NCBI RefSeq assembly: GCF_000383975.1
Contig: NZ_KB913017.1
Location: 3,758,265-3,822,264 of the forward strand
Source of the DNA: Natronorubrum tibetense GA33
GTDB lineage: Archaea > Halobacteriota > Halobacteria > Halobacteriales > Natrialbaceae
Direction: 5' to 3'
DNA: 64,000 nt
Shown here: positions 1 through 64,000 of the stretch, in pieces
How positions within the stretch are numbered: position 1 is the stretch's first letter
How the letters are laid out: each line of letters opens with the position of its first letter
Made by a program: the position numbers and the translations under genes
Notes under the pieces: model-generated
What the model was told of the DNA's origin: nothing
What the model saw: the letters and a program-made list of their open reading frames with translations, nothing else
Databases searched by the model: none

Positions 1-14
1 TTGTTCTGCGGCAA

Positions 15-635
15 ATGTTCCCAAAAAAGTTCCAGAAGTGGAAAAGCCAAGAAGGAGTGGTGACGTGGGATTCATTCAGTTGGGGTGATGGCTCTAACCC
101 TGCACAAATTAGCGCCATTAATTACCATATGGTCCAAGCATTGCGGAAGGATCTGGAAGGACACAATTTCGAGACTGCCGTCGAAATAGGATGCGGGTAT
201 GGACGGGTAACCCCATGGTTATCTGACTATGCATCTACTGTGATCGGTATTGAGCCAAACGAAGAAATGGCACAATATATAGAGAAATATCACCCCAATA
301 TAAAATATATTCAATCAAAAGCGCAAGATATGCCATTGGATGATGATAGTGTTGGCTTGATTTTTACGCGCTCTGTATTACAACATATACCCCCAAATGA
401 TATACAGAGTGTTTGCAATGAAGTATCTCGTGTGACTTCATCTAATTCTCGTTTGTTGCTCTGCGAGGCGACCTCAGGAGAGGGGGATAATCAAAGTTTC
501 TGGCCTCGTCCCAAAAGCACCTATAAAGAACTATTCTCAGATTTCGAACTAACACAGAGTTGGAAAAGAGACGCTCCTGCAAAAACGCGGGAACACACTC
601 GTGAAAGGATGACGTTCATCTGCAAACAGTCCTGA
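15..635 (+). CDS. Class I SAM-dependent methyltransferase, possibly 5'-truncated
   Basis: Small Rossmann-fold methyltransferase, probably acting on a glycan or lipid intermediate. Motif I (VEIGCGYGRVTPWL) lies at residues 57-70 and is followed by an acidic strand end (GIEPNEEM) and a motif-IV/post region (FTRSVLQHIPP), the usual methyltransferase-11 order. The frame stays open to the window edge, so the true start may lie upstream; the ATG at 15 is simply the first one seen. The AT-rich codon use matches the following glycan genes and differs from the right-hand part of the window. The substrate cannot be told from sequence. Confidence 0.75.
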   Translation: MFPKKFQKWKSQEGVVTWDSFSWGDGSNPAQISAINYHMVQALRKDLEGHNFETAVEIGCGYGRVTPWLSDYASTVIGIEPNEEMAQYIEKYHPNIKYIQSKAQDMPLDDDSVGLIFTRSVLQHIPPNDIQSVCNEVSRVTSSNSRLLLCEATSGEGDNQSFWPRPKSTYKELFSDFELTQSWKRDAPAKTREHTRERMTFICKQS

Positions 636-944
636 TAGCTATCGATTTCCCATTCGCCAGGGAGTTCATCACGCATCAATTTTTATTTCATTTGGTTTAT
701 CAATTAACCCTGGAAGTCTGTCGTCTATGGTGGTGGCTGAGCAACTGAAGAATCAATCTGTTTTCTTCACGTGATATTTAGTATCACTGATTGGTTATCC
801 AAATTATAAACAGATATTGGCAATTGTTTAATACTGATTGGGACTTTCTACGATAGTGCTTGAATGTTTTTGTTCAGTTCCTCGAATCGTGTCCTTTGTA
901 TGAGTAACTAGGTTTAAATTCGATGACCGCATGGTGGTTGACTG
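636..944. other. Intergenic AT-rich gap with a promoter near its right end
   Basis: I see no convincing gene here. The short reading frames on either strand lack recognisable motifs. A TATA-like stretch near 911-920 is listed separately as the promoter of the next gene. Confidence 0.5.
911..920 (+). promoter_or_regulatory. TATA box of the phosphatase-fold gene
   Basis: The sequence GGTTTAAATT is centred about 29 nt before the ATG at 945. This is the spacing expected when an archaeal transcript starts at or just before the start codon, so the mRNA is probably leaderless. AT-rich surroundings make chance matches more likely. Confidence 0.4.
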
Positions 945-1955
945 ATGCAAGTACCAGACAATCCTATTCGAAAGGCTATTAATAACCCTAAGAAGGTTCC
1001 AAAATTCATCTTTGATGACATTATGCTCAAAACAATATCTGAAATCCACTCCTCACTCATTTCATCACAATATCCACAGCAAGAAGATTTGTTGGGTAAG
1101 CTTCGATCTGAAGATAATTACTGCCTTATTGTACTAGATGCATGTAGATTTGATTATCTTCAGAGTAGCTTTCACCAGTATTTTCAAGGAGAATGTATGC
1201 CAACGTGGGCTGCTTCGCTGAATACATTCCAATATCTACAAAATCTCTGGAAAGGGACATATGATTTTCCATATATAACTGCTGCTGCGCCCGTGACAAG
1301 CCAGAAATTTAATTTTCAAGATGGTGAAAAAGTGGATGGTCTTGCGGGCGATGGTGCTGAACTGAGTAAACGATATAATGGATACATACCAAATGAACAC
1401 TTCAATCAACTTGTTGAAGTATGGCGTGAAGCTTGGGACGAAGATTTAGGTGTGTGTCCACCAGAACCTGTTACAGAGCGGGCAATTGATATTGCTCCCG
1501 AGACAGATCAAATGGTAGTTCACTACTTCCAACCCCATGGTCCGTTTATTGGCTCTAAACAACTTACAGGTCAAATTGAAGAATATGATACTAACATAAA
1601 AGGAGGAGCAGTCGAAAAAGGCATTTGGTCCGCCGCTAAATCTGGAGATTTGAACAAATCAGATCTACGGAAAATGTACCAAGCTAATCTGGATCGAGTA
1701 CTCCCTGCCGTTGGGGAATTAGTGCAACGAACCGATTTTGACAAGTATATTGTTATTGGAGATCACGGTGAAGCTCTCGGAGAATATAATAGATATTACC
1801 ATTCTATAGAACATCCAAAAGTTCGGCTCGTCCCATGGGCACAGATCGATGGGGTTCAGGAGAACATACCGGAAATGTGGGAATATGAGGCTGAAGCTCA
1901 GTCCATTGATAAGGATACTGTTTCTAGACTTCAGGAGCTAGGTTATATTGAATAA
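945..1955 (+). CDS. Alkaline phosphatase/sulfatase-fold protein of the glycan cluster
   Basis: Predicted metal-dependent hydrolase or transferase of the alkaline phosphatase superfamily. Visible signatures are an N-terminal metal-site strand (IVLDACRFDYL, about residue 62), a central HGPF (about residue 200) and a C-terminal metal site (VIGDHGEALGEY, near residue 270). The usual sulfatase nucleophile motif CxPSR is absent; a TWAAS segment occupies the expected place, so Thr or Ser may be the nucleophile. There is no signal peptide, so it probably acts in the cytoplasm. Related proteins often sit in archaeal surface-glycan loci, where removal or transfer of sulfate or a phospho-group is plausible but unproven. 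Confidence 0.7.
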   Translation: MQVPDNPIRKAINNPKKVPKFIFDDIMLKTISEIHSSLISSQYPQQEDLLGKLRSEDNYCLIVLDACRFDYLQSSFHQYFQGECMPTWAASLNTFQYLQNLWKGTYDFPYITAAAPVTSQKFNFQDGEKVDGLAGDGAELSKRYNGYIPNEHFNQLVEVWREAWDEDLGVCPPEPVTERAIDIAPETDQMVVHYFQPHGPFIGSKQLTGQIEEYDTNIKGGAVEKGIWSAAKSGDLNKSDLRKMYQANLDRVLPAVGELVQRTDFDKYIVIGDHGEALGEYNRYYHSIEHPKVRLVPWAQIDGVQENIPEMWEYEAEAQSIDKDTVSRLQELGYIE

Positions 1956-2032
1956 CTCCTCACGTTGCTGCTTTACTATGCTTTAATGCGTGAAGCCACA
2001 ATCAACATCCAAGGGGCATCTTATCCCTGGCT

Positions 2033-3529
2033 ATGGCAATAATGGACAAAGACATAATAAAACTAACTAATCAAAACTCAAATCGGAGAGAGTTTATGGT
2101 GTCAGGGATCGTGCTCATATTATTAGTTGGTGTGTTTGCCCCCGCCAGTGCATTGTTAACTGGAATCACAGACCAATTGTCATTTTTATTTATCGGTCTG
2201 GCAGGATTTATCTGGCTATTATTTATTCTGTATCGAGGGTGCTTAGCAGCGGGATTTGCATCATCAGTACCAGCTCTCGTTTCATTTAATATTGGTATTC
2301 CGTTATCACCTTGGATTGGTCCTACTAGAGTTGAATTGTTACTGGTCGATTTCGGTTTGGTTTTGGTAGCCGCGTTGTCAATTTTATTATGGCATATAGA
2401 ATCCAAAAGTCATATATTGTATTTGATCCTGCCAATATTTTTGTTTGCAGTTTGGTCATTTATTTCTGGCATCGTAGCAGTATTACAAGGTTATCCCCCC
2501 ACAGGCATTATATTTGGTATTAACCAATTCCGATATGTGTTAATAGCGATCGCTACTATTGGAATCTCATTATCATTTGGTCATAAACCAATCATGATCA
2601 CACTATTTACATCCATTTCAATCCATTCTATTAATGCTATTATGCAATCATTGATTGGTCGTCCATGGGGTCTGCCTTATTACGGAGACAGTGGCATGAG
2701 TGTAGCTAATACAGAGATTGGTTTCGGCTTGCTCCAATTTACTACAGGATTATTTCCTGGCGGATTCGTAGGTAGTTCACGGTCGTTACTTGCCATGTTA
2801 TTAATTGTGTTTGTACCTGCAATTTATTACCTATCTAAAGGAGGATTTCAAGCAGTTCCTGCTCTGGTTTGCATAATATCAACCCCACTTGTAGTGATAG
2901 CTAGCCGATCGCAGAATGGTTTGGCAGTATTTATAATATCGTGTGTCATAATAGTGACTGTGCTATTACTCATAAGATGTAATAAATTTATATCTTTGGC
3001 CACCATATTAGCGGGGACTATTATTGGCTTTTTCTTATTATGGGCATTTATTTGGAGAATTTTGTCACTTGATCTCACTTCGACCTCTGCGATCCGGTAC
3101 CGGCAGTATATTATTGCTATTGAAACCGGATTTTCTCACCCAGGGTTCGGAATTGGTGGGATGAACTTTAATTGGTACACAGATTTAGGCCTTAGAGAGG
3201 GATATGAAGATGTTGAAGAAATCTATGGGGTACATAATACGTTTTTAGCTTACTTTGCTGAATTGGGACTTCCTGGGCTGTTACTATATATTATATCCAT
3301 ATTTGTCCCATACTATTATTGTATCAAAAAATTCGCTTCTACCCATTCATTGTTAGCAGGTTTATTCGCTATTGGGATGTTAAATTTCCATATATTTTCC
3401 AACCTTGCATGGGTGTATCATAGAGAAGTTGTGATAATGACGTTTTGGCTAGTAGTGACGGTTGCCAGCACTAGCTGTTTAGATATGAATAATATTAAGC
3501 GAAGGTCGAAATTCACCTTCGAGGAGTAA
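2033..3529 (+). CDS. O-antigen ligase/polymerase (Wzy)-like membrane protein
   Basis: Polytopic membrane protein of 498 residues with roughly 11-13 hydrophobic segments. A large loop late in the protein is followed by the segment GVHNTFLAYFAELGLPGLLL (around residue 400), which is diagnostic of the Wzy_C/O-antigen ligase family; its His is the conserved one of that family. It probably polymerises or transfers lipid-linked oligosaccharide on the outer face of the membrane. ATG codons at 2033 and 2042 are both possible starts. It lies between the phosphatase-fold gene and an IS remnant, in the same orientation as the genes to its left. Confidence 0.8.
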   Translation: MAIMDKDIIKLTNQNSNRREFMVSGIVLILLVGVFAPASALLTGITDQLSFLFIGLAGFIWLLFILYRGCLAAGFASSVPALVSFNIGIPLSPWIGPTRVELLLVDFGLVLVAALSILLWHIESKSHILYLILPIFLFAVWSFISGIVAVLQGYPPTGIIFGINQFRYVLIAIATIGISLSFGHKPIMITLFTSISIHSINAIMQSLIGRPWGLPYYGDSGMSVANTEIGFGLLQFTTGLFPGGFVGSSRSLLAMLLIVFVPAIYYLSKGGFQAVPALVCIISTPLVVIASRSQNGLAVFIISCVIIVTVLLLIRCNKFISLATILAGTIIGFFLLWAFIWRILSLDLTSTSAIRYRQYIIAIETGFSHPGFGIGGMNFNWYTDLGLREGYEDVEEIYGVHNTFLAYFAELGLPGLLLYIISIFVPYYYCIKKFASTHSLLAGLFAIGMLNFHIFSNLAWVYHREVVIMTFWLVVTVASTSCLDMNNIKRRSKFTFEE

Positions 3530-3575
3530 TTCACATGATACTCGTGGATTTTTAGTTTGTGGCATGGTTCCAGAC

Positions 3576-4040
3576 GGCATTGTTCAGATCAGGTGGTTCC
3601 AGCAATATGCATAGCTCTGCAACCATGTTTCAGCAGGTGCTGGCTCGACGTTTCTGAAACAGTTCCCAAACCGGGAGGTGCGTCGTTTTATTTCTTTGAA
3701 GAGACATTCGACGGTGTTCCGACTTCCATATTTCTCGTATCGAAATCGGAGGCCGAACTGGTGGAGTGCAGCTTTGATCCACGGTGCTGAATTGACGAGA
3801 AACACAGCATTATCGAAATCATGTTTCTCAGTGAACCCCGAAAAACCATTCTGTCAGCGCGGTCGTAGTCGTCGAATACAGCCGTACATGGAGTATATTG
3901 TTCGTTCGGGATCAACAGAAGTGTACAGCCAATAGCGATAGTTATCAAGTTGAATTACTATCTTGCCAAGCGTAACGTGATTCGGTTCCTAGTCAACTGC
4001 TGACTGTAGATCGCATTTATAAACCAAATCGTGAACTGCC
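3576..4040 (-). mobile_element. Decayed, internally deleted IS6-family-like element
   Basis: The left end GGCATTGTTCAGATCAGG and the reverse complement of the right end (4040 leftward, GGCAGTTCACGATTTGG) resemble each other if small gaps are allowed, so they look like terminal inverted repeats. Only about 465 bp separate them, against roughly 700-800 bp for intact IS6 elements. Between them lies a broken transposase. No flanking target duplication is visible. The boundaries are an inference; the transposase remnant is firmer. Confidence 0.45.
3584..3970 (-). pseudogene. IS6-family transposase remnant with frameshifts
   Basis: Read on the minus strand, fragments match the C-terminal half of the DDE transposase of haloarchaeal IS6-type elements. 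An upstream piece contains DNYRYWLYTSVDPER, then EKHDFDNAVFLV, then a last frame with RFRYEKYGSRNTVECLFKEI and WLQSYAYCWNHLI. The pieces fall in two or more frames around 3830-3870, and an in-frame stop follows RRLRPR, so no full protein can be made. The N-terminal DNA-binding part and first catalytic Asp are missing or unrecognisable. Confidence 0.7.
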
Positions 4041-4305
4041 TTGCAACTACGTTTGACACCAACTTCTCTAATTCTCGAATGGTATTCGAAACCGAGAGAC
4101 CGGAAAGATGGAGTCAAGTACCGAGCTCCATCAGTTGAGGCGGGTTCCATTCTTACTCAACAAAACTCAAATCATCCAGTCGCTACACCCGCTGAGACGG
4201 TCGGTTTTGGCATGATCGCCATAAAATCGTGTCTCCTCACTTTTCACGTTTAACGAAACACCACCATCAGAATGGGAACAAGTTTATATTAGCCTCGTTC
4301 AGAAT
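3971..4305. other. Gap between IS remnant and ParB-like gene
   Basis: The first 70 bases are probably the end of the IS remnant. The rest shows no convincing gene: one 70-codon frame lacks any motif and has no promoter-like context. A TATA box for the next gene lies at the right end. Confidence 0.4.
4281..4290 (+). promoter_or_regulatory. TATA box of the ParB/Srx-like gene
   Basis: AGTTTATATT lies about 29 nt upstream of the ATG at 4315. The spacing supports a leaderless transcript starting at that ATG rather than at the in-frame GTG at 4306. Confidence 0.5.
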
Positions 4306-4314
4306 GTGTTACCT

Positions 4315-5043
4315 ATGAAGATAAATCATTGCCGTGAAATAGTAGAACACATACTCACACACTTTGTTTCGAATGAGTTAGCATTCAAAGTGTCTGACTT
4401 GATGCGAAGTCGTGATATTGATCGATACGATACTCCTCTTTCCCCATTCAAACGCTATTATATTCCGCCATCCAAAATCAAACGAAATACAGGCCGTAAG
4501 TATCCGCCTTGGAAAAACCGCAAAAGCTTATTGGGACAGGTTCAAGATGGTATCTGGGATCAACGCCCCCCAACACCAGATGGATACCCCATTAAATTCA
4601 ATGAAAGATCTCAATTCATATGCTCTAAGTTGCACTTTGAGGACGGAGTACCGTTAACAGATATTGATCAGTACAAAGAACAAATCGGTGATTTCAACTC
4701 CGAACTCATAAGGGAAGATATTCGTAGGATAGGTGAATTGATTCAAAGTATTAGAAATCACGGATATAAAACACAAGACGAATTGGGAGAATTTCCAAAT
4801 AACAAACTAAAGCGCTATACTAACGAAATTGCAGTTGATATTGCTCGAGACGGCGAATTTCTTTTTGTAGATGGTAGCCACCGACTTACAGCAGCAAAGA
4901 TTCTGGATCTCGATGCTGTCCCTGTTGTGGTGCTTGTTCGCCATGAGCAATGGATGAAAACAATTGAGGAATTGATTGAAAGTGATAGAATTAGAGAGTT
5001 ACCTTCAAATCATCCAGACGTACGATTTTCCAAACTAGACTGA
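4315..5043 (+). CDS. ParB/sulfiredoxin-fold domain protein in the glycan cluster
   Basis: A protein of about 242 residues whose C-terminal half carries a ParB-N/Srx-type core: NEIAVDIARDGEFLFVDGSH around residues 165-185, then RLTAAKILDLDAVPVVVLVRH. The GSHRL segment is the family's phosphate- or nucleotide-binding loop. There is no helix-turn-helix of the kind found in plasmid-partition ParB, so partition is unlikely. Relatives occur in archaeal and bacterial glycan clusters, possibly as nucleotide-dependent enzymes; the exact reaction is unknown. An in-frame GTG lies at 4306, but the ATG at 4315 fits the TATA spacing better. It is followed 52 bp later by a glycosyltransferase gene. Confidence 0.65.
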   Translation: MKINHCREIVEHILTHFVSNELAFKVSDLMRSRDIDRYDTPLSPFKRYYIPPSKIKRNTGRKYPPWKNRKSLLGQVQDGIWDQRPPTPDGYPIKFNERSQFICSKLHFEDGVPLTDIDQYKEQIGDFNSELIREDIRRIGELIQSIRNHGYKTQDELGEFPNNKLKRYTNEIAVDIARDGEFLFVDGSHRLTAAKILDLDAVPVVVLVRHEQWMKTIEELIESDRIRELPSNHPDVRFSKLD

Positions 5044-5095
5044 GTGTATGGCTATAAAACAATAAATTTTTACCAATCGACGACAACATTCCTGC

Positions 5096-6310
5096 ATGAA
5101 GATAGCAGTTTTAGTTAATAGCTTTCCAAAAATATCAGAGACATTTATTTTAGATCAAATTATAGAAATGATTGAACGAGGGCACCATGTAGAAATCTTT
5201 GCCCGAAATAAAACTGATGAGGAGGTAGTACACGAGGAAATTCAAGAATATAATTTGCTTTCAAATACCCATTACCCAAACATACCTCAGAACAAAATTC
5301 GGCGAATACTGTCCGCTGGAAAGACTTTCGCTGTCAACTTTCCTTACCGGCCTCGGAGAGTAATCGAATCGCTTCGAATTGGGAAATATGGGCGTGATGC
5401 TCTTTCATTACGGATGCTACACTACTCCCAATCATTTAAAGAAAATGATTTTGATGTACTATATTGTCATTTCGGCCCAAATGGTAATCTTGGTTCTCTT
5501 CTCAAACAAACTGGAACAAATGCACGAGTGATAACTGTGTTCCATGGGTATGGGATACGTCTAGGAATCGAAAATGGTCCTGGTATGTATGATGAGGCAT
5601 TTAAACACAGTGACCTACTGTTAGCAAACTCAAAGTCCACTATTGATAAGTTAATAAAAATGGGCGCTGATCCGGATAGTATTATATTCCACTCTATTGG
5701 AGTAAATATTAATGAATTTTATCCTAGAAAAGATGGTGTAAACGGCAATGATACCGATAAGGTGATCGTAACAACCGTGGCAAGGTTAGCAGAAATAAAA
5801 GGCCATGAATATGCGATTCAAGCGATCTCCGAGATCATCGATAGAAACATCGATCCAGAAATTGAATACCGAATTGTTGGCGGGGGGCCAAAACGAAGTG
5901 AGCTCGAGCAATTGGTTTGTGAACTCAATATCGAAAATTCAGTTCTCTTTACTGGACAGGTGGATCGATCTACTGTCCAAAGTCATCTTAAAGAAACAGA
6001 TTTGTTTTTACTATCAAGTCTCGATGAAGGTCTTGGAATAGTTCTACTTGAAGCACAAGCTTCTGGTATTCCAGTTATTGCAACTAACGTTGGTGGTATT
6101 CCAGATGCGGTTAATCAGAATGAGTCAGCTATACTTGTTCCGCCAAAGAAACCAATGTTATTGGCAGATGAACTGGAGTTTCTATGCAACAATCCTGATC
6201 AGTGGATCGATATGGGAAATAAAGGAAGAGAATATATTAAAAATAATTTTAATTCTAATGATTTGAATGACAAATTGGAAAGGGTTTTGAAAGGAAATAC
6301 TAGACAATAA
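5096..6310 (+). CDS. GT4-family glycosyltransferase (GT-B fold)
   Basis: A retaining GT-B glycosyltransferase of 404 residues, the usual size. The N-terminal acceptor domain starts MKIAVLVNSFPKISETFI, like the colanic-acid/WcaL group. The C-terminal donor domain has VARLAEIKGHEYAIQAI and then the EX7E motif in DEGLGIVLLEAQASGIPVIA (about residues 318-337), followed by TNVGGIPDAV, which binds the nucleotide sugar. It probably adds one sugar to a lipid-linked glycan at the cytoplasmic membrane face. Donor and linkage cannot be read from sequence. An AT-rich TATA-like stretch lies at about 5061-5073. Confidence 0.88.
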   Translation: MKIAVLVNSFPKISETFILDQIIEMIERGHHVEIFARNKTDEEVVHEEIQEYNLLSNTHYPNIPQNKIRRILSAGKTFAVNFPYRPRRVIESLRIGKYGRDALSLRMLHYSQSFKENDFDVLYCHFGPNGNLGSLLKQTGTNARVITVFHGYGIRLGIENGPGMYDEAFKHSDLLLANSKSTIDKLIKMGADPDSIIFHSIGVNINEFYPRKDGVNGNDTDKVIVTTVARLAEIKGHEYAIQAISEIIDRNIDPEIEYRIVGGGPKRSELEQLVCELNIENSVLFTGQVDRSTVQSHLKETDLFLLSSLDEGLGIVLLEAQASGIPVIATNVGGIPDAVNQNESAILVPPKKPMLLADELEFLCNNPDQWIDMGNKGREYIKNNFNSNDLNDKLERVLKGNTRQ

Positions 6311-6401
6311 TATATACTACAGAGCCCAGTATAGTTAAGTTATTTCATGAGAAGTACTATCTGTGAAACACGCCTGAGGCCATAATCGCGATCGGAGTTT
6401 G

Positions 6402-6409
6402 CTATTCTT
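6402..6409 (+). repeat. Target-site duplication, left copy
   Basis: CTATTCTT directly abuts the left terminal inverted repeat of the IS5-family element. Confidence 0.75.
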
Positions 6410-7388
6410 GGTCTTGTTTAGACGCCTGAATTCAGGCATGTGAGCGGTCGAGCGCTAGTTCGATGTTTCTGATGGCACATTTCAGGACGAGTTCGCGGAA
6501 CTGTCCAAACCAAGTTCGTGCACGGACGATCTCGCCGTATTTGCGCCGCAGCGCGAAAAACGTCGATTCGACGGTCGAGCGCTGATGATACGTTTCATCA
6601 TCGAGCAACACATTGTTCGCGACGCCCGTCCAGCCGAATTCGCGGTGCTTGATCACCGGTGTAACGCCTTCAGCACGGAGTTTGTGGCGAAACAGCCACC
6701 AGTCGTAGCCTTTGTCGGCAGTTAGTTTGGTCACTCTGTCTAGATTTCGTTGCAGGACCTGCCAACCGATCTGTGTGTCGTGCGGTTGTTTCATCGAGCA
6801 ATGTATATCTAGAATCGCACTGGTTTTGCAGTCGATCAAAACGGTCGTTTTCACGGCTTTGAACGTGTAGTTCGTCTTGTTCGCGTAGTGCTGGCTCGCC
6901 GCGACGCGATCCATGCCGGTTGCGTCGATTGCCTGAATCTCACCGATGTCATGCAGCTCCGCCGACAACCGCAGTAAGACGCGCCAGATCGGCATCTGCA
7001 GCTGTTGCATGCGAGCGCACACGGTGGAAAAATCGGGCAGTTCGGACACTTCTAGACCAAGTTTAGCGACGATACCGTGCATCTCGTGAAGGACGTCTAA
7101 GAGACGGCGGTACGGGTGATCAAGATACTCGCGGAGGCCGTGAATCGCAACGATCACCCAGTCTGCGTAGCCGCCGTTACCTTTCTGAACGGCCGGTTCT
7201 GGCGCACCAGCGACGACTTTTTGGGCAAGCGAGACAACGCGGCTAGTGAAGCGGGCTAGTTTGCTGGACACAAACACACCGTCCCGCTTCACTTCCTAGT
7301 AAGTTAGACATTTAGAACGAGCTACTAGGCAGACGATACTATCCGCAGACTGCTTCAGCCGGAGAGGTTCTAGCGTCTAAACACGGCC
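6410..7388 (-). mobile_element. Complete IS5-family insertion sequence (979 bp)
   Basis: Both ends are visible. The left end GGTCTTGTTTAGACGC (6410-6425) matches the reverse complement of the right end (7373-7388, GGCCGTGTTTAGACGC) at 14 of 16 positions. The element is flanked by perfect 8-bp copies of CTATTCTT at 6402-6409 and 7389-7396, read as the target-site duplication. It holds a single intact transposase gene. It sits in the AT-rich gap between the GT4 and AglQ-like genes and breaks neither. The intact repeats suggest a fairly recent insertion. Confidence 0.85.
6432..7292 (-). CDS. IS5-family DDE transposase
   Basis: An intact 286-residue transposase that should catalyse cut-and-paste movement of its own element. 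The catalytic acidic residues are seen in IQAIDATGMDR (about residue 133, first D), TKLTADKGYDWW (about 197, second D) and RSTVESTFFALRRKYGEIVRA (about 243, the E with the conserved R and K spacing). The N-terminal part has the helix-rich DNA-binding segment usual for haloarchaeal IS5 members. Base composition is higher in GC than the surrounding island, consistent with arrival from elsewhere. The frame has no stop or shift, so it may be active. Confidence 0.92.
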   Translation of the reverse strand: MKRDGVFVSSKLARFTSRVVSLAQKVVAGAPEPAVQKGNGGYADWVIVAIHGLREYLDHPYRRLLDVLHEMHGIVAKLGLEVSELPDFSTVCARMQQLQMPIWRVLLRLSAELHDIGEIQAIDATGMDRVAASQHYANKTNYTFKAVKTTVLIDCKTSAILDIHCSMKQPHDTQIGWQVLQRNLDRVTKLTADKGYDWWLFRHKLRAEGVTPVIKHREFGWTGVANNVLLDDETYHQRSTVESTFFALRRKYGEIVRARTWFGQFRELVLKCAIRNIELALDRSHA

Positions 7389-7396
7389 CTATTCTT
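7389..7396 (+). repeat. Target-site duplication, right copy
   Basis: CTATTCTT directly abuts the right terminal inverted repeat, identical to the copy at 6402-6409. Confidence 0.75.
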
Positions 7397-7404
7397 ATTA
7401 ATTA

Positions 7405-8550
7405 CTATTCCATACCATCTAATTTGATTGTTAAATTAGGCGACCATGTCAATTCATACATTCTTGCAGCGAGGGTTCTAGGATCACATGTATTTTTTTC
7501 CATTAACATTGTGTTTTGATCATAGTGATCACTAAGTTGCTTTTCAATTAAGTTAGATTTCAATGTGTCTGGCTCGTTTCCACAGATATGCCAAAAATAT
7601 GCTATTTCAAATCCCGAGGGGTTATATGGGTAACCATATTTGTTACTGTCTATGGATTCTATATAATCATTTGACTTAGAAAATTCAAAAATGCTTTCAA
7701 ATGTGGAACATTCCCAAAATGGGTTATTTGGCCGGTTGTTTTTCAGAATTGCCAATGCTAAAAGGTTAAAAGAATGATATCCAATCGACTTATATATGAG
7801 ATCCGATTTACTGATATCACCGAATGTTAATTGATAGAGTTGGCTACGCCCAATATAGGTCCTCAAAAACGATTTTATTGCCCTAACATCTCCTTTTATC
7901 ATCCCATAAGAAATATTTTTTAATGGCGTGTGTATATGATGCTGTATTAGTCCACTCTCAAAGATTCGTAGATTCTCATTAATTTTTTTCAGAAATATAC
8001 TTATTTGACGAGAAACTTCGCATGAGTCAGTTTTCTTTTCTAGCAAACTGCCTGCCATTGCAAACCATAGCTGATGGTTGAACGTCATATCTAGTCCTAG
8101 GTTTTCCCCATTAATTTCAGTCCTTCCCCATAAGCCAAAATTGTGATTGAAGGGGTGTGATGTGAACACATTTTCAGCTACCTCAAGCAATTCTTTGTCT
8201 TTCAATACATTATGTGATCTGCACAACGCCTCAATTGACCATGCCTGCCCAATTAGTCCATTGCATGAATCTTTGCCGGACGAGATCCTGTGATAGAAGG
8301 TTTTTCCAGACGGACGACACTTGTCTTGAAGAAGATAGGCTGTTGCATCTTCAACCGACTTTTTAAATACATTATTTCCAGTTATTTCATAAGCTCTTGC
8401 GAACGTAATAGCCCAGTGCGATGTGTTGCGAACAGGCGTCTCTTGGTCATTATATGGTCCATTGTGGCCCGGAGGCATACTTCCATCAGATTGCTGTAAT
8501 TTAGTACCCTTGTTTGCTGTTTCTACAATAAAATCTTCAACTCTTTTCAT
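7405..8550 (-). CDS. AglQ-like (alpha/alpha)6-barrel protein of glycan clusters
   Basis: A 381-residue soluble protein resembling the Agl-cluster protein AglQ of haloarchaea, which is needed for N-glycan maturation in Haloferax. The N-terminal signature SDGSMPPGHNGPY (about residues 21-33) and PVRNTSHWAITFARAYEITG, followed by repeated helical hairpins, fit a six-hairpin glycosidase fold. The catalytic role of AglQ homologues is not well settled; trimming, transfer or isomerisation of a glycan are all possible. The gene overlaps the start of the GT2 gene's end by 14 bp (8537-8550), so the two are almost surely cotranscribed. Confidence 0.7.
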   Translation of the reverse strand: MKRVEDFIVETANKGTKLQQSDGSMPPGHNGPYNDQETPVRNTSHWAITFARAYEITGNNVFKKSVEDATAYLLQDKCRPSGKTFYHRISSGKDSCNGLIGQAWSIEALCRSHNVLKDKELLEVAENVFTSHPFNHNFGLWGRTEINGENLGLDMTFNHQLWFAMAGSLLEKKTDSCEVSRQISIFLKKINENLRIFESGLIQHHIHTPLKNISYGMIKGDVRAIKSFLRTYIGRSQLYQLTFGDISKSDLIYKSIGYHSFNLLALAILKNNRPNNPFWECSTFESIFEFSKSNDYIESIDSNKYGYPYNPSGFEIAYFWHICGNEPDTLKSNLIEKQLSDHYDQNTMLMEKNTCDPRTLAARMYELTWSPNLTIKLDGME

Positions 8551-9409
8551 TTCGATTTGTTCCTTCGTATAGATTGCCTATAGCGGTAACGGTTTTTAGC
8601 ACCCAGCCAATTAACCACACTGGTAGAAAGTTCCATGTTCGAACATCATTTTTTCTCATTTTTTTGAAAATTCTGATTGGGTTTGGGGGGAATAACAATC
8701 TAAGAATCGATTTAGACTGCGAGGATTGTGATATGCCCCGCCCTACTCTAAACTGCTTTTTCACCAATGGCAAAAATGATCTAGTTGGATGAAATACAAT
8801 TGCATTAGAAGAGTATGATAGCTTGAATCCGGATTCAGTAGCCTTTTTAGTCCAACCAACATCCCCACCGGATATTAATTCATGTGGAAATAAACCAATT
8901 TTTTTGAATACTTCCCTTTTAGAAAACAGGTTAGCGGTTTTAGCGACATTTCTCGTTTCAATATTCTCCTTGTTTTGCATATTAGAGATAGAATCTAGTA
9001 TTTCTGAATTTGATGGTGATTTGGAGAGCTCAAACTTAACCGCACCACCGACTAGGTCCGCGGGTTGATTCAATAGTTTATGTACTCCACGTGCAATCCA
9101 CTGATCAATTGGCTTGCAGTCTGAATCCGTCATTGCAATAATTTCGTTGTTGGAATGTTTAATCCCCTTATTTCTGGCCGCGTACGATCCTTGGATATTG
9201 GTTTCATACAATAACTCTACATCAAACTCTTTTGCCACATCAGGAGTATGGTCTGTGGATTTATTATCTACAACTATTATATTTAGTTTTTCTTTTGGAT
9301 AAGTTTGAGATTCTAAACACTCTAAGCATGTTCTTAAACCGGTTGGGTCATTATAGACTGGTACAACAATAGATACCGTAGGAAGTGTTTTGTTAGATTG
9401 AATCATCAC
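8537..9409 (-). CDS. GT2-family glycosyltransferase, paralogue 1
   Basis: An inverting GT-A glycosyltransferase of 290 residues. It starts with the nucleotide-binding strand VSIVVPVYNDPTGLRTCLEC and has IIVVDNKSTDHTPD, then TDSDCKP (the DxD-like metal site, about residue 94), and the acceptor-side GGDVGWTKKATESGF with the probable catalytic acidic residue. A short C-terminal hydrophobic segment (NFLPVWLIGWVLKTVTAIGN) could tether it to the membrane. It is a close paralogue of the divergently transcribed gene at 9537. It overlaps the downstream AglQ-like gene. Confidence 0.88.
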   Translation of the reverse strand: MMIQSNKTLPTVSIVVPVYNDPTGLRTCLECLESQTYPKEKLNIIVVDNKSTDHTPDVAKEFDVELLYETNIQGSYAARNKGIKHSNNEIIAMTDSDCKPIDQWIARGVHKLLNQPADLVGGAVKFELSKSPSNSEILDSISNMQNKENIETRNVAKTANLFSKREVFKKIGLFPHELISGGDVGWTKKATESGFKLSYSSNAIVFHPTRSFLPLVKKQFRVGRGISQSSQSKSILRLLFPPNPIRIFKKMRKNDVRTWNFLPVWLIGWVLKTVTAIGNLYEGTNRNEKS

Positions 9410-9536
9410 TTATTGTCTATGGTAGCCTATTAGTGGCTATCCTATAACATAATACTTATTCATCTCTTTGAACAATCCCAATAGAAACATGAGAGATTAT
9501 TATTCGAACCGAATGAGTTGGATGAGGTAGAGGAGT

Positions 9537-10472
9537 ATGGATTCCAATAGAGAACTTCCTTTAGTCTCAGTAATCATACCGGTCTATAACGATCCAAAGG
9601 GTATCCAAAATTGCCTTAGCGCTCTTGAGGAACAAACATATCCTGATTCATTATTTGATGTGATTGTTATAGATAATGGATCAACAGATGAAACAAGAGA
9701 CATTGTAAAAGAATTTTCTGTTAAGCTTCTTGTTGAAAATTCTATTCAAGGATCGTATGCGGCCAGAAATAAGGGAATTGAGCACGCTAAAGGTGAAATT
9801 CTCGCTTTTACCGATGCCGACTGTACTCCTATACCTGAATGGATTGAAGCGGGTGTTTCAACAATTATTAAAGACGGAACTGACCTAGTAGCTGGTCGCG
9901 TACAGTTTGAGTTTACAGAAAAAAAAACTGCTGCAGAGAAATACGATGCATTTGTGAGTATGCGTAATGATAGAGCAACCCTTAAGGGAACCGGAACTAC
10001 AGCAAATTTGTTTGCATATAATACTCTCATTGATGAGATCGGGCTGTTCCCAGAACAGCTTCAATCAGGTGGTGACATTTACTGGACAAGAACTGCAACA
10101 AATTCTGGGTTTGAAATTACATATTCTTCTAATGCAATAGTAAAGCATCCATCAAGGAATTTAGTTCAATTTCTAAAAAAGATGTACCGCGTTGGAAAAG
10201 GTGGGGCACAACTGTGGCAATTAGACAATCAACCGATTGGATCGAAAATTATTTTAGGAATGATTGGGGCCCCATTTAAACTGGCTCGACTCATATATAG
10301 AGTCATATACCATAATAAGACGGATGACAAGTCAACGAATGCCACACCTCCGGACCGTAATGTAGATATGACTATCGGGTTCCATATTGTTGCAATCTTA
10401 TCAATTATCGCCCTGGGAATTGGACGAATTATCGGAATGGTCGGATTAGCATCCTATTGTATGAAAAAATAA
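9537..10472 (+). CDS. GT2-family glycosyltransferase, paralogue 2
   Basis: GT-A glycosyltransferase of 311 residues, clearly related to the gene at 8537-9409. Both share PVYNDP, then IQGSYAARNKGI, a TDxDC metal-site region (here FTDADCTPIPEWI, about residue 92) and SGGDIYWTRTATNSGF before a VGKG element. The C-terminus has a hydrophobic helix (IGFHIVAILSIIALGIGRII) that likely anchors it in the membrane. The two paralogues are head to head with a 127-bp gap, which must hold both promoters. They may add successive sugars of the same glycan. Confidence 0.88.
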   Translation: MDSNRELPLVSVIIPVYNDPKGIQNCLSALEEQTYPDSLFDVIVIDNGSTDETRDIVKEFSVKLLVENSIQGSYAARNKGIEHAKGEILAFTDADCTPIPEWIEAGVSTIIKDGTDLVAGRVQFEFTEKKTAAEKYDAFVSMRNDRATLKGTGTTANLFAYNTLIDEIGLFPEQLQSGGDIYWTRTATNSGFEITYSSNAIVKHPSRNLVQFLKKMYRVGKGGAQLWQLDNQPIGSKIILGMIGAPFKLARLIYRVIYHNKTDDKSTNATPPDRNVDMTIGFHIVAILSIIALGIGRIIGMVGLASYCMKK

Positions 10473-10602
10473 CACGTTCACACATCATATCCAACCCATT
10501 ACCTTGGAAATTGTTATAGCATGAGATTGTTATATTTTGAGTTGAGCCTAAATGTTAGTTAGCAAGATTAATACGCGTCACGAACCCCTTGAAGGATAAA
10601 GA

Positions 10603-11343
10603 ATGTCAGCTAAACGCTTGGATGATTTAGAGATAGATACTGATACAATCTCGACCGAGTTCACTCATCTTGACCATATGTATTCGGGACGGTTCTCTAA
10701 ATATTACTATCGTCGCTTTGATCAAGCACTAGAAGCAGCTCAATCGGCTAAAGACGAAACCGTGTTAGAGATCGGAGGTGGCACGGGTGTATTTCTCCTC
10801 TCCCTTTCTGAGATCTATTCAGATGTTCATTTTACAGACATCTCACGCGAACACCCGCCATTCTCAACTGCGAGAAGGTTGCTCAATTTAGCAGGCACTA
10901 CTGACGATAACGTGAAATATGCCGTGGCAGATGCCACGACACTCCCATACCAATCGAATACGTTCGACTCCGTGTTCGTTCTAGACGTTCTCGAGCACAT
11001 ACCGGATGAACGAAACGCAATTTCGGAAATCGCACGTGTAACCGCCAAAGGGGGCAGAGCAATCGTCTCTGCGCCGATAGAAGTCGGTCTTCCGATCATG
11101 GTTCGAGAGGGATATCGACTAATAGACGGAAATCGTCGCCACACAGAATCACTACGAGAGTTGTTGAGCGCAGCTGTAGGTCGTCCGTCGTTGGAGACTA
11201 ATGATCAACATCGGGGATATGATTATCGGCAAACGATGAAGTGGCTCAAAGAGGATTTCGAGAAGGTCTCTGTTGAATACTGTCCGTGGCCGGCGTTGGG
11301 AAGCCAATTTAATCCAACTGCGATCATAACCGCTGAATTTTGA
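10603..11343 (+). CDS. Class I SAM-dependent methyltransferase
   Basis: A 246-residue methyltransferase-11-type enzyme. Motif I is VLEIGGGTGVFLLSL (about residues 49-63), the middle motif includes ADATTLPYQSNTFDSVFVLD (motif IV/V, about 108-127), and motif VI is EISEIARVTAKGGRAIVSAP. It may methylate a glycan, lipid or quinone-like substrate; neighbours favour glycan modification. Base composition here is intermediate, and the GC-rich core begins just after it, so this gene sits at the island edge. GAAGGA lies a few bases before the ATG as a possible ribosome binding site, with a TATA-like AAGATTAATAC farther up. Confidence 0.82.
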   Translation: MSAKRLDDLEIDTDTISTEFTHLDHMYSGRFSKYYYRRFDQALEAAQSAKDETVLEIGGGTGVFLLSLSEIYSDVHFTDISREHPPFSTARRLLNLAGTTDDNVKYAVADATTLPYQSNTFDSVFVLDVLEHIPDERNAISEIARVTAKGGRAIVSAPIEVGLPIMVREGYRLIDGNRRHTESLRELLSAAVGRPSLETNDQHRGYDYRQTMKWLKEDFEKVSVEYCPWPALGSQFNPTAIITAEF

Positions 11344-11369
11344 TTTGAATTCTTCAACACGATAACTCG

Positions 11370-12536
11370 CTACTCATCCGTCCGGCTAGAGGTTTCCCAC
11401 ACGACGATATTCTTTCGTTGTAAGAAGTTCAGTAACCCATGGAGCATACCGTAGTTCGCCTGAAGGAAGTAGAAGGGAACGTGTGCGATTAGCGGACTGT
11501 CGATCTCGAGTCGATCTGCAACCCAACCAACTCCGGCGAGAAGATAGAACGATATCTGTCCGGCCAGCAGCACCTGATACACTACGGAACTCGTGACAGC
11601 CACTAGCCCGACGTTCGCAACGAGAACCACTCCCAGAAGCACCGGAGACAACCAGCGCAGGATCTTATGCGACCACAGCTGGTACGCGAATCGGGGATCT
11701 CGAATTGGATTGAGTAGATCGGGAAAGCCCGCGATACTGTTCCAGCACCGAGTCACGATACGGATCCGTCGCTGGAGTTCCTCCGATGTGGAGCTACTGG
11801 TCTCCTCCCACGCGACCGCACTGGGTACGTACTTGACTCGCTCTCCGTTCCGGATAATCGAGAGGGGTTCGGTGAAATCGCTGATCGTGCCGGGCGGCTG
11901 TGGCACGTACGACTCGGACTTCACCGCATAGATCGAGCCGTTCCCGGTGACGAGGGAGTAAAACCGGGACTCGAGCCGTTTGATCCACGACTCGTACTGC
12001 CAGTAGAATGACTCTCCTTCGACGTCACTCGACTCCCGGTAACGCAACTCTCCCACGACGCAGCCGACCTGGGAAGAGAACCCGCGGACGAGGTTGGTTA
12101 TCGCGTCGGACTCGTACATACTGTTCGCGTCCGAGAAGACGATGATATCCTCATCGACGAGATCCACGACGCGGTTTTGACACTCCGTCTTTCCGACTCT
12201 ACCCTCAATCCGAACGAGTGAGACGCCTTGATTCTCGTACTGTTTTACGATCTCGTCGGTCCGATCGTCGGAGGCGTCGGAAAAGACCACGATGTTGAGT
12301 AACTCGTCGGGATACGCTAACTCAAGGCTGTTTTCGATTTTCTCGGCGATAACGTCCTCCTCGTTGTATGCCGCGATAATTAACGCGACACTCTTCAGGT
12401 CGCCTCTCTCTTCGGACTCGTCGTCACCACTAAATAGCGCCCAGAGTTTGAGCGTCAGAGGATACATGAAATACGTGTGGACCAATCCTAACCCGGCCCC
12501 GAAAAACAGGACGAGAAACACGATCTCCCAGAGCAT
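11370..12536 (-). CDS. Membrane GT2 glycosyltransferase (cellulose-synthase-like)
   Basis: A 388-residue membrane glycosyltransferase. One N-terminal transmembrane helix (1-25) precedes a GT-A domain with LIIAAYNEEDVIAEKI (about 53-68), VVFSDASDDRTDEIV, the DxD-like FSDANSMYE (about 135) and FTEPLSI, and a QRRIRIVTR segment resembling the QxxRW acceptor motif. Three to four helices follow at the C-terminus. Such processive-type enzymes make or extend polysaccharides or transfer the first sugar onto a lipid carrier. It is the first GC-rich gene after the AT-rich island and faces left, like the next three genes. Confidence 0.85.
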   Translation of the reverse strand: MLWEIVFLVLFFGAGLGLVHTYFMYPLTLKLWALFSGDDESEERGDLKSVALIIAAYNEEDVIAEKIENSLELAYPDELLNIVVFSDASDDRTDEIVKQYENQGVSLVRIEGRVGKTECQNRVVDLVDEDIIVFSDANSMYESDAITNLVRGFSSQVGCVVGELRYRESSDVEGESFYWQYESWIKRLESRFYSLVTGNGSIYAVKSESYVPQPPGTISDFTEPLSIIRNGERVKYVPSAVAWEETSSSTSEELQRRIRIVTRCWNSIAGFPDLLNPIRDPRFAYQLWSHKILRWLSPVLLGVVLVANVGLVAVTSSVVYQVLLAGQISFYLLAGVGWVADRLEIDSPLIAHVPFYFLQANYGMLHGLLNFLQRKNIVVWETSSRTDE

Positions 12537-12768
12537 AGCTTAGATTATACACCTCTCTCGAAGCGCACACCGGAATATCTGCTGTACGATTTTGGGGGCC
12601 ACATATATCTCCATCCTTTCGACCGAACGCCAATAAGATGTTGATCTACCACTGATTTGAGGCGGAATACCGTTCTATTCGATAGCTGTTCGCGACGGCC
12701 ATACAGGTGAGAATTAGCACGAACCTCGATCGAACCGCAAAGTCGACTGACTCCCCGTCTCGTCTCCC

Positions 12769-14211
12769 TCACTGGCGAAGAATCTCATGGACATCCTCGA
12801 GCACCCCCCAAACCTGCCGAATAACGATCTTCAGATCGAACCACGGCGACTGCTTTCGAATGTACTCCAAGTCATACCGCAACTTCGCCTCCGGATTCGT
12901 ACTCTTCGCCCCGTTCACCTGCGCCAACCCGGTCAAACCAGGCTTCACGAACCACCGTTTGCGCCACGCCGGCGCGTCCTCCTCGAGCAACACCTCCTCT
13001 TCCGTCCACGCCGCGCGCGGCCCGACGACGCTCATGTCGCCGACGAAGATCGACCACAGCTGGGGCAGTTCGTCGAGGTGCGTCCGGCGCAACACCCGCC
13101 CGACGGCGGTAATCCGATCGTTCTCGCCGTCCGAAGACGGCACCGCGGACTCGCCCTCGGGGACCATCGTCCGGAACTTGTAGACGGGGAACGTGTCACC
13201 GAAGCCGGCCGTGCGGTCCTGGCTGTACAGCGCGGGGCCGGGACTGTCCAGTTTGATCGCGAGGGCGATCACAATGAACAGCGGCGCGAACCCGACCAAC
13301 CCGACGGCCCCAAACGTGACGTCGAACAGCCGCTTGAACAGGTGGTCCAGCGGATCCCACGGCTCGAGGTCCACGTCGACGATCCCCTCCACGTCGTCCT
13401 CGGCGACGAGCACGGCGTCCGCGTACTCCCGGTGGATCTTCACGTCGATCCCGTGTTTGTGACAGACGTCGAGCGCGCCGAAGAACTCCGCCCGGTCGGG
13501 CTGATGAAACGCCAGCACGACCGTGTCGACGTCGTACTGCAATAAGACAGTCTCGAGCCGCGATAACCCACCCAGACGATCCAGCGCGCCGACATCGACC
13601 TCAGCGCCGCCCTCACCCGCCTCAGCACCGGCCGTGATCCCACCGTCGGCCACGGTCCGCACGGAGAGGGAGTCGGCACTAGTACCAACGACGGACGGAT
13701 ACAGATACCCAAGTACCGGCACGTCGATCGCCGGGGTGATCCGCTCCATCTGCTCGAGATCGTCGCCCACCACGAGCGTCCGTCCGGGATCGTCGGCCGG
13801 GCTGCGGTGGATCCAGACGAACCACGCGGGGATCGCGACCACGAGCGCCCCGATGGTCATCACGAGCGTCGCCCGCGGCAGTCGGTGCGACCACTTGAAG
13901 TATCCCAGTGTCGCGAGCGCGAGCCCGCCGACGATCACCCGCCGCTGGGCGAAAAACACCGTATCCAGCACTCGCCGCGGCTGGGGTTTGTACAGCGGCA
14001 CGAGACTCCCCCCGATCGCCAACGCACTCAGGAGGACTGCCCAGTACAGCGACTCGCCGGTCAGGACCGTGACCTCGAGTCGGTTGAACAGCGGCACGTG
14101 CGTAGTAAACAGGGCCTGAGAGAGCTGGTGGTTCGCGACGAGCACCGCGCCGACGGTCAGCAGTATGACGCCCACGACGCTCACCGTGCGATACCGCCAT
14201 CCCGTGAACAT
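12769..14211 (-). CDS. Polyprenyl glycosylphosphotransferase (WbaP/WcaJ type)
   Basis: A 480-residue enzyme that should start glycan assembly by moving a sugar-1-phosphate from a nucleotide sugar to a lipid phosphate carrier. Four or five N-terminal transmembrane helices (about 1-130) are followed by a soluble NAD-fold-like domain and a C-terminal bacterial-sugar-transferase domain beginning KRLFDVTFGAVGLVGFAPLF (about 290). Conserved features include YKFRTM, RRTHLDELPQLWSIFVGDMS and KPGLTGLAQVNGAK. The order is that of exopolysaccharide initiating enzymes. The gene is likely under its own promoter in the 262-bp gap behind it. Confidence 0.9.
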   Translation of the reverse strand: MFTGWRYRTVSVVGVILLTVGAVLVANHQLSQALFTTHVPLFNRLEVTVLTGESLYWAVLLSALAIGGSLVPLYKPQPRRVLDTVFFAQRRVIVGGLALATLGYFKWSHRLPRATLVMTIGALVVAIPAWFVWIHRSPADDPGRTLVVGDDLEQMERITPAIDVPVLGYLYPSVVGTSADSLSVRTVADGGITAGAEAGEGGAEVDVGALDRLGGLSRLETVLLQYDVDTVVLAFHQPDRAEFFGALDVCHKHGIDVKIHREYADAVLVAEDDVEGIVDVDLEPWDPLDHLFKRLFDVTFGAVGLVGFAPLFIVIALAIKLDSPGPALYSQDRTAGFGDTFPVYKFRTMVPEGESAVPSSDGENDRITAVGRVLRRTHLDELPQLWSIFVGDMSVVGPRAAWTEEEVLLEEDAPAWRKRWFVKPGLTGLAQVNGAKSTNPEAKLRYDLEYIRKQSPWFDLKIVIRQVWGVLEDVHEILRQ

Positions 14212-14473
14212 TCATTACCTGACACGACCGGGGGTTACATAGTGCATTTCATGATATTTCGTGTACATCTGTTCTCGGAACGTTAGGTGTACGGATGAGA
14301 ACATAGTCATACTGGGCACGATATAGCAATCGCTGACACGAATTTCCGCTCGAGAATCCGCGGAAATCACCGTCGAGAAACGCGACCGCCGCGCCGGTCG
14401 TCGGGACCTCGAAAACGAGTAGCGACCACGTCGATCGATCCAAACGGCCACCAACCAGGGCGTCTCGGTACGA

Positions 14474-16918
14474 TCACTGCACCTCAACCGCCTCCCCGTT
14501 CTCGACCGCCTCCGCCGGAACCTCGACCGTCTCGTCGCCCACCACGTACTCGCCCGTGTAGGGGACCGTCACCTCGAGCGAGCCGTCCTCGCCCGCGGTC
14601 ACCTCGCGCTCGTACGAAATCGTCTCTCCGGAGACCTCGACCTCGGTCGCGACGATCACCGTTTCGCCGGGCGACGCAGTCGACGTGATCGTCGCCCCGG
14701 GGACGATGGCGAAGGCCGTCGCGTCCTCGCCGACGTAGATCGCCTGGTAGTGCGCAAGCGGCTCGCCGCCGCCTCCACCCGCCCCGAGATCGTCGTGGAG
14801 CTGTGCCTGCGTGCTCGCCTCCGGATACTCCTCGTCGATGTCGGTCGTCACGACGTAGCCGACATCGTTCTCCGCGAACTCCTCGTACCAGCCGTCCGGA
14901 TCGCCACCGGTCACGAACTCCTCAAAATTCGCCAACGCGTAGGCGTATCCCGCCGACTCCCCGTTGACGAAGTAGTTGTACATTCGGTTGTCACCCCACT
15001 CGCTCAGCACGAAGTTCGCCGGATACTCCCGGTCGACCGCCTCGGCGTGGTCGTCGATGACCGCCGTGGCCTCGAACTGCGCGTCGCTGTGAGTCGTGTC
15101 CGCGAGCATCGACGGCACGAAAAAGAGGCTCATCCCACACACCAACAGCACGATCCACACCAGCGTGACGAGCGTTTTGGCATCGCCCGGAACGACGAGA
15201 CTCGGCCGGCGTTCGCCGCCGTCCGCAGCCGTGCCTCGAGCCTCCCCCGTTCCGCTCGCTACATCGCCCTCCCCGCGCTCGTGGAACGGCACCGGATCCC
15301 GCGCGAGCTTGGTCCAGGACAACAGCCAGACGAGCCCCATCCCGCCGAGCACCGACAGCGGGATCGCCAACTGCGCCGCAAAGCGACCCTGGATCGCCGC
15401 CAGCGTGACCCAGAAGACGACGTAGACGGCGAGCAACAGCCACCCCGGTTCGTAGCGACGGACGGCGACCCAGCAGGCCCACGCCAACACCAGAATCGCG
15501 AGGTAGAAGCCGAGGCCGAACTGCGACAGCGGTCCGAGGACGACCGCGTTCTCGAAGGCGAATATCGACGTCGTCTCCGCGGCTTCGACCCTGAAGAACA
15601 GGTCGCCCGCGCGTTCCGATATCCGCGTCCACTCCTCGGGACGAAGGGAGTGAAACGCGCCGAGACCCACGCCGGCGAGTAGCACCTGAACCCCGACGAG
15701 CCCCCCGACGTGCCACTCGAGGCGTCGCCACAGCTCTCCCAGACAGGCGACGGCCACGACCCCCGCGAGGACGAGCAGCGGGACGACCGCGGTGAACCGG
15801 TCGTGCCAGCCCAGTCCGAAGTGGAGAACCGCGCCGAGTACTGCTCCGAGGACTAGCCCGACGAAGATCGGCGCGGTCGTCGCCGCGGGCGAGAGCCCGG
15901 CGCGAGCGTCGACGGCGACCTTCAGCCCGACGTACGCCGCGACGGGGACGAGCATCAGGATCGAGCCGCCCCAGGCGAACATCGACAGCGTGACCGCGAT
16001 CCCGAACACGGCGGCGGCGAGCCACGTCCACGGACTCCGCAGGTGGCCGCCGACCGCCGTCTGCGGCGTCGACTCGAGCGCCCGCTGCCGGAGGTCGACG
16101 GCCAGCCAGGCGAGCGTCAGCAGCGTCACGCCCAAATAAAAATACTGGTGGGCCCGGTGCTCGAGGAAGCCGACCTGCGTGTAGACCGCGTGGGCCGGCG
16201 TGAGCGCGAGGATGATGACCGACGCGAGTCCGATGCGAACGTCGTCGCTGACGACGACGGCGAGCCAGTAGACGACGATACCGAGGAGCACCGTCCCGAC
16301 GACGGGCAGCCACGCGGCGACCATGTCCGCCGCCCACTGGTCGCCCCCGAGCAACTCGGCGAAAAACCAGTGCGTCGAGTGCGTCAGCGGCCGTCGTTCG
16401 GCCACCCCCTCGGGCAGGTTCGCGACGATACTCGCGTCCGTAATCCCCGACGTCTCCGCGAGCAGCCCTTCCGTCCAGTACCGGTAGTAGTACGGATCGT
16501 TCGCGGGCGAGACGACCTCGTCGCCGCGAAACACCGATCCGTAGGTCCACAGTCGCGTGACCAACAGCAGACCCAGCACCCCGAGGAGCCCCACGGCGGC
16601 GCGCGGGTCGAGCGCGATCGGACTCGAGAACCCCGACGCCGAACCCGACCGATCCACAGAAACCGCCCTGCCCTCGAGTCCCGCCCGCACGCCCTCGCGA
16701 TTCGAGACCCGGTACTCCCCGTCGGACTTCGTCACGATGTCGCGCGAGACGAGTTCGCCGAACGTCCCCGAGTCGAGCGGCAGGTCGTCGAAGGTCCAGC
16801 CGTCGTGGTCGGCGTCGACCGCGAGGACGGTCTCGAGCGCCTGCGCTCCGTCGTCGCGCTCCTCGCGGAAGGTCGCTGCGGCGTCGGCCACTGCGGCGGG
16901 ATCCGGCTCGTCGGGCAT
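14474..16918 (-). CDS. STT3/AglB-like oligosaccharyltransferase, variant catalytic motif
   Basis: A protein of 814 residues with about 11-13 membrane helices and a C-terminal extracellular domain, laid out like archaeal AglB, which moves lipid-linked glycan to Asn of surface proteins. The first acidic loop is seen as NDPYYYRYW (140-148), a second loop as GFLEHRAHQYFYLG (250-263), and an EAAETTS element lies near 445. Two oddities stand out. The diagnostic WWDYG motif is replaced by EWGDNRMYNY (640-649). The first 90 residues form a soluble domain, including GTFGELVSRDIVTKSDGEYR, that looks like a winged helix. It could be a second STT3 type with a different acceptor. Neighbours (initiating transferase, AglF) support a glycan role. 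Confidence 0.78.
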   Translation of the reverse strand: MPDEPDPAAVADAAATFREERDDGAQALETVLAVDADHDGWTFDDLPLDSGTFGELVSRDIVTKSDGEYRVSNREGVRAGLEGRAVSVDRSGSASGFSSPIALDPRAAVGLLGVLGLLLVTRLWTYGSVFRGDEVVSPANDPYYYRYWTEGLLAETSGITDASIVANLPEGVAERRPLTHSTHWFFAELLGGDQWAADMVAAWLPVVGTVLLGIVVYWLAVVVSDDVRIGLASVIILALTPAHAVYTQVGFLEHRAHQYFYLGVTLLTLAWLAVDLRQRALESTPQTAVGGHLRSPWTWLAAAVFGIAVTLSMFAWGGSILMLVPVAAYVGLKVAVDARAGLSPAATTAPIFVGLVLGAVLGAVLHFGLGWHDRFTAVVPLLVLAGVVAVACLGELWRRLEWHVGGLVGVQVLLAGVGLGAFHSLRPEEWTRISERAGDLFFRVEAAETTSIFAFENAVVLGPLSQFGLGFYLAILVLAWACWVAVRRYEPGWLLLAVYVVFWVTLAAIQGRFAAQLAIPLSVLGGMGLVWLLSWTKLARDPVPFHERGEGDVASGTGEARGTAADGGERRPSLVVPGDAKTLVTLVWIVLLVCGMSLFFVPSMLADTTHSDAQFEATAVIDDHAEAVDREYPANFVLSEWGDNRMYNYFVNGESAGYAYALANFEEFVTGGDPDGWYEEFAENDVGYVVTTDIDEEYPEASTQAQLHDDLGAGGGGGEPLAHYQAIYVGEDATAFAIVPGATITSTASPGETVIVATEVEVSGETISYEREVTAGEDGSLEVTVPYTGEYVVGDETVEVPAEAVENGEAVEVQ

Positions 16919-17066
16919 TACGCCGATCCCTCCATGTGTACCCTGATAAAGACTGGGCGCGTACGGCGTTCGAACCGACCGATAATCGAACGATACCGAT
17001 CTCGTTCCTCCTCACCGCACCGAGCACGCCTCATCGGAGACTCTCAAGTACGCGTCTCGAGCCCGC

Positions 17067-17840
17067 TCAGTCGGTCGTCGACTGCGACGCCTGCTCGGTC
17101 TCCGTCCCCGGTTCCGTGAGCCGGCCCGATTCGTCCCGGAGTCGCTCCTCGGCGCGCTCTCGATCCTCGGGGTAGCCGACGTCGACGCGCCAGCCTTCCA
17201 TGCGAATCGCGTCGATGGTGCGGCCGGACTGGATCAGCAGGTCGACCGCGTCCGAAAGTTCGTACTCCCCGCGGTCGGAGGGCTGGACGAGGTGACAGGC
17301 GTGGAAGATCGCCGGCGTGAACGTGTAGAACCCGGTCATCACGAGATTCGACGGCGGCTCCTCGGGCTTCTCGACGACCTCGACGATCTCGCCGTACTCG
17401 TTCGTGTCGAGCACGCCGTACCGGGAGGCCTCCTCGTAGGGCACCTGTTCGACCAGAAACGCCGCGTCGGCCCGATCCTCCTGCTGTCGGTTCCTGACGT
17501 CCGCGAGGTTCCCCCGGAAGACGTTGTCCCCGAGCATGAGCATGAAGTCGTCGTCGATGAGCGATTCGACCTGCAAAATCGCGTGGGCGAGCCCCAGCTG
17601 TTCGCGCTGGTGGGCGTACGTGATCGGCACGCCCCTGTACTCGTCGCCGTACCGATTGATGATCTTCTCTTTCAGGTAGCCGACGACCACGATCAGTTCG
17701 TCCGCGCCGGCCTCGAGCAGATTGTCGAACACGTCTTCGATGATCGGCCGGCCGTCGACCTCGACGAGGGATTTCGGTTTGTCCTCCGTCAACGGTCGAA
17801 GTCGAGTTCCCTTTCCTGCCGATAAGACAACAGCTTGCAT
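17067..17840 (-). CDS. aglF: Sugar-1-phosphate nucleotidyltransferase, AglF-like
   Basis: Makes a nucleotide-activated sugar, probably UDP- or dTDP-glucose, from NTP and glucose-1-phosphate. The N-terminal nucleotide-binding motif MQAVVLSAGKGTRLRPLTED and the DKPKSL lysine follow directly from the chosen ATG at 17840. The metal-site LMLGDNVF (about 102-109), the sugar-binding EKPEEPPSN and WRVDVGYPED near the end are typical. A longer frame exists to 17900, but its extra 20 residues are not family-like. The protein of 257 residues fits AglF of Haloferax. A cluster of CTAG repeats lies upstream of its start. Confidence 0.85.
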   Translation of the reverse strand: MQAVVLSAGKGTRLRPLTEDKPKSLVEVDGRPIIEDVFDNLLEAGADELIVVVGYLKEKIINRYGDEYRGVPITYAHQREQLGLAHAILQVESLIDDDFMLMLGDNVFRGNLADVRNRQQEDRADAAFLVEQVPYEEASRYGVLDTNEYGEIVEVVEKPEEPPSNLVMTGFYTFTPAIFHACHLVQPSDRGEYELSDAVDLLIQSGRTIDAIRMEGWRVDVGYPEDRERAEERLRDESGRLTEPGTETEQASQSTTD

Positions 17841-18242
17841 GTGCGACCCACAGTCCGAAGATCGGTAAATAGCTATCCCCTGAACTCGTCGGTTGGGCAC
17901 GAAAACCGCCGAGAGAGATGCCTACGGGCCACTTAGCTGTTGCTCGAGAGAGCCCACACCTTCGCTCGTAGAGACGATGATCCCGTCTCACGTCCGGCTC
18001 ACGCTCGCGGTCAGTTGATACGCGTCGCCGTGATCGGCCGATCCGCCGCTCGAGTGATCGCGCAGCGCTAGGAAGGTACCGACTAGTGGTTCGGTGTACT
18101 AGTAGCCAGGAGTTGCTAGTGGTTCGCGTCTACTAGTGGTGAACCGAATTGACTAGTGGCTTGCGTCTACTGGTGACGGATCGACGCTCGCCGAAAACAA
18201 CCGCGAGCGGTCCCACGGATCAACTGGGAGTCACGACCGATG
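17841..18242. other. aglF upstream region with CTAG-rich repeat cluster
   Basis: No gene is recognised in these 400 bases. The left part should hold the aglF promoter; a weak TATA-like GGTAAATAGC lies near 17865. The right part (18083-18176) holds three imperfect direct repeats rich in CTAG, described separately. Confidence 0.55.
18083..18176 (+). repeat. Three imperfect 23-24-bp direct repeats, CTAG-rich
   Basis: Units begin CTAGTGGTTCGGTGTACTAG at 18083, CTAGTGGTTCGCGTCTACTA at 18116 and CTAGTGGCTTGCGTCTACTG at 18153, spaced 33 and 37 bp. Five CTAG tetramers occur within the three copies and one more lies at 18068. Each unit is bounded by CTAGTGG-like ends, giving a weak palindrome. The position between the end of the HTH protein gene and aglF suggests operators, or the edge of an old mobile element. 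Confidence 0.75.
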
Positions 18243-19562
18243 TCACGTCTGCGCAGAGTCGGTCGCTGCCATCTCCTTCAGGAGCCGCAACTCTTCGTCC
18301 TCGGAAATGTTGTCCGCGGAGAGACACGCGTGGACGACCTTGTGTGCGAGTTCGGGATCCGACAGGGCACCCGGTTCCGACGCGGAGTCGTCCTCGAGTC
18401 GCCGTTCCAGCGACTCGAGTCGCTCCGTCACCGCCTCGAGTTGCTCGGTGAGTTCGCTGACCGACTCGCCGCCGGGAACACTCGACGTGCCAGCGTCTAA
18501 TCCCGCGGCCTCCGACGACGCCGCTCGAGCGAACGCGTGGGATTCGTCGCCGCTATCGCCCTGTGACTCCGGGTCCGGCCCACGACCGGGATCGGGATCC
18601 CGTCTACCGTTGCTCTCGGCGCCGGGTTCGGTCCGCTCAACGCCGCTCGCGTCTGGAGGCTGAGCTCGAGCGGCCCCACTCGCGTCTGCAGGCTGGGCTC
18701 GGTCGACGGAACCTCCGTCCGCAGGTTCGGCTCGCTCGGCGGCACTCCCGTTTTCAGACGGGGGTCGTTCGTTCGCAGACGGACTTCGTTCGACCGGCGT
18801 TTCGTCGCCGGGAGTCAGTCGTTCGACGTCGCTCGTCGCGCTCGAGTCGATCCCGGACGGCTCCTCGAGGTCGGTCCGTTCGTCGTCGCTTCCGGACCCG
18901 TCGATCGCCGTTCGCTCCGCGCCGGAATCCGACTCGGGTTCCGGACCGTCCCGTGCGGTCTCCTCGACGGCGTCGTCTTCGAACCAGTCGCCGTCGTCGA
19001 ACAGTACCTCGACGAACTCGTGGCGGTCGGCCCAGTGGAACTCGTCGATCGCGTTCACGCGCTGACTGATCGTCGCGCTACTGACGCCGAGGGTCTCCGC
19101 GAGCGCCGCCTGCGTCGCGTCCGGTCGTCTGTAGATCTCCGCGAGCGTCTCGCGTTGTTTCTCCGTCACATCGTCCGGTTCCAGCGACAGTTCGAGATCC
19201 GTATCGGATCGGCTATCGTGTTCGGTCATGGCTGACTCCGCGTCGTCTGATTCGGGTGGGTCGCGTGCTGTAGCCGACGACTCGGGCGTCCGCGTCTCCT
19301 GTCGCTCGTCGGCCTCGGCGTCGCTACTCGAGTCGTCGCCGACGTTCTCGGATTCGCCCGGGGATTCCCCGGGATCGCCGTACTCCTCGAGAACCTGGTC
19401 GACGATGGCGACGGTGGCACCGCTGACGTCGTCCGCGATCGCCTCCATCGATGCCGACGGCCGCGACTCTGCGACATCGAGGATCTTCTTGTGAATGACT
19501 GCTCGTGGGACCCTCGTACTCCGCTCACCTGTTTCCCCAGTTGATAGTGGTGAATGACTCAT
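18243..19562 (-). CDS. Putative DNA-binding regulator with HTH domains and disordered linker
   Basis: A protein of about 439 residues. An N-terminal helical segment (AVIHKKILDVAESRPSASME) may be an HTH, and a second, clearer winged-HTH is TLAEIYRRPDATQAALAETL followed by GVSSATISQRVNAID (about residues 145-180), like the AsnC/MarR core. Between about 215 and 345 the chain is a low-complexity acidic region with loose repeats of the type ERAEPADGGSVDRAQPADAS. A coiled coil (VSELTEQLEAVTERLESLER) precedes a short helical end. I prefer the ATG at 19562; an upstream TTG exists. Its position next to aglF and STT3 makes it a candidate regulator of glycan genes, but no binding site is proven. Confidence 0.65.
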   Translation of the reverse strand: MSHSPLSTGETGERSTRVPRAVIHKKILDVAESRPSASMEAIADDVSGATVAIVDQVLEEYGDPGESPGESENVGDDSSSDAEADERQETRTPESSATARDPPESDDAESAMTEHDSRSDTDLELSLEPDDVTEKQRETLAEIYRRPDATQAALAETLGVSSATISQRVNAIDEFHWADRHEFVEVLFDDGDWFEDDAVEETARDGPEPESDSGAERTAIDGSGSDDERTDLEEPSGIDSSATSDVERLTPGDETPVERSPSANERPPSENGSAAERAEPADGGSVDRAQPADASGAARAQPPDASGVERTEPGAESNGRRDPDPGRGPDPESQGDSGDESHAFARAASSEAAGLDAGTSSVPGGESVSELTEQLEAVTERLESLERRLEDDSASEPGALSDPELAHKVVHACLSADNISEDEELRLLKEMAATDSAQT

Positions 19563-19839
19563 TTGCAACCTTTCCGAAGCGACGGTTCAGGCCAACAGTC
19601 CTCGACCCGGCCGATATAATTTTTTCAGCGAAACAACACATACACGAATTTGTACAGCTATACCGAGGTGTTTCCGTTCGTATAGCCGACGTTACTCGGA
19701 CGGGTCGGATCGTCGGAGTAGCAGTCTTCGAGCCCCGTTACGATGGCGCTCTGTGGCCCGATATCGGCCGGTCCGACGACCGTAATCCGTTGCTGAGCGA
19801 CCAACCGGCGAAACCGGGACGGAGTACGGAACCATTCGA

Positions 19840-20769
19840 TTACCGGTACCGACTGAATGCGACACCCGCCAGCGCGACGAGGGCGGCGACTGCCCCGAGC
19901 CCGATCCAGCCGCTGATGCCGTCGGTCAGTCCATCGTCGTCGGTTTCGCCGTGGCTCTGTTGGTCAGCTTCGTCGCCGTTCAACTGCAAGACCACGACGG
20001 TTTGTCCGTGTGACTCGTCGGTCTCGTACGTCCAGCCACCCTCCGTCGCCTCGTAGGATTCGGAGTCCCCGATCGGATGGACGTCCGTTTCCCAGGCCTG
20101 GTGGGCCTGCTGAACGTAGCCGACGACCTCGATATCGTCCGCGTGTTCGCCCTCGAGTTCGACCTCGCCGTAATCGACGGTCTCGTCCTCCGGCAGACCG
20201 TGCCACTCGAGGCAGTGTGAATCCATGTAGCCGTCGCCCTGTGGCAGCTCCGGATTCGTCCCGAACTGATCGCTGTCGAGCGGCCGGACGTAGTGGTCGG
20301 TCAGCGGGAACTCGACGACGAACGGATCGGCGTCGGAGTGCCACTCCAGGGAGTCGCCCGTCGGAACCGTCGCCGTCGTGTTCGGGACGCTCTCACCGAC
20401 GATCGGCTGGCCGGCTTCGTTGAGCAGCGTCACGCAGATCTTCCCCGACCCCTGACCCAGATTCGGGTCCCGGTACTCGTCGCGCGGATTGACGTAGCTC
20501 ACCCAGCTCCCGTCGTCAGCGCCCTCCTCGAAGAACAGGTCCCCTTCCTCGGGAACGGGTTCGGCGTAGGCGTCTTCGCTTACGTTCTCCTGAATCGCAG
20601 CCTCGGTCTCGGGTACCGGGTCCGCGCCGCCGCTGCCGTCACCGATCGCGAGCCCGGCGAGCAGGGCGACTGCGAGCACCACACCGACGACGAGCACGCC
20701 GGCGACGACCGCGGGACGACCGAAGCCGGTGCGCGTCAGTGCCACGGGTATCCCCTCGAGACGGCCCAT
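19840..20769 (-). CDS. Haloarchaeal surface protein with membrane anchors at both ends
   Basis: A 309-residue protein of unknown function. One N-terminal hydrophobic helix (AVVAGVLVVGVVLAVALLAG, about 20-39) is followed by an acidic extracellular domain rich in Tyr, Trp and His, with two Cys (about residues 110 and 163). A C-terminal hydrophobic helix (GWIGLGAVAALVALAGVAF) ends in SRYR. The C-terminal helix looks like a sorting or anchor segment but lacks the PGF sequence. The domain resembles nothing I can name. The gene stands alone between two gaps of 270-375 bp. Confidence 0.6.
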   Translation of the reverse strand: MGRLEGIPVALTRTGFGRPAVVAGVLVVGVVLAVALLAGLAIGDGSGGADPVPETEAAIQENVSEDAYAEPVPEEGDLFFEEGADDGSWVSYVNPRDEYRDPNLGQGSGKICVTLLNEAGQPIVGESVPNTTATVPTGDSLEWHSDADPFVVEFPLTDHYVRPLDSDQFGTNPELPQGDGYMDSHCLEWHGLPEDETVDYGEVELEGEHADDIEVVGYVQQAHQAWETDVHPIGDSESYEATEGGWTYETDESHGQTVVVLQLNGDEADQQSHGETDDDGLTDGISGWIGLGAVAALVALAGVAFSRYR

Positions 20770-21144
20770 TCGGTCTCGAGCGGGGTGATCGCGGCCGTCG
20801 CGGGTTCCCGTCCGGCTGGCGTCGGTCTCGTCTCGAGGTCGCCACAGGCCTCGAGGTTATCACCGGCGAGGTCGCCGCTGCTCGGTGGCGGCCCACCGTC
20901 TCTGTCGTCGGCGGATCGATCGGTCGGGGTGAAAAGCGTCACCATCGGGTTGCAACACAGCGTCAATCATCCTATATATGAGCATCGTACAGCCGCTAGT
21001 CGCGTACTTCCTCGCCGGCCCGGTTACCCCGAATCGTCTCCCTCGAGTTCGTCGCGCCCGCGGTATTGATACTCACAACTAATAGAAAATTATCGAACTG
21101 TGGCGTCGTCATTAACAATATGCTGAAGTCTACCACGGACCCAC
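20770..21144. other. Intergenic gap between divergent genes
   Basis: No gene is recognised. The right end (about 21060-21144) turns AT-rich (ACTAATAGAAAATTATCG) and should contain the promoter of the gene at 21145. The rest is ordinary GC-rich sequence. Confidence 0.45.
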
Positions 21145-21789
21145 ATGAGTTGGCTGGTCCTGCCGATCGCCGTCGTGCTCTTGTCGATCCTCACGGTGGT
21201 AGCCGTGGCGTCGAACTATCGGAATGTAGCAGGACGACTGTCGGAGCTTCCCGGCGTCGACGCCGGTGGTGGCGTCCAGACCGGCTTCATCGCGGGTCTC
21301 TACGCGCTCGTTCTCTGGAGCGTGGTCGTCTCCGGCGGGATGCTACTCGTCGGCGGCGACTCCGGCGCGACCGGTGCCGACGCCTATCAGGGCCCCGGCG
21401 CTGACGCGCCGGACCCCGACGAGGCCAGCGCGTCGGGAGAGTACTCTGACGCCGAACTGCTCGTGTTCTTCGAGACGATCGCGTCCCACTGGGGCGTCGA
21501 CGTGACCTCGACGGAGCTGGTCGACGACGAGTTCGTCGTCGAGTACGCCGATACCACCGAGACGGAAGAGGAGTTCACCAACGAGGTGGGAACGCTCATC
21601 GGCGTCTACATCGATATCGTCGAGGGCGGACTCGAGGCAGAGCGGATGGACGTTACCGCCGTCGACGAGGACGACGACAGCGAGCGGACCTGGCACGTGG
21701 AGTCCGAGTTGGCTGAGGCGTACATCGACGGAGAGTTCACGGTGGATGAGGTCTACGAACGGGTCCTGGAGACGGTCGACTCCGCGTAG
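21145..21789 (+). CDS. Hypothetical protein with two N-terminal membrane helices
   Basis: A 214-residue protein I do not recognise. Two hydrophobic segments (about 5-25 and 48-70, FIAGLYALVLWSVVVSGGML) are followed by a Gly/Asp/Ala linker and a soluble acidic domain of about 110 residues with alternating strands and helices (YSDAELLVFFETIASHWGVD, then VGTLIGVYIDIVEGGLEAER). Topology suggests a membrane-bound protein with a C-terminal domain that may bind a partner. It has an AT-rich upstream region and no close cotranscribed neighbour. Confidence 0.6.
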   Translation: MSWLVLPIAVVLLSILTVVAVASNYRNVAGRLSELPGVDAGGGVQTGFIAGLYALVLWSVVVSGGMLLVGGDSGATGADAYQGPGADAPDPDEASASGEYSDAELLVFFETIASHWGVDVTSTELVDDEFVVEYADTTETEEEFTNEVGTLIGVYIDIVEGGLEAERMDVTAVDEDDDSERTWHVESELAEAYIDGEFTVDEVYERVLETVDSA

Positions 21790-22058
21790 CGTAGCGGCGA
21801 CCAGTGTGATCAGCCTTGCGCGCTCGGGAGCGTGACGGCGACCTGTGTATTCGGCTCGTTTTCCCACTCGGCTGGCTCCCCGCCTTTGTTCGGCGGAACG
21901 GTCGAAACGATTCGATGCGTCGTCACGATTGCGCCGATCCGGGGGCGATCCTCGAGTCGCGAACGGGTGCTCCGAGACCGTCACTTCGAAAGGTTATTTG
22001 TCGGGAGGCTGGACGACGAACGTGACGAGTTGGGTCCGGCCCGTCGTCGTTGAGCCCT

Positions 22059-22778
22059 ATGTTATCACAGTCCGCTCTGGATCGATCCGTCGGCGTTACC
22101 GAACTCCTCCGAGACGTCCTCCCGGAGTGGATCGTCCCGTTTTTCGAACTCGCGGCGCTGTTCGGCGACGAACTCGTCGTCGTGGGCGTGTTACTGCTGT
22201 TCGTCGCCGCCGACGTTTACCGATCCGTCCGGCGCGGCTCCGACCGACTCGTCTCGGACCGCGTCGCGTTCGTCTCGGCCGTCGTCCTCGGCGGGCTGGC
22301 ACTGACGCTCGTGGTGAAGACGACCCTCGGATTCCCGCGGCCGCCCGCGTCGTTACAGGCGGTCCCGCGCGAGGGAGAAGGGTTCCCGAGCGGGCACACG
22401 ATGGCAGCCACCGTTCTCTGGGGCGCACTCGCACTGTGGGGCGTGCGGTTCAGCCGTCGACGACGGGTCGGCCTGGCCGCGGTGCTGATCGGACTCGTGG
22501 GCTTCTCCCGGCTCGCACTCGGTGTTCACTATCTCGTCGACGTGCTCGCGTCGGTCGGGTTGGGGATCGGCTATCTCGTTCTCGCAGCGGCGGTCACCGG
22601 CCGCGAGCCCAGGCCGGCCTTCGCCGGCGCGGCGGTGCTCGGCGGCGTGGCAGTACTCTCGACCGGCGGCGACGCCGACGGCTGGCTGGCGTTCGTCGGC
22701 TGCGTCGGCGGGGCCGTCGGCTGGTGGCTCACGACCCTCCCGTCGGTCCGAAAGATCTGGCGATCAGTCACCCAGTAA
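22059..22778 (+). CDS. PAP2-family membrane phosphatase
   Basis: A membrane phosphatase of about 239 residues with roughly six helices. All three PAP2 motifs are present: KTTLGFPRPP (about 87-96), PSGHT (about 111) and SRLALGVHYLVDVL (about 150-163), whose His and Asp form the catalytic site with the PSGH His. It would remove phosphate from lipid phosphates or diphosphates, for instance recycling the dolichol-type carrier used by the nearby glycan genes; that link is inference. I chose the ATG at 22059; an in-frame TTG lies at 22050. Confidence 0.85.
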   Translation: MLSQSALDRSVGVTELLRDVLPEWIVPFFELAALFGDELVVVGVLLLFVAADVYRSVRRGSDRLVSDRVAFVSAVVLGGLALTLVVKTTLGFPRPPASLQAVPREGEGFPSGHTMAATVLWGALALWGVRFSRRRRVGLAAVLIGLVGFSRLALGVHYLVDVLASVGLGIGYLVLAAAVTGREPRPAFAGAAVLGGVAVLSTGGDADGWLAFVGCVGGAVGWWLTTLPSVRKIWRSVTQ

Positions 22779-23441
22779 GTTTCGCGCCGTCGACCGGCTC
22801 TCCGCCGCCCGAACGGTCGAATGGCCGAACGGAACGCAACGGCCACGAACTCCTGAACGGAACGCAACGGCCAGCGACCGGGACGCTCGAAGACGGTGTC
22901 GCCAAACCCGAAGCGGCCGCTGACGAACCCGGCGACCGTCGGCGGAATGCGGAGCGAACAGCGACGGAATGCGGATCGAACAGGAGCGACGGCCGGATAA
23001 TCGTCGTCGATCACCGGGGCTGGATCGGACTCGAGACGGCCACGTCTGATCCGGCAGCGAACGGACCGTGGCGACGACGGGGCGCTATCGGTACCGCCGA
23101 CGATCCGTTTCGCAGATACTGAAAGTCGCCGCGAGTAACCGGTCCAAAACGGGCCGGCGAGTCGCGTCGATCCGCGGCGACATCGCGTTCACACCGATCA
23201 CGTACTGTGGTTTCAAAATGTTACCGTAGCGAACCCCTGCCGGAATGGTTCGACGACTGACCCGGCGTGAAACCACCCTCTCATCGAATGGAAGGGACCG
23301 ACAATAGATCTCTAGCCGGCTTCTTATTCGGGGCAACCGACAGATAACAAAGACCATCTTCGGGATAGACTGGTTTGCGTCGCAGACATTCAGCGGCGAA
23401 AGACCCTCACCGGCGATTTCAAAGCTGATGCGACAATAACC
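22779..23441. other. Long intergenic gap with short tandem-like repeats
   Basis: No gene is seen in 663 bp. It contains a 19-bp perfect direct repeat, GAACGGAACGCAACGGCCA, at 22827 and 22855 (period 28), and CGGAATGCGG at 22943 and 22965 (period 22). The last 200 bases lead into the start of the repeat-rich surface protein and must hold its promoter, but no strong TATA box is obvious. Confidence 0.5.
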
Positions 23442-25280
23442 ATGAACCGACGATCACAGCTTACGACGGTATTCGTCGCCCTGATGGTCGCTATCTCGAT
23501 GGTCGGGATGGCGGGCACCGTGGGCGCAAACGGGAGTATGGATTCGGATCGAACAGTGCACACGATGGAGAACGGGGAGGACGTCTACCTCGTCTTCGGC
23601 GTCGACCTCGGCGATCAATCGGTTGAAGAGTTTATTGACGATCACGTGACGGACAACCCTGGTGAACCCGCAGCTGACCAGGACACCGTCTCCGAAGTGA
23701 TCCAGTACCAGGACGTTGGCCAGGTTAACATCAACGAACAAGGTGAAGCCGTCGCCATCGCGATGGACGGCGCCGAGGCCACGGCCATCCAGGAAGTGAA
23801 CCAGCAGAACGCGAACACTCAGGAGGGTGTCGCGTCCGCGGAGAACAACGCAGGTGTCAGCCAGGAGACGACCATCGAAGAAGTCGGTGACGTCTTCGTG
23901 GTCATGGGCGACGAGAACGGACAGGAGTACAACGGCTGGGGCGCCGTCGACGAGGACGGCGAGACGACCGTCAGCCAGGACGCTGAAGCCTCCGTCAGCC
24001 AGGCCCAGGCAGTGAACCAGGCGAACATCGTCCAGAACAACACCGCACTCGCGTTCGCGGAGAACGGTAGCGAGGCGACCGCGGTGCAGATGACCGAGCA
24101 GTCCAACATCAACCTCCAGGAAGGCTACGCAAGCGCGACGAACGTCTACGGCGCCGACCTCGAGGGCGACAAGGACCTCCACGACGAGCACAAGAAGTAC
24201 GACGGTGACAGCACGGCTCCGAGCGCGGAGCAGGACGCTGACGCATCCGTCGAACAGATTCAGGAGATCGAGCAAGTAAACAGCGTCGAGATGGGCAGTG
24301 CGATCGCGATCGCAGTCGGTGAGGACTCCTCCGCGACCGCCGTCCAGATCACCGACCAGACCAACCTGAACGAACAGCTCGGCACCGCCGAAGCCATGAA
24401 CGTCCTGATGGACTCCGCCGGGATGCACGTCGCGACCGCGAGCGCCGACGGCGCAACCGACGTCGTGACCCAGGACGCCGACGAAGAGTACAGTGACACC
24501 GAGCTGAAAGGCGATGAGGCCAGCGACGTTGGCCAGACCGCCGAAGCGAACGTCACGCAGTACCAGAGCGTCGAGCAGGTGAACATCAACCTCGACAGCT
24601 CGGCCCAGGCGATCGCCACGGACGGCAGCACGGCCGAAGCCGTTCAGCTGACCTTCCAGCAGAACGTCAACGCGCAGATCGGTTCCGCCGAAGCGCTGAA
24701 CGTCTTCCTGGAAGACGACGAAGACATCGACTACGACGACGCGAAGGACCAGTACGAGGGTGCCATCAAGACCTCGACGACGACCGCGATGGTCAACGGT
24801 GACGGCCTCGCCGACGCCAACAGCACGACCTTCGACTACGACGGTGACAACGAGCAGCTCAACGACGTCGAGCAGCACTCGAGCGCCGACGTCGAACAGA
24901 GCCAGCAGGTCGCACAGACGAACCTGCAGTCGAACAACGCGCTCGCAGTCGCCGAAGACGCCGGCGACGCCTTCGCGTTCCAGATGACCATGCAGGAGAA
25001 CGAGAACCTCCAGTTCACGTCCGCTGAATCCGCGTCCGTCGCCGAAGGCGCAGTCGGCGACGACGCTGACGAGGACGAGAAGGACCACGACGATGACGAA
25101 AAGAAGAGCGACGACGATGAGAAGACTGACGACGATGACAAGTCCACCATCGAAGCGAGCGACTCCGACGCCGATGACGACGAGCAGAAGAAAGAGGACG
25201 ACTCCGTGCCCGGCTTCGGTGTCGTCGTCGCCCTCGTCGCAGTGCTCGCCGCCGCGATGTTCGCCCGATTCGAACACTGA
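23442..25280 (+). CDS. Secreted curlin-like repeat protein with PGF-CTERM anchor
   Basis: A 612-residue surface protein. A Sec signal peptide (1-29) is cut probably after TVGA. Five units of about 48 residues start near 88, 187, 272, 373 and 486. Each has a first half like QYQSVEQVNINLDSSAQAIA and a second half like AVQLTFQQNVNAQIGSAEAL, with regularly placed Gln, Asn and small Ala/Gly residues. The spacing recalls curlin repeats of bacterial CsgA/CsgB, which stack into amyloid. Acidic spacers of about 40-65 residues separate units. A Asp/Lys/Glu-rich stalk (540-587) leads to SVPGFGVVVALVAVLAAAMF, a PGF-CTERM signal for archaeosortase processing and lipid anchoring. It may form matrix fibres or an adhesin. 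There is no nearby CsgG or CsgE homologue. Confidence 0.85.
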   Translation: MNRRSQLTTVFVALMVAISMVGMAGTVGANGSMDSDRTVHTMENGEDVYLVFGVDLGDQSVEEFIDDHVTDNPGEPAADQDTVSEVIQYQDVGQVNINEQGEAVAIAMDGAEATAIQEVNQQNANTQEGVASAENNAGVSQETTIEEVGDVFVVMGDENGQEYNGWGAVDEDGETTVSQDAEASVSQAQAVNQANIVQNNTALAFAENGSEATAVQMTEQSNINLQEGYASATNVYGADLEGDKDLHDEHKKYDGDSTAPSAEQDADASVEQIQEIEQVNSVEMGSAIAIAVGEDSSATAVQITDQTNLNEQLGTAEAMNVLMDSAGMHVATASADGATDVVTQDADEEYSDTELKGDEASDVGQTAEANVTQYQSVEQVNINLDSSAQAIATDGSTAEAVQLTFQQNVNAQIGSAEALNVFLEDDEDIDYDDAKDQYEGAIKTSTTTAMVNGDGLADANSTTFDYDGDNEQLNDVEQHSSADVEQSQQVAQTNLQSNNALAVAEDAGDAFAFQMTMQENENLQFTSAESASVAEGAVGDDADEDEKDHDDDEKKSDDDEKTDDDDKSTIEASDSDADDDEQKKEDDSVPGFGVVVALVAVLAAAMFARFEH

Positions 25281-25417
25281 CCACCGCTCACGAGGAACTA
25301 CTTCCGGTCGGAATTGACCGCGAAATTCGGCGATTCAATTTCAGCGACCTATTTTCTCCGCGTTCACTGCCACTAAGAGCCGTGCCGCGGGTGTACCAAC
25401 GGCTCGAGTACGAGCTG

Positions 25418-25492
25418 TCAGTGTACGCTCGATACGAACATACTCCAGCTACAGACGACAGTGTACGCGAGTGAGAGACGACAGTGTACGCG
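25418..25492 (+). repeat. Cluster of three GACAGTGTACGC-type repeats
   Basis: A GACGACAGTGTACGCG unit occurs at 25454-25469 and 25477-25492 (perfect, period 23) and a partial copy TCAGTGTACGC at 25418. The cluster lies in the gap between two convergent genes, so it is not a promoter for either; it may be a terminator region or a leftover of a mobile element. Confidence 0.65.
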
Positions 25493-25497
25493 CCCGC

Positions 25498-26268
25498 TCA
25501 CTCGAGCGTCTCGTCGGCCGCCGAGGAGTCGATATCGTCGTCCGCACCCCGATGTTCCGCGAGCGCTTCGCCGATCGTCAACTCGCCCGCGGCGACCCGA
25601 CGCGCGAGGCGGTCGTCGATCGCCCGATTCTCCTCGCTGTGCTCGCGCGAGCGATCCTTGATCACCTGCAGCTCGCCGGCGGTCGGCTCGATCTCGCGCG
25701 TGTCGACCACCTCGCCCTCGAGGCGCGCGATGTTCACCGCCGCCAGCACGTCGCCCATCCCCCTCGAGCCCGTGCCGAGATACGGCGTCGTCCCCGTTTC
25801 GTCGACGAGTTCGACCGTGACGCCCTCGAGGTCGTTGACGAGTGTCGCGCTCTCGAGGCGGGAGCCGTCGCCGATGCGGACGACGGGCGAGGTCGCCTCG
25901 TCGGCCTCGCGCTGGATGACATCTACGGCGTCGGCAATGGGAACCTGAAAGGCCGCGACGATCATCTCCCCCGCGAGGATGGCGATGCCGGGTTTGCGTC
26001 CCGGATCGACGCCGATGATGGTTCGGCCGCCGTCCCCGCGGACTGCCGTCAGCGCCTGATCGACGGTCCGTCGGGGATCGTCCGGATCGGCGACGATCGT
26101 CGTCACGCCCGCGAAGGCGTCGGCGTTTTCCCCACCGGTGACGACGACGGCCGTGTGCTCGGGCAACTCGGCGTCGGGTTCGACGGTCGTAAACTCGGTG
26201 CCACGATCCTGTAGCTCGTTGACGACGCCGTGGTACACCTCGAAATCTGACGTGGCGACGACGATCAC
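25498..26268 (-). CDS. RuvC/RNase H-fold protein, haloarchaeal
   Basis: A protein of about 256 residues. A small N-terminal domain (VIVVATSDFEVYHGVVNELQ, to about residue 80) precedes a core starting TIIGVDPGRKPGIAILAG, the first strand of an RNase H/RuvC-like nuclease with its key Asp. A later acidic GDVLAAVNIARLEG may complete the site. The likely start is the GTG at 26268; the much longer open frame upstream is not family-like. It could be a DNA or RNA nuclease, or an inactive relative; no partner is evident. RadB lies across the repeat-rich gap behind it. Confidence 0.65.
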   Translation of the reverse strand: MIVVATSDFEVYHGVVNELQDRGTEFTTVEPDAELPEHTAVVVTGGENADAFAGVTTIVADPDDPRRTVDQALTAVRGDGGRTIIGVDPGRKPGIAILAGEMIVAAFQVPIADAVDVIQREADEATSPVVRIGDGSRLESATLVNDLEGVTVELVDETGTTPYLGTGSRGMGDVLAAVNIARLEGEVVDTREIEPTAGELQVIKDRSREHSEENRAIDDRLARRVAAGELTIGEALAEHRGADDDIDSSAADETLE

Positions 26269-26584
26269 GAATCGGTGTTGGTCTCGAGCGTGAATAAACG
26301 TACGCGACCTGCCCGATCGATACTCCAGACTGGGGAACCGGAATGCGGTGGCGCGCGCTGTCGATCGTGTCCGAGCGAAGCGAGGTTCGAGCGGAGTGAG
26401 AACCTCGGAAAGAGAACGGTGAACGGAGTGAACCGTGAGCGGCAGCGAGGGCCGATCGCCAATACTGCGCGAGGTCGTCGCGAGTAACACGAGCGACTGC
26501 GTGGAAGACGCGAAGCGTCTTCCTATGGATGAGCGAATAGTGCGGGACCAAAGGTCCCGCATACCATGCGAACGGGCGCTTTGC

Positions 26585-26715
26585 GCCCGTGAGCAGACGG
26601 AGTGAGCGAATCGGCTGGGGAGTGCGAGGTGTGAACGGAGTGAACGCCTCGAGGGTGCAAACGGGGAACGAAGTGACCCGTGAGCGACGTGGAAATCCCC
26701 GTTGCCAGTAACTGT
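26585..26715 (+). repeat. Dispersed repeat, copy A
   Basis: Core GAGCGAATCGGCTGGGGAG at 26604-26622, followed by a variable part and GTGGAAATCCCCGTTGCCAG (about 26690). The same core occurs at 26848-26867 on the minus strand and at 61591-61610. Confidence 0.65.
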
Positions 26716-26819
26716 AGAGCGACCGTCATCGCTGTCAGTAATCGATGCACTCGAGCGTTCCGTTCACCTTTGGACGGACCAGCTGTGGCTCGAGAGAACA
26801 AAGGAAGCGGAGTTTTCTG

Positions 26820-26895
26820 CGACTCGTGGCAACTAGGGTTGCCACATCCTCCCCAGCCGATTCGCTCACTCCGTTCGCTCATCCCTCGCACGGCA
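26820..26895 (-). repeat. Dispersed repeat, copy B, with hairpin
   Basis: On the minus strand the core GAGCGAATCGGCTGGGGAGG (26848-26867) is preceded by GCGAGGGATGAGCGA and followed by a perfect hairpin. On the plus strand the hairpin reads GTGGCAACTAGGGTTGCCAC at 26826-26845, an 8-bp stem with a 4-base loop. The same order is seen in copy C. Confidence 0.7.
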
Positions 26896-27084
26896 ACGGA
26901 CCGCGTCTCACTTCACGTTGCCGCGATCCGGCGCACGCCACCGCACGTGGTTCGATCGGTCCGAACAGAGTGGGGACGATCTGCGAGTCGCTCGAGTCCG
27001 CTCGAAATTCGCCTTCAGATAGCGATTCGGCCGGCCACCGACGTATTTCGGGGGCTTTTTGCACGCCTCCTGCCAACTCGAACC

Positions 27085-27792
27085 GTGAACGACGAGGCGA
27101 TCCCGACCGGCTGTGCCCCGGTCGACGAGTTACTCGGTGGGGGATTCGAACGCGGGACCGTCACGCAGGTGTACGGCCCGCCGGCAGCGGGCAAGACGAA
27201 CCTCGCGCTCTCGGCGGCCGTCGAGACGGCCGCGGACGACGGCACCGCCGTCTACATCGACACCGAGGGCGTCTCCGTCGACCGCTTTCAGCAGTTACTC
27301 ACCGCACGCGTCGGCGAGGACGACGTCGAGGCCGTCGCCTCCCGGATCGTCGTCGAGGACGCGCTGAACTTCGAGGAGCAGTCCGAGGCCGTCCGCGACG
27401 CCGAGGAGTTCGCCGAGCGCGCCGACCTGATCGTCCTCGACAGCGCGACCGGCTTCTACCGCCTCGAGCGAACCGGCGACAACGACGACGGCGAGGCGCT
27501 CCGCGGCGTCGCCCGACAGGTGACCCACCTGCTCTCGCTCGCCCGAAAACACGACCTCGCGGTCGTCCTGACGAACCAGGTGTTCGCCGACCCCGAGGCC
27601 GACCGCACGCGCGCGCTCGGCGGCAATACCTTGGAGCACTGGACCGGTGTCGTCCTCCGTCTCGAGCGCTTCCGCGGCGGAAACCGGCGGGCCACGCTCG
27701 AGAAACACCGCTCGAAAGCCGTGGGCGAGTCCGTTCAGTTCCGGATCACGGATTCGGGACTCGAGGGTGGCGACGACTCGAGTCGGTTGTAA
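27085..27792 (+). CDS. radB: DNA repair and recombination protein RadB
   Basis: Archaeal RecA/Rad51-family paralogue that helps RadA-driven recombination; it binds ATP and DNA but has weak ATPase activity. Starting from the GTG at 27085 the 235-residue protein begins NDEAIPTGCAPVDELLGGGF, as family members do. Walker A is GPPAAGKTN (about 32-40), Walker B is DLIVLDSATGF (about 113), and motif C includes VVLTNQVFADP. There is no N-terminal HhH domain, which separates RadB from RadA. The longer open frame upstream runs through a dispersed repeat and is not coding. Confidence 0.93.
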   Translation: MNDEAIPTGCAPVDELLGGGFERGTVTQVYGPPAAGKTNLALSAAVETAADDGTAVYIDTEGVSVDRFQQLLTARVGEDDVEAVASRIVVEDALNFEEQSEAVRDAEEFAERADLIVLDSATGFYRLERTGDNDDGEALRGVARQVTHLLSLARKHDLAVVLTNQVFADPEADRTRALGGNTLEHWTGVVLRLERFRGGNRRATLEKHRSKAVGESVQFRITDSGLEGGDDSSRL

Positions 27793-27886
27793 GACGCGAC
27801 GATTGGAGTCGGTTAGAGGGCGGCACACTCGCTGGCGCATTCGATAGCCGGCACCAAAAAATCGTGAAATCGAGCAGTCGGAACGC

Positions 27887-29044
27887 CTACAGCTCGTTTA
27901 GCTTTCGAAGCAGCTGACCGCGGTACTCCTCGTCGCTGGTGACGCCTTTGACTTCCAAGACGTTGCGCTCGAGTTTGTCGATGGCGACGCGGAAGCTGTT
28001 CTCTGCGCCGTAGCCCTCGCCGGTGCCGGCGACCTGGCCCTTGTTGGTTCGCAGTCGAATCTGACACTGGACGAGCGGGGTACCCCGAAGCTTCTCGTTG
28101 TGCTCGTGGAAGCGGACGTGGGCGTGCATCACCTGCATGTCGGCGTACTTGTCGGCGACCTCCTCGATGCTCTGAACGATCGACTCCCGGGTGATGGTGT
28201 CGAGCATCGAGATGTTGGTGATCTGGACGTCCATGTGTTCCTCCTCGGTGAACGTGAGCGCGCGCAGGATGTCGGTTTTGGTGATGACGCCGATGACGAC
28301 GCGGTCGTCGTCCTCGGGGGTGACCATCAGACCGGCGTAGTCCTTCTCGAGCATGGTTTCGACGGCTTCCTTGGCCGTTACCTCGAGCGTCGTGGTCACG
28401 ACGGGGCTGTTCATGATGTCGTAGACGGGGACATCGAGCAGCCGCTGGGAGTCACCGACGCGGTCGCCCGTCGTCGTCGTGTGGTTCTCTCGGATGACGA
28501 AGTCCGCGATGTCGTGGGTGGTCACGACGCCGGTAAGAAAGCCGTTCTCGTTGAGGACCGGAAGCCGAGAGATGCCGTTCTCTCGCAGATAGTTGATTGC
28601 CTTGCCGATCCCGTCGTCCTCTTTGAGGGTGACCGGATCGTCGGTGTAGATGTCCTCGACCGAAAGAGCGTCTAGGTTCTCGAGGACGGCCTCGAGAATG
28701 GCGTCGTCGGTGATGACTCCCCAGAGGTCGCCGTGTTCGAAGACGGGCGCGACCTTCGAGTTGCTCTCGATCAGGAGGCGTGCGGCCTCCCGGACGTTCT
28801 CCTCCCGATCGATCTTCGGTGCCGGGTCGTTCCGGCTCGGTTTGATTAGCGCCGCCACCTTCGCATCGTCCTCGACGTGTGACTGGAGGACCTCCCGCTC
28901 GCTGATGACGCCCTCGTACGCCCCGTCGTTGGTGACGATAATTCCCTTGGGGTTGCCGTTCTCGAACGTAGAACGAACCTTCCCCATACGCTGCCCGACG
29001 TCGACTTCGATATAGTCCCTGGTGGCGATATCAGCAATATTCAT
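27887..29044 (-). CDS. Four-CBS-domain protein with C-terminal HPF/RaiA-like domain
   Basis: A protein of 385 residues. Four CBS repeats are visible: MNIADIATRDYIEVD at the start, then SRNDPAPKIDREENVREAAR (about 85), SVEDIYTDDPVTLKEDDGIG (about 135), and VYDIMNSPVVTTTLEVTAKE (about 200). CBS pairs bind adenosine nucleotides. The last 120 residues (DMQVMHAHVRFHEHN and LVQCQIRLRTNKGQVAGTGE) resemble the ribosome hibernation factor HPF/RaiA fold. The combination suggests energy-sensing control of ribosome dormancy, which is inference. The ATG at 29044 is the family-like start. Confidence 0.8.
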   Translation of the reverse strand: MNIADIATRDYIEVDVGQRMGKVRSTFENGNPKGIIVTNDGAYEGVISEREVLQSHVEDDAKVAALIKPSRNDPAPKIDREENVREAARLLIESNSKVAPVFEHGDLWGVITDDAILEAVLENLDALSVEDIYTDDPVTLKEDDGIGKAINYLRENGISRLPVLNENGFLTGVVTTHDIADFVIRENHTTTTGDRVGDSQRLLDVPVYDIMNSPVVTTTLEVTAKEAVETMLEKDYAGLMVTPEDDDRVVIGVITKTDILRALTFTEEEHMDVQITNISMLDTITRESIVQSIEEVADKYADMQVMHAHVRFHEHNEKLRGTPLVQCQIRLRTNKGQVAGTGEGYGAENSFRVAIDKLERNVLEVKGVTSDEEYRGQLLRKLNEL

Positions 29045-29203
29045 CGTTCTGTCCGAGTATACTGTCGCCGGGGTTTTGAACATACCGCACGTTCTGGCCG
29101 GGTGGAAACGAGGCCGGTCGCCGACGAAGGGCGACCGTCGAAGCAGGATCGATCGTCGACGCAGGGCCGACCGTTTTGCATATCGCGCTCGTAGGAACAC
29201 GTA

Positions 29204-29506
29204 ATGGCACCCGACATCAGTGTACTCGGTCGGTACACCTACCTCGCGACGGAACTGGTCTGGGGAAGCGTCGCCTTCCTGTTGCTCCACCGAGCGAACG
29301 CGCTCCGAAAGGCCGCCGTAACGATCCTCGCGCTGTACCCCGTCGCCTACCTCTGGGACCGCTACACCCTCGCCGTCGGCGTTTTCGACATCAAACTCCG
29401 GACGGGGATCGATATCGCGGGGATCCCGCTCGAGGAACACCTCTTTATGGCGGTCGTGCCCGGACTCGTGATCGGCTTCCACGAAACCATCTTCGGCAAA
29501 GAGTAA
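29204..29506 (+). CDS. Single-domain lycopene cyclase-like membrane protein
   Basis: A 100-residue membrane protein with three helices matching one half of heterodimeric or fused lycopene beta-cyclases (CrtYc/CrtYd). The signature PLEEHLFMAVVPGLVIGFHE (about 75-94) holds the conserved E-E pair. Known cyclases need two such domains, so this one may pair with itself or with another gene, or have a different substrate. No carotenoid gene is adjacent; the next gene is a CAP-domain protein. Related stand-alone domains are common in haloarchaea. Confidence 0.8.
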   Translation: MAPDISVLGRYTYLATELVWGSVAFLLLHRANALRKAAVTILALYPVAYLWDRYTLAVGVFDIKLRTGIDIAGIPLEEHLFMAVVPGLVIGFHETIFGKE

Positions 29507-29589
29507 TCGCCACCTACGGCGACGACTCGAGTGTCAGTCGCTGCAATGGACCGCGACTGTCTTATCCCGGCCTCACGACCGTACGGGCG

Positions 29590-30366
29590 ATGGAAGACCG
29601 GCGTCCGTCGACCGATCCGAACGGCAGCGATCCCACCGATAGAGCGCTGATCCGGGGGATCCTGCGCTTTTTCGTCGCCGTCGCGCTGGTCGGCGCGATC
29701 GTGTTCGGCGCCGTGCTGTTCGCACCGACCCTCGTCGACGATATCGGCGGCGTCGACGAGTTCGAGAGCCCAGACGGCGTCGACATCGGGACGCAGCCGT
29801 CGCCGAGCTCGGACCCGCCGCCAGCCGGCGAACGCGATCCGAACGTCACGGACCCGAACGACCCCAATGAATCGGCGTACGAGGCCGATGTCGAGACGAT
29901 CGATTCGATGACCGTCGAGGACTTCGTCCACGCCGAGGTCAACGACCGCCGGGCCGAGCACGGCCTCGAGCCCCTCGAGTGGGACGGCACGGTCGCCTCC
30001 GTCTCCCGGGCTCACAGCTACGACATGGCCGACCGCGACTACTTCGATCACGTCAATCCCGACGGCGAGGAGCCAATGGACCGGTTCACCGACGTCGACG
30101 ACTACTGCCGGGGCTATGGTGAGAATATCGCGCTGACGTACATCGATCGGCCCGTCCAGAACCCCGACACGGACGAGACCGACCGCCACGAGACCGCGGA
30201 GGAACTCGCGAACGGGCTCGTCGATCAGTGGATGAACTCCACGCCGCACCGACAGGCGATCCTCGAGGAAGACGGCGTGCCCGACTGGGATCGGGCCGGC
30301 GTCGGTGTCTACCTCACGGACGACGGCGAGGCCTACGCGTCGCACAACTTCTGTCGCGAGTACTGA
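29590..30366 (+). CDS. Membrane-anchored CAP-domain protein
   Basis: A 258-residue protein with one N-terminal membrane helix (ILRFFVAVALVGAIVFGAVL, about 23-42), an acidic Pro-rich linker, and a CAP/SCP domain outside the cell. The domain shows VNDRRAEHGLEPLEWD, then SYDMADRDYFDHVNPDGEEP with a metal-type His, GYGENIAL and the HRQAILEEDGVPDWDRAGVG block. Bacterial and archaeal CAP proteins may be proteases or binding proteins; the role here is unknown. It lies 84 bp after the cyclase-like gene in the same direction. Confidence 0.88.
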   Translation: MEDRRPSTDPNGSDPTDRALIRGILRFFVAVALVGAIVFGAVLFAPTLVDDIGGVDEFESPDGVDIGTQPSPSSDPPPAGERDPNVTDPNDPNESAYEADVETIDSMTVEDFVHAEVNDRRAEHGLEPLEWDGTVASVSRAHSYDMADRDYFDHVNPDGEEPMDRFTDVDDYCRGYGENIALTYIDRPVQNPDTDETDRHETAEELANGLVDQWMNSTPHRQAILEEDGVPDWDRAGVGVYLTDDGEAYASHNFCREY

Positions 30367-30489
30367 CCGACTAACAGCTTCTGTCGAGAGTCTGGCTGCA
30401 CAACCGGTTGGTGTCTGGGCCGACACTCACACGGTCCGGAATCTGTGGCGGATTGACAGAGCTTTGAGGCTGGATCACCGGTATCCGGT

Positions 30490-31272
30490 ATGGACGTTCC
30501 TGAGACGGCGAAGTCGGTCTATCGAACGGCAACCGACCGCGACATCTCCTTTCTCGCGGCCGGGTTCGCGTACTACGCGTTTGTCTCGCTGATTCCGCTC
30601 GTGATCCTCGCGCTCGTCGTCGGCTCGTTTCTCGGCGGGGAGGACGCCGCCGAACGGCTGATTCTGGTCGCCGGCGACTTCCTCCCCGAAGCGGGCGAGG
30701 ACCTCGTGCTCGAGGCGCTGACGACCGAGTCCGGTCGCGCGGAGGCGACGATCGTCGCCCTCGGCGTCGCCTCCTGGGGTGCGCTCAAGGTCTTTCGCGG
30801 GCTCAGTCGCGCGTTCGACACCGTCTACGACCAGACCGGCGAGGACACGCTCGTCGACCAGCTCAAAGACGGCGCAACCGTGATCCTCGCCGGTGTAGGC
30901 GCTCTGGCGCTCATGATCGGTATCGGAACGGTGATCGGGCTCGCGGCCGACGTCGTTCCCCTCGCCGGTCTGCTGAGCTGGGTCACGCTGCTGGTCGGGC
31001 TCGTCCTCGTCTTCTTCCCGATCTACTACGTGTTGCCGCCGATTCCGGTCGACGCACTCGAGATCCTCCCCGGGGCCGTCTTCGCTGCCGTCGGCTGGAC
31101 GGTCCTCCAGGCCGGCTTCCAGCTGTACGCGGCCAACGCCGGCCAGTACCAGGCCTACGGCGCGGTCGGCGCCGTCCTCCTCTTCGTCACCTGGCTCTAT
31201 TTCGCCGGCATGCTCATCCTGTTCGGCGCGGTGCTCAACGTCGTCCTCTCGGAGCTCCGCCTCGACGAATAG
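30490..31272 (+). CDS. YihY/BrkB-family membrane protein
   Basis: A 260-residue protein with six transmembrane helices. The opening YRTATDRDISFLAAGFAYYA (about 11-30) and SLIPLVILALVVGS are the family hallmark; GALKVFRGLSRAFDTVYDQT and the late YGAVGAVLLFVTWLYFAGMLI also fit. Function in archaea is unclear; transport of a small molecule or membrane stress roles have been proposed for bacterial relatives. It follows the CAP gene in the same direction with a 123-bp gap. Confidence 0.88.
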   Translation: MDVPETAKSVYRTATDRDISFLAAGFAYYAFVSLIPLVILALVVGSFLGGEDAAERLILVAGDFLPEAGEDLVLEALTTESGRAEATIVALGVASWGALKVFRGLSRAFDTVYDQTGEDTLVDQLKDGATVILAGVGALALMIGIGTVIGLAADVVPLAGLLSWVTLLVGLVLVFFPIYYVLPPIPVDALEILPGAVFAAVGWTVLQAGFQLYAANAGQYQAYGAVGAVLLFVTWLYFAGMLILFGAVLNVVLSELRLDE

Positions 31273-31374
31273 GCGGCCGAAAACGCGACACTGACCCGAG
31301 TTCGGACGGCCCCGGTCGTCGGCCATCACCGCCGTGGGGAACAGTTATGGTTCCGGCACGGACAGACCAGCACA

Positions 31375-32184
31375 ATGAGCGACGACCAGTCACGGCGGTC
31401 TACCGCCGCCGACTCCGGTGCCGACGCGAGCGAGTCGGCCGACGATGCGGACGGCGACACCCTCGAGCCGAGCGGCGGTCCCCAGCGCGTCGTCTCGGAC
31501 CAGAGCGTCGACGACATCCTCGACTCGCTCGGTGAAACGAAAGCGAACGCGACGGGCTCGAGCGAGCCCCCCGCGACGACCGCAGGCGAAGAATCAACGA
31601 CGGTCGAGTTCGACGAGGACGAGGTTCCCGACCCCGAGGAGACGGCGACCGACGCCGAATCGAATCTCGAGGACGATGGCGAAGCGAACACAGACGAGAC
31701 CGAATCGGACGGTGACGGTACAGCGGCGGAGACCGACGGCACCGAAGCGGGTGACGATAGCACCGAAGCGGGTGACGATGCCACCGAGGCGGAGACCGAC
31801 GCTACCGCTTCGGTCGACGCGGCGGCCTCCTCTCTCCAGGCTGAAACGGCCCGCGCGGAGGACGAAAACGAGTCAATCGAGGAACTGGCCGCCCGCATCG
31901 AAACCGGCAGCGTCACCGGCGCGGACGTTCGGGCCGCCGAAGCGGGGGAAGGACGCGAGTCGACACCCGATGTCGACGAAATCGAGCTCTCGATGGACGA
32001 TCTCGAGGCCACGCAGTCGAAAAGCAGCGGCTCGAGCGCGGCTTCCGGCTCCGATCTCGGAGACGACGCCGGCCCACTCGCGGGGTCGATCTCGCGCGAC
32101 GACGGCGACTCGAGCGACGACGGGGAGGACGAGGCGGAATCTCCCGGACTGCTCGGACGAGTCAAGCGGCTCTTCGGCGGATAA
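31375..32184 (+). CDS. Acidic disordered haloarchaeal protein
   Basis: A 269-residue protein dominated by Asp, Glu, Ser, Thr and Ala, with a repeat-like stretch TEAGDDSTEAGDDATEAETD (about 122-141). Two possible folded pieces are QRVVSDQSVDDILDSLGETK (about 37-56) and the segment NESIEELAARIETGSVTGAD (about 164-183). It ends in a short basic tail, LLGRVKRLFGG. I do not recognise a family. The tail could bind membrane or nucleic acid, but that is guesswork. Confidence 0.6.
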   Translation: MSDDQSRRSTAADSGADASESADDADGDTLEPSGGPQRVVSDQSVDDILDSLGETKANATGSSEPPATTAGEESTTVEFDEDEVPDPEETATDAESNLEDDGEANTDETESDGDGTAAETDGTEAGDDSTEAGDDATEAETDATASVDAAASSLQAETARAEDENESIEELAARIETGSVTGADVRAAEAGEGRESTPDVDEIELSMDDLEATQSKSSGSSAASGSDLGDDAGPLAGSISRDDGDSSDDGEDEAESPGLLGRVKRLFGG

Positions 32185-32240
32185 CGGCGCGAACGGCTCG
32201 TTTCGGGGTGCTTTCCGGTTTTCTCGAGTTTGGCACTTCC

Positions 32241-32502
32241 TCAACCGACCAGCGTGATCAGCACGAACAGCGTAAGGATCGAGACGAGCGTCGTCGCGAA
32301 GACGTTCAACGAGGCGAACTCCGTGTCGCCGCCGAGCTCGGACGAAAACGTTCGAGACGAAGATCAGCGCGGGCAGCGCGACGTAGTATGCGGTGGCGTT
32401 CAACGCCGCAGTTCGGCCGGTGTCGAGGATGCCGGAGGCTCGCAGTCCCGTTCCGCACAGGAGGAGGACGAGCAACGCCAGGAGCCGGCCGAGGAGTTCC
32501 AC
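32241..32502 (-). pseudogene. Remnant of an AEC-family transporter, internally deleted
   Basis: The minus strand encodes an AEC-transporter start, ELLGRLLALLVLLLCGTGLR and ATAYYVALPALIFVSN, for about 50 residues. After a frame change near 32350 it reads GGDTEFASLNVFATTLVSIL TLFVLITLVG then stop, which matches an AEC C-terminus. About 220 internal residues are missing. The longer minus frame to 31873 is only a shadow. The remnant is not expected to function. It sits between the acidic protein gene and the MATE gene. Confidence 0.65.
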
Positions 32503-32668
32503 AGCGGTCTCGAGTCGGCTCCCGCTTTTTTACCGTTCAGTTACACGACAGTGTAACTAATGACACGATTCGAGCGGCGGATCGGACGATAGCCGCCTCG
32601 ATACGTCCTCCGGTCAATCGCCAGGTCGCAAGCCCTTTGAACGCATTCGATAATGGACTGGTACTGCC

Positions 32669-34114
32669 GTGAGTCGGATTCCGAACCCGTTGCGTTTGAC
32701 GATCCTCTACATCGGTCTCTCGCTTGCACGTCTCGGGCTGATCGATCGAGAGCGCGCCGTTCAGACAACCATCCTCGCGTGGCCCCGCATCGTCACCGGG
32801 ATCGCGCGGATGTCCAAGAGCGCCGTCGACGTCGCGATGGTCGGCGTCGCGGTCGGAACCTCTGCCGTCGCGGGCGTCGGCTTCGCGGGGCCATTCTGGG
32901 GACTCGCGTTCGCCATCGGCGGGGGCGTCGCCGGCGGCACCATCGCGCTCGTCTCGCAACGATTCGGGGCCGACGCCTACGACGAGTTGGGACTGGCCGT
33001 TCGCTCGAGTACGCTGCTCGTCGTCGTGATCAGTCTCCCGGTCGCGGCGTGTTTCTGGTTCTTTCCCCACGAGTTCATTTCGCTGCTCAGTAGCAACGAG
33101 TCGGCGATCGACTACGGCGCGACGTACCTGCAAGTCGTCGCCCTCGGCATCCCATTCGCGGGGCTCAACCTCGTCGGGAGTCGGACGCTCGTCGGCGCGG
33201 ACGACTCCTACATCGCGATGCAGATCCGCGCCGGCGGCGCGGTCATCAACATCGGGCTGAGCGCCCTGTTCATCTTCGGACTGGGGTTAGAGGTCGCCGG
33301 TGCCGCGCTCGGAACGGTGCTCGCGAACGTCGCCGTCACCGCGACATTCGCGGTCGGCATCGGTGCGGGCCGACTCCCGATCATCGGTGCGTTGCCGATC
33401 CGAGTCGATCCGCTGGGGTCCTACCTCGATCAAGATACGCTTCGAGACATCGTAACCATCGGACTCCCCGTCGGTGGTCGGAACCTCGTCTGGACCGTCG
33501 CCGAGTTCCCGATGCTCGGCATCCTCGACATCTTCGGCGAGAACACCGTCGCCGCGTTCGTCATCGCCCGGCGCATCTGGGGCATCATGAACACGCCCGG
33601 CTGGGGATTCGGGCTGGCATCCTCGAGTCTGGTCGGCCAGGCGCTCGGGCAGAACGACGAGCAGACAGCCGAGGCCTACGGGCGTGATATCATTCGATTC
33701 GCCGTGGCAACCTATCTCGTCAGCGCAGTTCTCATCGCGGTGTTCGCCGAACAGATCGTCGTGCTCTTCGCGGACGATCCGACGAGCCCCGAGATTCCGA
33801 TCGCGATCACGCTCGTCTACGCCTCCTGCGTCGCAGTCGTCTTTCAGGGAGTCGCCGGCGCCGCTGCCGGGCCGCTCGACGCCAGCGGTGACACGAAGGT
33901 TCCGTTCGCCAGCCAGTTCGTCGGGATGTTCCTCGTCTCGATCCCACTGGCGTACCTCGGTGCGACGACCGCGCTGGGCTACTGGGGGCTGTACCTCGCG
34001 TTCGTCGCGGAGACGAGCGTGCCCGCCGCGATCAACTACTGGCGGTTCCGCACGGACAAGTGGAAGGCGATCAGCGAGACATATCGGCCTGATGTGGCGG
34101 TTGCAGACGATTGA
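32669..34114 (+). CDS. MATE-family efflux transporter
   Basis: A 481-residue exporter with 12 predicted helices in two similar halves, driven by Na+ or H+ and expected to remove cationic drugs or metabolites. The first half contains VAVGTSAVAGVGFAGPFWGL and GGGVAGGTIALVSQRFGADA (about 78-97); the second half has NLVWTVAEFPMLGILDIFGE and GFGLASSSLVGQALGQND. The chosen start is GTG at 32669, which leaves a short amphipathic leader before the first helix. It lies beside the AEC scar, so a transporter may have been lost here. Confidence 0.9.
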   Translation: MSRIPNPLRLTILYIGLSLARLGLIDRERAVQTTILAWPRIVTGIARMSKSAVDVAMVGVAVGTSAVAGVGFAGPFWGLAFAIGGGVAGGTIALVSQRFGADAYDELGLAVRSSTLLVVVISLPVAACFWFFPHEFISLLSSNESAIDYGATYLQVVALGIPFAGLNLVGSRTLVGADDSYIAMQIRAGGAVINIGLSALFIFGLGLEVAGAALGTVLANVAVTATFAVGIGAGRLPIIGALPIRVDPLGSYLDQDTLRDIVTIGLPVGGRNLVWTVAEFPMLGILDIFGENTVAAFVIARRIWGIMNTPGWGFGLASSSLVGQALGQNDEQTAEAYGRDIIRFAVATYLVSAVLIAVFAEQIVVLFADDPTSPEIPIAITLVYASCVAVVFQGVAGAAAGPLDASGDTKVPFASQFVGMFLVSIPLAYLGATTALGYWGLYLAFVAETSVPAAINYWRFRTDKWKAISETYRPDVAVADD

Positions 34115-34293
34115 GGTCTGGGGCTCGAGACAGCGCGCTTGCGGATTGGTCGTTTCGAGAGAAGATCGAACCCCCTTCGATCGAGTCGTGATTCGACGTG
34201 GCCGTAATCTCGCCCATCGGAGTGGAACGAACTAACCATGGTAAGGGTTAACATTACACATAGCATAGCGTACGTCTAACCGACAAGAGATCG

Positions 34294-34644
34294 GTGCCCA
34301 TGCCAGAACAGTCAGCACATTCCCAGTCCGTCACGCTATCGCTGCCGCTCGAGGAGCAGTGGACGCTCCATCACGTTCTCCTCGATCGTATCGAACAAGA
34401 GCGCACGGCAACGGATCCGACCACCGTCGATCCGCCGCCAGTCGAGGTGTTTCAGGCGTTCGAGACGCTCGACGCGGGCCACGCCCGCTTTACGATCGCA
34501 CAGCTCGACGCGATCCAGACGATCCTCGCGGAATACCATCACTCACCAACGTGGTGGGAACTCGAGCGCCCGCAGCTCGAAGAGCTCCTGTACCGCGTCT
34601 CGAGCGCCATCGACGGGTTCGAACCGGCACTTTCGGCTGATTGA
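34294..34644 (+). CDS. Small conserved haloarchaeal protein
   Basis: A 116-residue acidic protein with HSQSVTLSLPLEEQWTLHHV near the start and ARFTIAQLDAIQTILAEYHH and YRVSSAIDGF later. It looks like a compact helical protein of a haloarchaeal-only family, but I cannot name a function. Two ATG codons (34294 and 34300) can start it. A TATA-like AGCATAGCG region lies upstream in an AT-richer patch. Confidence 0.6.
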   Translation: MPMPEQSAHSQSVTLSLPLEEQWTLHHVLLDRIEQERTATDPTTVDPPPVEVFQAFETLDAGHARFTIAQLDAIQTILAEYHHSPTWWELERPQLEELLYRVSSAIDGFEPALSAD

Positions 34645-35043
34645 TGGGTGTGCTCGAGCGAGTCGGTATTGTCGACTCGCGGCCGGTTCTCGAGTTCGAA
34701 GTGATCCGCTATCGCGTACGGCCGCTACCACCGAATCCAGGTGCGTCGACTCAAGTAGTTGTCAGCGCAGTAGAAACAGATAGGCGGATTTGAACGACGT
34801 CGAGACATGCTCGCTCGTGTTTCACCGATTGCGTTCTACGGTGCTAACGCGCCACGCTTCGCTCGTCAGTTGTTGTTCGTCGAAAAGTGGTTGGGGCAGA
34901 TTTGAACTACGCCCGAGAACCTGCGCCTTCGGCGCAGAACCTCGGTCTAGTTCAAATTGCCCGGACAATTTCTGACGGAACGACGACTCGCTCCGCGTGG
35001 CGCAAGCGCCACGCTTCGCTCGTCGGTATTGTTCCGTCAGAAA
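34645..35043. other. Downstream region of tRNA-Val with duplicated 3'-end segments
   Basis: No protein gene is recognised. About 60 bp of tRNA 3' end plus downstream sequence occurs twice in imperfect direct orientation: about 34850-34908 and 35008-35066, the latter being the real tRNA end. A weaker piece CGGATTTGAAC lies at about 34786. Confidence 0.65.
34887..34909 (-). repeat. Partial copy of tRNA-Val 3' end
   Basis: The plus strand reads GGTTGGGGCAGATTTGAACT, a perfect 20-base match to the T-arm and acceptor 3' side of the tRNA-Val at 35044-35118. It is placed in direct orientation about 157 bp away, as attachment sites of integrating elements are. Only the 3' part of the tRNA is copied. 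Confidence 0.75.
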
Positions 35044-35118
35044 TGGGTTGGGGCAGATTTGAACTGCCGGCCTCCTCCATGTCAAGGAGGTGTCATAACC
35101 AGACTAGACCACCAACCC
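35044..35118 (-). tRNA. tRNA-Val (anticodon GAC)
   Basis: The minus strand folds into a full cloverleaf: acceptor GGGTTGG with CCAACCC, D arm GTCTAGTCTGGTTATGAC, anticodon stem CCTCC/GGAGG with loop TTGACAT (anticodon GAC), a 5-base variable region, T arm GGCAG TTCAAAT CTGCC and discriminator A. No intron is present and no CCA is encoded. Its 3' end faces the repeat-rich region to the left. Confidence 0.95.
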
Positions 35119-35252
35119 GCCTGGTTTCGCTTGCGTGGCCTCCGTCGCCACCTTGTCTGCACTCATTGATTGCCCACCACCGTAATTGAAGGTTTCGAAT
35201 CGACTGCCGTACGCGACTCGCACCCACGCACCCCGCCGATACGCTTAAGTTG

Positions 35253-35290
35253 ATGTACTGATTTGGACATTGTAAGACAACTACGTACAT
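35253..35290 (+). promoter_or_regulatory. trpD upstream region with ATGTAC/GTACAT inverted repeat
   Basis: A TATA-like CTTAAG lies at 35244-35249, a suitable distance for a start near 35275. ATGTAC (35253-35258) and GTACAT (35285-35290) form an inverted pair 26 bp apart, bracketing the predicted transcription start. The archaeal TrpY operator uses TGTACA-type boxes, so tryptophan control is plausible but unproven. Confidence 0.35.
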
Positions 35291-35301
35291 TGGTGTTCAC
35301 T

Positions 35302-36318
35302 ATGCAGGAGTACGTCGAACGGGTAACTGACGGGGAGGATCTCACACAGAACGAGGCTCGAGCGGCCTCTACGGCGGTCTTCGAAGAGGCGACGGAGGCA
35401 CAGATCGGCGCGCTGCTCGCCGCGCTGCGAGCGAAAGGCGAGACGGAAGCCGAAATCGCGGGCTTCGCCGAAGGCATGCGCGAGGCGGCGCGAACGATCT
35501 CCCCCGATCGGGAGCCGCTGGTCGATACCTGTGGCACGGGTGGTGACGACTACGACACGATCAACGTCTCGACGACGAGCGCGATCGTCACCGCCGGCGC
35601 GGGCGTTCCGGTCGCCAAACACGGCAACTACTCCGTCTCCTCCTCCTCCGGCAGCGCGGACGTCCTCGAGGTCGCGGGCGTAAACGTCGAGGCCGAACCG
35701 CCGGCCGTCGAGGACGCCATCGAACGCGACGGGATCGGCTTCATGCTCGCGCCCGTCTTCCACCCCGCGATGAAGGCCGTCATCGGCCCGCGCAAGGAAC
35801 TCGGGATGCGGACGGTGTTCAATGTGCTCGGGCCGCTGACGAACCCCGCTGGCGCAGACGCGCAAGTCGTCGGCGTCTACGACCCCGATCTCGTCCCCGT
35901 CCTCGCGGACGCCCTCGCGCGGATGGACGTCGACCGAGCGCTGGTCGTCCACGGCGCGGGCACCGACGAAATCGCGATCCACGGGGAGACCGTCGCCGCG
36001 GAAGTAACTGGCTCCAGCGTGGAGGCATACACCCTCGAGCCGTCCGATCTCGGTCTCGAGCAACACGATATCGAGGCCATCTCGGGCGGCTCACCCGAAG
36101 AAAACGCCGACGACATGCGCGGCATCGTCGAGGGGACGGTTACGGATGCCAAACGGGACGTCATCCTCGCGAACGCCGGCGCGGCGATCTACGTCGCTGG
36201 CGAGGCCGACTCGCTCGAAGCGGGTGCCGACGCGGCACGCGAGGCGATCGACTCCGGGTCGGCGGCGACGAAACTCGAGCAACTCTGCGCGGGAACGACG
36301 GAGCAGGTACAGCGATGA
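35302..36318 (+). CDS. trpD: Anthranilate phosphoribosyltransferase
   Basis: Joins anthranilate to PRPP in step two of tryptophan synthesis. The 338-residue protein has the PRPP-binding DTCGTGGDDYDTINVSTTSA (about 77-96), the KHGNYSVSSSSGSADVLE block (about 108) and GPLTNPAGA. The ATG at 35302 is chosen because the N-terminal helix ARAASTAVFEEATEAQIGA then fits the family; the longer open frame has no support. Its last four bases overlap the trpF start (ATGA), so the two are translationally coupled. Confidence 0.96.
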   Translation: MQEYVERVTDGEDLTQNEARAASTAVFEEATEAQIGALLAALRAKGETEAEIAGFAEGMREAARTISPDREPLVDTCGTGGDDYDTINVSTTSAIVTAGAGVPVAKHGNYSVSSSSGSADVLEVAGVNVEAEPPAVEDAIERDGIGFMLAPVFHPAMKAVIGPRKELGMRTVFNVLGPLTNPAGADAQVVGVYDPDLVPVLADALARMDVDRALVVHGAGTDEIAIHGETVAAEVTGSSVEAYTLEPSDLGLEQHDIEAISGGSPEENADDMRGIVEGTVTDAKRDVILANAGAAIYVAGEADSLEAGADAAREAIDSGSAATKLEQLCAGTTEQVQR

Positions 36319-36965
36319 CTCGCGTGAAGATCTGCGGGCTGACGAGCGAGGACGACCTCGAGACGGCCGTCGAAGCGGGGGCCGACGCCCTCGGTATCAT
36401 CTGTGACGTGTCGGTCGATACGCCCCGAGAGGTCTCCATCGAGCGAGCCAAAGCGCTCGTCGCCGCGGCCCCGCCGTTCGTGACGACCGTGCTCGTGACG
36501 ATGCCGTCCGGACCGAACCGGGCGATCGAACTGGTCGAGGAGATCGAACCCGACGCGGTTCAGTACCACGGCAGCATTCGACCCGGGGATCTGGCGTACC
36601 TGCGCGCGAAGATCGACGCCCAACTCCTGCTCGCGGTCGACGCCGACGATGCGGAGACGGCCGCGGCCTACGACGACGTGGTCGACGGACTCATCGTCGA
36701 CACGCCTGGAGAGGACGGCGGCGGCGGCACCGGTAAAACCCACGACTGGGAACAGACTCGACTGGCCGCGGTCGACCTCGAGTCCCCGCTGATCCTCGCG
36801 GGCGGACTCACCCCCGACAACGTCGGCGATGCGGTACGGACGGTCGAACCGTTCGCCGTCGACGTCGCGAGCGGGGTCGAGGCGGACGGCGGCGTCAAGG
36901 ATCCCGACGCCGTTCGATCGTTTATCGACCGAGCCACGAACGCCCGCCGACCGGCGGAGCTCTGA
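36315..36965 (+). CDS. trpF: Phosphoribosylanthranilate isomerase
   Basis: A 216-residue TIM-barrel enzyme for step three of tryptophan synthesis. The N-terminal KICGLTSEDDL holds the catalytic Cys, the middle has AVQYHG, and the C-terminal phosphate site and catalytic Asp lie in AVDVASGVEADGGVKD. It overlaps trpD by four bases and is followed 15 bp later by trpE, so it sits inside one operon. Confidence 0.95.
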   Translation: MTRVKICGLTSEDDLETAVEAGADALGIICDVSVDTPREVSIERAKALVAAAPPFVTTVLVTMPSGPNRAIELVEEIEPDAVQYHGSIRPGDLAYLRAKIDAQLLLAVDADDAETAAAYDDVVDGLIVDTPGEDGGGGTGKTHDWEQTRLAAVDLESPLILAGGLTPDNVGDAVRTVEPFAVDVASGVEADGGVKDPDAVRSFIDRATNARRPAEL

Positions 36966-36980
36966 CCAGCCGATTTCAGT

Positions 36981-38660
36981 ATGAGTGATCCAGACCCCCC
37001 ATCCGACGCGACGCCGACGCTCGACATCGACCGCGAGATCTTCCGCGAGCACGCGGGTGACCGCGACGAGCGACCGGCGGTCGTCCGCACCGTCGCGACG
37101 CTCGACGTCGAGACGACGCCCCTCGAAGCCTACGCCGCGCTCACCGGCCGGTCGCCCTCGAGCGACCGGGAGCGGTCGCCGTACGCCTTCTTACTCGAGA
37201 GCGCGGAGAAGACCGCCTCGAGCGACCCGGACGGCGCGTTCCGACCGAGTTCGGCGCAGACGGATCGCCACGCCCGTTACTCCTACGTCGGCTACGACCC
37301 GGACGCCGTCGTCACGGTCGAACCCGAGGGCACGTCCGTCGAAGCCCTCAAAGACGACGTGCCGCTCGACCTCGTCGAGACGACCGACGACGGCGACACC
37401 GTCGACGCCCTCCGCGCGGCGATGCCGGACGTTCGGTTCGCAAACGCGCCCGACCACGACCGCCAGCATCTGACCGGTGGGCTCGTCGGCTTTCTCGCCT
37501 ACGACGCGGTTTACGACCTCTGGCTCGAGGAGGTCGGTCTCGAACGGCCCGAGTCGCGGTTCCCCGACGCGCAGTTCGTCCTGACGACGAAGACGCTCGC
37601 GTTCGACGAGCGCGACGGGACGATCTCGCTGGTCTGTACGCCGATCCTCGAGGGCGACGACGACCCGGACGCGGTCTACGACGCGCTCCTCGAGGAGACC
37701 GCTGCGGTCGCGGCAACCCTGCGAGGGGCCGAGCCGCCCAAGACGGGCGGATTCGCCAAGACCGACGAGATTGCCGGCTCCAAGGAGGTCTACGAGGAGA
37801 GCGTCGAACGGGCCAAAGAGCACGTCCTCGACGGGGACATCTACCAGGGCGTCATTTCCCGCACTCGAGAGCTCTACGGCGACGTCGATCCGCTCGGCTT
37901 CTACGAGGCGATGCGCGACGTGAACCCCTCGCCGTACATGTACTTGCTCGAGCACGACGATCTGACCGTCGTCGGCGCGAGCCCCGAGACGCTGGTCTCC
38001 GTGCGCGGCCGCGAGATCATGTCGAACCCGATCGCCGGCACCTGCGACCGAGGAACCGGACCCGTCGAGGATCGGCGACTCGCGGGCGAGATGCTGGCCG
38101 ACGAGAAGGAGCGCGCCGAGCACACGATGCTGGTCGATCTGGCCCGCAACGACGTGCGCCGGGTCGCCGACGCCGGCTCGGTCCGCGTCGACGAGTTCAT
38201 GAACGTCCTCAAGTACAGCCACGTCCAGCACATCGAGTCGACGGTGACGGGCGACCTCGCGAGCGACGCGGACGCCTTCGACGCGACGCGGGCCTCGTTC
38301 CCCGCCGGCACGCTCTCAGGTGCGCCGAAGATCCGGGCGATGGAGATCATCGACGACCTCGAGACCGAACCCCGCGGCCTCTACGGCGGTGGCGTCGGCT
38401 ACTACTCCTGGTGTGGCGACGCGGACTTCGCGATCGTGATTCGGACCGCGACGGTAGAAGACGAGGGTGATCGAGACCGGATCACGGTCCGTGCCGGTGC
38501 GGGACTGGTCGCGGACAGCGACCCCGAATCGGAGTACGAGGAGACCGAGAAGAAGATGGGCGGCGTGCTCGCCGCCCTCGAGGAGATCGAGGAATCCGTC
38601 GATACGGACGGGAGCGGGCCGACAGACGACTCCCTCGAGACCCCGGAGGTGAGCCGATGA
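36981..38660 (+). CDS. trpE: Anthranilate synthase component I
   Basis: Converts chorismate to anthranilate, using ammonia from TrpG. The 559-residue protein has the tryptophan-binding AFLLES motif near residue 70, a variable linker, and the chorismate-binding core with DGDIYQGVISRTRELYGDV, SPSPYMY-like PSPYMYLLEH, GTCDRGTGP, LVDLARNDV and SGAPKIRAMEII. The LLES element implies feedback inhibition by tryptophan. It overlaps trpG by four bases (ATGA). Confidence 0.95.
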   Translation: MSDPDPPSDATPTLDIDREIFREHAGDRDERPAVVRTVATLDVETTPLEAYAALTGRSPSSDRERSPYAFLLESAEKTASSDPDGAFRPSSAQTDRHARYSYVGYDPDAVVTVEPEGTSVEALKDDVPLDLVETTDDGDTVDALRAAMPDVRFANAPDHDRQHLTGGLVGFLAYDAVYDLWLEEVGLERPESRFPDAQFVLTTKTLAFDERDGTISLVCTPILEGDDDPDAVYDALLEETAAVAATLRGAEPPKTGGFAKTDEIAGSKEVYEESVERAKEHVLDGDIYQGVISRTRELYGDVDPLGFYEAMRDVNPSPYMYLLEHDDLTVVGASPETLVSVRGREIMSNPIAGTCDRGTGPVEDRRLAGEMLADEKERAEHTMLVDLARNDVRRVADAGSVRVDEFMNVLKYSHVQHIESTVTGDLASDADAFDATRASFPAGTLSGAPKIRAMEIIDDLETEPRGLYGGGVGYYSWCGDADFAIVIRTATVEDEGDRDRITVRAGAGLVADSDPESEYEETEKKMGGVLAALEEIEESVDTDGSGPTDDSLETPEVSR

Positions 38661-39307
38661 GCGCGGCGGGCGAGGAGCACACGGCGAACGCAAACGGAGA
38701 CGGTGAGACGGAGCCGTTGACGGTCCTGTTCGTCGACAACTACGACTCCTTTACGTACAACCTGGTCGAGTACGTCAGCCAGCAGGCCGGCACCGAGACC
38801 GAGGTGCTGAAAAACACCGCGTCGCTCGAGGAGATCCGCGCGGTCGACCCCGACGCGATTATCATCAGCCCCGGACCGGGGCACCCGAAGAACGACCGCG
38901 ACGTTGGCGTCACGATGCAGGTTCTCCGGGAGGTGAGCCCGACGGTGCCGACGCTCGGCGTCTGTCTGGGTCTCGAGGCCGCCGTCTACGAGTACGGCGG
39001 GACCGTCGGCCGAGCGCCCGATCCAATCCACGGGAAGGCCTCCGCCGTCGACCACGACGGCGCGGGCGTCTTCGCGGGACTCGAGCAGGGCTTTCGCGCG
39101 GGCCGGTATCACTCGCTGGTCGCGACAGCGGTCCCGGACTGCTTCGAGGTATCGGCCACGGCCGAACACGGAAAAGAAACGCTCGTCATGGGCGTCCGCC
39201 ACCGAGAGCACCCGATCGAAGCCGTGCAGTTCCACCCAGAGAGCGTGCTCACGGCGCTCGGGCACGACGTAATCGAGAACTTCCTCGAGTCGGTCGCGGA
39301 GGACTGA
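38657..39307 (+). CDS. trpG: Anthranilate synthase component II (glutamine amidotransferase)
   Basis: A 216-residue class I amidotransferase that frees ammonia from glutamine for TrpE. It has DNYDSFTYNLVEYV, the ISPGPGHPKND loop, the catalytic Cys in GVCLGLEAAV, and the His-Glu pair in VQFHPES. A short hydrophilic N-terminal extension (about 20 residues) precedes the conserved core. It ends the trpDFEG cluster; haloarchaea commonly keep trpCBA elsewhere. Confidence 0.93.
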   Translation: MSAAGEEHTANANGDGETEPLTVLFVDNYDSFTYNLVEYVSQQAGTETEVLKNTASLEEIRAVDPDAIIISPGPGHPKNDRDVGVTMQVLREVSPTVPTLGVCLGLEAAVYEYGGTVGRAPDPIHGKASAVDHDGAGVFAGLEQGFRAGRYHSLVATAVPDCFEVSATAEHGKETLVMGVRHREHPIEAVQFHPESVLTALGHDVIENFLESVAED

Positions 39308-39384
39308 GCCGTTCGGCGGGACCGATCCTGGCGAGGGACGGTCGCCTCACGAGTGCGCAATCGCGAAAATTGTTCTCGATCGAA

Positions 39385-39567
39385 TTAAAAGAACGGAAGG
39401 AACGAAAGGTCCGTCACGCCGGCTGTATAGAGGCCGGCGAGCACGACGGCGGAGACGATTCCGACTCGGATTGCCAGTTTGATCGCGATGCGGATCGCAA
39501 TGATGGCGACCGCGACGGCAGCAAGTCCCGCGAGTACGAGCAGGACCATCGATGATGGTTCGACCAT
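39385..39567 (-). CDS. Small membrane protein
   Basis: A 60-residue, almost wholly hydrophobic protein, with two helices (MVLLVLAGLAAVAVAIIAIR and VGIVSAVVLAGLYTAGVTDL). I do not recognise it. Similar tiny membrane proteins are common in haloarchaea. Starts at 39567 or the internal Met (39549) are both possible. It may be a chance frame, although its composition is typical of a real membrane protein. Confidence 0.5.
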   Translation of the reverse strand: MVEPSSMVLLVLAGLAAVAVAIIAIRIAIKLAIRVGIVSAVVLAGLYTAGVTDLSFLPFF

Positions 39568-39939
39568 ACCGACTCCCCGTACTACAGGGACGTAATCTTT
39601 CTGGATATCATGACAGAATTCGGATCGTGACTACCATCGGGGAGAGAACGCCGAGAGAGCCGATAACCGGCACCCTGAAACTGAAAATCACCGGACAGAG
39701 GGGCGGTTTGTCCCACTCACGGCTACTTTCAGTTCGGTCTGAAAATCGTTAAGAGCGTCGGCGTTGTAGTTCCAGACAGCACCGATCGCGGCCGTTTCGA
39801 ACGTCGTGGTCGGAGACGAAACCATAGCGTACAGAGACATCCATACAACTTCAGTTGTCCTAATACAAGAAAAGCAGGACAACAACACCCAGTTTTAAGA
39901 TGTATCGATGACTACCGAACCTTCGTCACGAACGATGAA
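39568..39939. other. Gap upstream of ribonucleotide reductase
   Basis: No gene is recognised. Its right end contains the inverted repeat and TATA box of the reductase gene, listed separately; the rest shows nothing beyond short chance frames. Confidence 0.45.
39854..39899 (+). promoter_or_regulatory. Inverted repeat and TATA box of nrdJ
   Basis: GTTGTCCT (39854-39861) and AGGACAAC (39876-39883) form a perfect 8-bp inverted repeat with a 14-base spacer. A TATA-like AGTTTTAAG follows at about 39891-39899. The repeat lies where an operator touching the BRE/TATA region would act, so it is a candidate regulator site for deoxynucleotide supply. Confidence 0.5.
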
Positions 39940-39988
39940 ATGCAGGACCCGGACCCACGACAGAATCGCCACCCCGCGGCCCGTTCGC

Positions 39989-39995
39989 CTCGAGG
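39989..39995 (+). promoter_or_regulatory. Shine-Dalgarno site deciding the nrdJ start
   Basis: GAGGTGA lies about 10 bases before the ATG at 40006 and matches the archaeal anti-Shine-Dalgarno sequence. It supports that start over the in-frame ATG at 39940. Confidence 0.55.
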
Positions 39996-40005
39996 TGACC
40001 CGCGC

Positions 40006-43000
40006 ATGAGCGAATCGGAGCTCTCCGCGGAAGAACTAACACTCCCAATCAAGCGCACCGACGGCGACACGCTCGAGGCGCGCATGACCGACAACGCCTA
40101 TCACAACATCCTCCCCGCACGCTACCTGCGGAAGGATGCCAACGGCGAACTCACCGAGACCCAGGAGGATCTCTTCGAGCGCGTCGGCACGAACATCGCG
40201 CTGGCCGAAGCCGTCTACGAGGCCGAAAAACGCGACCTCGAGATCACGGTCACGCCCGACCAGCTCAAGCCAGGCCACCCGCGCCGTGACGAACTCGCCG
40301 AAGAAGTGTTCGGTGAGGGAACCACGGCCGAGGACGACGCGGAAACCGTCCTCAGCGAGCGCAACGTCAACAAGTTCGCCTACGACACCGTCGTTCCCGA
40401 ACTCCCCGACGAGGTACGCGAACACGTCGAGGACGTCGCGGAGACGTTCATCGAGGGCATGTCGGAGCTCTCCTTTATGCCGAACTCGCCGACGCTGATG
40501 AACGCCGGCGACGAACTCCAGCAGCTCTCGGCCTGTTTCGTCATGAGCCCCGACGACGACCTCTCGGACATCCACGAGACCGCCAAGAAGGCCGCGGAGG
40601 TCTTCCAGTCCGGCGGCGGCGTCGGCTACGGCTTTTGGCAGCTTCGCCCCTTCGGCGACTCCGTCGGCTCGACCGGCGGCATCGCCTCCGGGCCGATCAC
40701 GTTCATGCGGACCTACGACCAGCTCTGTGAGACGATCGCACAGGGCGGGACCCGACGCGGCGCCCAGATGGGCATCATGCGCGTCTCCCACCCGGACGTC
40801 ATCGAGTTCATCCACGCCAAGAACAAGGACGTCTCGCTGGCGCACACGCTCCGGCTGAACGATCCCGACGACTACACCTACACCACCTTCTCCGAAGCGC
40901 TCGAGGAAGCGCGCAGTCTCATCGACGAGGACGGTCGCGTCCCCAAACACCTGCGAAACGCCGTCGAGGGCCATCTCTCTAACTTCAATATCTCCGTCGG
41001 CGTCACCGACGACTTCATGGAGGCCGTCCAGAACGGCGAGGAGTTCACGTTCACCAACCCGCGGACCGAAGAGCCCCACATCGCCACCGAGGAGACCAAG
41101 GAGATGTACGGCCGCTACGACCTCGGCGAACACGTCGAGGTCGGCGAACCGCTCTCGATCCCCGCAGAACTCATCTTTGAACGCATCGTCGAGGGCGCCC
41201 ACGAGAACGGCGAACCGGGCGTTATCTACCTCGAGCGAGTGAACAAACAGCACTCCTTCGACGTCGAGAAACAGGAGGATCACCAGATTCTGGCAACGAA
41301 CCCGTGTGGCGAACAGCCGCTCGAGGAGTACGAAGCCTGCAACCTGGGTCACATCAACCTCTCGACGCTCGCCGACCAGGAGGCGCCCGACTGGCGCGTC
41401 TGGTCCGAAAAACACGGCGACGAGTACGACAGCTTCGAAGCCGCCGTCGACGCCTTCCTCGAGGAGGCCATCGACTACGCGGAGTTCGACGAGCGAATCG
41501 AGTACGGTACTCGCTTCCTCGAGAACGTCGTCACGATGTCCGACTTCCCGGTCGAGGAGATCGAGGAGAAGGTCCGTGACATGCGCAAGATCGGTCTCGG
41601 CGTCATGGGACTGGCACAGCTGTACATCCAGCTGGGCATCAAGTACGGCAGCGACGAGGGCAACGAGGTCGCCCGCCAGCTGATGACCCACATCAACCAC
41701 GGCGCGAAGGCGACGAGCCACGACCTCGCGACCGAACGCGGCTCCTTCAACGACTGGGACGACTCGAAGTACGCGACGCCGACCGAGTACCGCGAGTGGT
41801 TCGAGCACCAGACCGGCGAGGACGCCGACGACTGGGCCGACGGCTTCCCGATCCGCAACCACAACGTGACGACCATCGCGCCGACCGGCACGACCTCGAT
41901 GGTCGGCAACACGACGGGCGGCTGTGAGCCGATCTACAACGTCGCCTACTACAAGAACGTCACCGACGACGTCCAAGGCGACGAGATGTTAGTCGAGTTC
42001 GACGACTACTTCCTGCGGACCTTAGAGGAGAACGGCATCGACGTCGACGCCGTCAAAGAGGAGGCCCAAGAGCAGATGGCCACGAACCAGTTCGAGGGCG
42101 TCGAAGGGCTCTCGACGGTCCCCGACGCCATCGGCGAACTGTTCGTCATCACGAGCGACCTTTCGGCGAAACAACACGCCGCAGTGCAGTGTGCCGCACA
42201 GGCCGGCGTCGACTCCGCCATTTCGAAGACGGTCAACGCCCCGAACGACTCCACGCTCGAGGACGCCAAGGAGGTCTTCGAGTGGGTGTACGAGAACGGT
42301 GGCAAGGGCGTTACCTACTACCGCGACGGCACCCGGAGCAAGCAGGTGCTGACCACGCGCGCCGACAACGCCGACTTCGCCGACGAGACCGAAGCCGCAC
42401 AGGCGCTCGTCGAACAGATCGACGAGATCTTCGGCGGACTCGAGGCGTTCCTCGGAAGCGACGAGGTTCGAGACGTCCTCGAGGAGGACGTCGACTCGCT
42501 GACCGCTGACGATTACGACCACGTCACCGTCGACTTCACCGAGAAGCGCGAGCGACCGGACGCCCTGCAGGGCGTCAGCCAGCGCATCGACACCGGCTAC
42601 GGCAAGGTCTACGTGACGATCAACGAGGATCCGGAGACCGGCCAGCCGTTCGAACTGTTCGCGAACATCGGCCACTCGGGCGGGTTCACCAACTCCTTCA
42701 CCGAAGCGCTCGCGAAGGTTATCTCGACTTCGCTGCGCTCCGGCGTCGATCCCGAGGAGATCGTCGACGAACTCTGTGGCACGCGCAGTCCGAAGGTCGC
42801 CTGGGATAAGGGCGAGCAGATTCAGTCGATTCCGGACGCCATCGGCACCGCGATGCGGCGCTACCTCGATAACGAGATCGACAAGCCGTATCCGAAACAG
42901 CAGACGCTCGAGGAGTCCGCCGACGCGGACACCGAAGTCGAGTACGACGGCCCGCAGACCGACGGCGGCGCGGCCGCCGCACAGGGCGGCGCTGAGGCCG

Positions 43001-43128
43001 ACGACGACGCCACGCAGGACCTCATCGACGCCGGCGAGTCGCCCGAGTGTCCCGACTGTGGCTCGATGTCGCTGTACTTCTCCGAAGGCTGCAAAACGTG
43101 CGAGAGCTGTGGCTGGTCGGAGTGTTGA
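40006..43128 (+). CDS. nrdJ: Adenosylcobalamin-dependent (class II) ribonucleotide reductase
   Basis: Reduces ribonucleotides to deoxyribonucleotides with a radical from coenzyme B12. About 1,040 residues. The N-terminal ATP-cone-like segment and PNSPTLMNAG substrate loop, LSACFVMSPDDDLSDI, FQSGGGVGYGF, the finger-loop NPCGEQPLEEYEACNLGHIN, and APTGTTSMVGNTTGGCEPIY are all present, as in the NrdJ family. A long insert (about residues 780-900) carries a DUF-like domain, and the end is a Cys-rich knuckle CPDCG...CKTCESCGWSEC that shuttles electrons. I chose the ATG at 40006 for its Shine-Dalgarno site and family-like MSESELSAEELTLPI start; an ATG at 39940 is in frame. Confidence 0.95.
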   Translation: MSESELSAEELTLPIKRTDGDTLEARMTDNAYHNILPARYLRKDANGELTETQEDLFERVGTNIALAEAVYEAEKRDLEITVTPDQLKPGHPRRDELAEEVFGEGTTAEDDAETVLSERNVNKFAYDTVVPELPDEVREHVEDVAETFIEGMSELSFMPNSPTLMNAGDELQQLSACFVMSPDDDLSDIHETAKKAAEVFQSGGGVGYGFWQLRPFGDSVGSTGGIASGPITFMRTYDQLCETIAQGGTRRGAQMGIMRVSHPDVIEFIHAKNKDVSLAHTLRLNDPDDYTYTTFSEALEEARSLIDEDGRVPKHLRNAVEGHLSNFNISVGVTDDFMEAVQNGEEFTFTNPRTEEPHIATEETKEMYGRYDLGEHVEVGEPLSIPAELIFERIVEGAHENGEPGVIYLERVNKQHSFDVEKQEDHQILATNPCGEQPLEEYEACNLGHINLSTLADQEAPDWRVWSEKHGDEYDSFEAAVDAFLEEAIDYAEFDERIEYGTRFLENVVTMSDFPVEEIEEKVRDMRKIGLGVMGLAQLYIQLGIKYGSDEGNEVARQLMTHINHGAKATSHDLATERGSFNDWDDSKYATPTEYREWFEHQTGEDADDWADGFPIRNHNVTTIAPTGTTSMVGNTTGGCEPIYNVAYYKNVTDDVQGDEMLVEFDDYFLRTLEENGIDVDAVKEEAQEQMATNQFEGVEGLSTVPDAIGELFVITSDLSAKQHAAVQCAAQAGVDSAISKTVNAPNDSTLEDAKEVFEWVYENGGKGVTYYRDGTRSKQVLTTRADNADFADETEAAQALVEQIDEIFGGLEAFLGSDEVRDVLEEDVDSLTADDYDHVTVDFTEKRERPDALQGVSQRIDTGYGKVYVTINEDPETGQPFELFANIGHSGGFTNSFTEALAKVISTSLRSGVDPEEIVDELCGTRSPKVAWDKGEQIQSIPDAIGTAMRRYLDNEIDKPYPKQQTLEESADADTEVEYDGPQTDGGAAAAQGGAEADDDATQDLIDAGESPECPDCGSMSLYFSEGCKTCESCGWSEC

Positions 43129-43257
43129 GCCGGTAAGAACGGCACTCACGGTTCGGTAACGGTTCGAACGACCTACGAGCGATTTTTTCTGGCTCCACTG
43201 ATCCAGCGATAGCAGAGCCTCGAGTCAGTCGGTCCGTAGCATTCCTCGGCGGCCCGA

Positions 43258-44565
43258 TCAGCTAGCCGACCGGTTTAACGCCGTCACGGCCGCCGTTCGG
43301 TGCCACAACAGGACGACGAGACCGGCACCCCCGAGAACCAGCCCACCCGCGACGGCGAAGGCGAGTCCGTAGCTCGAGGCGGCGAGCCAACCGCCCAGGA
43401 GGCTTCCGAGCCCGCCGGCAAACGCCATGAGCGCGCTGTAGACGCCGAGGGCCTCGCCGCGGACCCCCGCGGGCGCGAGCTGCGTGACGATCGTTCCCGT
43501 CGTCACGGCAATCACGGCCCAGGAGAGCCCGATCAGGACGAAAACGACCGCGGTCCCGGCGATACCGATTGCCGTCGCGCCGAAGACAATGCCCACGAGG
43601 GCGACGAGCGGAAGCCCGATCGCTCGGCCGAGGAGTCCGGCGACCTGGACGAGCTCGGCGTCGTGTCTCGCCGCGAGACGACCGACGCGGTCGAAGAAGA
43701 CGGCCGAGGCGACGCTCGAGACCAGATAGAGCGCGAAGATGCCGTCGGAGCCATAGCCCGCGTCGCCCAGAAACGCGGGGAGTGGAGCGAAAAAGACCGC
43801 TGATCCGGCGAAGACGAGGACGATCGCGCCGAAGTAGAGTGTGAGGTCGGGCGTGAACCGACGGGCCAGTCGGCTGGGATGAAGGTCTCGAGGGTCGACG
43901 CGCACGGGGGAGAACGGAAACGTGACGCCGCGAACATTGAACCGGCCGGCGCGTCGAATCGCGCGTCGAAGCTTCCGCGGCGTGGGCTCCTCGCCCGGTC
44001 GGGGGTCCGGCGGCAACAGCCGAACTGCGGCCACACAGCTCAGGCCGGCACAGCCGGCGCAGGCCAGCAGGAACCCCTGCTGGGCGGCGAGGGGGTCGAG
44101 AACCAGTTCCGCGCCGGCGGTCCAGACGGCACCCGCGAAGAGTCCGAGCGCCCAGCCCACTCCCTGGTAGGTGTTGAGCCGGGCGATCTGGGCGCTCCAC
44201 TGAGAGTCGGGGACGTCAGTGACTGCGAGGAGGGTCAGGATCGGTAACGCCGCCGCGGAGGCGAACCAGATGACGGCGTTCGCGCCGACGACGATCGGAA
44301 TCGACTGCGTAAGGGGGACGAGAGCCGCCATCACGGCGACGAGTCCGAGTGCCGCGACGACGAAGCCGCGGCGTTTACCCGTTCGATCCGCCAGCCCGCC
44401 GAACGTCAGCGCGCCGGGAACCCCGGCGAACGCGGCTGCTGCGGCGAGTACGCCGAGTGTGAACGGGTCGCCGCCAAGCGAGACGACGTAGAGCGGGACG
44501 ATCAACGAGACGCCACCGAACGCGACGGAGCCGAGCCCCCACGCGTACAGCCACCGATCGGACAT
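43258..44565 (-). CDS. MFS-family transporter
   Basis: A 435-residue transporter with 12 predicted helices. The early loop FGGLADRTGKRRGFVVAALG (about 55-74) is the MFS motif A, with a similar GLADR element; GWALGLFAGAVWTAGAE and GTIVTQLAPAGVRGEALGVY mark the later halves. It could export drugs or metabolites; the substrate is unknown. It faces left, divergent from the zinc-finger gene at 44733. Confidence 0.88.
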   Translation of the reverse strand: MSDRWLYAWGLGSVAFGGVSLIVPLYVVSLGGDPFTLGVLAAAAAFAGVPGALTFGGLADRTGKRRGFVVAALGLVAVMAALVPLTQSIPIVVGANAVIWFASAAALPILTLLAVTDVPDSQWSAQIARLNTYQGVGWALGLFAGAVWTAGAELVLDPLAAQQGFLLACAGCAGLSCVAAVRLLPPDPRPGEEPTPRKLRRAIRRAGRFNVRGVTFPFSPVRVDPRDLHPSRLARRFTPDLTLYFGAIVLVFAGSAVFFAPLPAFLGDAGYGSDGIFALYLVSSVASAVFFDRVGRLAARHDAELVQVAGLLGRAIGLPLVALVGIVFGATAIGIAGTAVVFVLIGLSWAVIAVTTGTIVTQLAPAGVRGEALGVYSALMAFAGGLGSLLGGWLAASSYGLAFAVAGGLVLGGAGLVVLLWHRTAAVTALNRSAS

Positions 44566-44732
44566 GAAGGGGACACTCGAGCGCCGCGTTATAAATGGTC
44601 GATTTCGCTCGGCGCGTTCGACAGCGATTCTCTCGCTCGAGGGCAGTCACCCACCGTCGTCCGCGAATCGAACAGCGGGTCGTCTCGACCGGGAGCACCA
44701 CACTTAGCACAGTCGGGGCGGTACTGAGAGTT

Positions 44733-44909
44733 ATGGCTGCCGACGACGACGGAGATGGGAACGGGCCGGATGCAGTGGACGGGCCCAGTGTCGACTCGAG
44801 CGGCGCACCGACCTGTCCGCACTGCGGGGAACCGCTGTACAAGCGCCACTGCAAGTACGTCTGTCCGCAGCACGGCCCCATCATCGACTGTTCTGATCCC
44901 TTCCGGTGA
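44733..44909 (+). CDS. Small zinc-finger protein (HVO_2523-like)
   Basis: A 58-residue protein with an acidic lead and a zinc-binding core PTCPHCGEPLYKRHCKYVCP followed by QHGPIIDCSDPF. Four Cys and a His can bind zinc. It resembles the small haloarchaeal zinc-finger proteins of the HVO_2523 type, whose role is unclear. The ATG at 44733 gives the compact family-like size; a longer frame upstream is not supported. Confidence 0.7.
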   Translation: MAADDDGDGNGPDAVDGPSVDSSGAPTCPHCGEPLYKRHCKYVCPQHGPIIDCSDPFR

Positions 44910-44963
44910 TTACGACTCAGCGCCCGACTCAGGGCGTGAGTTGCGCGGTACTGATACAAGGCG

Positions 44964-45503
44964 ATGGCCTGTGGTCTCGAACAAGCGACCTGTCTGTCCA
45001 CACAACCGACGATCCTCGTCGTCGACGACGAGCGCGAACTCGCCGACCTCTACGCGATGTGGGTCGATGGAGAGTACGAGGTGCTGACCGCCTACGACGG
45101 CCGTTCGGCGCTCGAGGCGATGGGTTCGGCGGTCGACGTCGTTCTGCTCGACCGTCACATGCCGGATCTCACCGGCGACGAAGTCCTCGAACGGATCCGC
45201 GCCGCGGGCCACGACTGCTGGGTGATCATGGCCACGGCGGTCGATCCCGGGCTCGACATCGTCGAACTGGATATCGATGACTACGTGACCAAGCCGGTGA
45301 CCAGAACCCAACTGACGCGAATCATCAAGAACCTCCGCGTGCAGGCCAAGTTCAGCAACGGCGGCCGCCGCGAACTCGCCGCGCTCTCGAACAAGATGGA
45401 GACGCTCGAGGACGAGCAATCGGTCGAAGAGTTAGAACAGACGGAGGCCTATCGGCAACTCGAATCCGATCTGACGGTGCTGAGCGACTCGTTGGTCAAG
45501 TGA
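44964..45503 (+). CDS. Response regulator with HalX domain
   Basis: A 179-residue receiver protein. TILVVDDERELADLYAMWVD carries the acidic pocket, VVLLDRHMPDLTGDEVLERI the phosphorylated Asp, and DDYVTKPV the Lys. The C-terminal part (NGGRRELAALSNKMETLEDE and following helix) is a HalX domain. It signals from an unlinked histidine kinase; no kinase is adjacent. The start is uncertain because the first 14 residues look unconserved. Confidence 0.88.
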   Translation: MACGLEQATCLSTQPTILVVDDERELADLYAMWVDGEYEVLTAYDGRSALEAMGSAVDVVLLDRHMPDLTGDEVLERIRAAGHDCWVIMATAVDPGLDIVELDIDDYVTKPVTRTQLTRIIKNLRVQAKFSNGGRRELAALSNKMETLEDEQSVEELEQTEAYRQLESDLTVLSDSLVK

Positions 45504-45535
45504 AACGCGACGAGAATCTGCGGGACGATATTGAA

Positions 45536-46285
45536 CTAACTCTCCGCCGTCCGCCCGGTCTTCCCCGACCGTCTGTGCGTCCGAACGGCGCGATACGCCG
45601 GGCCGGCAAGCAGTACCGACGCCGCGACGAGACAGGCGACGGTGAGCGTGACGCCGAGTTCGCCGAGCCCGCCCGCGGTGACGGTGGCGGCCGACGCGCC
45701 GACGACGACGCCGGCCACCGTCCACGGGAGTTCGCCGACGACCGTCCCGAGCACGAACTGTCGGAGTCGCACGCCGCTGACCGCTGCCGCACACGTCGAA
45801 ACGTCCGATGGAATCGGTGCCAGCCGGGAGACGACGACGCCACGGGTCGGTCCCGCCGTCTCATAATAGCGGGCGACGACGCTCCCCGCCCGCTCGAAGA
45901 GAGAGCCGAACGCGCCCTCGATTGACGCCGACACGGAGTCGTCGCGTGCGTCACTCGAAGCGCTCGCGTCGGTGCGGACGAACCAGCGAGCGACGAGGAA
46001 GACGGGTATCACTGTCGCCACGACACCGACGAGTGCGATCGGGATCCCGAGCGTGACGCCGTAGCCGTACCCGACGACGACGGCCAACGGCGTCGTCGGG
46101 AGCACGAGCAGCGGCCGTACGAGATAGAGCCCGACCACGACGAGTCCGAACAGATACGGATCGACCGAGACCGACTCGACGGCCCCGAGCACCGTCGACG
46201 GCGAGACGAGCACACCCATCGCGACGATCGCACCGATCACGACCGTCCCGACGAGCGCACGGCGGTCCACCGACGACAATGTCAT
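45536..46285 (-). CDS. TVP38/TMEM64-family (DedA/SNARE-associated) membrane protein
   Basis: A 249-residue membrane protein with about five helices. The conserved block YLVRPLLVLPTTPLAVVVGY (about 58-77) and later VSRLAPIPSDVSTCAAAVSG match the family core, which in bacteria and eukaryotes moves or scrambles lipids. The ATG at 46285 begins MTLSSVDRRALVGTVV and is preferred over longer upstream starts. Its gene ends 33 bp from the response regulator end, convergent. Confidence 0.8.
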   Translation of the reverse strand: MTLSSVDRRALVGTVVIGAIVAMGVLVSPSTVLGAVESVSVDPYLFGLVVVGLYLVRPLLVLPTTPLAVVVGYGYGVTLGIPIALVGVVATVIPVFLVARWFVRTDASASSDARDDSVSASIEGAFGSLFERAGSVVARYYETAGPTRGVVVSRLAPIPSDVSTCAAAVSGVRLRQFVLGTVVGELPWTVAGVVVGASAATVTAGGLGELGVTLTVACLVAASVLLAGPAYRAVRTHRRSGKTGRTAES

Positions 46286-46400
46286 CGATTCCAGTTTTTC
46301 ACCGAGCGTTGAAACGTTTGTGTCTCGACGGGTGGAGTTCGGTCGCCGTCGGTGGCGAACGACACAACGTTTATTCGCTCGCGGCCGACAGCACTCATCG

Positions 46401-46799
46401 ATGGATCGCGACGAGACCAAATCCGACACGGCCGCCGGCGTCAGCGACGACCGGGTCGCGCTCGGGCTGGCGCTGCTCGAGCGACTCGAGCACGAGTCGC
46501 TTCCCCTGCCCGAGGTCGTCGACCGGATCGAGACGGTGACGACCGATCCGACGGTGACGCGGACGATCCTCGACGAGGCGGAACTCCGCGGTATCGTCGA
46601 GCGTGAGGACGGAATCATCCGCCCGAAGAGCCGCCAGTACGTCCGGTTCGAGCAAGACGTGATCACGAAAGAGGGCGATTTCTCCTGCCAGCGCTGCGGG
46701 ACGGGCGTCTCGACGGGCTATTTCATCGATCTCGACGCCGGCGAACTGGGACCCTTCGGCTCCTCGTGTATTCGGAAGGTGACCGGGCGGGAGGATTGA
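46401..46799 (+). CDS. DUF5830-like haloarchaeal protein
   Basis: A 132-residue protein with a helical HTH-like first part (VALGLALLERLEHESLPLPE and TVTRTILDEAELRGIVERED, about 23-80) and a C-terminal zinc-binding-looking FSCQRCGTGVSTGYFIDLDA and FGSSCIRKVTGRED. It matches my memory of the haloarchaeal DUF5830 family. The HTH and Cys pairs suggest a DNA- or RNA-binding protein. The ATG at 46401 is just after a TATA-like TTTATTC region (about 46369). Confidence 0.72.
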   Translation: MDRDETKSDTAAGVSDDRVALGLALLERLEHESLPLPEVVDRIETVTTDPTVTRTILDEAELRGIVEREDGIIRPKSRQYVRFEQDVITKEGDFSCQRCGTGVSTGYFIDLDAGELGPFGSSCIRKVTGRED

Positions 46800-46832
46800 G
46801 GACGTTACCCGCTGAGAGGACTGCGGACGCTT

Positions 46833-48140
46833 CTACCGCTGCTTGCGGAGTTCGGCGATCAGTTGCTCGATCGTTCCCTGCTGGCGTTCGATGACCTCGG
46901 TCTGTCGCTCGACGGCGACTTCGAGTGCCTCGACGCGCTCGAGCAGTTCGTCGGTGACGTCGTCATCGGGTTCGGGGTCGGTCCCGAGCAATGGCGTCGA
47001 GTCCGTGCCGAGTCCGCCGTCGTCCTGCGTCGGGGTCGTCTCGATATCGGCCGGCTCCGTGTCGATCTCGGTCGGCTCAGTTCCCTCGAGATCGGAGTCG
47101 TGTCCACTTACGGTCTCAGCCGACATTTCGAAGGTTTCGGCCTCGCTCGCCGCTGGATCAGCCTCCTGTCCCGTGGCCGGATCGGTCTCGGCTGGCGTCT
47201 GCGCCACCGACTGCGTCTCGGTCTGCTCGCGGTGCGTGGACGCCTGTTCGGGGTCCTGGTGGCCCTGTGGCTCACTCGTCGGACTCGACTCTGCCGCGGG
47301 CTGTGGCTCGTTCGCGTCCGAGCCAGCGGCCGGCGTCTCGTCCGCCAGCGGATCAGGGGTTGCTGCGGGTTCCTGGACGCCACCGGCCGTCTCGTCGACG
47401 GGTTCGTGATCGTCCAGCGACGGCGGGTTGGCGTCGAGGGGATCGACACCCTCTCCGAAGTCGACCGACGCGCTCCGCTGGCGCTGTTCGGCCTCGTCGT
47501 CACCACCGACTTTCTCGTTGAGTTCCTCGAGCGAGCCCACGTCGTGGTACTCGAAGAGGGCTCGCTGGAGCCGTTCCCGGAGATCGTTCGCCTGCTCGTT
47601 GGGGGCTTTGATCCGCTGCGGTCGGCCGTCGACGGTGAGCACGATCTGCGTCGCGACGCTGCCATCCTCGAACGCAAGGCTCGTGACGTCCTCGAAGTGG
47701 TACTCCTCGTAGTCGCCGTCCCAGACTGCCGCGCCGATGTGTTTGACGAGTCTGTCGCTGGTGATTATCAGTGTCAGTTCGCTGAAACGGTAGGTCTTGG
47801 CGACCGTTTCACCGGGATCAGTGATTCCGTTGCCGTTCAGAACGCCGGCCAGCACCGGGTGCAAGACGCCGTCAGTTTTGCTGCCAGGGACGCTGAACGA
47901 TTTCGTTCCCTCGAGGGGGTACTCGAGGGTGAACTTCGTCTTGCGTCGGCCTTCCGAGAGGGTGAGTCGGTCGGCCTCGTGGGGGTATTCGTCGATCGAC
48001 TCGTCGCTTAGCAGGCCTTCGGAGCTGTAGACGAGCGTGCTCGAGGGCGTGATGAAGAGTTCGTCTTCGCCGCCGAGAGAGACGCGCGCCGCGATTTCCT
48101 CGCCATTGAGAGTAGACTGGACGATTCCGGGAACGCTCAT
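46833..48140 (-). CDS. Haloarchaeal PH-like two-domain protein with disordered tail and coiled coil
   Basis: A 435-residue protein. The first 200 residues form two beta-rich segments (LFITPSSTLVYSSEGLLSDE and LTLIITSDRLVKHIGAAVWD, then VTSLAFEDGSVATQIVLTVD), like paired PH-type domains. A long acidic, Thr/Pro/Gln-rich low-complexity region follows (about 240-385), and the end is a coiled coil (LLERVEALEVAVERQTEVIE). I cannot name its function; similar architecture in haloarchaea is listed as an uncharacterised domain. The ATG at 48140 is chosen by the beta-domain start. Confidence 0.7.
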   Translation of the reverse strand: MSVPGIVQSTLNGEEIAARVSLGGEDELFITPSSTLVYSSEGLLSDESIDEYPHEADRLTLSEGRRKTKFTLEYPLEGTKSFSVPGSKTDGVLHPVLAGVLNGNGITDPGETVAKTYRFSELTLIITSDRLVKHIGAAVWDGDYEEYHFEDVTSLAFEDGSVATQIVLTVDGRPQRIKAPNEQANDLRERLQRALFEYHDVGSLEELNEKVGGDDEAEQRQRSASVDFGEGVDPLDANPPSLDDHEPVDETAGGVQEPAATPDPLADETPAAGSDANEPQPAAESSPTSEPQGHQDPEQASTHREQTETQSVAQTPAETDPATGQEADPAASEAETFEMSAETVSGHDSDLEGTEPTEIDTEPADIETTPTQDDGGLGTDSTPLLGTDPEPDDDVTDELLERVEALEVAVERQTEVIERQQGTIEQLIAELRKQR

Positions 48141-48243
48141 GCGCGGGTAGTTGGGAAGGCCGTGCCATAAATCCGTGGGTCGGCGTTGCACGCCGGGGCC
48201 GAATGAGAAGGTTAAAGAAACAGACGCGGCTATCACAGAGTGA

Positions 48244-48398
48244 GCCCGGGTGGCTTAGCTGGACATAGCGCCGCACTCATAGGGTTCAGAGATTCGGTGC
48301 GGTTTCGCCTTGGAAGCCTCCGTGTCCCCACGAGGACTCATGCCGAGCCTCGGACCTGGGACATGCGGAGATCGAGGGTTCGGAGCCCTCCCCGGGCA
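48244..48398 (+). tRNA. Elongator tRNA-Met (CAT) with intron
   Basis: Exons form a full cloverleaf: acceptor GCCCGGG with CCCGGGC, D arm GCTTAGCTGGACATAGC, anticodon stem CCGCA/TGCGG, anticodon CAT, variable AGATC, T arm GAGGG TTCGGAG CCCTC and discriminator A. An 81-base intron at 48282-48362 lies after A37, the usual archaeal place, with a base-paired bulge-helix-bulge surrounding. The intron-bearing elongator Met tRNA is typical of haloarchaea. Confidence 0.93.
48282..48362 (+). other. tRNA-Met intron
   Basis: 81 bases between anticodon-loop positions 37 and 38, starting GGGTTCAGAG and ending GGACCTGGGAC. The spliced tRNA needs this removed. The splice boundaries are set by cloverleaf fit and could shift by one or two bases. 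I do not see clear box C or D motifs within it. Confidence 0.85.
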
Positions 48399-48454
48399 TT
48401 TTCCCAAGAAGTCACGAACGAAGTGAGTGACGACGCTGGAAAATGCCCGGGGAG
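48388..48454 (+). repeat. Inverted repeat of the tRNA-Met 3' end
   Basis: CTCCCCGGGCATTTTCC (48388-48404) and GGAAAATGCCCGGGGAG (48438-48454) are perfect inverted copies, with a 33-base spacer. The left arm is the end of the mature tRNA plus six bases of trailer. It may be a terminator-like hairpin or an inverted duplication left by integration. Confidence 0.8.
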
Positions 48455-48750
48455 GCGGAGAACCCGGTGGTCTTACGCGAGCGCCAGCGAGCGTAAGGCA
48501 GGAAAGACGAACGGAGTGAGTCTTTCCGTGGTTCGGAGCCCGGGAAGGCGAAGAACCCGATTATCTTCGTGGGCGTCTCGGAAATGCGAGCGGACGACGG
48601 CTCGAGAGAGCTTTGCTCTCTCGTAGGTTCGGAGCGATCCGGTAGTCTTCACTGAGCGAAGTGAGGTGCGACCGAGGGAGCGCCTCAAAAATGCGAGCGG
48701 CGAAACCGTGAGCAAAGCGAGTCTTTCCGTGGTTCGGAGCCCTCCTCAAA
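48399..48750 (+). repeat. Degenerate copies of the tRNA-Met T-arm and 3' end
   Basis: The T-arm phrase GGTTCGGAGC recurs in direct orientation in the real tRNA (about 48377), then near 48532, 48631 and 48732, roughly 100-155 bp apart. The last copy includes CGGAGCCCTCC, nearly the full T-arm side. Between copies lie purine-rich stretches such as CGAGCGAAGTGAG. The array is best read as scars from repeated use of the tRNA 3' end by integrating elements. Confidence 0.7.
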
Positions 48751-49186
48751 ACCCGTCAAAAGCGACAGTATCCTTTCGAGACCCACCGCCTGCTACCGAC
48801 GAACCATTTCCTTTCGAAAAACGCCGGCTGGGGCCAGCGTCACCGCACCCCATCCGCTGTGGTGTGTCAGTGGACAGGCCGATCCGAGATCGACTGTCGA
48901 TCGTCTCGAGCGACAGGATCTCGATCACTGGCGAGGTCCGGCCGTCTCGAGCGGCCGGATACCATCGGCAACGACAGTATTCCTCCCCTCGCCGGATGAC
49001 TATTCGACCATCGTCGATTAAAACTACTGGCCGCTCGACGCTGGACCTGATCGAGTTGCCATCGCATTGCCGTCTACAACCGCCTGTTCCGCCGAACGCA
49101 CCGAGTCTCGACGGTTCGAGCGAGCTACGGCTCGATTGAGACCCGCGCGCGGCAACTAATTCTTTCGCGAGTGCTTCGCTAGTTTT
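48751..49186. other. Gap after the tRNA-Met repeat array
   Basis: No gene is recognised. A few AT-richer patches near 48980-49030 and 49160-49186 may hold promoters for the following small gene. Nothing else stands out. Confidence 0.4.
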
Positions 49187-49504
49187 ATGCGACACACCAT
49201 AGCATGGCGTGGTATGGGGACGGGGGTCCCACCGAGCCACAAAATACTGACGCAGGTCGCATCATCCGAGGGCGTTTCACCGACGGACCTCGAGCCACCG
49301 CTTCACGACGTCATCGATCCGGAGGCGCTCGACCGGCTGGTCGAGTCGAGCGGACGCGCCTCGGGTGGCCGCGTCGTGACGATCGAGTTTCCCTATCGAG
49401 AGTACACGGTACGGGTCGACAGCACTGGCGCGGTCGATCTGACCGTGGGAGATCACCTCCCGGATTCGACCGGCGATTCGACGGAGGAGTCCCACAGCGA
49501 CTGA
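49187..49504 (+). CDS. HalOD1 output-domain protein
   Basis: A 105-residue protein with the haloarchaeal output domain HalOD1: VASSEGVSPTDLEPPLHDVI (about 25-44), DPEALDRLVES and VTIEFPYREYTVRVDSTG. The domain normally follows signal-receiving modules; here it stands alone, possibly as a phospho-independent or partner protein. The exact start is uncertain, since Met1 and the Met at 49214 both fit. A related protein lies at 49746-50045 on the other strand. Confidence 0.7.
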   Translation: MRHTIAWRGMGTGVPPSHKILTQVASSEGVSPTDLEPPLHDVIDPEALDRLVESSGRASGGRVVTIEFPYREYTVRVDSTGAVDLTVGDHLPDSTGDSTEESHSD

Positions 49505-49745
49505 GAACGGCGGGAGCCACGTGCCGGTTCGATCGTCGTGAGCTGTGCCGACACGACGAGCGATGCGTCGAACGCTGAACTACCGAGACGGCTGTTCGTA
49601 AGGACAATTGCAGCGACAGTCGTTCTGACCTCCGGGACGGCGACGCTCCCGGCGATGGGTTGGTGAAAAATCGACGGCACGGAAGTCGAGAGCAGAGATA
49701 GTTCGATTCCGGCCTGTGAGTCGACGCGTCGTGACGTCGGACGAG

Positions 49746-50045
49746 CTACGCCGTTTCGACCCGAATTTCGCCGTCGGCATCGACGGTTACGAGACAGTCG
49801 TTGTACTCGAACGTTACCGAACCCCCCGATCGGAGTCCGTCCGCTCGCGGTTCGAACAGCCGTTCGAGCGCGTCGGCGTTGATCGTATAGTGAAGTGGCT
49901 CGAGTTCGGTCACGTCGTCGTCACAGAACGTCGCAACCGCATCGACGACGGCGACGCTCAGTGGTTCGTTGTCGAGTCTATCGTACTGCACAGCGTACTG
50001 TTCCTCCGTTAGAACGGACGGTGATTGTGAAGTCATCTCGGTCAT
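49746..50045 (-). CDS. HalOD1 output-domain protein
   Basis: A 99-residue stand-alone HalOD1 domain: AVVDAVATFCDDDVTELEPL (about 32-51), ALERLFEPRADGLRSGGSVT and FEYNDCLVTVDADGEIRVET. It lies 117 bp after the large regulator at 50162-53329, in the same direction, so it could be cotranscribed with it. It is a diverged relative of the 49187 protein, which may point to local duplication. Confidence 0.75.
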   Translation of the reverse strand: MTEMTSQSPSVLTEEQYAVQYDRLDNEPLSVAVVDAVATFCDDDVTELEPLHYTINADALERLFEPRADGLRSGGSVTFEYNDCLVTVDADGEIRVETA

Positions 50046-50161
50046 GTAGTTCTGCGCACCCCCAGTGCGGTCTGTGGGAAGACGATTGCCAGTTCACGAG
50101 TTGCACTGAAGAGCCTGACCGTTAACTGTGTAGCCCACCGGCCGAAAGAGGGGTTAATCAA

Positions 50162-53100
50162 TTAACCATCCAACAACGCCTCGTCGAAGAGCGTCCTGAA
50201 GAGCTTCTGCTCGGCGGCTCTTACGTGTTTGTGGAAGGCCGGCGACGAGATATCGAGCGAGTCTGCGATCTCCTCGCCGTTCGTTTGTCGAGGCCACTCG
50301 AAGAACCCGCCGTGGTACGCCGTCTGAACGACCTCCCGTTGGCGATCGGTGAGTTGCTCGAGCAGCGAGTTGCGCGCGCCAGCGTCGATCGTGGACCGGT
50401 CCGCGGTCGCCTGTTCGCGGCGCGCGAGCATCGAAACCGAAAAGCCGCGGCGGTTGAGTCCCGACAGGAGATCCCTGATTTCGATCGATTCCGGAACGTC
50501 GACGATGGCTCGAGTCGTCGACTCGTCGGCGACGAACGACCGGAGCGTTCCGCCGTGGGAGTCGACGACGACCCCGAAAAACGGCTCCGTGCTCTGAAGC
50601 TGTAACAGCGTTTCGTCCTCGGTTTCGGCGATGACCGTGACGCCGTAGATCCCGTCGAGATCGGAGAGTTCGGCCGCCTGCTCGGGCGCGACCGACGCGT
50701 CCGTCACGACGAAGACGGTCGTCGGTCCGTCCTCCCGTATCGTCGCGCCCTCGAACGCGACGCGGGCCTCCAGTCGGCTGGCAAGGCGAGAGAGCAGCGA
50801 CTCGCCGGTGAGTTCGAGTTCGAGTTCGGCGGTCGCGACGTCGTCCTCGCGCAGCGCGGCTTTCCGCTTGACCGCGTCAATCGCGTATCCGACCGTTTCG
50901 CCGAGTTCGGCGAGCGTTTCGCGAAGGGGGTCATCGAACGCGTCGCGGTCGTCACCGTAGATCGACAGCACGCCGTAGAGGAATCCGTCGTAGACGAGCG
51001 GCACGGCGTAGACCGACTGGTAGTTTCGCGAGAGGGCTTCGACCCGCCACGTTCCGTCGCGGAGCGAATCGGCGGCGTTTTCGACGTACGTCGGCTCCCG
51101 CGTCCGCGCCGACCGTCCAGTCGGCTCGGCCGCGGAGTCGTCGACGGTCGTCACCGAGACGGCGTCGAGATACTCCCGCTCGCGTCCGGCGCTGGCCTGC
51201 GTCTCGAGTCGATTGCCGCTCGGATCGGGTTCGCCGATCCAGGCGAACGAGCAGGCCTCGAGATCCGCGAGACGGTCACAGATTCCGCGTTCAATCTCGG
51301 TTCGAGAGTCGGCCATCAGGAGTAACTGCTCGATGTCCTGGCGGATCCGACTGGCGGCGTGTAACTGCTCGAGATGCGTGTTCTGACGCGTGAGTTCACG
51401 CTCACGTCCGTGGAGTCGACGCGTCCGGGAGATTCGGTCGAGCGAAGCCTCGGCCGTCGTAGCGAACAGTTGGGCGAGTTCGAAGGTATCGTCGCCGTAC
51501 TGCTCCGGCTCCGGATCGAGGGCGACGAGGACGCCGTGTTCACCGATCGGAACGAAAAGCCCGCTGTGAGCGTTGGCGGCCGCGTGATGCGTTCGATCCG
51601 CGTCCATCTTCTCGTCGAGACGCGAGGGTGTGCCACCGACGAACGTCTGCCAGACGGTGCTCTCGTCCGGTTGCACTCGAGACGGCCGCCCGAACGTCGA
51701 TTCGAACGCCTGTGAGTAGGCCGCCGGGATCAGTTCGTTGTGCTGGTCGTCGAATCGGTAGACGACGCTCTCGAGGTCCAGGACGTCCGCCGCGACGTCG
51801 ACGATGTACTCGCAGGCGGCCTGTTTGGATTCGACGGTCAGCAGGTGACTCGTCGCCTCGTGCAGGGCGTTCAGTGCCTCCTGATACTGGGCGCGCTCGG
51901 TGACATCGGCGGCAATGGCGATGACGCGGTCGGTCGATCCGTCGTCGACGATCGGCCGATACCACGATTCGAAGACCCGATCCATGAGACGGATCGAAGA
52001 GTGGGCCTTCTCCCCGTCCAACGCTGCCGTGGCGTCGGCGAGAATCTGGGAGTGGCCCTCGAAGACGTCGAACAGCGACTCGCCGACGATGTCGTCCGAC
52101 CGGCGATCGAATCGCTCGAGGGCACGTCCCTCTGCGAGCGTGATCGTTCCGTCGGCGTCGAGTACAAAGAGCACGACAGGAACGTTCTGGACGAGCGTTT
52201 CCAGTCGCTCCGTTCGCTCCCGAAGTTCACTCTCGCGTTCGATCCGGTCAGTAACGTCCGTGAAGTAGATCGAGATACCGGATGGGGAGGGGAAGATTCG
52301 CACGTTGTACCAGCAGTCGGTGGGCTCGTAGTACCGTTCGAAGGAGATGGGCTCTTGGGTCTCCATCGCTTCGATCGCCGACGTCTGAAAGGCGGTATCT
52401 CGAAGCTCCGGGAACTGATCGTGTATCTTTCGTCCGAGAATCTCCCCCGGTTCGGTGTCGAGCAGGGTCGCTGCCTGCTCGTTGACGTACGTAAATCGCC
52501 AGTCGGAGTCGAGTGCACAGAACGCATCGGTCACGCGATCGAGCGCGACGTCCAGTTCCTGGTCGACCTGCTGGTGCTCCGTGATGTCCCGGATCGAGGC
52601 GACGAGCCCGCCGATGTCGTCGTCCGCGAGTCGGTTGGTGAGGTCGGCTTCGTGGACGTACCAGGAGCCGTCGGCGTGCTGGCATCGGTAGGTGATCGAG
52701 ACCGACATCCCGGGCTCGCGCTCGCGGAGATCCTCGAACGCGGTGCGGACCGTCGAGGTGTCCTCGGGGTGGACGGTCTCCGTCACGTGGTTGCCGATCA
52801 ATGATTCGGGATCGTAGCCGCCGACTTCCTCGACCGACGGGCTGACGTAGGTGATCGTTCCGTCGGCCTCGGTGACGACCACCAGATCCGACGACTGCTC
52901 GAGCAACGCCTGATACCACGTTTCCTGTCGCGAAGCCGTTCGACGGACCGCGGCGAGTTCGGCCGCCTGCCGAAGCCGATGACGGAGAACGGGAGGCTCG
53001 CACTCGGGTTCGCCGGCCCGCCGTTTGACGATCACGTCGGTCGCACCGTCGGAACGGAACCGATCGATCGACTCGCACGCCGCTGGATCGATGGCGTAGA

Positions 53101-53329
53101 CTACCGGATGCGTCTCGCTGAGCGACGTGAGCGTCTCGTGTTCGTCCGTGAGGACACAATCCGTCGCGTCGAGTTGTGTCGTGTCGAGATCGGACCGGGT
53201 TTCGAACGGTCCATCGACGGTGAGATTACCGTCTTCCAGTTCGCTCGCCGCCGTCTGCAGCCACGGCGACGATCCGACTGCGAGCACTCGGACCTGAGCC
53301 GCCTCGGGGACCTCGAGACCGCGGGTCAT
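50162..53329 (-). CDS. PAS/GAF multi-sensor regulator with BAT and HTH-10 output
   Basis: A 1,055-residue transcriptional regulator of the bacterio-opsin-activator type. The first 110 residues look like a degenerate receiver domain. Three PAS domains follow (about 140-250 with LVVVTEADGTITYVSPSVEE, 260-370 and 380-490), then two GAF domains (about 495-645 and 670-815). A BAT-type domain (about 830-975) precedes a HTH-10 DNA-binding domain with LTDRQREVVQTAYHGGFFEW (about 990-1010) and EEIADSLDISSPAFHKHVRA (about 1020-1039). It probably senses redox, light or small ligands and binds promoters directly. The signal is unknown. The gene at 49746 lies just downstream. Confidence 0.9.
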   Translation of the reverse strand: MTRGLEVPEAAQVRVLAVGSSPWLQTAASELEDGNLTVDGPFETRSDLDTTQLDATDCVLTDEHETLTSLSETHPVVYAIDPAACESIDRFRSDGATDVIVKRRAGEPECEPPVLRHRLRQAAELAAVRRTASRQETWYQALLEQSSDLVVVTEADGTITYVSPSVEEVGGYDPESLIGNHVTETVHPEDTSTVRTAFEDLREREPGMSVSITYRCQHADGSWYVHEADLTNRLADDDIGGLVASIRDITEHQQVDQELDVALDRVTDAFCALDSDWRFTYVNEQAATLLDTEPGEILGRKIHDQFPELRDTAFQTSAIEAMETQEPISFERYYEPTDCWYNVRIFPSPSGISIYFTDVTDRIERESELRERTERLETLVQNVPVVLFVLDADGTITLAEGRALERFDRRSDDIVGESLFDVFEGHSQILADATAALDGEKAHSSIRLMDRVFESWYRPIVDDGSTDRVIAIAADVTERAQYQEALNALHEATSHLLTVESKQAACEYIVDVAADVLDLESVVYRFDDQHNELIPAAYSQAFESTFGRPSRVQPDESTVWQTFVGGTPSRLDEKMDADRTHHAAANAHSGLFVPIGEHGVLVALDPEPEQYGDDTFELAQLFATTAEASLDRISRTRRLHGRERELTRQNTHLEQLHAASRIRQDIEQLLLMADSRTEIERGICDRLADLEACSFAWIGEPDPSGNRLETQASAGREREYLDAVSVTTVDDSAAEPTGRSARTREPTYVENAADSLRDGTWRVEALSRNYQSVYAVPLVYDGFLYGVLSIYGDDRDAFDDPLRETLAELGETVGYAIDAVKRKAALREDDVATAELELELTGESLLSRLASRLEARVAFEGATIREDGPTTVFVVTDASVAPEQAAELSDLDGIYGVTVIAETEDETLLQLQSTEPFFGVVVDSHGGTLRSFVADESTTRAIVDVPESIEIRDLLSGLNRRGFSVSMLARREQATADRSTIDAGARNSLLEQLTDRQREVVQTAYHGGFFEWPRQTNGEEIADSLDISSPAFHKHVRAAEQKLFRTLFDEALLDG

Positions 53330-53456
53330 GTCTCCGATGGGACCGGCGCGCGTAAAAAGGTCGTGTTACCCCTAAACGGGGACCCGCTCGCGAGCGAGCG
53401 CCTCGGACGCGCCGACCGAGTCGAGTTCGGTGACCGACTCGAGCGCCTCGCTCGGC

Positions 53457-55145
53457 TCAGAAGCCGATCGCGACGCCGTCCTTTCGGGGTTCGGTCGCAC
53501 CGGAGAGCGTCTCGCCTCGGCGGCGAACGAGCTGTGCGCCGCCGAACATGACCGGCGGGAGGACGCCGACGTCGTGGCCCTTCCGCGCGAGTTTGGCCGC
53601 GTTCGGGAGCCGGTCCTCGATGCCGAGCGAACCGCTCTCCCGGTAGCGCCAGCGGGGTGCGTCGAGTGCCGCCTGCGGACTCATGCCGTAGTCAACGAGG
53701 TTCGAGAGTACCTGGACGTGGCCCTGGGGCTGCATGTAGCCGCCCATGACGCCGAAAGCCAGCCAGTCGTCCTCGTCCAATTTCGCGATCGCCGGAATCA
53801 GTGTGTGGAACGGTCGTTTACCCGGCTCGAGGCGATTCGGGTGATCGGCGTCGAGCGAGAACGACGCGCCGCGATTCTGGAGGGCGATGCCGGTGTCGCC
53901 GGCGACCAGTCCGCTGCCGAAGCCGGCGAAGCGGGAGTTGATGTACGAGACCAGGTTCCCCTCCTCGTCGCCGACGGTCAGCAGGACGGTGTCGGCGTCC
54001 TCAGCGTTGGCGTTCGGGACGCCGACCGCGGGATTTCGGATCGGACTGTCGCCGATCGCCGCCGCCCGCTCGCGCGCGTAGGATTTCGAGGCGAGCGGTG
54101 GAATCTCCTCGTATTTGGGGTCGGTAATATAGTGGTGGCCGTCGACGAACGCGAGTTTCATCGCCTCGGCGAAGGCGTGGATCCGTTCGGGGGAGTCGTA
54201 CGCGTGCTCCCCGGCACCGATCTCCTCGGCGATGTTGAGCGCCTCGAGCGCGACGAGACCCTGGTTGTTCGGCGGCAGTTCGTAGACCTCGGCCCCGTTG
54301 TAGGTCGTGCTGACCGGATCGACGAACTCGGGTTCGAAGTCGGCGAGGTCGTCGCGGGTCATGAAGCCGCCCGCGGACTGGATCTCGTCGACGATCGCGT
54401 CCGCGATGTCCCCTTCGTACACCTCGTCCGCGCCGTGTTCGGCGATCTGCTGCAGGGACTCGCCCAGCCGCGGCATGGTAACCGTCTGGCCGGGGTCCGG
54501 ACTCTCGCCGTCGAAGAGGTACGCCTCGCGCGCGTGCTCGTCCGTAAAGAGTCGCTCCGCGCCCTCCCAGTGGTGGGCGATGATCGGCGAGACGGGATAC
54601 CCCTCCGTCGCGTAGTGGATCGCCGGCTGGAGGACCTCGGAAAGGGACCGGCGGCCCAGTTCCTGCACCGTCGTCTCCCAGCCGCGGGCCGTGCCGGGAA
54701 CCGTGACGGCGTGGGGACCGAGGAACGGCATTCCCAACTCGTCGGCGCTCGCCCCGCTGTCGACCGCGTAGCCCCGTGACTCGGGATAGTAGCTCTCGAG
54801 GGTCTCCTCGTCGGTTTCCTCGAGCGAGCGCGACACGTTCTCGATCGTCGCGTCAGCCGGCGCGGGGCCACAGGATCGCATGGCTCCGACGTCGCCGTCG
54901 GCGGTTCGGTAGAGCGCGAACACGTCGCCGCCCAGTCCGGTCGACGTGGGTTCGACGACGTTGAGCGCGGCGGCCGTCGCGACGGCCGCGTCGAAGGCGT
55001 TCCCCCCGTCGCGCAGGATCGAGAGGCCCGCCTCTGCAGCGAGCGGCTGACTGGTCGCGACCATCCCCCGGTTTCCGTAGACCGTCGACCGCCTCGAGTC
55101 GAATCGGTCGAGATCGATAGCGTCGTTCACACCCGACCTACGCAC
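53457..55145 (-). CDS. ggt: Gamma-glutamyltransferase-family Ntn hydrolase
   Basis: A 562-residue proenzyme expected to cut itself and transfer or hydrolyse gamma-glutamyl groups, or act as an acylase. The large-subunit signature GMVATSQPLAAEAGLSILRD (about 27-46) and GNAFDAAVATAAALNVVEPT are followed by GGDVF. The probable nucleophile Thr386 lies in DADTVLLTVGDEEGNLVSYI. No Sec signal is clear, so it may work in the cytoplasm. In this family the substrate cannot be told from sequence alone. The gene stands next to a cupin gene on its left in reverse orientation to nothing else of the pathway. Confidence 0.85.
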   Translation of the reverse strand: MRRSGVNDAIDLDRFDSRRSTVYGNRGMVATSQPLAAEAGLSILRDGGNAFDAAVATAAALNVVEPTSTGLGGDVFALYRTADGDVGAMRSCGPAPADATIENVSRSLEETDEETLESYYPESRGYAVDSGASADELGMPFLGPHAVTVPGTARGWETTVQELGRRSLSEVLQPAIHYATEGYPVSPIIAHHWEGAERLFTDEHAREAYLFDGESPDPGQTVTMPRLGESLQQIAEHGADEVYEGDIADAIVDEIQSAGGFMTRDDLADFEPEFVDPVSTTYNGAEVYELPPNNQGLVALEALNIAEEIGAGEHAYDSPERIHAFAEAMKLAFVDGHHYITDPKYEEIPPLASKSYARERAAAIGDSPIRNPAVGVPNANAEDADTVLLTVGDEEGNLVSYINSRFAGFGSGLVAGDTGIALQNRGASFSLDADHPNRLEPGKRPFHTLIPAIAKLDEDDWLAFGVMGGYMQPQGHVQVLSNLVDYGMSPQAALDAPRWRYRESGSLGIEDRLPNAAKLARKGHDVGVLPPVMFGGAQLVRRRGETLSGATEPRKDGVAIGF

Positions 55146-55224
55146 TCCACGACTAAGTTACGACGGAAGCGGCGGATGCCGCCCAGGACTAAGTTACGAC
55201 GGAAGCAGCGGATGCCGCCCAGGA

Positions 55225-55554
55225 TTACGACGGCAACGGACAGAGACTCGCCGTGAAGACGACCGTCTCGTCGGTCTCGTTTCGCGCGCCGTGGATTACG
55301 CCCCGTTCGTGGTGGACGACGCCGGGGGCTGAAATCTCCTCGCTCTCGTCGCCCTGGACGACCGTCACCGTCCCCTCGAGCACGTGAAAGACGTTCGTGC
55401 TGTCGGGATGGTCGTGGGCATCGAGTTCCGCGCCGGGACCGAGCGCGAACGCCTTGACCAGCACGTCGTCGGTGACGACCAGTTCGGTCGTTTCGATCTC
55501 GCCCTCGCTCGGCTCGAGGTCCGACACTGCTGTCGCGTATTCGTCGAGAGGCAT
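55225..55554 (-). CDS. Small cupin-domain protein
   Basis: A 109-residue single cupin: FALGPGAELDAHDHPDSTNV (about 37-56) gives the first metal-binding His/Glu-type motif, VFHVLEGTVTVVQGDE the turn, and GVVHHERGVIHGARNETDET the second. It may bind a metal and act as an isomerase, dioxygenase or sensor. The start at 55554 yields MPLDEYATAV, typical of the family; a longer frame extends upstream into the methylase gene's end but lacks support. Confidence 0.78.
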   Translation of the reverse strand: MPLDEYATAVSDLEPSEGEIETTELVVTDDVLVKAFALGPGAELDAHDHPDSTNVFHVLEGTVTVVQGDESEEISAPGVVHHERGVIHGARNETDETVVFTASLCPLPS

Positions 55555-55612
55555 AGCCGCTCGTTCGCTCTCTGGTCCAAAAAGCGTGGTCGTTACGATT
55601 TGCCGACTGCGG

Positions 55613-56758
55613 TCACTCGAGACGCAACGGGACGTGTTCGGCCCGATAGCCGTATTCGTTGTTGCCGTCGTCGCTGTCGCCGTTGTTGCCGTCGCTGCTG
55701 TTATCGTCGTCGCTGTCGCCGTTGTTGCCGTCGTCGCTGTCGCCGTCCAGCGCCTCGATTGCATCGACTTCGCGCAGCCGAATTCCGCGCTCCATCTTGG
55801 TCACGACCGGCGTGTCGTAGTAATCGGCCTCGTACTCGAACCCCTTGCCCGCCTCGAGACGGCTGGTGACGAACTCGCGGTGGCGCTCGAGGCGCGTCCG
55901 CCCGATCGACCGCGACAGCGCCGGGATAGCGGGAACACGGTCGTCGAACCGTTCGACGAAGGCCTCCTCGAGCTCCGAGCCGAGCGAGTGGCGGCCGGCA
56001 CAGATGGCCGCGAGCGTCGTGGTCCCGGTCCCCCAGAACGGATCGAGGACGGTGTCGCCGTAGGCCGAGTACATACAGATCAGTCGATAGGGGATCTCGA
56101 GCGGGTAGGCGGCCGAACGATCGCGGAGGTCCCCCTCCCCGTCACCGCCGAGCGCCTGCAGCTCGCCCTGAACGTCGGTCCAGAGGTCCGTGAACCAGCG
56201 GTTGCGCTCCTCCCAGAAGTAGGCAGCCTCGTAGCGCCGGTCGGCTCCCGGCTCGAAGCCGCGACTCTCGCCGCCCTTCCGGAAGACCAGCACGTACTCG
56301 TGTTCCAGGGTAACGTAGGCGTTCGGCGGGATCATCCCGCTGCCCATGAACTTGGCCGCGCTGTTGGCCGGCTTGCGCCAGAGCACGTCCGGTAAGGGAT
56401 CGAAGCCGCGGGACTCGAAGGCCTCGAGCACGCGGGCGTGGTTCGGATAAACGCGAAAACTCCCGTCGATCGTCCGCGTCGCATCGCCGACGTTGATACA
56501 GGCGATGCCGCCGTCAACGAGTACGCGCTCGAGTTCCGCCCAGACGCGATCGAGTTGGGCGTGCATCGCGTCGAACGCCGCGCGGCCGTCGCCGGACTCG
56601 AGGGCGTCGCCGATCGCCGGATCGAGACCCGTAAACAGGTCGTCCCACATCTCGATCATGGGGTACGGCGGGGACGTGACGACGAGTTCGACGGAAGCGT
56701 CGTCGATCGCGGCGAGATCTCGAGAGTCACCGACGAAGACGCGGTGGGTCGTCTCCAT
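55613..56758 (-). CDS. Orphan DNA methyltransferase, N4-cytosine type
   Basis: A 381-residue DNA amino-methyltransferase. Motif IV is TSPPYPM (about 28-34), the SPPY form typical of N4-cytosine enzymes; motif I is LDPFWGTGTTTLAAICAGRH (about 237-256). The order IV before I is the beta class. No restriction gene is next to it. Its opening, THRVFVGDSRDLAAI, and size agree with my memory of the haloarchaeal orphan CTAG methylase (Zim), so CTAG specificity is likely but unproven. The C-terminus holds an acidic Asp/Asn/Gly repeat. ATG at 56758 is preferred over GTG at 56767. Confidence 0.8.
   Translation of the reverse strand: METTHRVFVGDSRDLAAIDDASVELVVTSPPYPMIEMWDDLFTGLDPAIGDALESGDGRAAFDAMHAQLDRVWAELERVLVDGGIACINVGDATRTIDGSFRVYPNHARVLEAFESRGFDPLPDVLWRKPANSAAKFMGSGMIPPNAYVTLEHEYVLVFRKGGESRGFEPGADRRYEAAYFWEERNRWFTDLWTDVQGELQALGGDGEGDLRDRSAAYPLEIPYRLICMYSAYGDTVLDPFWGTGTTTLAAICAGRHSLGSELEEAFVERFDDRVPAIPALSRSIGRTRLERHREFVTSRLEAGKGFEYEADYYDTPVVTKMERGIRLREVDAIEALDGDSDDGNNGDSDDDNSSDGNNGDSDDGNNEYGYRAEHVPLRLE
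55658..55750 (+). repeat. In-frame minisatellite in the methyltransferase gene
   Basis: On the plus strand, units beginning GTTGTTGCCGTC are repeated with a 24-39-base spacing and the shared end GTCGCTGTCGCC. They encode the repeat DGDSDDGNN with variants near the protein C-terminus. Copy number could vary by slippage without breaking the frame when whole 24-base units are lost. Confidence 0.75.
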
Positions 56759-57019
56759 TGGGTTCACACTGTCGGCGTCGCCCCCTTAGCTCCTTCGTCA
56801 GCTACCGGCCAGCTGCCGACGCCGGGTTTCGGTCTCCGGGGGCGTTCTTTAGTGGCTGTCCTCTGGCTTCTGTGGCCGGTTTCGCCGCTCGAGGGGACGA
56901 GTTGCGTACGAACAGGGCGAACACGCGGTTTCCAACGACTGCCGGTATCGGTTGGTTTCTCGAAAACGAACGCGTCGGTCGTCTGCCGCTCGACGGCTCT
57001 CGGTACCGAGTTGTGCGAC

Positions 57020-57622
57020 TTACTCCTCTTCCTCTTGTTCCATCTCGTCCGACTCGTCGCCGTCAGCGTCGGTCTCCAGTTCGTCCTCGTCGTCGAACTC
57101 CTCCGGCTCCGCATCCGTCGCGGGCTCGAACTCTTCGATCGGCTCCCACTCGTCTTCCTCGTCGCCGGAGAGCCGACGGCGAATGAGCGCGACGCCGGCG
57201 AGGAGACCGACGGCGAGCAGTACTCGCGACAGCCGACTCGAGCCGCTCTCGTCCTCCGTCTCGGCGTCGATCTCTGCTTCCGACTCGTCGTCGCTCATCG
57301 TCTCCTCGGCGCTCGCTTTCGTCTCTTCGGCGGTCGACGTCGTCTCCTCGACGACGTCTTCGATGATCTCCGGCTCCTGCAGATCCTCGAGCGAGGCGTC
57401 CTCGAGTTCGGGTGACTGCCGACCCGCGAGAAAGCCGAGTGCGGCACCGGCACCAAAGAGGGCGCCCGCCAACGGTAGACTCGTTTTACTCCCCGTCGAT
57501 CCGTCCGCCTCCTCGACGGCCTCGAGGATGGATTCCCGCAGCGGCGACTCCATTCCCATTCCGATTGCTTCTCTGACGACGGTCTCGGCAAGCGTCTTGT
57601 CCTGTTGCTCGGTTTCGGGCAT
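57020..57622 (-). CDS. Acidic membrane protein, haloarchaeal
   Basis: A 200-residue protein with two hydrophobic segments (SLPLAGALFGAGAALGFLAG, about 48-67, and RVLLAVGLLAGVALIRRRLS, about 132-151) joined and flanked by Glu/Asp-rich chains, ending in a poly-acidic tail EMEQEEEE. I do not recognise a family. It could be a small membrane organiser or stress protein. The ATG at 57622 begins MPETEQQDKTLAETVVREAI, a plausible amphipathic helix. Confidence 0.65.
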   Translation of the reverse strand: MPETEQQDKTLAETVVREAIGMGMESPLRESILEAVEEADGSTGSKTSLPLAGALFGAGAALGFLAGRQSPELEDASLEDLQEPEIIEDVVEETTSTAEETKASAEETMSDDESEAEIDAETEDESGSSRLSRVLLAVGLLAGVALIRRRLSGDEEDEWEPIEEFEPATDAEPEEFDDEDELETDADGDESDEMEQEEEE

Positions 57623-58015
57623 AATCAGTGCCGACCACATCCCCCTAAATAGTTCTGTCCAACGTTTCGGTCGCGCGAATCGTTTGTGCGAACAGTACAC
57701 GTCGGCTACCATCGTGCGTTCGACCGAGTAACCGGCCCCTACTCGATCGAACGGTCGCTCGTATGATTCTCCGGACCCTTTCAAGCGACCGGCTACCGAC
57801 CGGAGCGAGACCGAATGCGAGCGAAACCGCCACCGGTGGTGGGTTCATCGCCACTGGCTTGGGAGCGACACTCCGTCCCGATTCAATGAAGTCGCTTGCA
57901 GCGTTCGACCGCGCAGACACCGTCTCACGAAACAGGTTAGCAAAACAACTCGTTACCGCCGTATAAATTCAATACCGGCAAATACGCGATTACGCCCGCA
58001 TTACTGTGCGACATA
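57623..58015. other. Intergenic gap
   Basis: No gene is recognised. A TATA-like GTATAAATTC lies near 57961-57970 and should serve the gene at 58016. The rest has only short frames without motifs. Confidence 0.45.
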
Positions 58016-58702
58016 ATGGCTCACATAACGAAAGGGACGGCCCGAGTTGGACGGGGTATGAGCGTCATCCGTCAGCCTGGCGTCCTCGGCCGAACGACCC
58101 GCAGGCGGGTCGTCGGGCTGACCGCGGCGCTCTCGGCGGCCACCGTGGAAGCGATCTCGGTCGGGCTCTGGTTTACGCTCGTCGTCGACTCGCGGACGAC
58201 ATCGACCGCACTCGCCGGACTGGGAATCCTCTTCTGTGGCGCGCTCCTCAGAGCCGGCGTCTTCGGCGCGACGATCAGCGAACTCGGAGATCTCCTCGAA
58301 CCGCGGCGACTCGCCGCAGCGTTGCTGTTGACCAGCGGCTGGGTGGGCTGGCTGCTCGTCGCCGAACTGATCGGGGGCATCACCGGGGTTCTCGTCGCGA
58401 CGATCCTGCTCGCCGGCGTGCTCGTCGGACAGTTCTCCCTCGAGCGACACGTCTTCCGCCACCGTTCGCCGTCCCGAACGGCACGAACGCCGCTCGTCCC
58501 CGGCCTGTTGCTCGCCGTCGGCGCGTCGTTACTGCTCGCGTCCGCCTGGTTCACCGAGTGGGCGATCGCGACCCCGCCGCTGTCACTCGAGGTCACGACG
58601 TTCGTGATCCGCATCGAGGCGCTCCAAGTCGGCGTGGGCGTTTTCGCACTGTTCGCCTTCCTCGCCCACCAGCGGCGCTTCGAACAGCTTCTCGAGCCCT
58701 GA
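58016..58702 (+). CDS. Membrane protein with about six helices
   Basis: A 228-residue membrane protein of unknown function; helices include TTSTALAGLGILFCGALLRA (about 61-80), AAALLLTSGWVGWLLVAELI and EALQVGVGVFALFAFLAHQR. I do not recognise a family. ATG codons at 58016 and 58058 are both possible; the first 14 residues are basic and unconserved in look, so 58058 may be the true start. It ends one base before the end of the flavoprotein gene on the other strand. Confidence 0.6.
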   Translation: MAHITKGTARVGRGMSVIRQPGVLGRTTRRRVVGLTAALSAATVEAISVGLWFTLVVDSRTTSTALAGLGILFCGALLRAGVFGATISELGDLLEPRRLAAALLLTSGWVGWLLVAELIGGITGVLVATILLAGVLVGQFSLERHVFRHRSPSRTARTPLVPGLLLAVGASLLLASAWFTEWAIATPPLSLEVTTFVIRIEALQVGVGVFALFAFLAHQRRFEQLLEP

Positions 58703-59290
58703 CTACTTGCCTTCCGCACCGACGTTCTGATCGCTCTGGAACGAGTCCGGATCGGGCTCGATCGTCGCGTACTGCACCGCCCGTCGTCCCAGCGTCGCGA
58801 CGCGTTCCTCGAGTTTTTCCTCGACGAACTCGCCGTCCTCGAACGCCGAGTGGGAGTTTGCGATGGCGGCCTCGTGGGGGATCACCCAGGCGTTCAGCGC
58901 GCGGCACACCGAGCGCATGTGCTCTAAGGCCGTCACGGGAAACGCCCCGCCCGACACCGCGAGTAGGCCGACGGTCGTGTCCCTGAACTCGTCGAAGCCA
59001 CAGTAGTCGAGGGCCGTCTTCAGCGGCGAGGCGTACGAGCCGTGGTACATCGGCGAGCCGAGAACGATCGCGTCGGCCTCGCGCAGGCTGGCCGCGAGTT
59101 CCGCCGCGTCGCTGGCTGCCTCCCGATCCCGATCCGCGTCGAAGGTCGGCAGTTCGTACTCCCGGAGATCGATCAGTTCGGTGCTGGCACCGCCCGACTC
59201 GGCCGCCTCGAGGACGCGCTCGAGGGCGATGCGGGTGGTACTCGCGTCGCGGAGGCTCCCACAGACTGCAGTGACGTGAACATCTGTCAT
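58703..59290 (-). CDS. NADPH-dependent FMN reductase-type flavoprotein
   Basis: A 195-residue flavodoxin-like enzyme. The FMN phosphate loop is VCGSLRDASTTRIALERVLE (about 9-28), the ADAIVLGSPMYHGSYASPLK region (about 70-89) is the conserved second loop, and LLAVSGGAFP follows. It would pass electrons from NADPH to FMN and on to quinones, azo compounds or metals. The ATG at 59290 fits a typical short N-terminus. It faces left, divergent from the gene at 59421. Confidence 0.87.
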   Translation of the reverse strand: MTDVHVTAVCGSLRDASTTRIALERVLEAAESGGASTELIDLREYELPTFDADRDREAASDAAELAASLREADAIVLGSPMYHGSYASPLKTALDYCGFDEFRDTTVGLLAVSGGAFPVTALEHMRSVCRALNAWVIPHEAAIANSHSAFEDGEFVEEKLEERVATLGRRAVQYATIEPDPDSFQSDQNVGAEGK

Positions 59291-59420
59291 GCCGTTAGGG
59301 TGGGCCCCAAGGTGCAAATAGGCGGGGCAAGCGACACGGCTTCCGTCCGGTCGAATCGACGGTTCCCAAACACTGGGCAGATCCGACGGCCATTTCTTTC
59401 GGCGAATCGAACGGATCAGC

Positions 59421-60425
59421 GTGGAGTCGCTCGTCTCCGTCCTGTTGACCGAGGCCCTTCCGCGAGTGTTGGTGATTTCGGTGCTCATCGGCATCGGCGT
59501 CGGACTGGCGAACCTCGCCGTGGCGTACGGGATCGTCGACGTGATCGCCCGCGTCGGGCGGTATCTGACGGAGCCGGCGAACCTTCCCGACGAGGTCGGG
59601 GCCGCCGTCCTGACGAACACCGTCTCGGTCACCGCCGGCTACGGGATGCTCGCGGAGTTTCGCGAGTCCGGACTGCTCGACGACCGCGCCACGCTGGTCG
59701 CCGTCGTCATCAACACTTTCTTCGGCTTCCTCCAACACATTTTCACCTACTACGGCCCCGTCCTGATCCCGATTCTCGGCCTCCACGCCGGCCTCATGTA
59801 CGTCGGCGCGCGAGCCGGAATCTCGCTCGCGATTTCGATCGTCGGGCTCCTCGCCGGCGCGCTCTTGCTTCGGGGCTACGAGTACGACGGGAGCGTCGTC
59901 GACCCCGAGGTCCCCGAGGACAGTGAGGATGAAGTCGGGGGTCGAACACACCGGAGCAAACTCCAGCAGGCTGGGGCGAAAACGCTCGAGCGGCTTCGAT
60001 CGATCGTCCCACGGCTCGCGCTCGTCTACTCGCTGGTGTTCGTGGCCCTCGAGTACAGCGAGCAACTCGTCGGCACGTTCGCCTACGTCGGGATCGAAGA
60101 GCCCGCTGCAGTCGTCGATCCGATCGCCGGACTCCTCGGACTCCCGGCCGCGGCGGTGCCGGTGATCCTCGTCTCGCTGGTCGATCCGACGACGGGGGCG
60201 ATCACCGTGGCACCGATGATCGGTGACGTGCTCACGCCGACCGAGGCGGTGATTACGCTGCTCGTCGGGAGCCTGTTCTCGCTGACCATCGGCACGGTCA
60301 AGCGCTCGATCCCGTTCCAGTACGGTATCTGGGGCTCGGAGTTCGGCACGAAGGTGATCGTCGTCAACACCGGTTTGAAAGCGATCTTCATCGTCGTCGC
60401 GATTCTCGTCTTCCTCGTGATTTGA
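59421..60425 (+). CDS. Nucleoside-recognition (Gate) domain membrane protein
   Basis: A 334-residue membrane protein with about eight helices and a Gate-type domain repeated in two halves. Signature parts are VVINTFFGFLQHIFTYYGPV (about 94-113) and, later, AVPVILVSLVDPTTGAITVA plus MIGDVLTPTEAVITLLVGSL. Relatives include spore-maturation and nucleoside-transport proteins, so export or uptake of a small solute is possible. The likely start is GTG at 59421. Confidence 0.78.
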   Translation: MESLVSVLLTEALPRVLVISVLIGIGVGLANLAVAYGIVDVIARVGRYLTEPANLPDEVGAAVLTNTVSVTAGYGMLAEFRESGLLDDRATLVAVVINTFFGFLQHIFTYYGPVLIPILGLHAGLMYVGARAGISLAISIVGLLAGALLLRGYEYDGSVVDPEVPEDSEDEVGGRTHRSKLQQAGAKTLERLRSIVPRLALVYSLVFVALEYSEQLVGTFAYVGIEEPAAVVDPIAGLLGLPAAAVPVILVSLVDPTTGAITVAPMIGDVLTPTEAVITLLVGSLFSLTIGTVKRSIPFQYGIWGSEFGTKVIVVNTGLKAIFIVVAILVFLVI

Positions 60426-60451
60426 TCGTCGGTGGGGGCTCGAGCCGTCGA

Positions 60452-61405
60452 TCAGCGCTGCAGTCGCGCGACGAGTTCGGCGTCGGAGTCGCTTCGCTCG
60501 AGGTCGACCAGTCCGTCGGACTCGAGGTCGGAGAGGAGCCCCGTCAGCCACTCGCGACCGTACTCGCCTTCCGGCGCGTAGTCGACGCGGATCCGGTGGC
60601 CGAGGGTGTCCAACTCGAGTTCGTCGTACTCCCGGAGGGTTCCGATTACGCGGCCGCGGAACTGCCGACGGCTCCCCTCGAAGGAGGGCTGGGTGGGGAC
60701 GTCGGGCGCGGTGAAGTCGCCGCTCGCGTAGGCGTCACACCACTCGCGCCACGGACAGCCCACCTCGTCGCAGCGGGGGGTCTGCGTACAGGCGACGCCG
60801 CCGAGTTCCATGATCGCGTTGTTCCAGACCCGCGACTCGCCCTCGGGCATGAGGTCGTTCGCGCCCGCCTCGAAGGCCGAATCGTCGTCCGGAATCGAGA
60901 AGGCGCGGTAGGTGACCCGTTTGACGTTCGTGTCGACGACCGCATCGCCGTTGTTGAACGCGAAACTCGCGACGGCGTTGGCGGTGTAGGGACCGACGCC
61001 CATCAGTTCCTGCAGTTCGTTGGGCGTTTCGGGGAAGGTGCCGTCGTACTCCGCTTCGATCTGAGTAGCCGACTCGTGGAGGTACTTCGCCCGGTTGTTG
61101 TAGCCGAGGCTGTGGCTCGTCCAGAAGCCGACCACGTCCGCCCGGTCCGCCGCGGCGAGATCGGCCGTGGTCGGCCAGCGCTCGAGAAACTCCTCCCAGG
61201 CCTCGACAACGCGATCCAACTGCGTCTGCTGGCTCATCACTTCGCTGACCAGGATCGCGTAGGGGTCGTCCGTCCGCCGCCACGGAAAGTCGCGGTGGTC
61301 GCCCTCGTACCACTCGATCAGGGCCGTCTGGACGGCCTCGAGATCGTCGGGCAGCGACCAGTCGTCGACCCCGTCCGCGTCGCCGGCACCGTCGCGCTCG
61401 CTCAT
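60452..61405 (-). CDS. mutY: A/G-specific adenine glycosylase
   Basis: Removes adenine mispaired with 8-oxoguanine or G. The 317-residue protein has the HhH-GPD fold: FPWRRTDDPYAILVSEVMSQ (about 38-57) with QQTQ, the hairpin LMGVGPYTANAVASFAFNNG and the catalytic Asp in DAVVDTNVKRV. The iron-sulfur loop is CTQTPRCDEVGCPWREWC (about 202-219). A short C-terminal winged region replaces the MutT-like domain of bacterial MutY. The start at 61405 gives MSERDGAG, an acidic lead typical of haloarchaea. Confidence 0.92.
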   Translation of the reverse strand: MSERDGAGDADGVDDWSLPDDLEAVQTALIEWYEGDHRDFPWRRTDDPYAILVSEVMSQQTQLDRVVEAWEEFLERWPTTADLAAADRADVVGFWTSHSLGYNNRAKYLHESATQIEAEYDGTFPETPNELQELMGVGPYTANAVASFAFNNGDAVVDTNVKRVTYRAFSIPDDDSAFEAGANDLMPEGESRVWNNAIMELGGVACTQTPRCDEVGCPWREWCDAYASGDFTAPDVPTQPSFEGSRRQFRGRVIGTLREYDELELDTLGHRIRVDYAPEGEYGREWLTGLLSDLESDGLVDLERSDSDAELVARLQR

Positions 61406-61554
61406 TGGTCGGGCTAGTGACCCGGCTGTCTTACTGGTGGCGGTTTTCGGTCGATCGTATCGGTTTGAGAAGGGATGTGTTTCTCCAGTCTGACTGAATC
61501 AGGCGTGGTGGCGCGCGCTGTGCCGCGGTGAGCGGAGAGCGAACCGTGGCATTA

Positions 61555-61640
61555 AGCCGCGCGAGGGATGAGCGAGTGAACTCCGTGAACGAGCGAATCG
61601 GCTGGGGAGGACGTGGCACTCACCGTTGCCAGTGTGAGCA
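61555..61640 (+). repeat. Dispersed repeat, copy C
   Basis: GCGAGGGATGAGCGAG (61561) leads to the core GAGCGAATCGGCTGGGGAGG (61591-61610), followed by GTGGCACTCACCGTTGCCAG, as in copy B near 26848. It lies in the 315-bp gap between mutY and the gene at 61721, where no protein gene is seen. Confidence 0.7.
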
Positions 61641-61720
61641 GGACGCTCGTCTTCGCAATCAGTACTATCGAACGATCTAAGCACGAAAGCCCTATCCCGT
61701 CGGCTCGAGTCCGCACTCGT

Positions 61721-62044
61721 ATGAGCCTCGACGATCTCAACGACGACGTACAGGAGTCCTACACCGCGTTCGACGGCGACCTCAGCGTCTCGCTCGACCG
61801 GGAGACGAAAAACGAACTCGCCCTGCTCGAGGCCGCCTTAGAGCCCGACGAGACGGACGAACTCGTACGGCGCGCGATCCACATGTTGTTCCAGTCGACC
61901 GTCGAGACGGGCAAACTCGACTTCCAGCTTCGGTCGGCCTACGACGTCACCTACGACGAGTACCTCTCGGGGATGACCTTCGAGCAGATGACCGGCGCGG
62001 ACCAGTACCCAACGATGGACGACGAGCGACGCTACCAGTTCTAG
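61721..62044 (+). CDS. Conserved small haloarchaeal protein
   Basis: A 107-residue acidic protein: LDRETKNELALLEAALEPDE (about 26-45) and VRRAIHMLFQSTVETGKLDF (about 51-70) suggest a ribbon-helix-helix-like or helical fold. It may be a small DNA-binding protein or antitoxin-like regulator, but no partner gene is adjacent. The ATG at 61721 is the family-like start; an upstream extension runs through the dispersed repeat. Confidence 0.65.
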   Translation: MSLDDLNDDVQESYTAFDGDLSVSLDRETKNELALLEAALEPDETDELVRRAIHMLFQSTVETGKLDFQLRSAYDVTYDEYLSGMTFEQMTGADQYPTMDDERRYQF

Positions 62045-62175
62045 TCGACGGGAGTGCGATCCGACGGACGCCCTCGAGCTATCGTCGAAACCGGTTACTC
62101 GAGTGATCGTTCAACAGCACACACCGTCATATATACGCATCTTATCGTCACAGAACACTTCTACCTCGATAATAG

Positions 62176-62186
62176 GCGAGCTTATA
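62176..62186 (+). promoter_or_regulatory. TATA box of the 41-residue zinc protein gene
   Basis: GCGAGCTTATACA places a TTATA element about 27 nt before the ATG at 62211, as in leaderless archaeal transcripts. Confidence 0.5.
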
Positions 62187-62210
62187 CACATCGAGTGCTC
62201 CAGTCCGAAC

Positions 62211-62336
62211 ATGGCAACCAGTCAGTCCGCAACCCACGACTACCGCTGTCCCGAATGTACCGGCACCCTCCAGTCCCAACACGACTCCCTCGAGTGCGTC
62301 GACTGTGGCTACACGCCACGTCATGGGTCGGACTAA
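62211..62336 (+). CDS. Tiny zinc-ribbon protein (41 residues)
   Basis: A 41-residue protein with YRCPECTGTLQ and LECVDCGYTPRHG, two Cys-x2-Cys pairs that can bind one zinc. Tiny zinc proteins of this kind are frequent in haloarchaea and often have regulatory roles. The TATA spacing supports the ATG at 62211 over the longer frame beginning at 62103. It has no close cotranscribed neighbour. Confidence 0.65.
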   Translation: MATSQSATHDYRCPECTGTLQSQHDSLECVDCGYTPRHGSD

Positions 62337-62514
62337 ACTCGAGTCGACAGCAGCTCTCGCACGGAGTCACACCGCAGTCCTCGTGTTAGCCACCACGATC
62401 CGGCGCGCGCCGCTGTGCGTTATTCGCTCGGTTCCAAACGAAAACCGAATCCAGCTGTCGCTCCGTCTCAAAACGGATCGCAAATAAGGATGAAACCGAC
62501 CGAAAGCTAACCGC

Positions 62515-64000
62515 TCAGTCGTCGATCGGCGCGGCACTCGAGAGCGCTTCGTCGATCTCCGCGTCTTCCATCTTGTCGACTAAGGCGTCGATCACTTCCT
62601 CGCGTTTGCCCTTGACGAACTTGATCGAGCCGACGACGAGGTGGCCGCCGCCGGAGACGCCGCCGCCCGAAATTTCTTCCTCGAGTTCCGTAACCATGTT
62701 CGGAATGTCCAGTCGAACGCCGTCGGAGCGGAGGACGGCGAAGTCGGGACCGTAGCCGACCGTGATCACAGGGTCGCCAGTTTCCTCGATCTTGCGGTCG
62801 TGGATCTCGCCCGTGGTCTTCCCCGGCGCGGGGTAGGTAAAGCGGTGGGCGTAGTTCTCGACGTCGATTCGGTAGAGATGAGCGCCGTTGTCGAGATCCT
62901 CGTGCTCGAGATGCGGCATCGCCGCGTCGAGTTGGACATCGACATCGTTGCGAGCGCGGTCTGCGAGAAACGAGACGAGTTCGCGGTGGCGCTCCTCGTC
63001 GTTCGAGTCGATCTGTAGCAGGTCCTGAATCAGCTGATCGCCGGAGTTGTAGCGCAGCCAGAAGGCCGCGTAATCAAGCGCCTCGCTGAGATCCTGCAGA
63101 CGCTCCTCGTCGTAGCCCTCCGCGGCGGCCAGTTCGAGGTAGTCGCCCATCGCGTCGGCCTTCGAGCGATCCGAGAGGCCGGCGACGGCGGGGACGTGGC
63201 GGAGTTCGTCGGTGATGTCGGGGTAGATCATCCGCGCGAGTTCGACGCAGAGCATCCCCGTCGTGATCCGGTAGTCCTCGTCGTGGAGGTACGGGTTGAC
63301 ATGCGCGTCGAGGAGATCCTCGACGGCCTCGGGGTCGGGGTGGTGGTGGTCGACCGCGACGATCGGGATATCGTAGTGGGCCAGCGTCTCGTAGGCCGGG
63401 ACGTCCTCGGCCGTCGAACCGTTGTCGAGCATGAGCAAGAGGGGAAGCTGCTGGCCGTGCTTTTCGCGGTCCTCGAGCGCGAAGTTCAGGTCCCGCGTGG
63501 CGTCTTCCATCTCGTAGAAGGGAGCCTTCGCGGGGAGGCGCTTGATGAGGTGTCGCGGCGCGTTCTCGTCCTCGTGGACCTCGGCGATGAATCGCTGGAG
63601 GGCGATCTGAACGGGGACGGCGGCGCACATCCCGTCGCCGTCGGCGTGGTGACGGACACGGATCGGACGGCCCTCGAGGACGGTCCGGCGGAGCAGTTTC
63701 GCGACCTCCTGAAGGTTGGGTCGGAGCTTCTCGAATGCGGGCCAGTCGATCAGCGGCTCGACATCGTGGGGTTCGGCCCGCGCTTCGAGGGCCTCCTCGA
63801 GTCGCTCTCGAGCCTCCTCGGCGTTCTCGCCTTCGAGCGTCGAGAGACCGTCGACCTCGATCTGAACCGATCCCTCGCGGTGTTCGGGGGTGCCGGTGAC
63901 GCGGACGACGTCGCCGACTTCGACGGCGGGGAAGGCACGAACGCCGGCCTCCTCGAACGCCGCACACGGGACAACGCCGTACTCGTCGGCGACGTGGAAG
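62515..64000 (-). CDS. DHH-family phosphoesterase with OB domain, cut by the window end
   Basis: The gene continues past the right edge. In the visible 495 residues an OB-fold segment comes first (VVRVTGTPEHREGSVQIEVD), then a helical linker, then the DHH core with HHADGDGMCAAVPVQIALQR (the aspartate pair), LLMLDNGSTAEDVP and the DHH-type VAVDHHHPDPEAV. A DHHA1-type end has GGGVSGGGHLVVGSIKF. It resembles archaeal RecJ/GAN-like nucleases or cyclic-nucleotide phosphodiesterases; DNA or RNA end trimming is likely given the OB fold. An internal Met at 63630 is not the true start because coding continues upstream. Confidence 0.82.
   Translation of the reverse strand, partial: FHVADEYGVVPCAAFEEAGVRAFPAVEVGDVVRVTGTPEHREGSVQIEVDGLSTLEGENAEEARERLEEALEARAEPHDVEPLIDWPAFEKLRPNLQEVAKLLRRTVLEGRPIRVRHHADGDGMCAAVPVQIALQRFIAEVHEDENAPRHLIKRLPAKAPFYEMEDATRDLNFALEDREKHGQQLPLLLMLDNGSTAEDVPAYETLAHYDIPIVAVDHHHPDPEAVEDLLDAHVNPYLHDEDYRITTGMLCVELARMIYPDITDELRHVPAVAGLSDRSKADAMGDYLELAAAEGYDEERLQDLSEALDYAAFWLRYNSGDQLIQDLLQIDSNDEERHRELVSFLADRARNDVDVQLDAAMPHLEHEDLDNGAHLYRIDVENYAHRFTYPAPGKTTGEIHDRKIEETGDPVITVGYGPDFAVLRSDGVRLDIPNMVTELEEEISGGGVSGGGHLVVGSIKFVKGKREEVIDALVDKMEDAEIDEALSSAAPIDD

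Follow-up and report, generated by a model that had tools for sequence, protein, structure and literature searches.

A conserved five-unit Gln/Asn-ladder putative surface protein of haloarchaea and its linked single-unit partners

In Natronorubrum tibetense GA33, an open reading frame with an ATG start at 23442..25280 (+) of the 64,000-nucleotide stretch that we analysed (the window) encodes a 612-residue predicted surface protein built from five Gln/Asn-ladder units. It belongs to a real, conserved and undescribed family with a linked partner, a small secreted protein that carries a single copy of the same unit. On balance we favour, by somewhat more than even confidence, a model in which the five-unit protein serves as the scaffold in a surface assembly of two components and co-stacks with the small one-unit proteins. 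Relatives of both the large and the small gene carry no annotation beyond hypothetical or PGF-CTERM protein. Searches of the literature on curlin or curli together with haloarchaea or Natrinema returned no paper on the five-unit family and no named gene set for an archaeal curli-like system; a 2012 survey of curli mentions an archaeal protein, left unnamed, whose repeats are regular and curli-like (PMC3521004).

Results

The repeat unit

The layout of the protein is given in Table 1. Its five units are exactly those that a unit profile, built partly from these same units, finds in the genome (E = 5.9e-22 to 2.5e-18), as the preliminary description of this DNA had proposed; two other genes of the genome gave weak half-unit matches. 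By a count that does not draw on the profile, residues 80-536 hold six copies of the motif QX3QXNXNXQ, compared with 0.001 per shuffle and a maximum of one in 1000 shuffles. Thus, repetition of the unit is far beyond chance. Apart from PGF-CTERM, no model in the family libraries matched the 612-residue protein above its cut-off.

Table 1. Features of the five-unit protein, in window coordinates
Feature	Position	Strand	Basis
Signal peptide, Sec-type, residues 1-30	23442..23531	+	by eye (MNRRSQLTTVFVALMVAISMVGMAGTVGA); hydrophobic start conserved in A1
Conserved N-terminal motif, NGEDVYLVFG...	23568..23645	+	F52 and G53 invariant in 19 homologs
Unit 1, residues 80-138	23679..23855	+	unit alignment, profile
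Spacer 1, conserved GW motif, low confidence in model	23856..23975	+	homolog alignment, AF2
Unit 2, residues 179-237	23976..24152	+	unit alignment, profile
Spacer 2, charged, disordered in model	24153..24230	+	AF2
Unit 3, residues 264-323	24231..24410	+	unit alignment, profile
Spacer 3, disordered in model	24411..24533	+	AF2
Unit 4, residues 365-423, top-scoring copy	24534..24710	+	unit alignment, profile
Spacer 4, disordered in model	24711..24872	+	AF2
Unit 5, residues 478-535	24873..25046	+	unit alignment, profile
Asp/Glu/Lys-rich stalk, seen in PGF-CTERM members	25047..25196	+	homolog comparison
PGF-CTERM sorting signal: VPGFG, membrane helix, R	25197..25268	+	TIGR04126, 36.5 bits

Our alignment of the unit takes 289 copies from 58 large proteins and spans about 57 positions. 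Every second residue is near-fixed as Gln, Asn or Ala, and the intervening residues are variable (mostly 1-2 bits). The near-fixed positions are Q9, Q11, Q15, N17, N19, Q21, A24, A26 and A28, followed by a D-G-S turn and then by A34, A36, Q38, Q42, N44, N46, Q48, G50, A52, A54 and N56. At most of these a single residue accounts for 80-99% of units (67% at G50 and 72% at N56), and the core Gln and Asn are mostly 91-99% fixed, with one Asn at 84%. The two halves of the unit, at positions 9-21 (Q.Q.V.Q.N.N.Q) and 38-48 (Q.S.Q.N.N.Q), repeat at a spacing of about 27 residues, and the Q-x-N-x-N-x-Q block within them is palindromic. The preliminary description had given a 48-residue unit in two halves, close to the conserved length of about 50-57 residues and right as to the halves. 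Its signal peptide also reads as Sec-type by eye, and its acidic spacers are indeed acidic, with Lys and His present as well.

Five specialised units and an optional anchor

Among 292 Halobacteria genomes, the unit is present in 59, of which 56 belong to one family, assigned to the Natrialbaceae through named relatives such as Natronorubrum texcoconense; homologs also occur on large plasmids and in Haladaptataceae, and none of the viral contigs encodes a relative. Most unit-holding genomes have five units and some have 10-13, as expected from two copies of the gene. For every unit, the nearest relative in another protein is the unit of the same number (289/289). In comparisons of units from different positions, core residues still agree to 80% and outward residues to 16%; at matching positions, the outward residues reach 42%. 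Together, this kinship and these identities indicate an old set of five units, each with its own specialisation and none shuffled, and, with the near-constant number of five, argue for a fixed scaffold rather than a variable amyloid array.

The C-terminal sorting signal scores above the cut-offs of both TIGR04126 (36.5 bits; NCBIfam cut-off 24.5) and PF18204 (21.6 bits; cut-off 18.8), and the same genome encodes an archaeosortase (TIGR04125, 329 bits; cut-off 75). A tree of 57 members resolves three forms: 39 proteins stop right after unit 5, 13 carry PGF-CTERM and fall in two separate clades, and a clade of five has a Tat-like RRGYL signal and mostly also a Lys-rich tail. Anchoring is thus optional in the family; the PGF-CTERM anchor described earlier holds for this protein, in signal and enzyme gene, but is not general, given the 39 of 57 members that end without it. 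In the Tat-like relatives (L060, L062, L063, L065 and L066) the signal is seen in four of the five, the start of the L066 protein being uncertain, and the small partner gene is mostly absent.

Single-unit partner proteins

Gene clustering around 48 named scaffold loci revealed a family of small secreted proteins with a conserved Sec signal peptide (MKRxLxLxLTVALIGSLxFMGFAGTAAA) and a single unit each. A small gene lies near the scaffold gene in 43 of 55 loci, always on the opposite strand and in 42 cases divergently upstream; because the loci are mutually related, these counts are not independent events, but the arrangement recurs independently in another family and gene setting. The small genes are mostly ~0.2-2 kb from the scaffold gene, in one to four copies. 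On the Haladaptataceae plasmids, upstream divergent genes of 109-110 aa score 26-56 bits with a unit profile made from Natrialbaceae scaffolds only, and a phosphosulfolactate synthase gene follows the scaffold in place of its usual neighbours.

For 36 of 41 mature small proteins (a set that includes the Tat protein of the N. tibetense genome), the unit profile scored the real sequence higher than each of its 50 shuffles, with up to 45.6 bits, and a profile-profile comparison of small protein and unit gave E = 8.9e-8 over 56 columns. The halves of the unit are in swapped order in some small proteins. With a small-protein profile that leans on the conserved signal peptide, and with G162 discounted (its only match falls within the large gene), the small gene was found at E 1e-6 in 53 of the 59 genomes with the large gene, leaving six scaffold-bearing genomes with none, and in 0 of the 233 without it. 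Haloarchaea had been named in the preliminary description as the place to look for the same unit and for conserved neighbours, and both are there, the unit in 59 genomes and the small gene beside most scaffolds.

The upstream small genes of four loci (L025, L035, L037 and L041) are longer, ~250-320 aa, seemingly with an extra stretch between the unit halves. At L056, in Natrinema hispanicum, the small gene ~2.3 kb upstream of the scaffold looks frameshifted and a nearer copy is intact, which suggests turnover of tandem copies.

In N. tibetense itself, the small gene (G000:C1:3747247-3747672, - strand) lies 34 kb from the scaffold and outside the window, so the single-unit partners went unseen in the preliminary description. 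One of its neighbours here also sits beside it in other species, and downstream of the scaffold the usual genes are retained (window 25.5-31 kb); evidently, the divergent pair was parted by rearrangement or insertion. The encoded protein has swapped unit halves and reaches only 17 bits on the unit profile. Positions 1-23400 of the window fall within the ~34 kb between small gene and scaffold in this lineage. Elsewhere in the genome, a Tat-signal protein (L073, G000:C1:4018239-4018436) carries at its C-terminal end a single unit of swapped order, set behind a very long linker of Glu and Asp; this unit may be an attachment tag.

Predicted fold

We ran AlphaFold2 twice, with 19 and 52 sequences in the alignments. 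The units were predicted to be nearly all strand (pLDDT ~78-92) and the spacers fell below 50, with pTM values of 0.45 and 0.56. A Foldseek search of the PDB with both models returned nothing significant (best E = 0.27, TM ~0.05). All 15 hits listed were to solenoid proteins, alone or within a complex, among them CsgA, FapC (9u4u; E = 4.7), UpaB, LpxA, pectate lyase and an RTX complex; CsgA was the top hit of model 1, at the best E value, and gave E = 5.5 with the second model, non-significant at TM ~0.05. The classes of these hits point weakly to a solenoid. A sequence profile search of the PDB gave no match, and Foldseek against viral models gave nothing useful (best E = 2.6e-3, probability 0.08). 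Judged by its sequence pattern, the palindromic block could also suit an antiparallel long hairpin, which we keep open beside a two-turn solenoid. Of the stacked solenoid that the preliminary description had expected, the models return β-rich units with disordered spacers, and the hits that hint at a solenoid geometry are all non-significant; the Gln/Asn pattern is, as described, curlin-like in style.

Comparison with curlin

The preliminary description had also proposed a family link to curlin. The curlin model PF07012 has no match at E 10 in the N. tibetense genome and none in 52 family members at E 1. The minimal curlin repeat X6QXGX2NX10 occurs 0 times in the 612-residue protein (shuffle mean 0.25) and four times in CsgA, and the X6QX10Q kernel occurs twice, compared with a shuffle mean of 4.5 and seven copies in CsgA. 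The unit profile scored neither CsgA nor CsgB above their own shuffles, and hhalign of the unit profile against curlins gave a probability of 0.4, with 4 of 60 scrambled decoys equally good. Curlin membership was thus rejected on HMM, motif and decoy-controlled profile comparison. The absence of a CsgG-like gene, noted earlier for the neighbourhood, extends to the whole genome (PF03783, no match at E 10).

Genuine curlin-repeat proteins are encoded in two haloarchaea (L121, G198:C1:1329075-1329671; L122, G209:C2:945391-945480). They have N-x-A-x-V-x-Q-D-G-K repeats, a Sec-type signal and, in one, a PF07012 score of 52.4 bits, above the cut-off. Two conserved small genes adjoin these genes.

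Discussion

In the assembly that we propose, the scaffold would be exported by Sec, and each unit would probably form a compact two-turn β-solenoid segment with inward ladders of Gln, Asn and Ala, held between flexible acidic linkers. In the N. tibetense lineage, archaeosortase would cut the PGF-CTERM signal and tie the scaffold to membrane lipid; in most relatives, the scaffold would be released. Because the ladder is common to both proteins, the small one-unit proteins would most probably add on to the scaffold units at their exposed edges, which could give rise to a surface layer or to filaments that serve in the matrix or in adhesion. The location and the matrix role are what we infer, as are the solenoid geometry and the co-stacking. 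Counted against a two-component assembly are the non-adjacent small gene of N. tibetense, with its swapped halves and low score, the six scaffold genomes with no small gene, a pTM of only 0.56 and the non-significant Foldseek matches.

It is very improbable that the protein is a true curlin, that is, a divergent archaeal CsgA homolog. The similar Gln/Asn/Gly style, a second half whose S-x-A-x-A-x-Q resembles curlin motif a (PMC10192328) and the place of CsgA at the head of the model 1 hits speak for it, against the silence of PF07012, a spacing of QX9Q with Asn at both inner sites rather than QX10Q, and profile comparisons in which shuffles and decoys do as well. As far as sequence comparison reaches, that the protein is curli is not supported, whereas that it works like curli is plausible. 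A functional amyloid, in which the small units would make up the bulk of the fibre and the anchored five-unit protein would nucleate it (as CsgB does for CsgA), is a reading that we hold to be rather unlikely; its fibres would be of cross-β type and bind amyloid dyes. The Gln/Asn-ladder unit occurs both in a large, tethered protein and in a small, free one, and the small genes often come in 2-4 copies; but the scaffold has position-specific units, nearly always five of them, where curlin arrays run from 4 to 62 repeats (PMC10192328), and the anchor is missing in most relatives. Biofilms of Haloferax volcanii, for which no amyloid gene is established, stain with Congo red and thioflavin T (PMC4180959), which fits such fibres; Haloferax is of another family, so this dye binding is background only. 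An independent archaeal form of the curli principle, in which lipid-anchored five-unit nucleators would template the growth of Gln/Asn-ladder fibres from secreted one-unit subunits on the haloarchaeal surface and need no secretion channel of their own, is a possible if doubtful reading.

Finally, the scaffold might fold and act by itself, as a long spacer or adhesin; the small proteins would then be separate surface proteins of common origin and under common regulation that do not touch it. Five specialised units, linkers predicted to be disordered and the six scaffold genomes with no detected small gene are compatible with this, but the linkage is kept in another family and gene neighbourhood and the co-occurrence is one-sided (53/59 vs. 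0/233), and we consider it distinctly unlikely. If scaffold and small proteins do co-assemble, as we favour, then the curli principle, in which an anchored and a free protein have one ladder unit in common, came about with neither CsgG nor any detectable descent from curlin. The pair is also a small testable model, with one scaffold and one subunit, and many haloarchaea can be cultured.

Among known systems, substrates of the archaeosortase ArtA (PMC7157517) share with this protein a sorting signal above cut-off and an enzyme gene in the genome, but the signal is found in only 13 of 57 family members, and the stalk here is rich in Asp, Glu and Lys. The Methanospirillum sheath protein SH (PMC10593813) is likewise an archaeal surface protein, amyloid-like with stacked β-arches, but its strands are antiparallel and form giant rings, and no such repeat units or partner protein are described for it. 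The L121 and L122 proteins resemble the five-unit protein in their short Sec-type signal and Gln/Asn repeats and differ in having perfect curlin repeats (N-x-A-x-V-x-Q-x-G); they are separate proteins that the unit profile does not match. FapC is a β-solenoid functional amyloid whose repeats are split by variable linkers, and its export uses the outer membrane, which haloarchaea do not have. Its linker-split repeats are as in the scaffold, and its Foldseek match (9u4u) is non-significant. CsgA and CsgB (PF07012) differ in having a half unit of 23 rather than ~27 residues, and N-x-psi-x-psi-x-Q-x-G in place of QX9Q with Q-x-N-x-N-x-Q; here there are almost always five specialised units, long spacers, no CsgG and, in some members, a lipid anchor, and a sequence relation is undetectable. 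What the two systems have in common is secreted repeats with an alternating pattern and inward Gln/Asn ladders; the strand-arc-strand solenoid of curlin, with about 23 residues per turn, may have a counterpart in the solenoid tentatively predicted here, and the nucleator and subunit of curli, with their one common repeat, resemble the large and small pair of haloarchaea.
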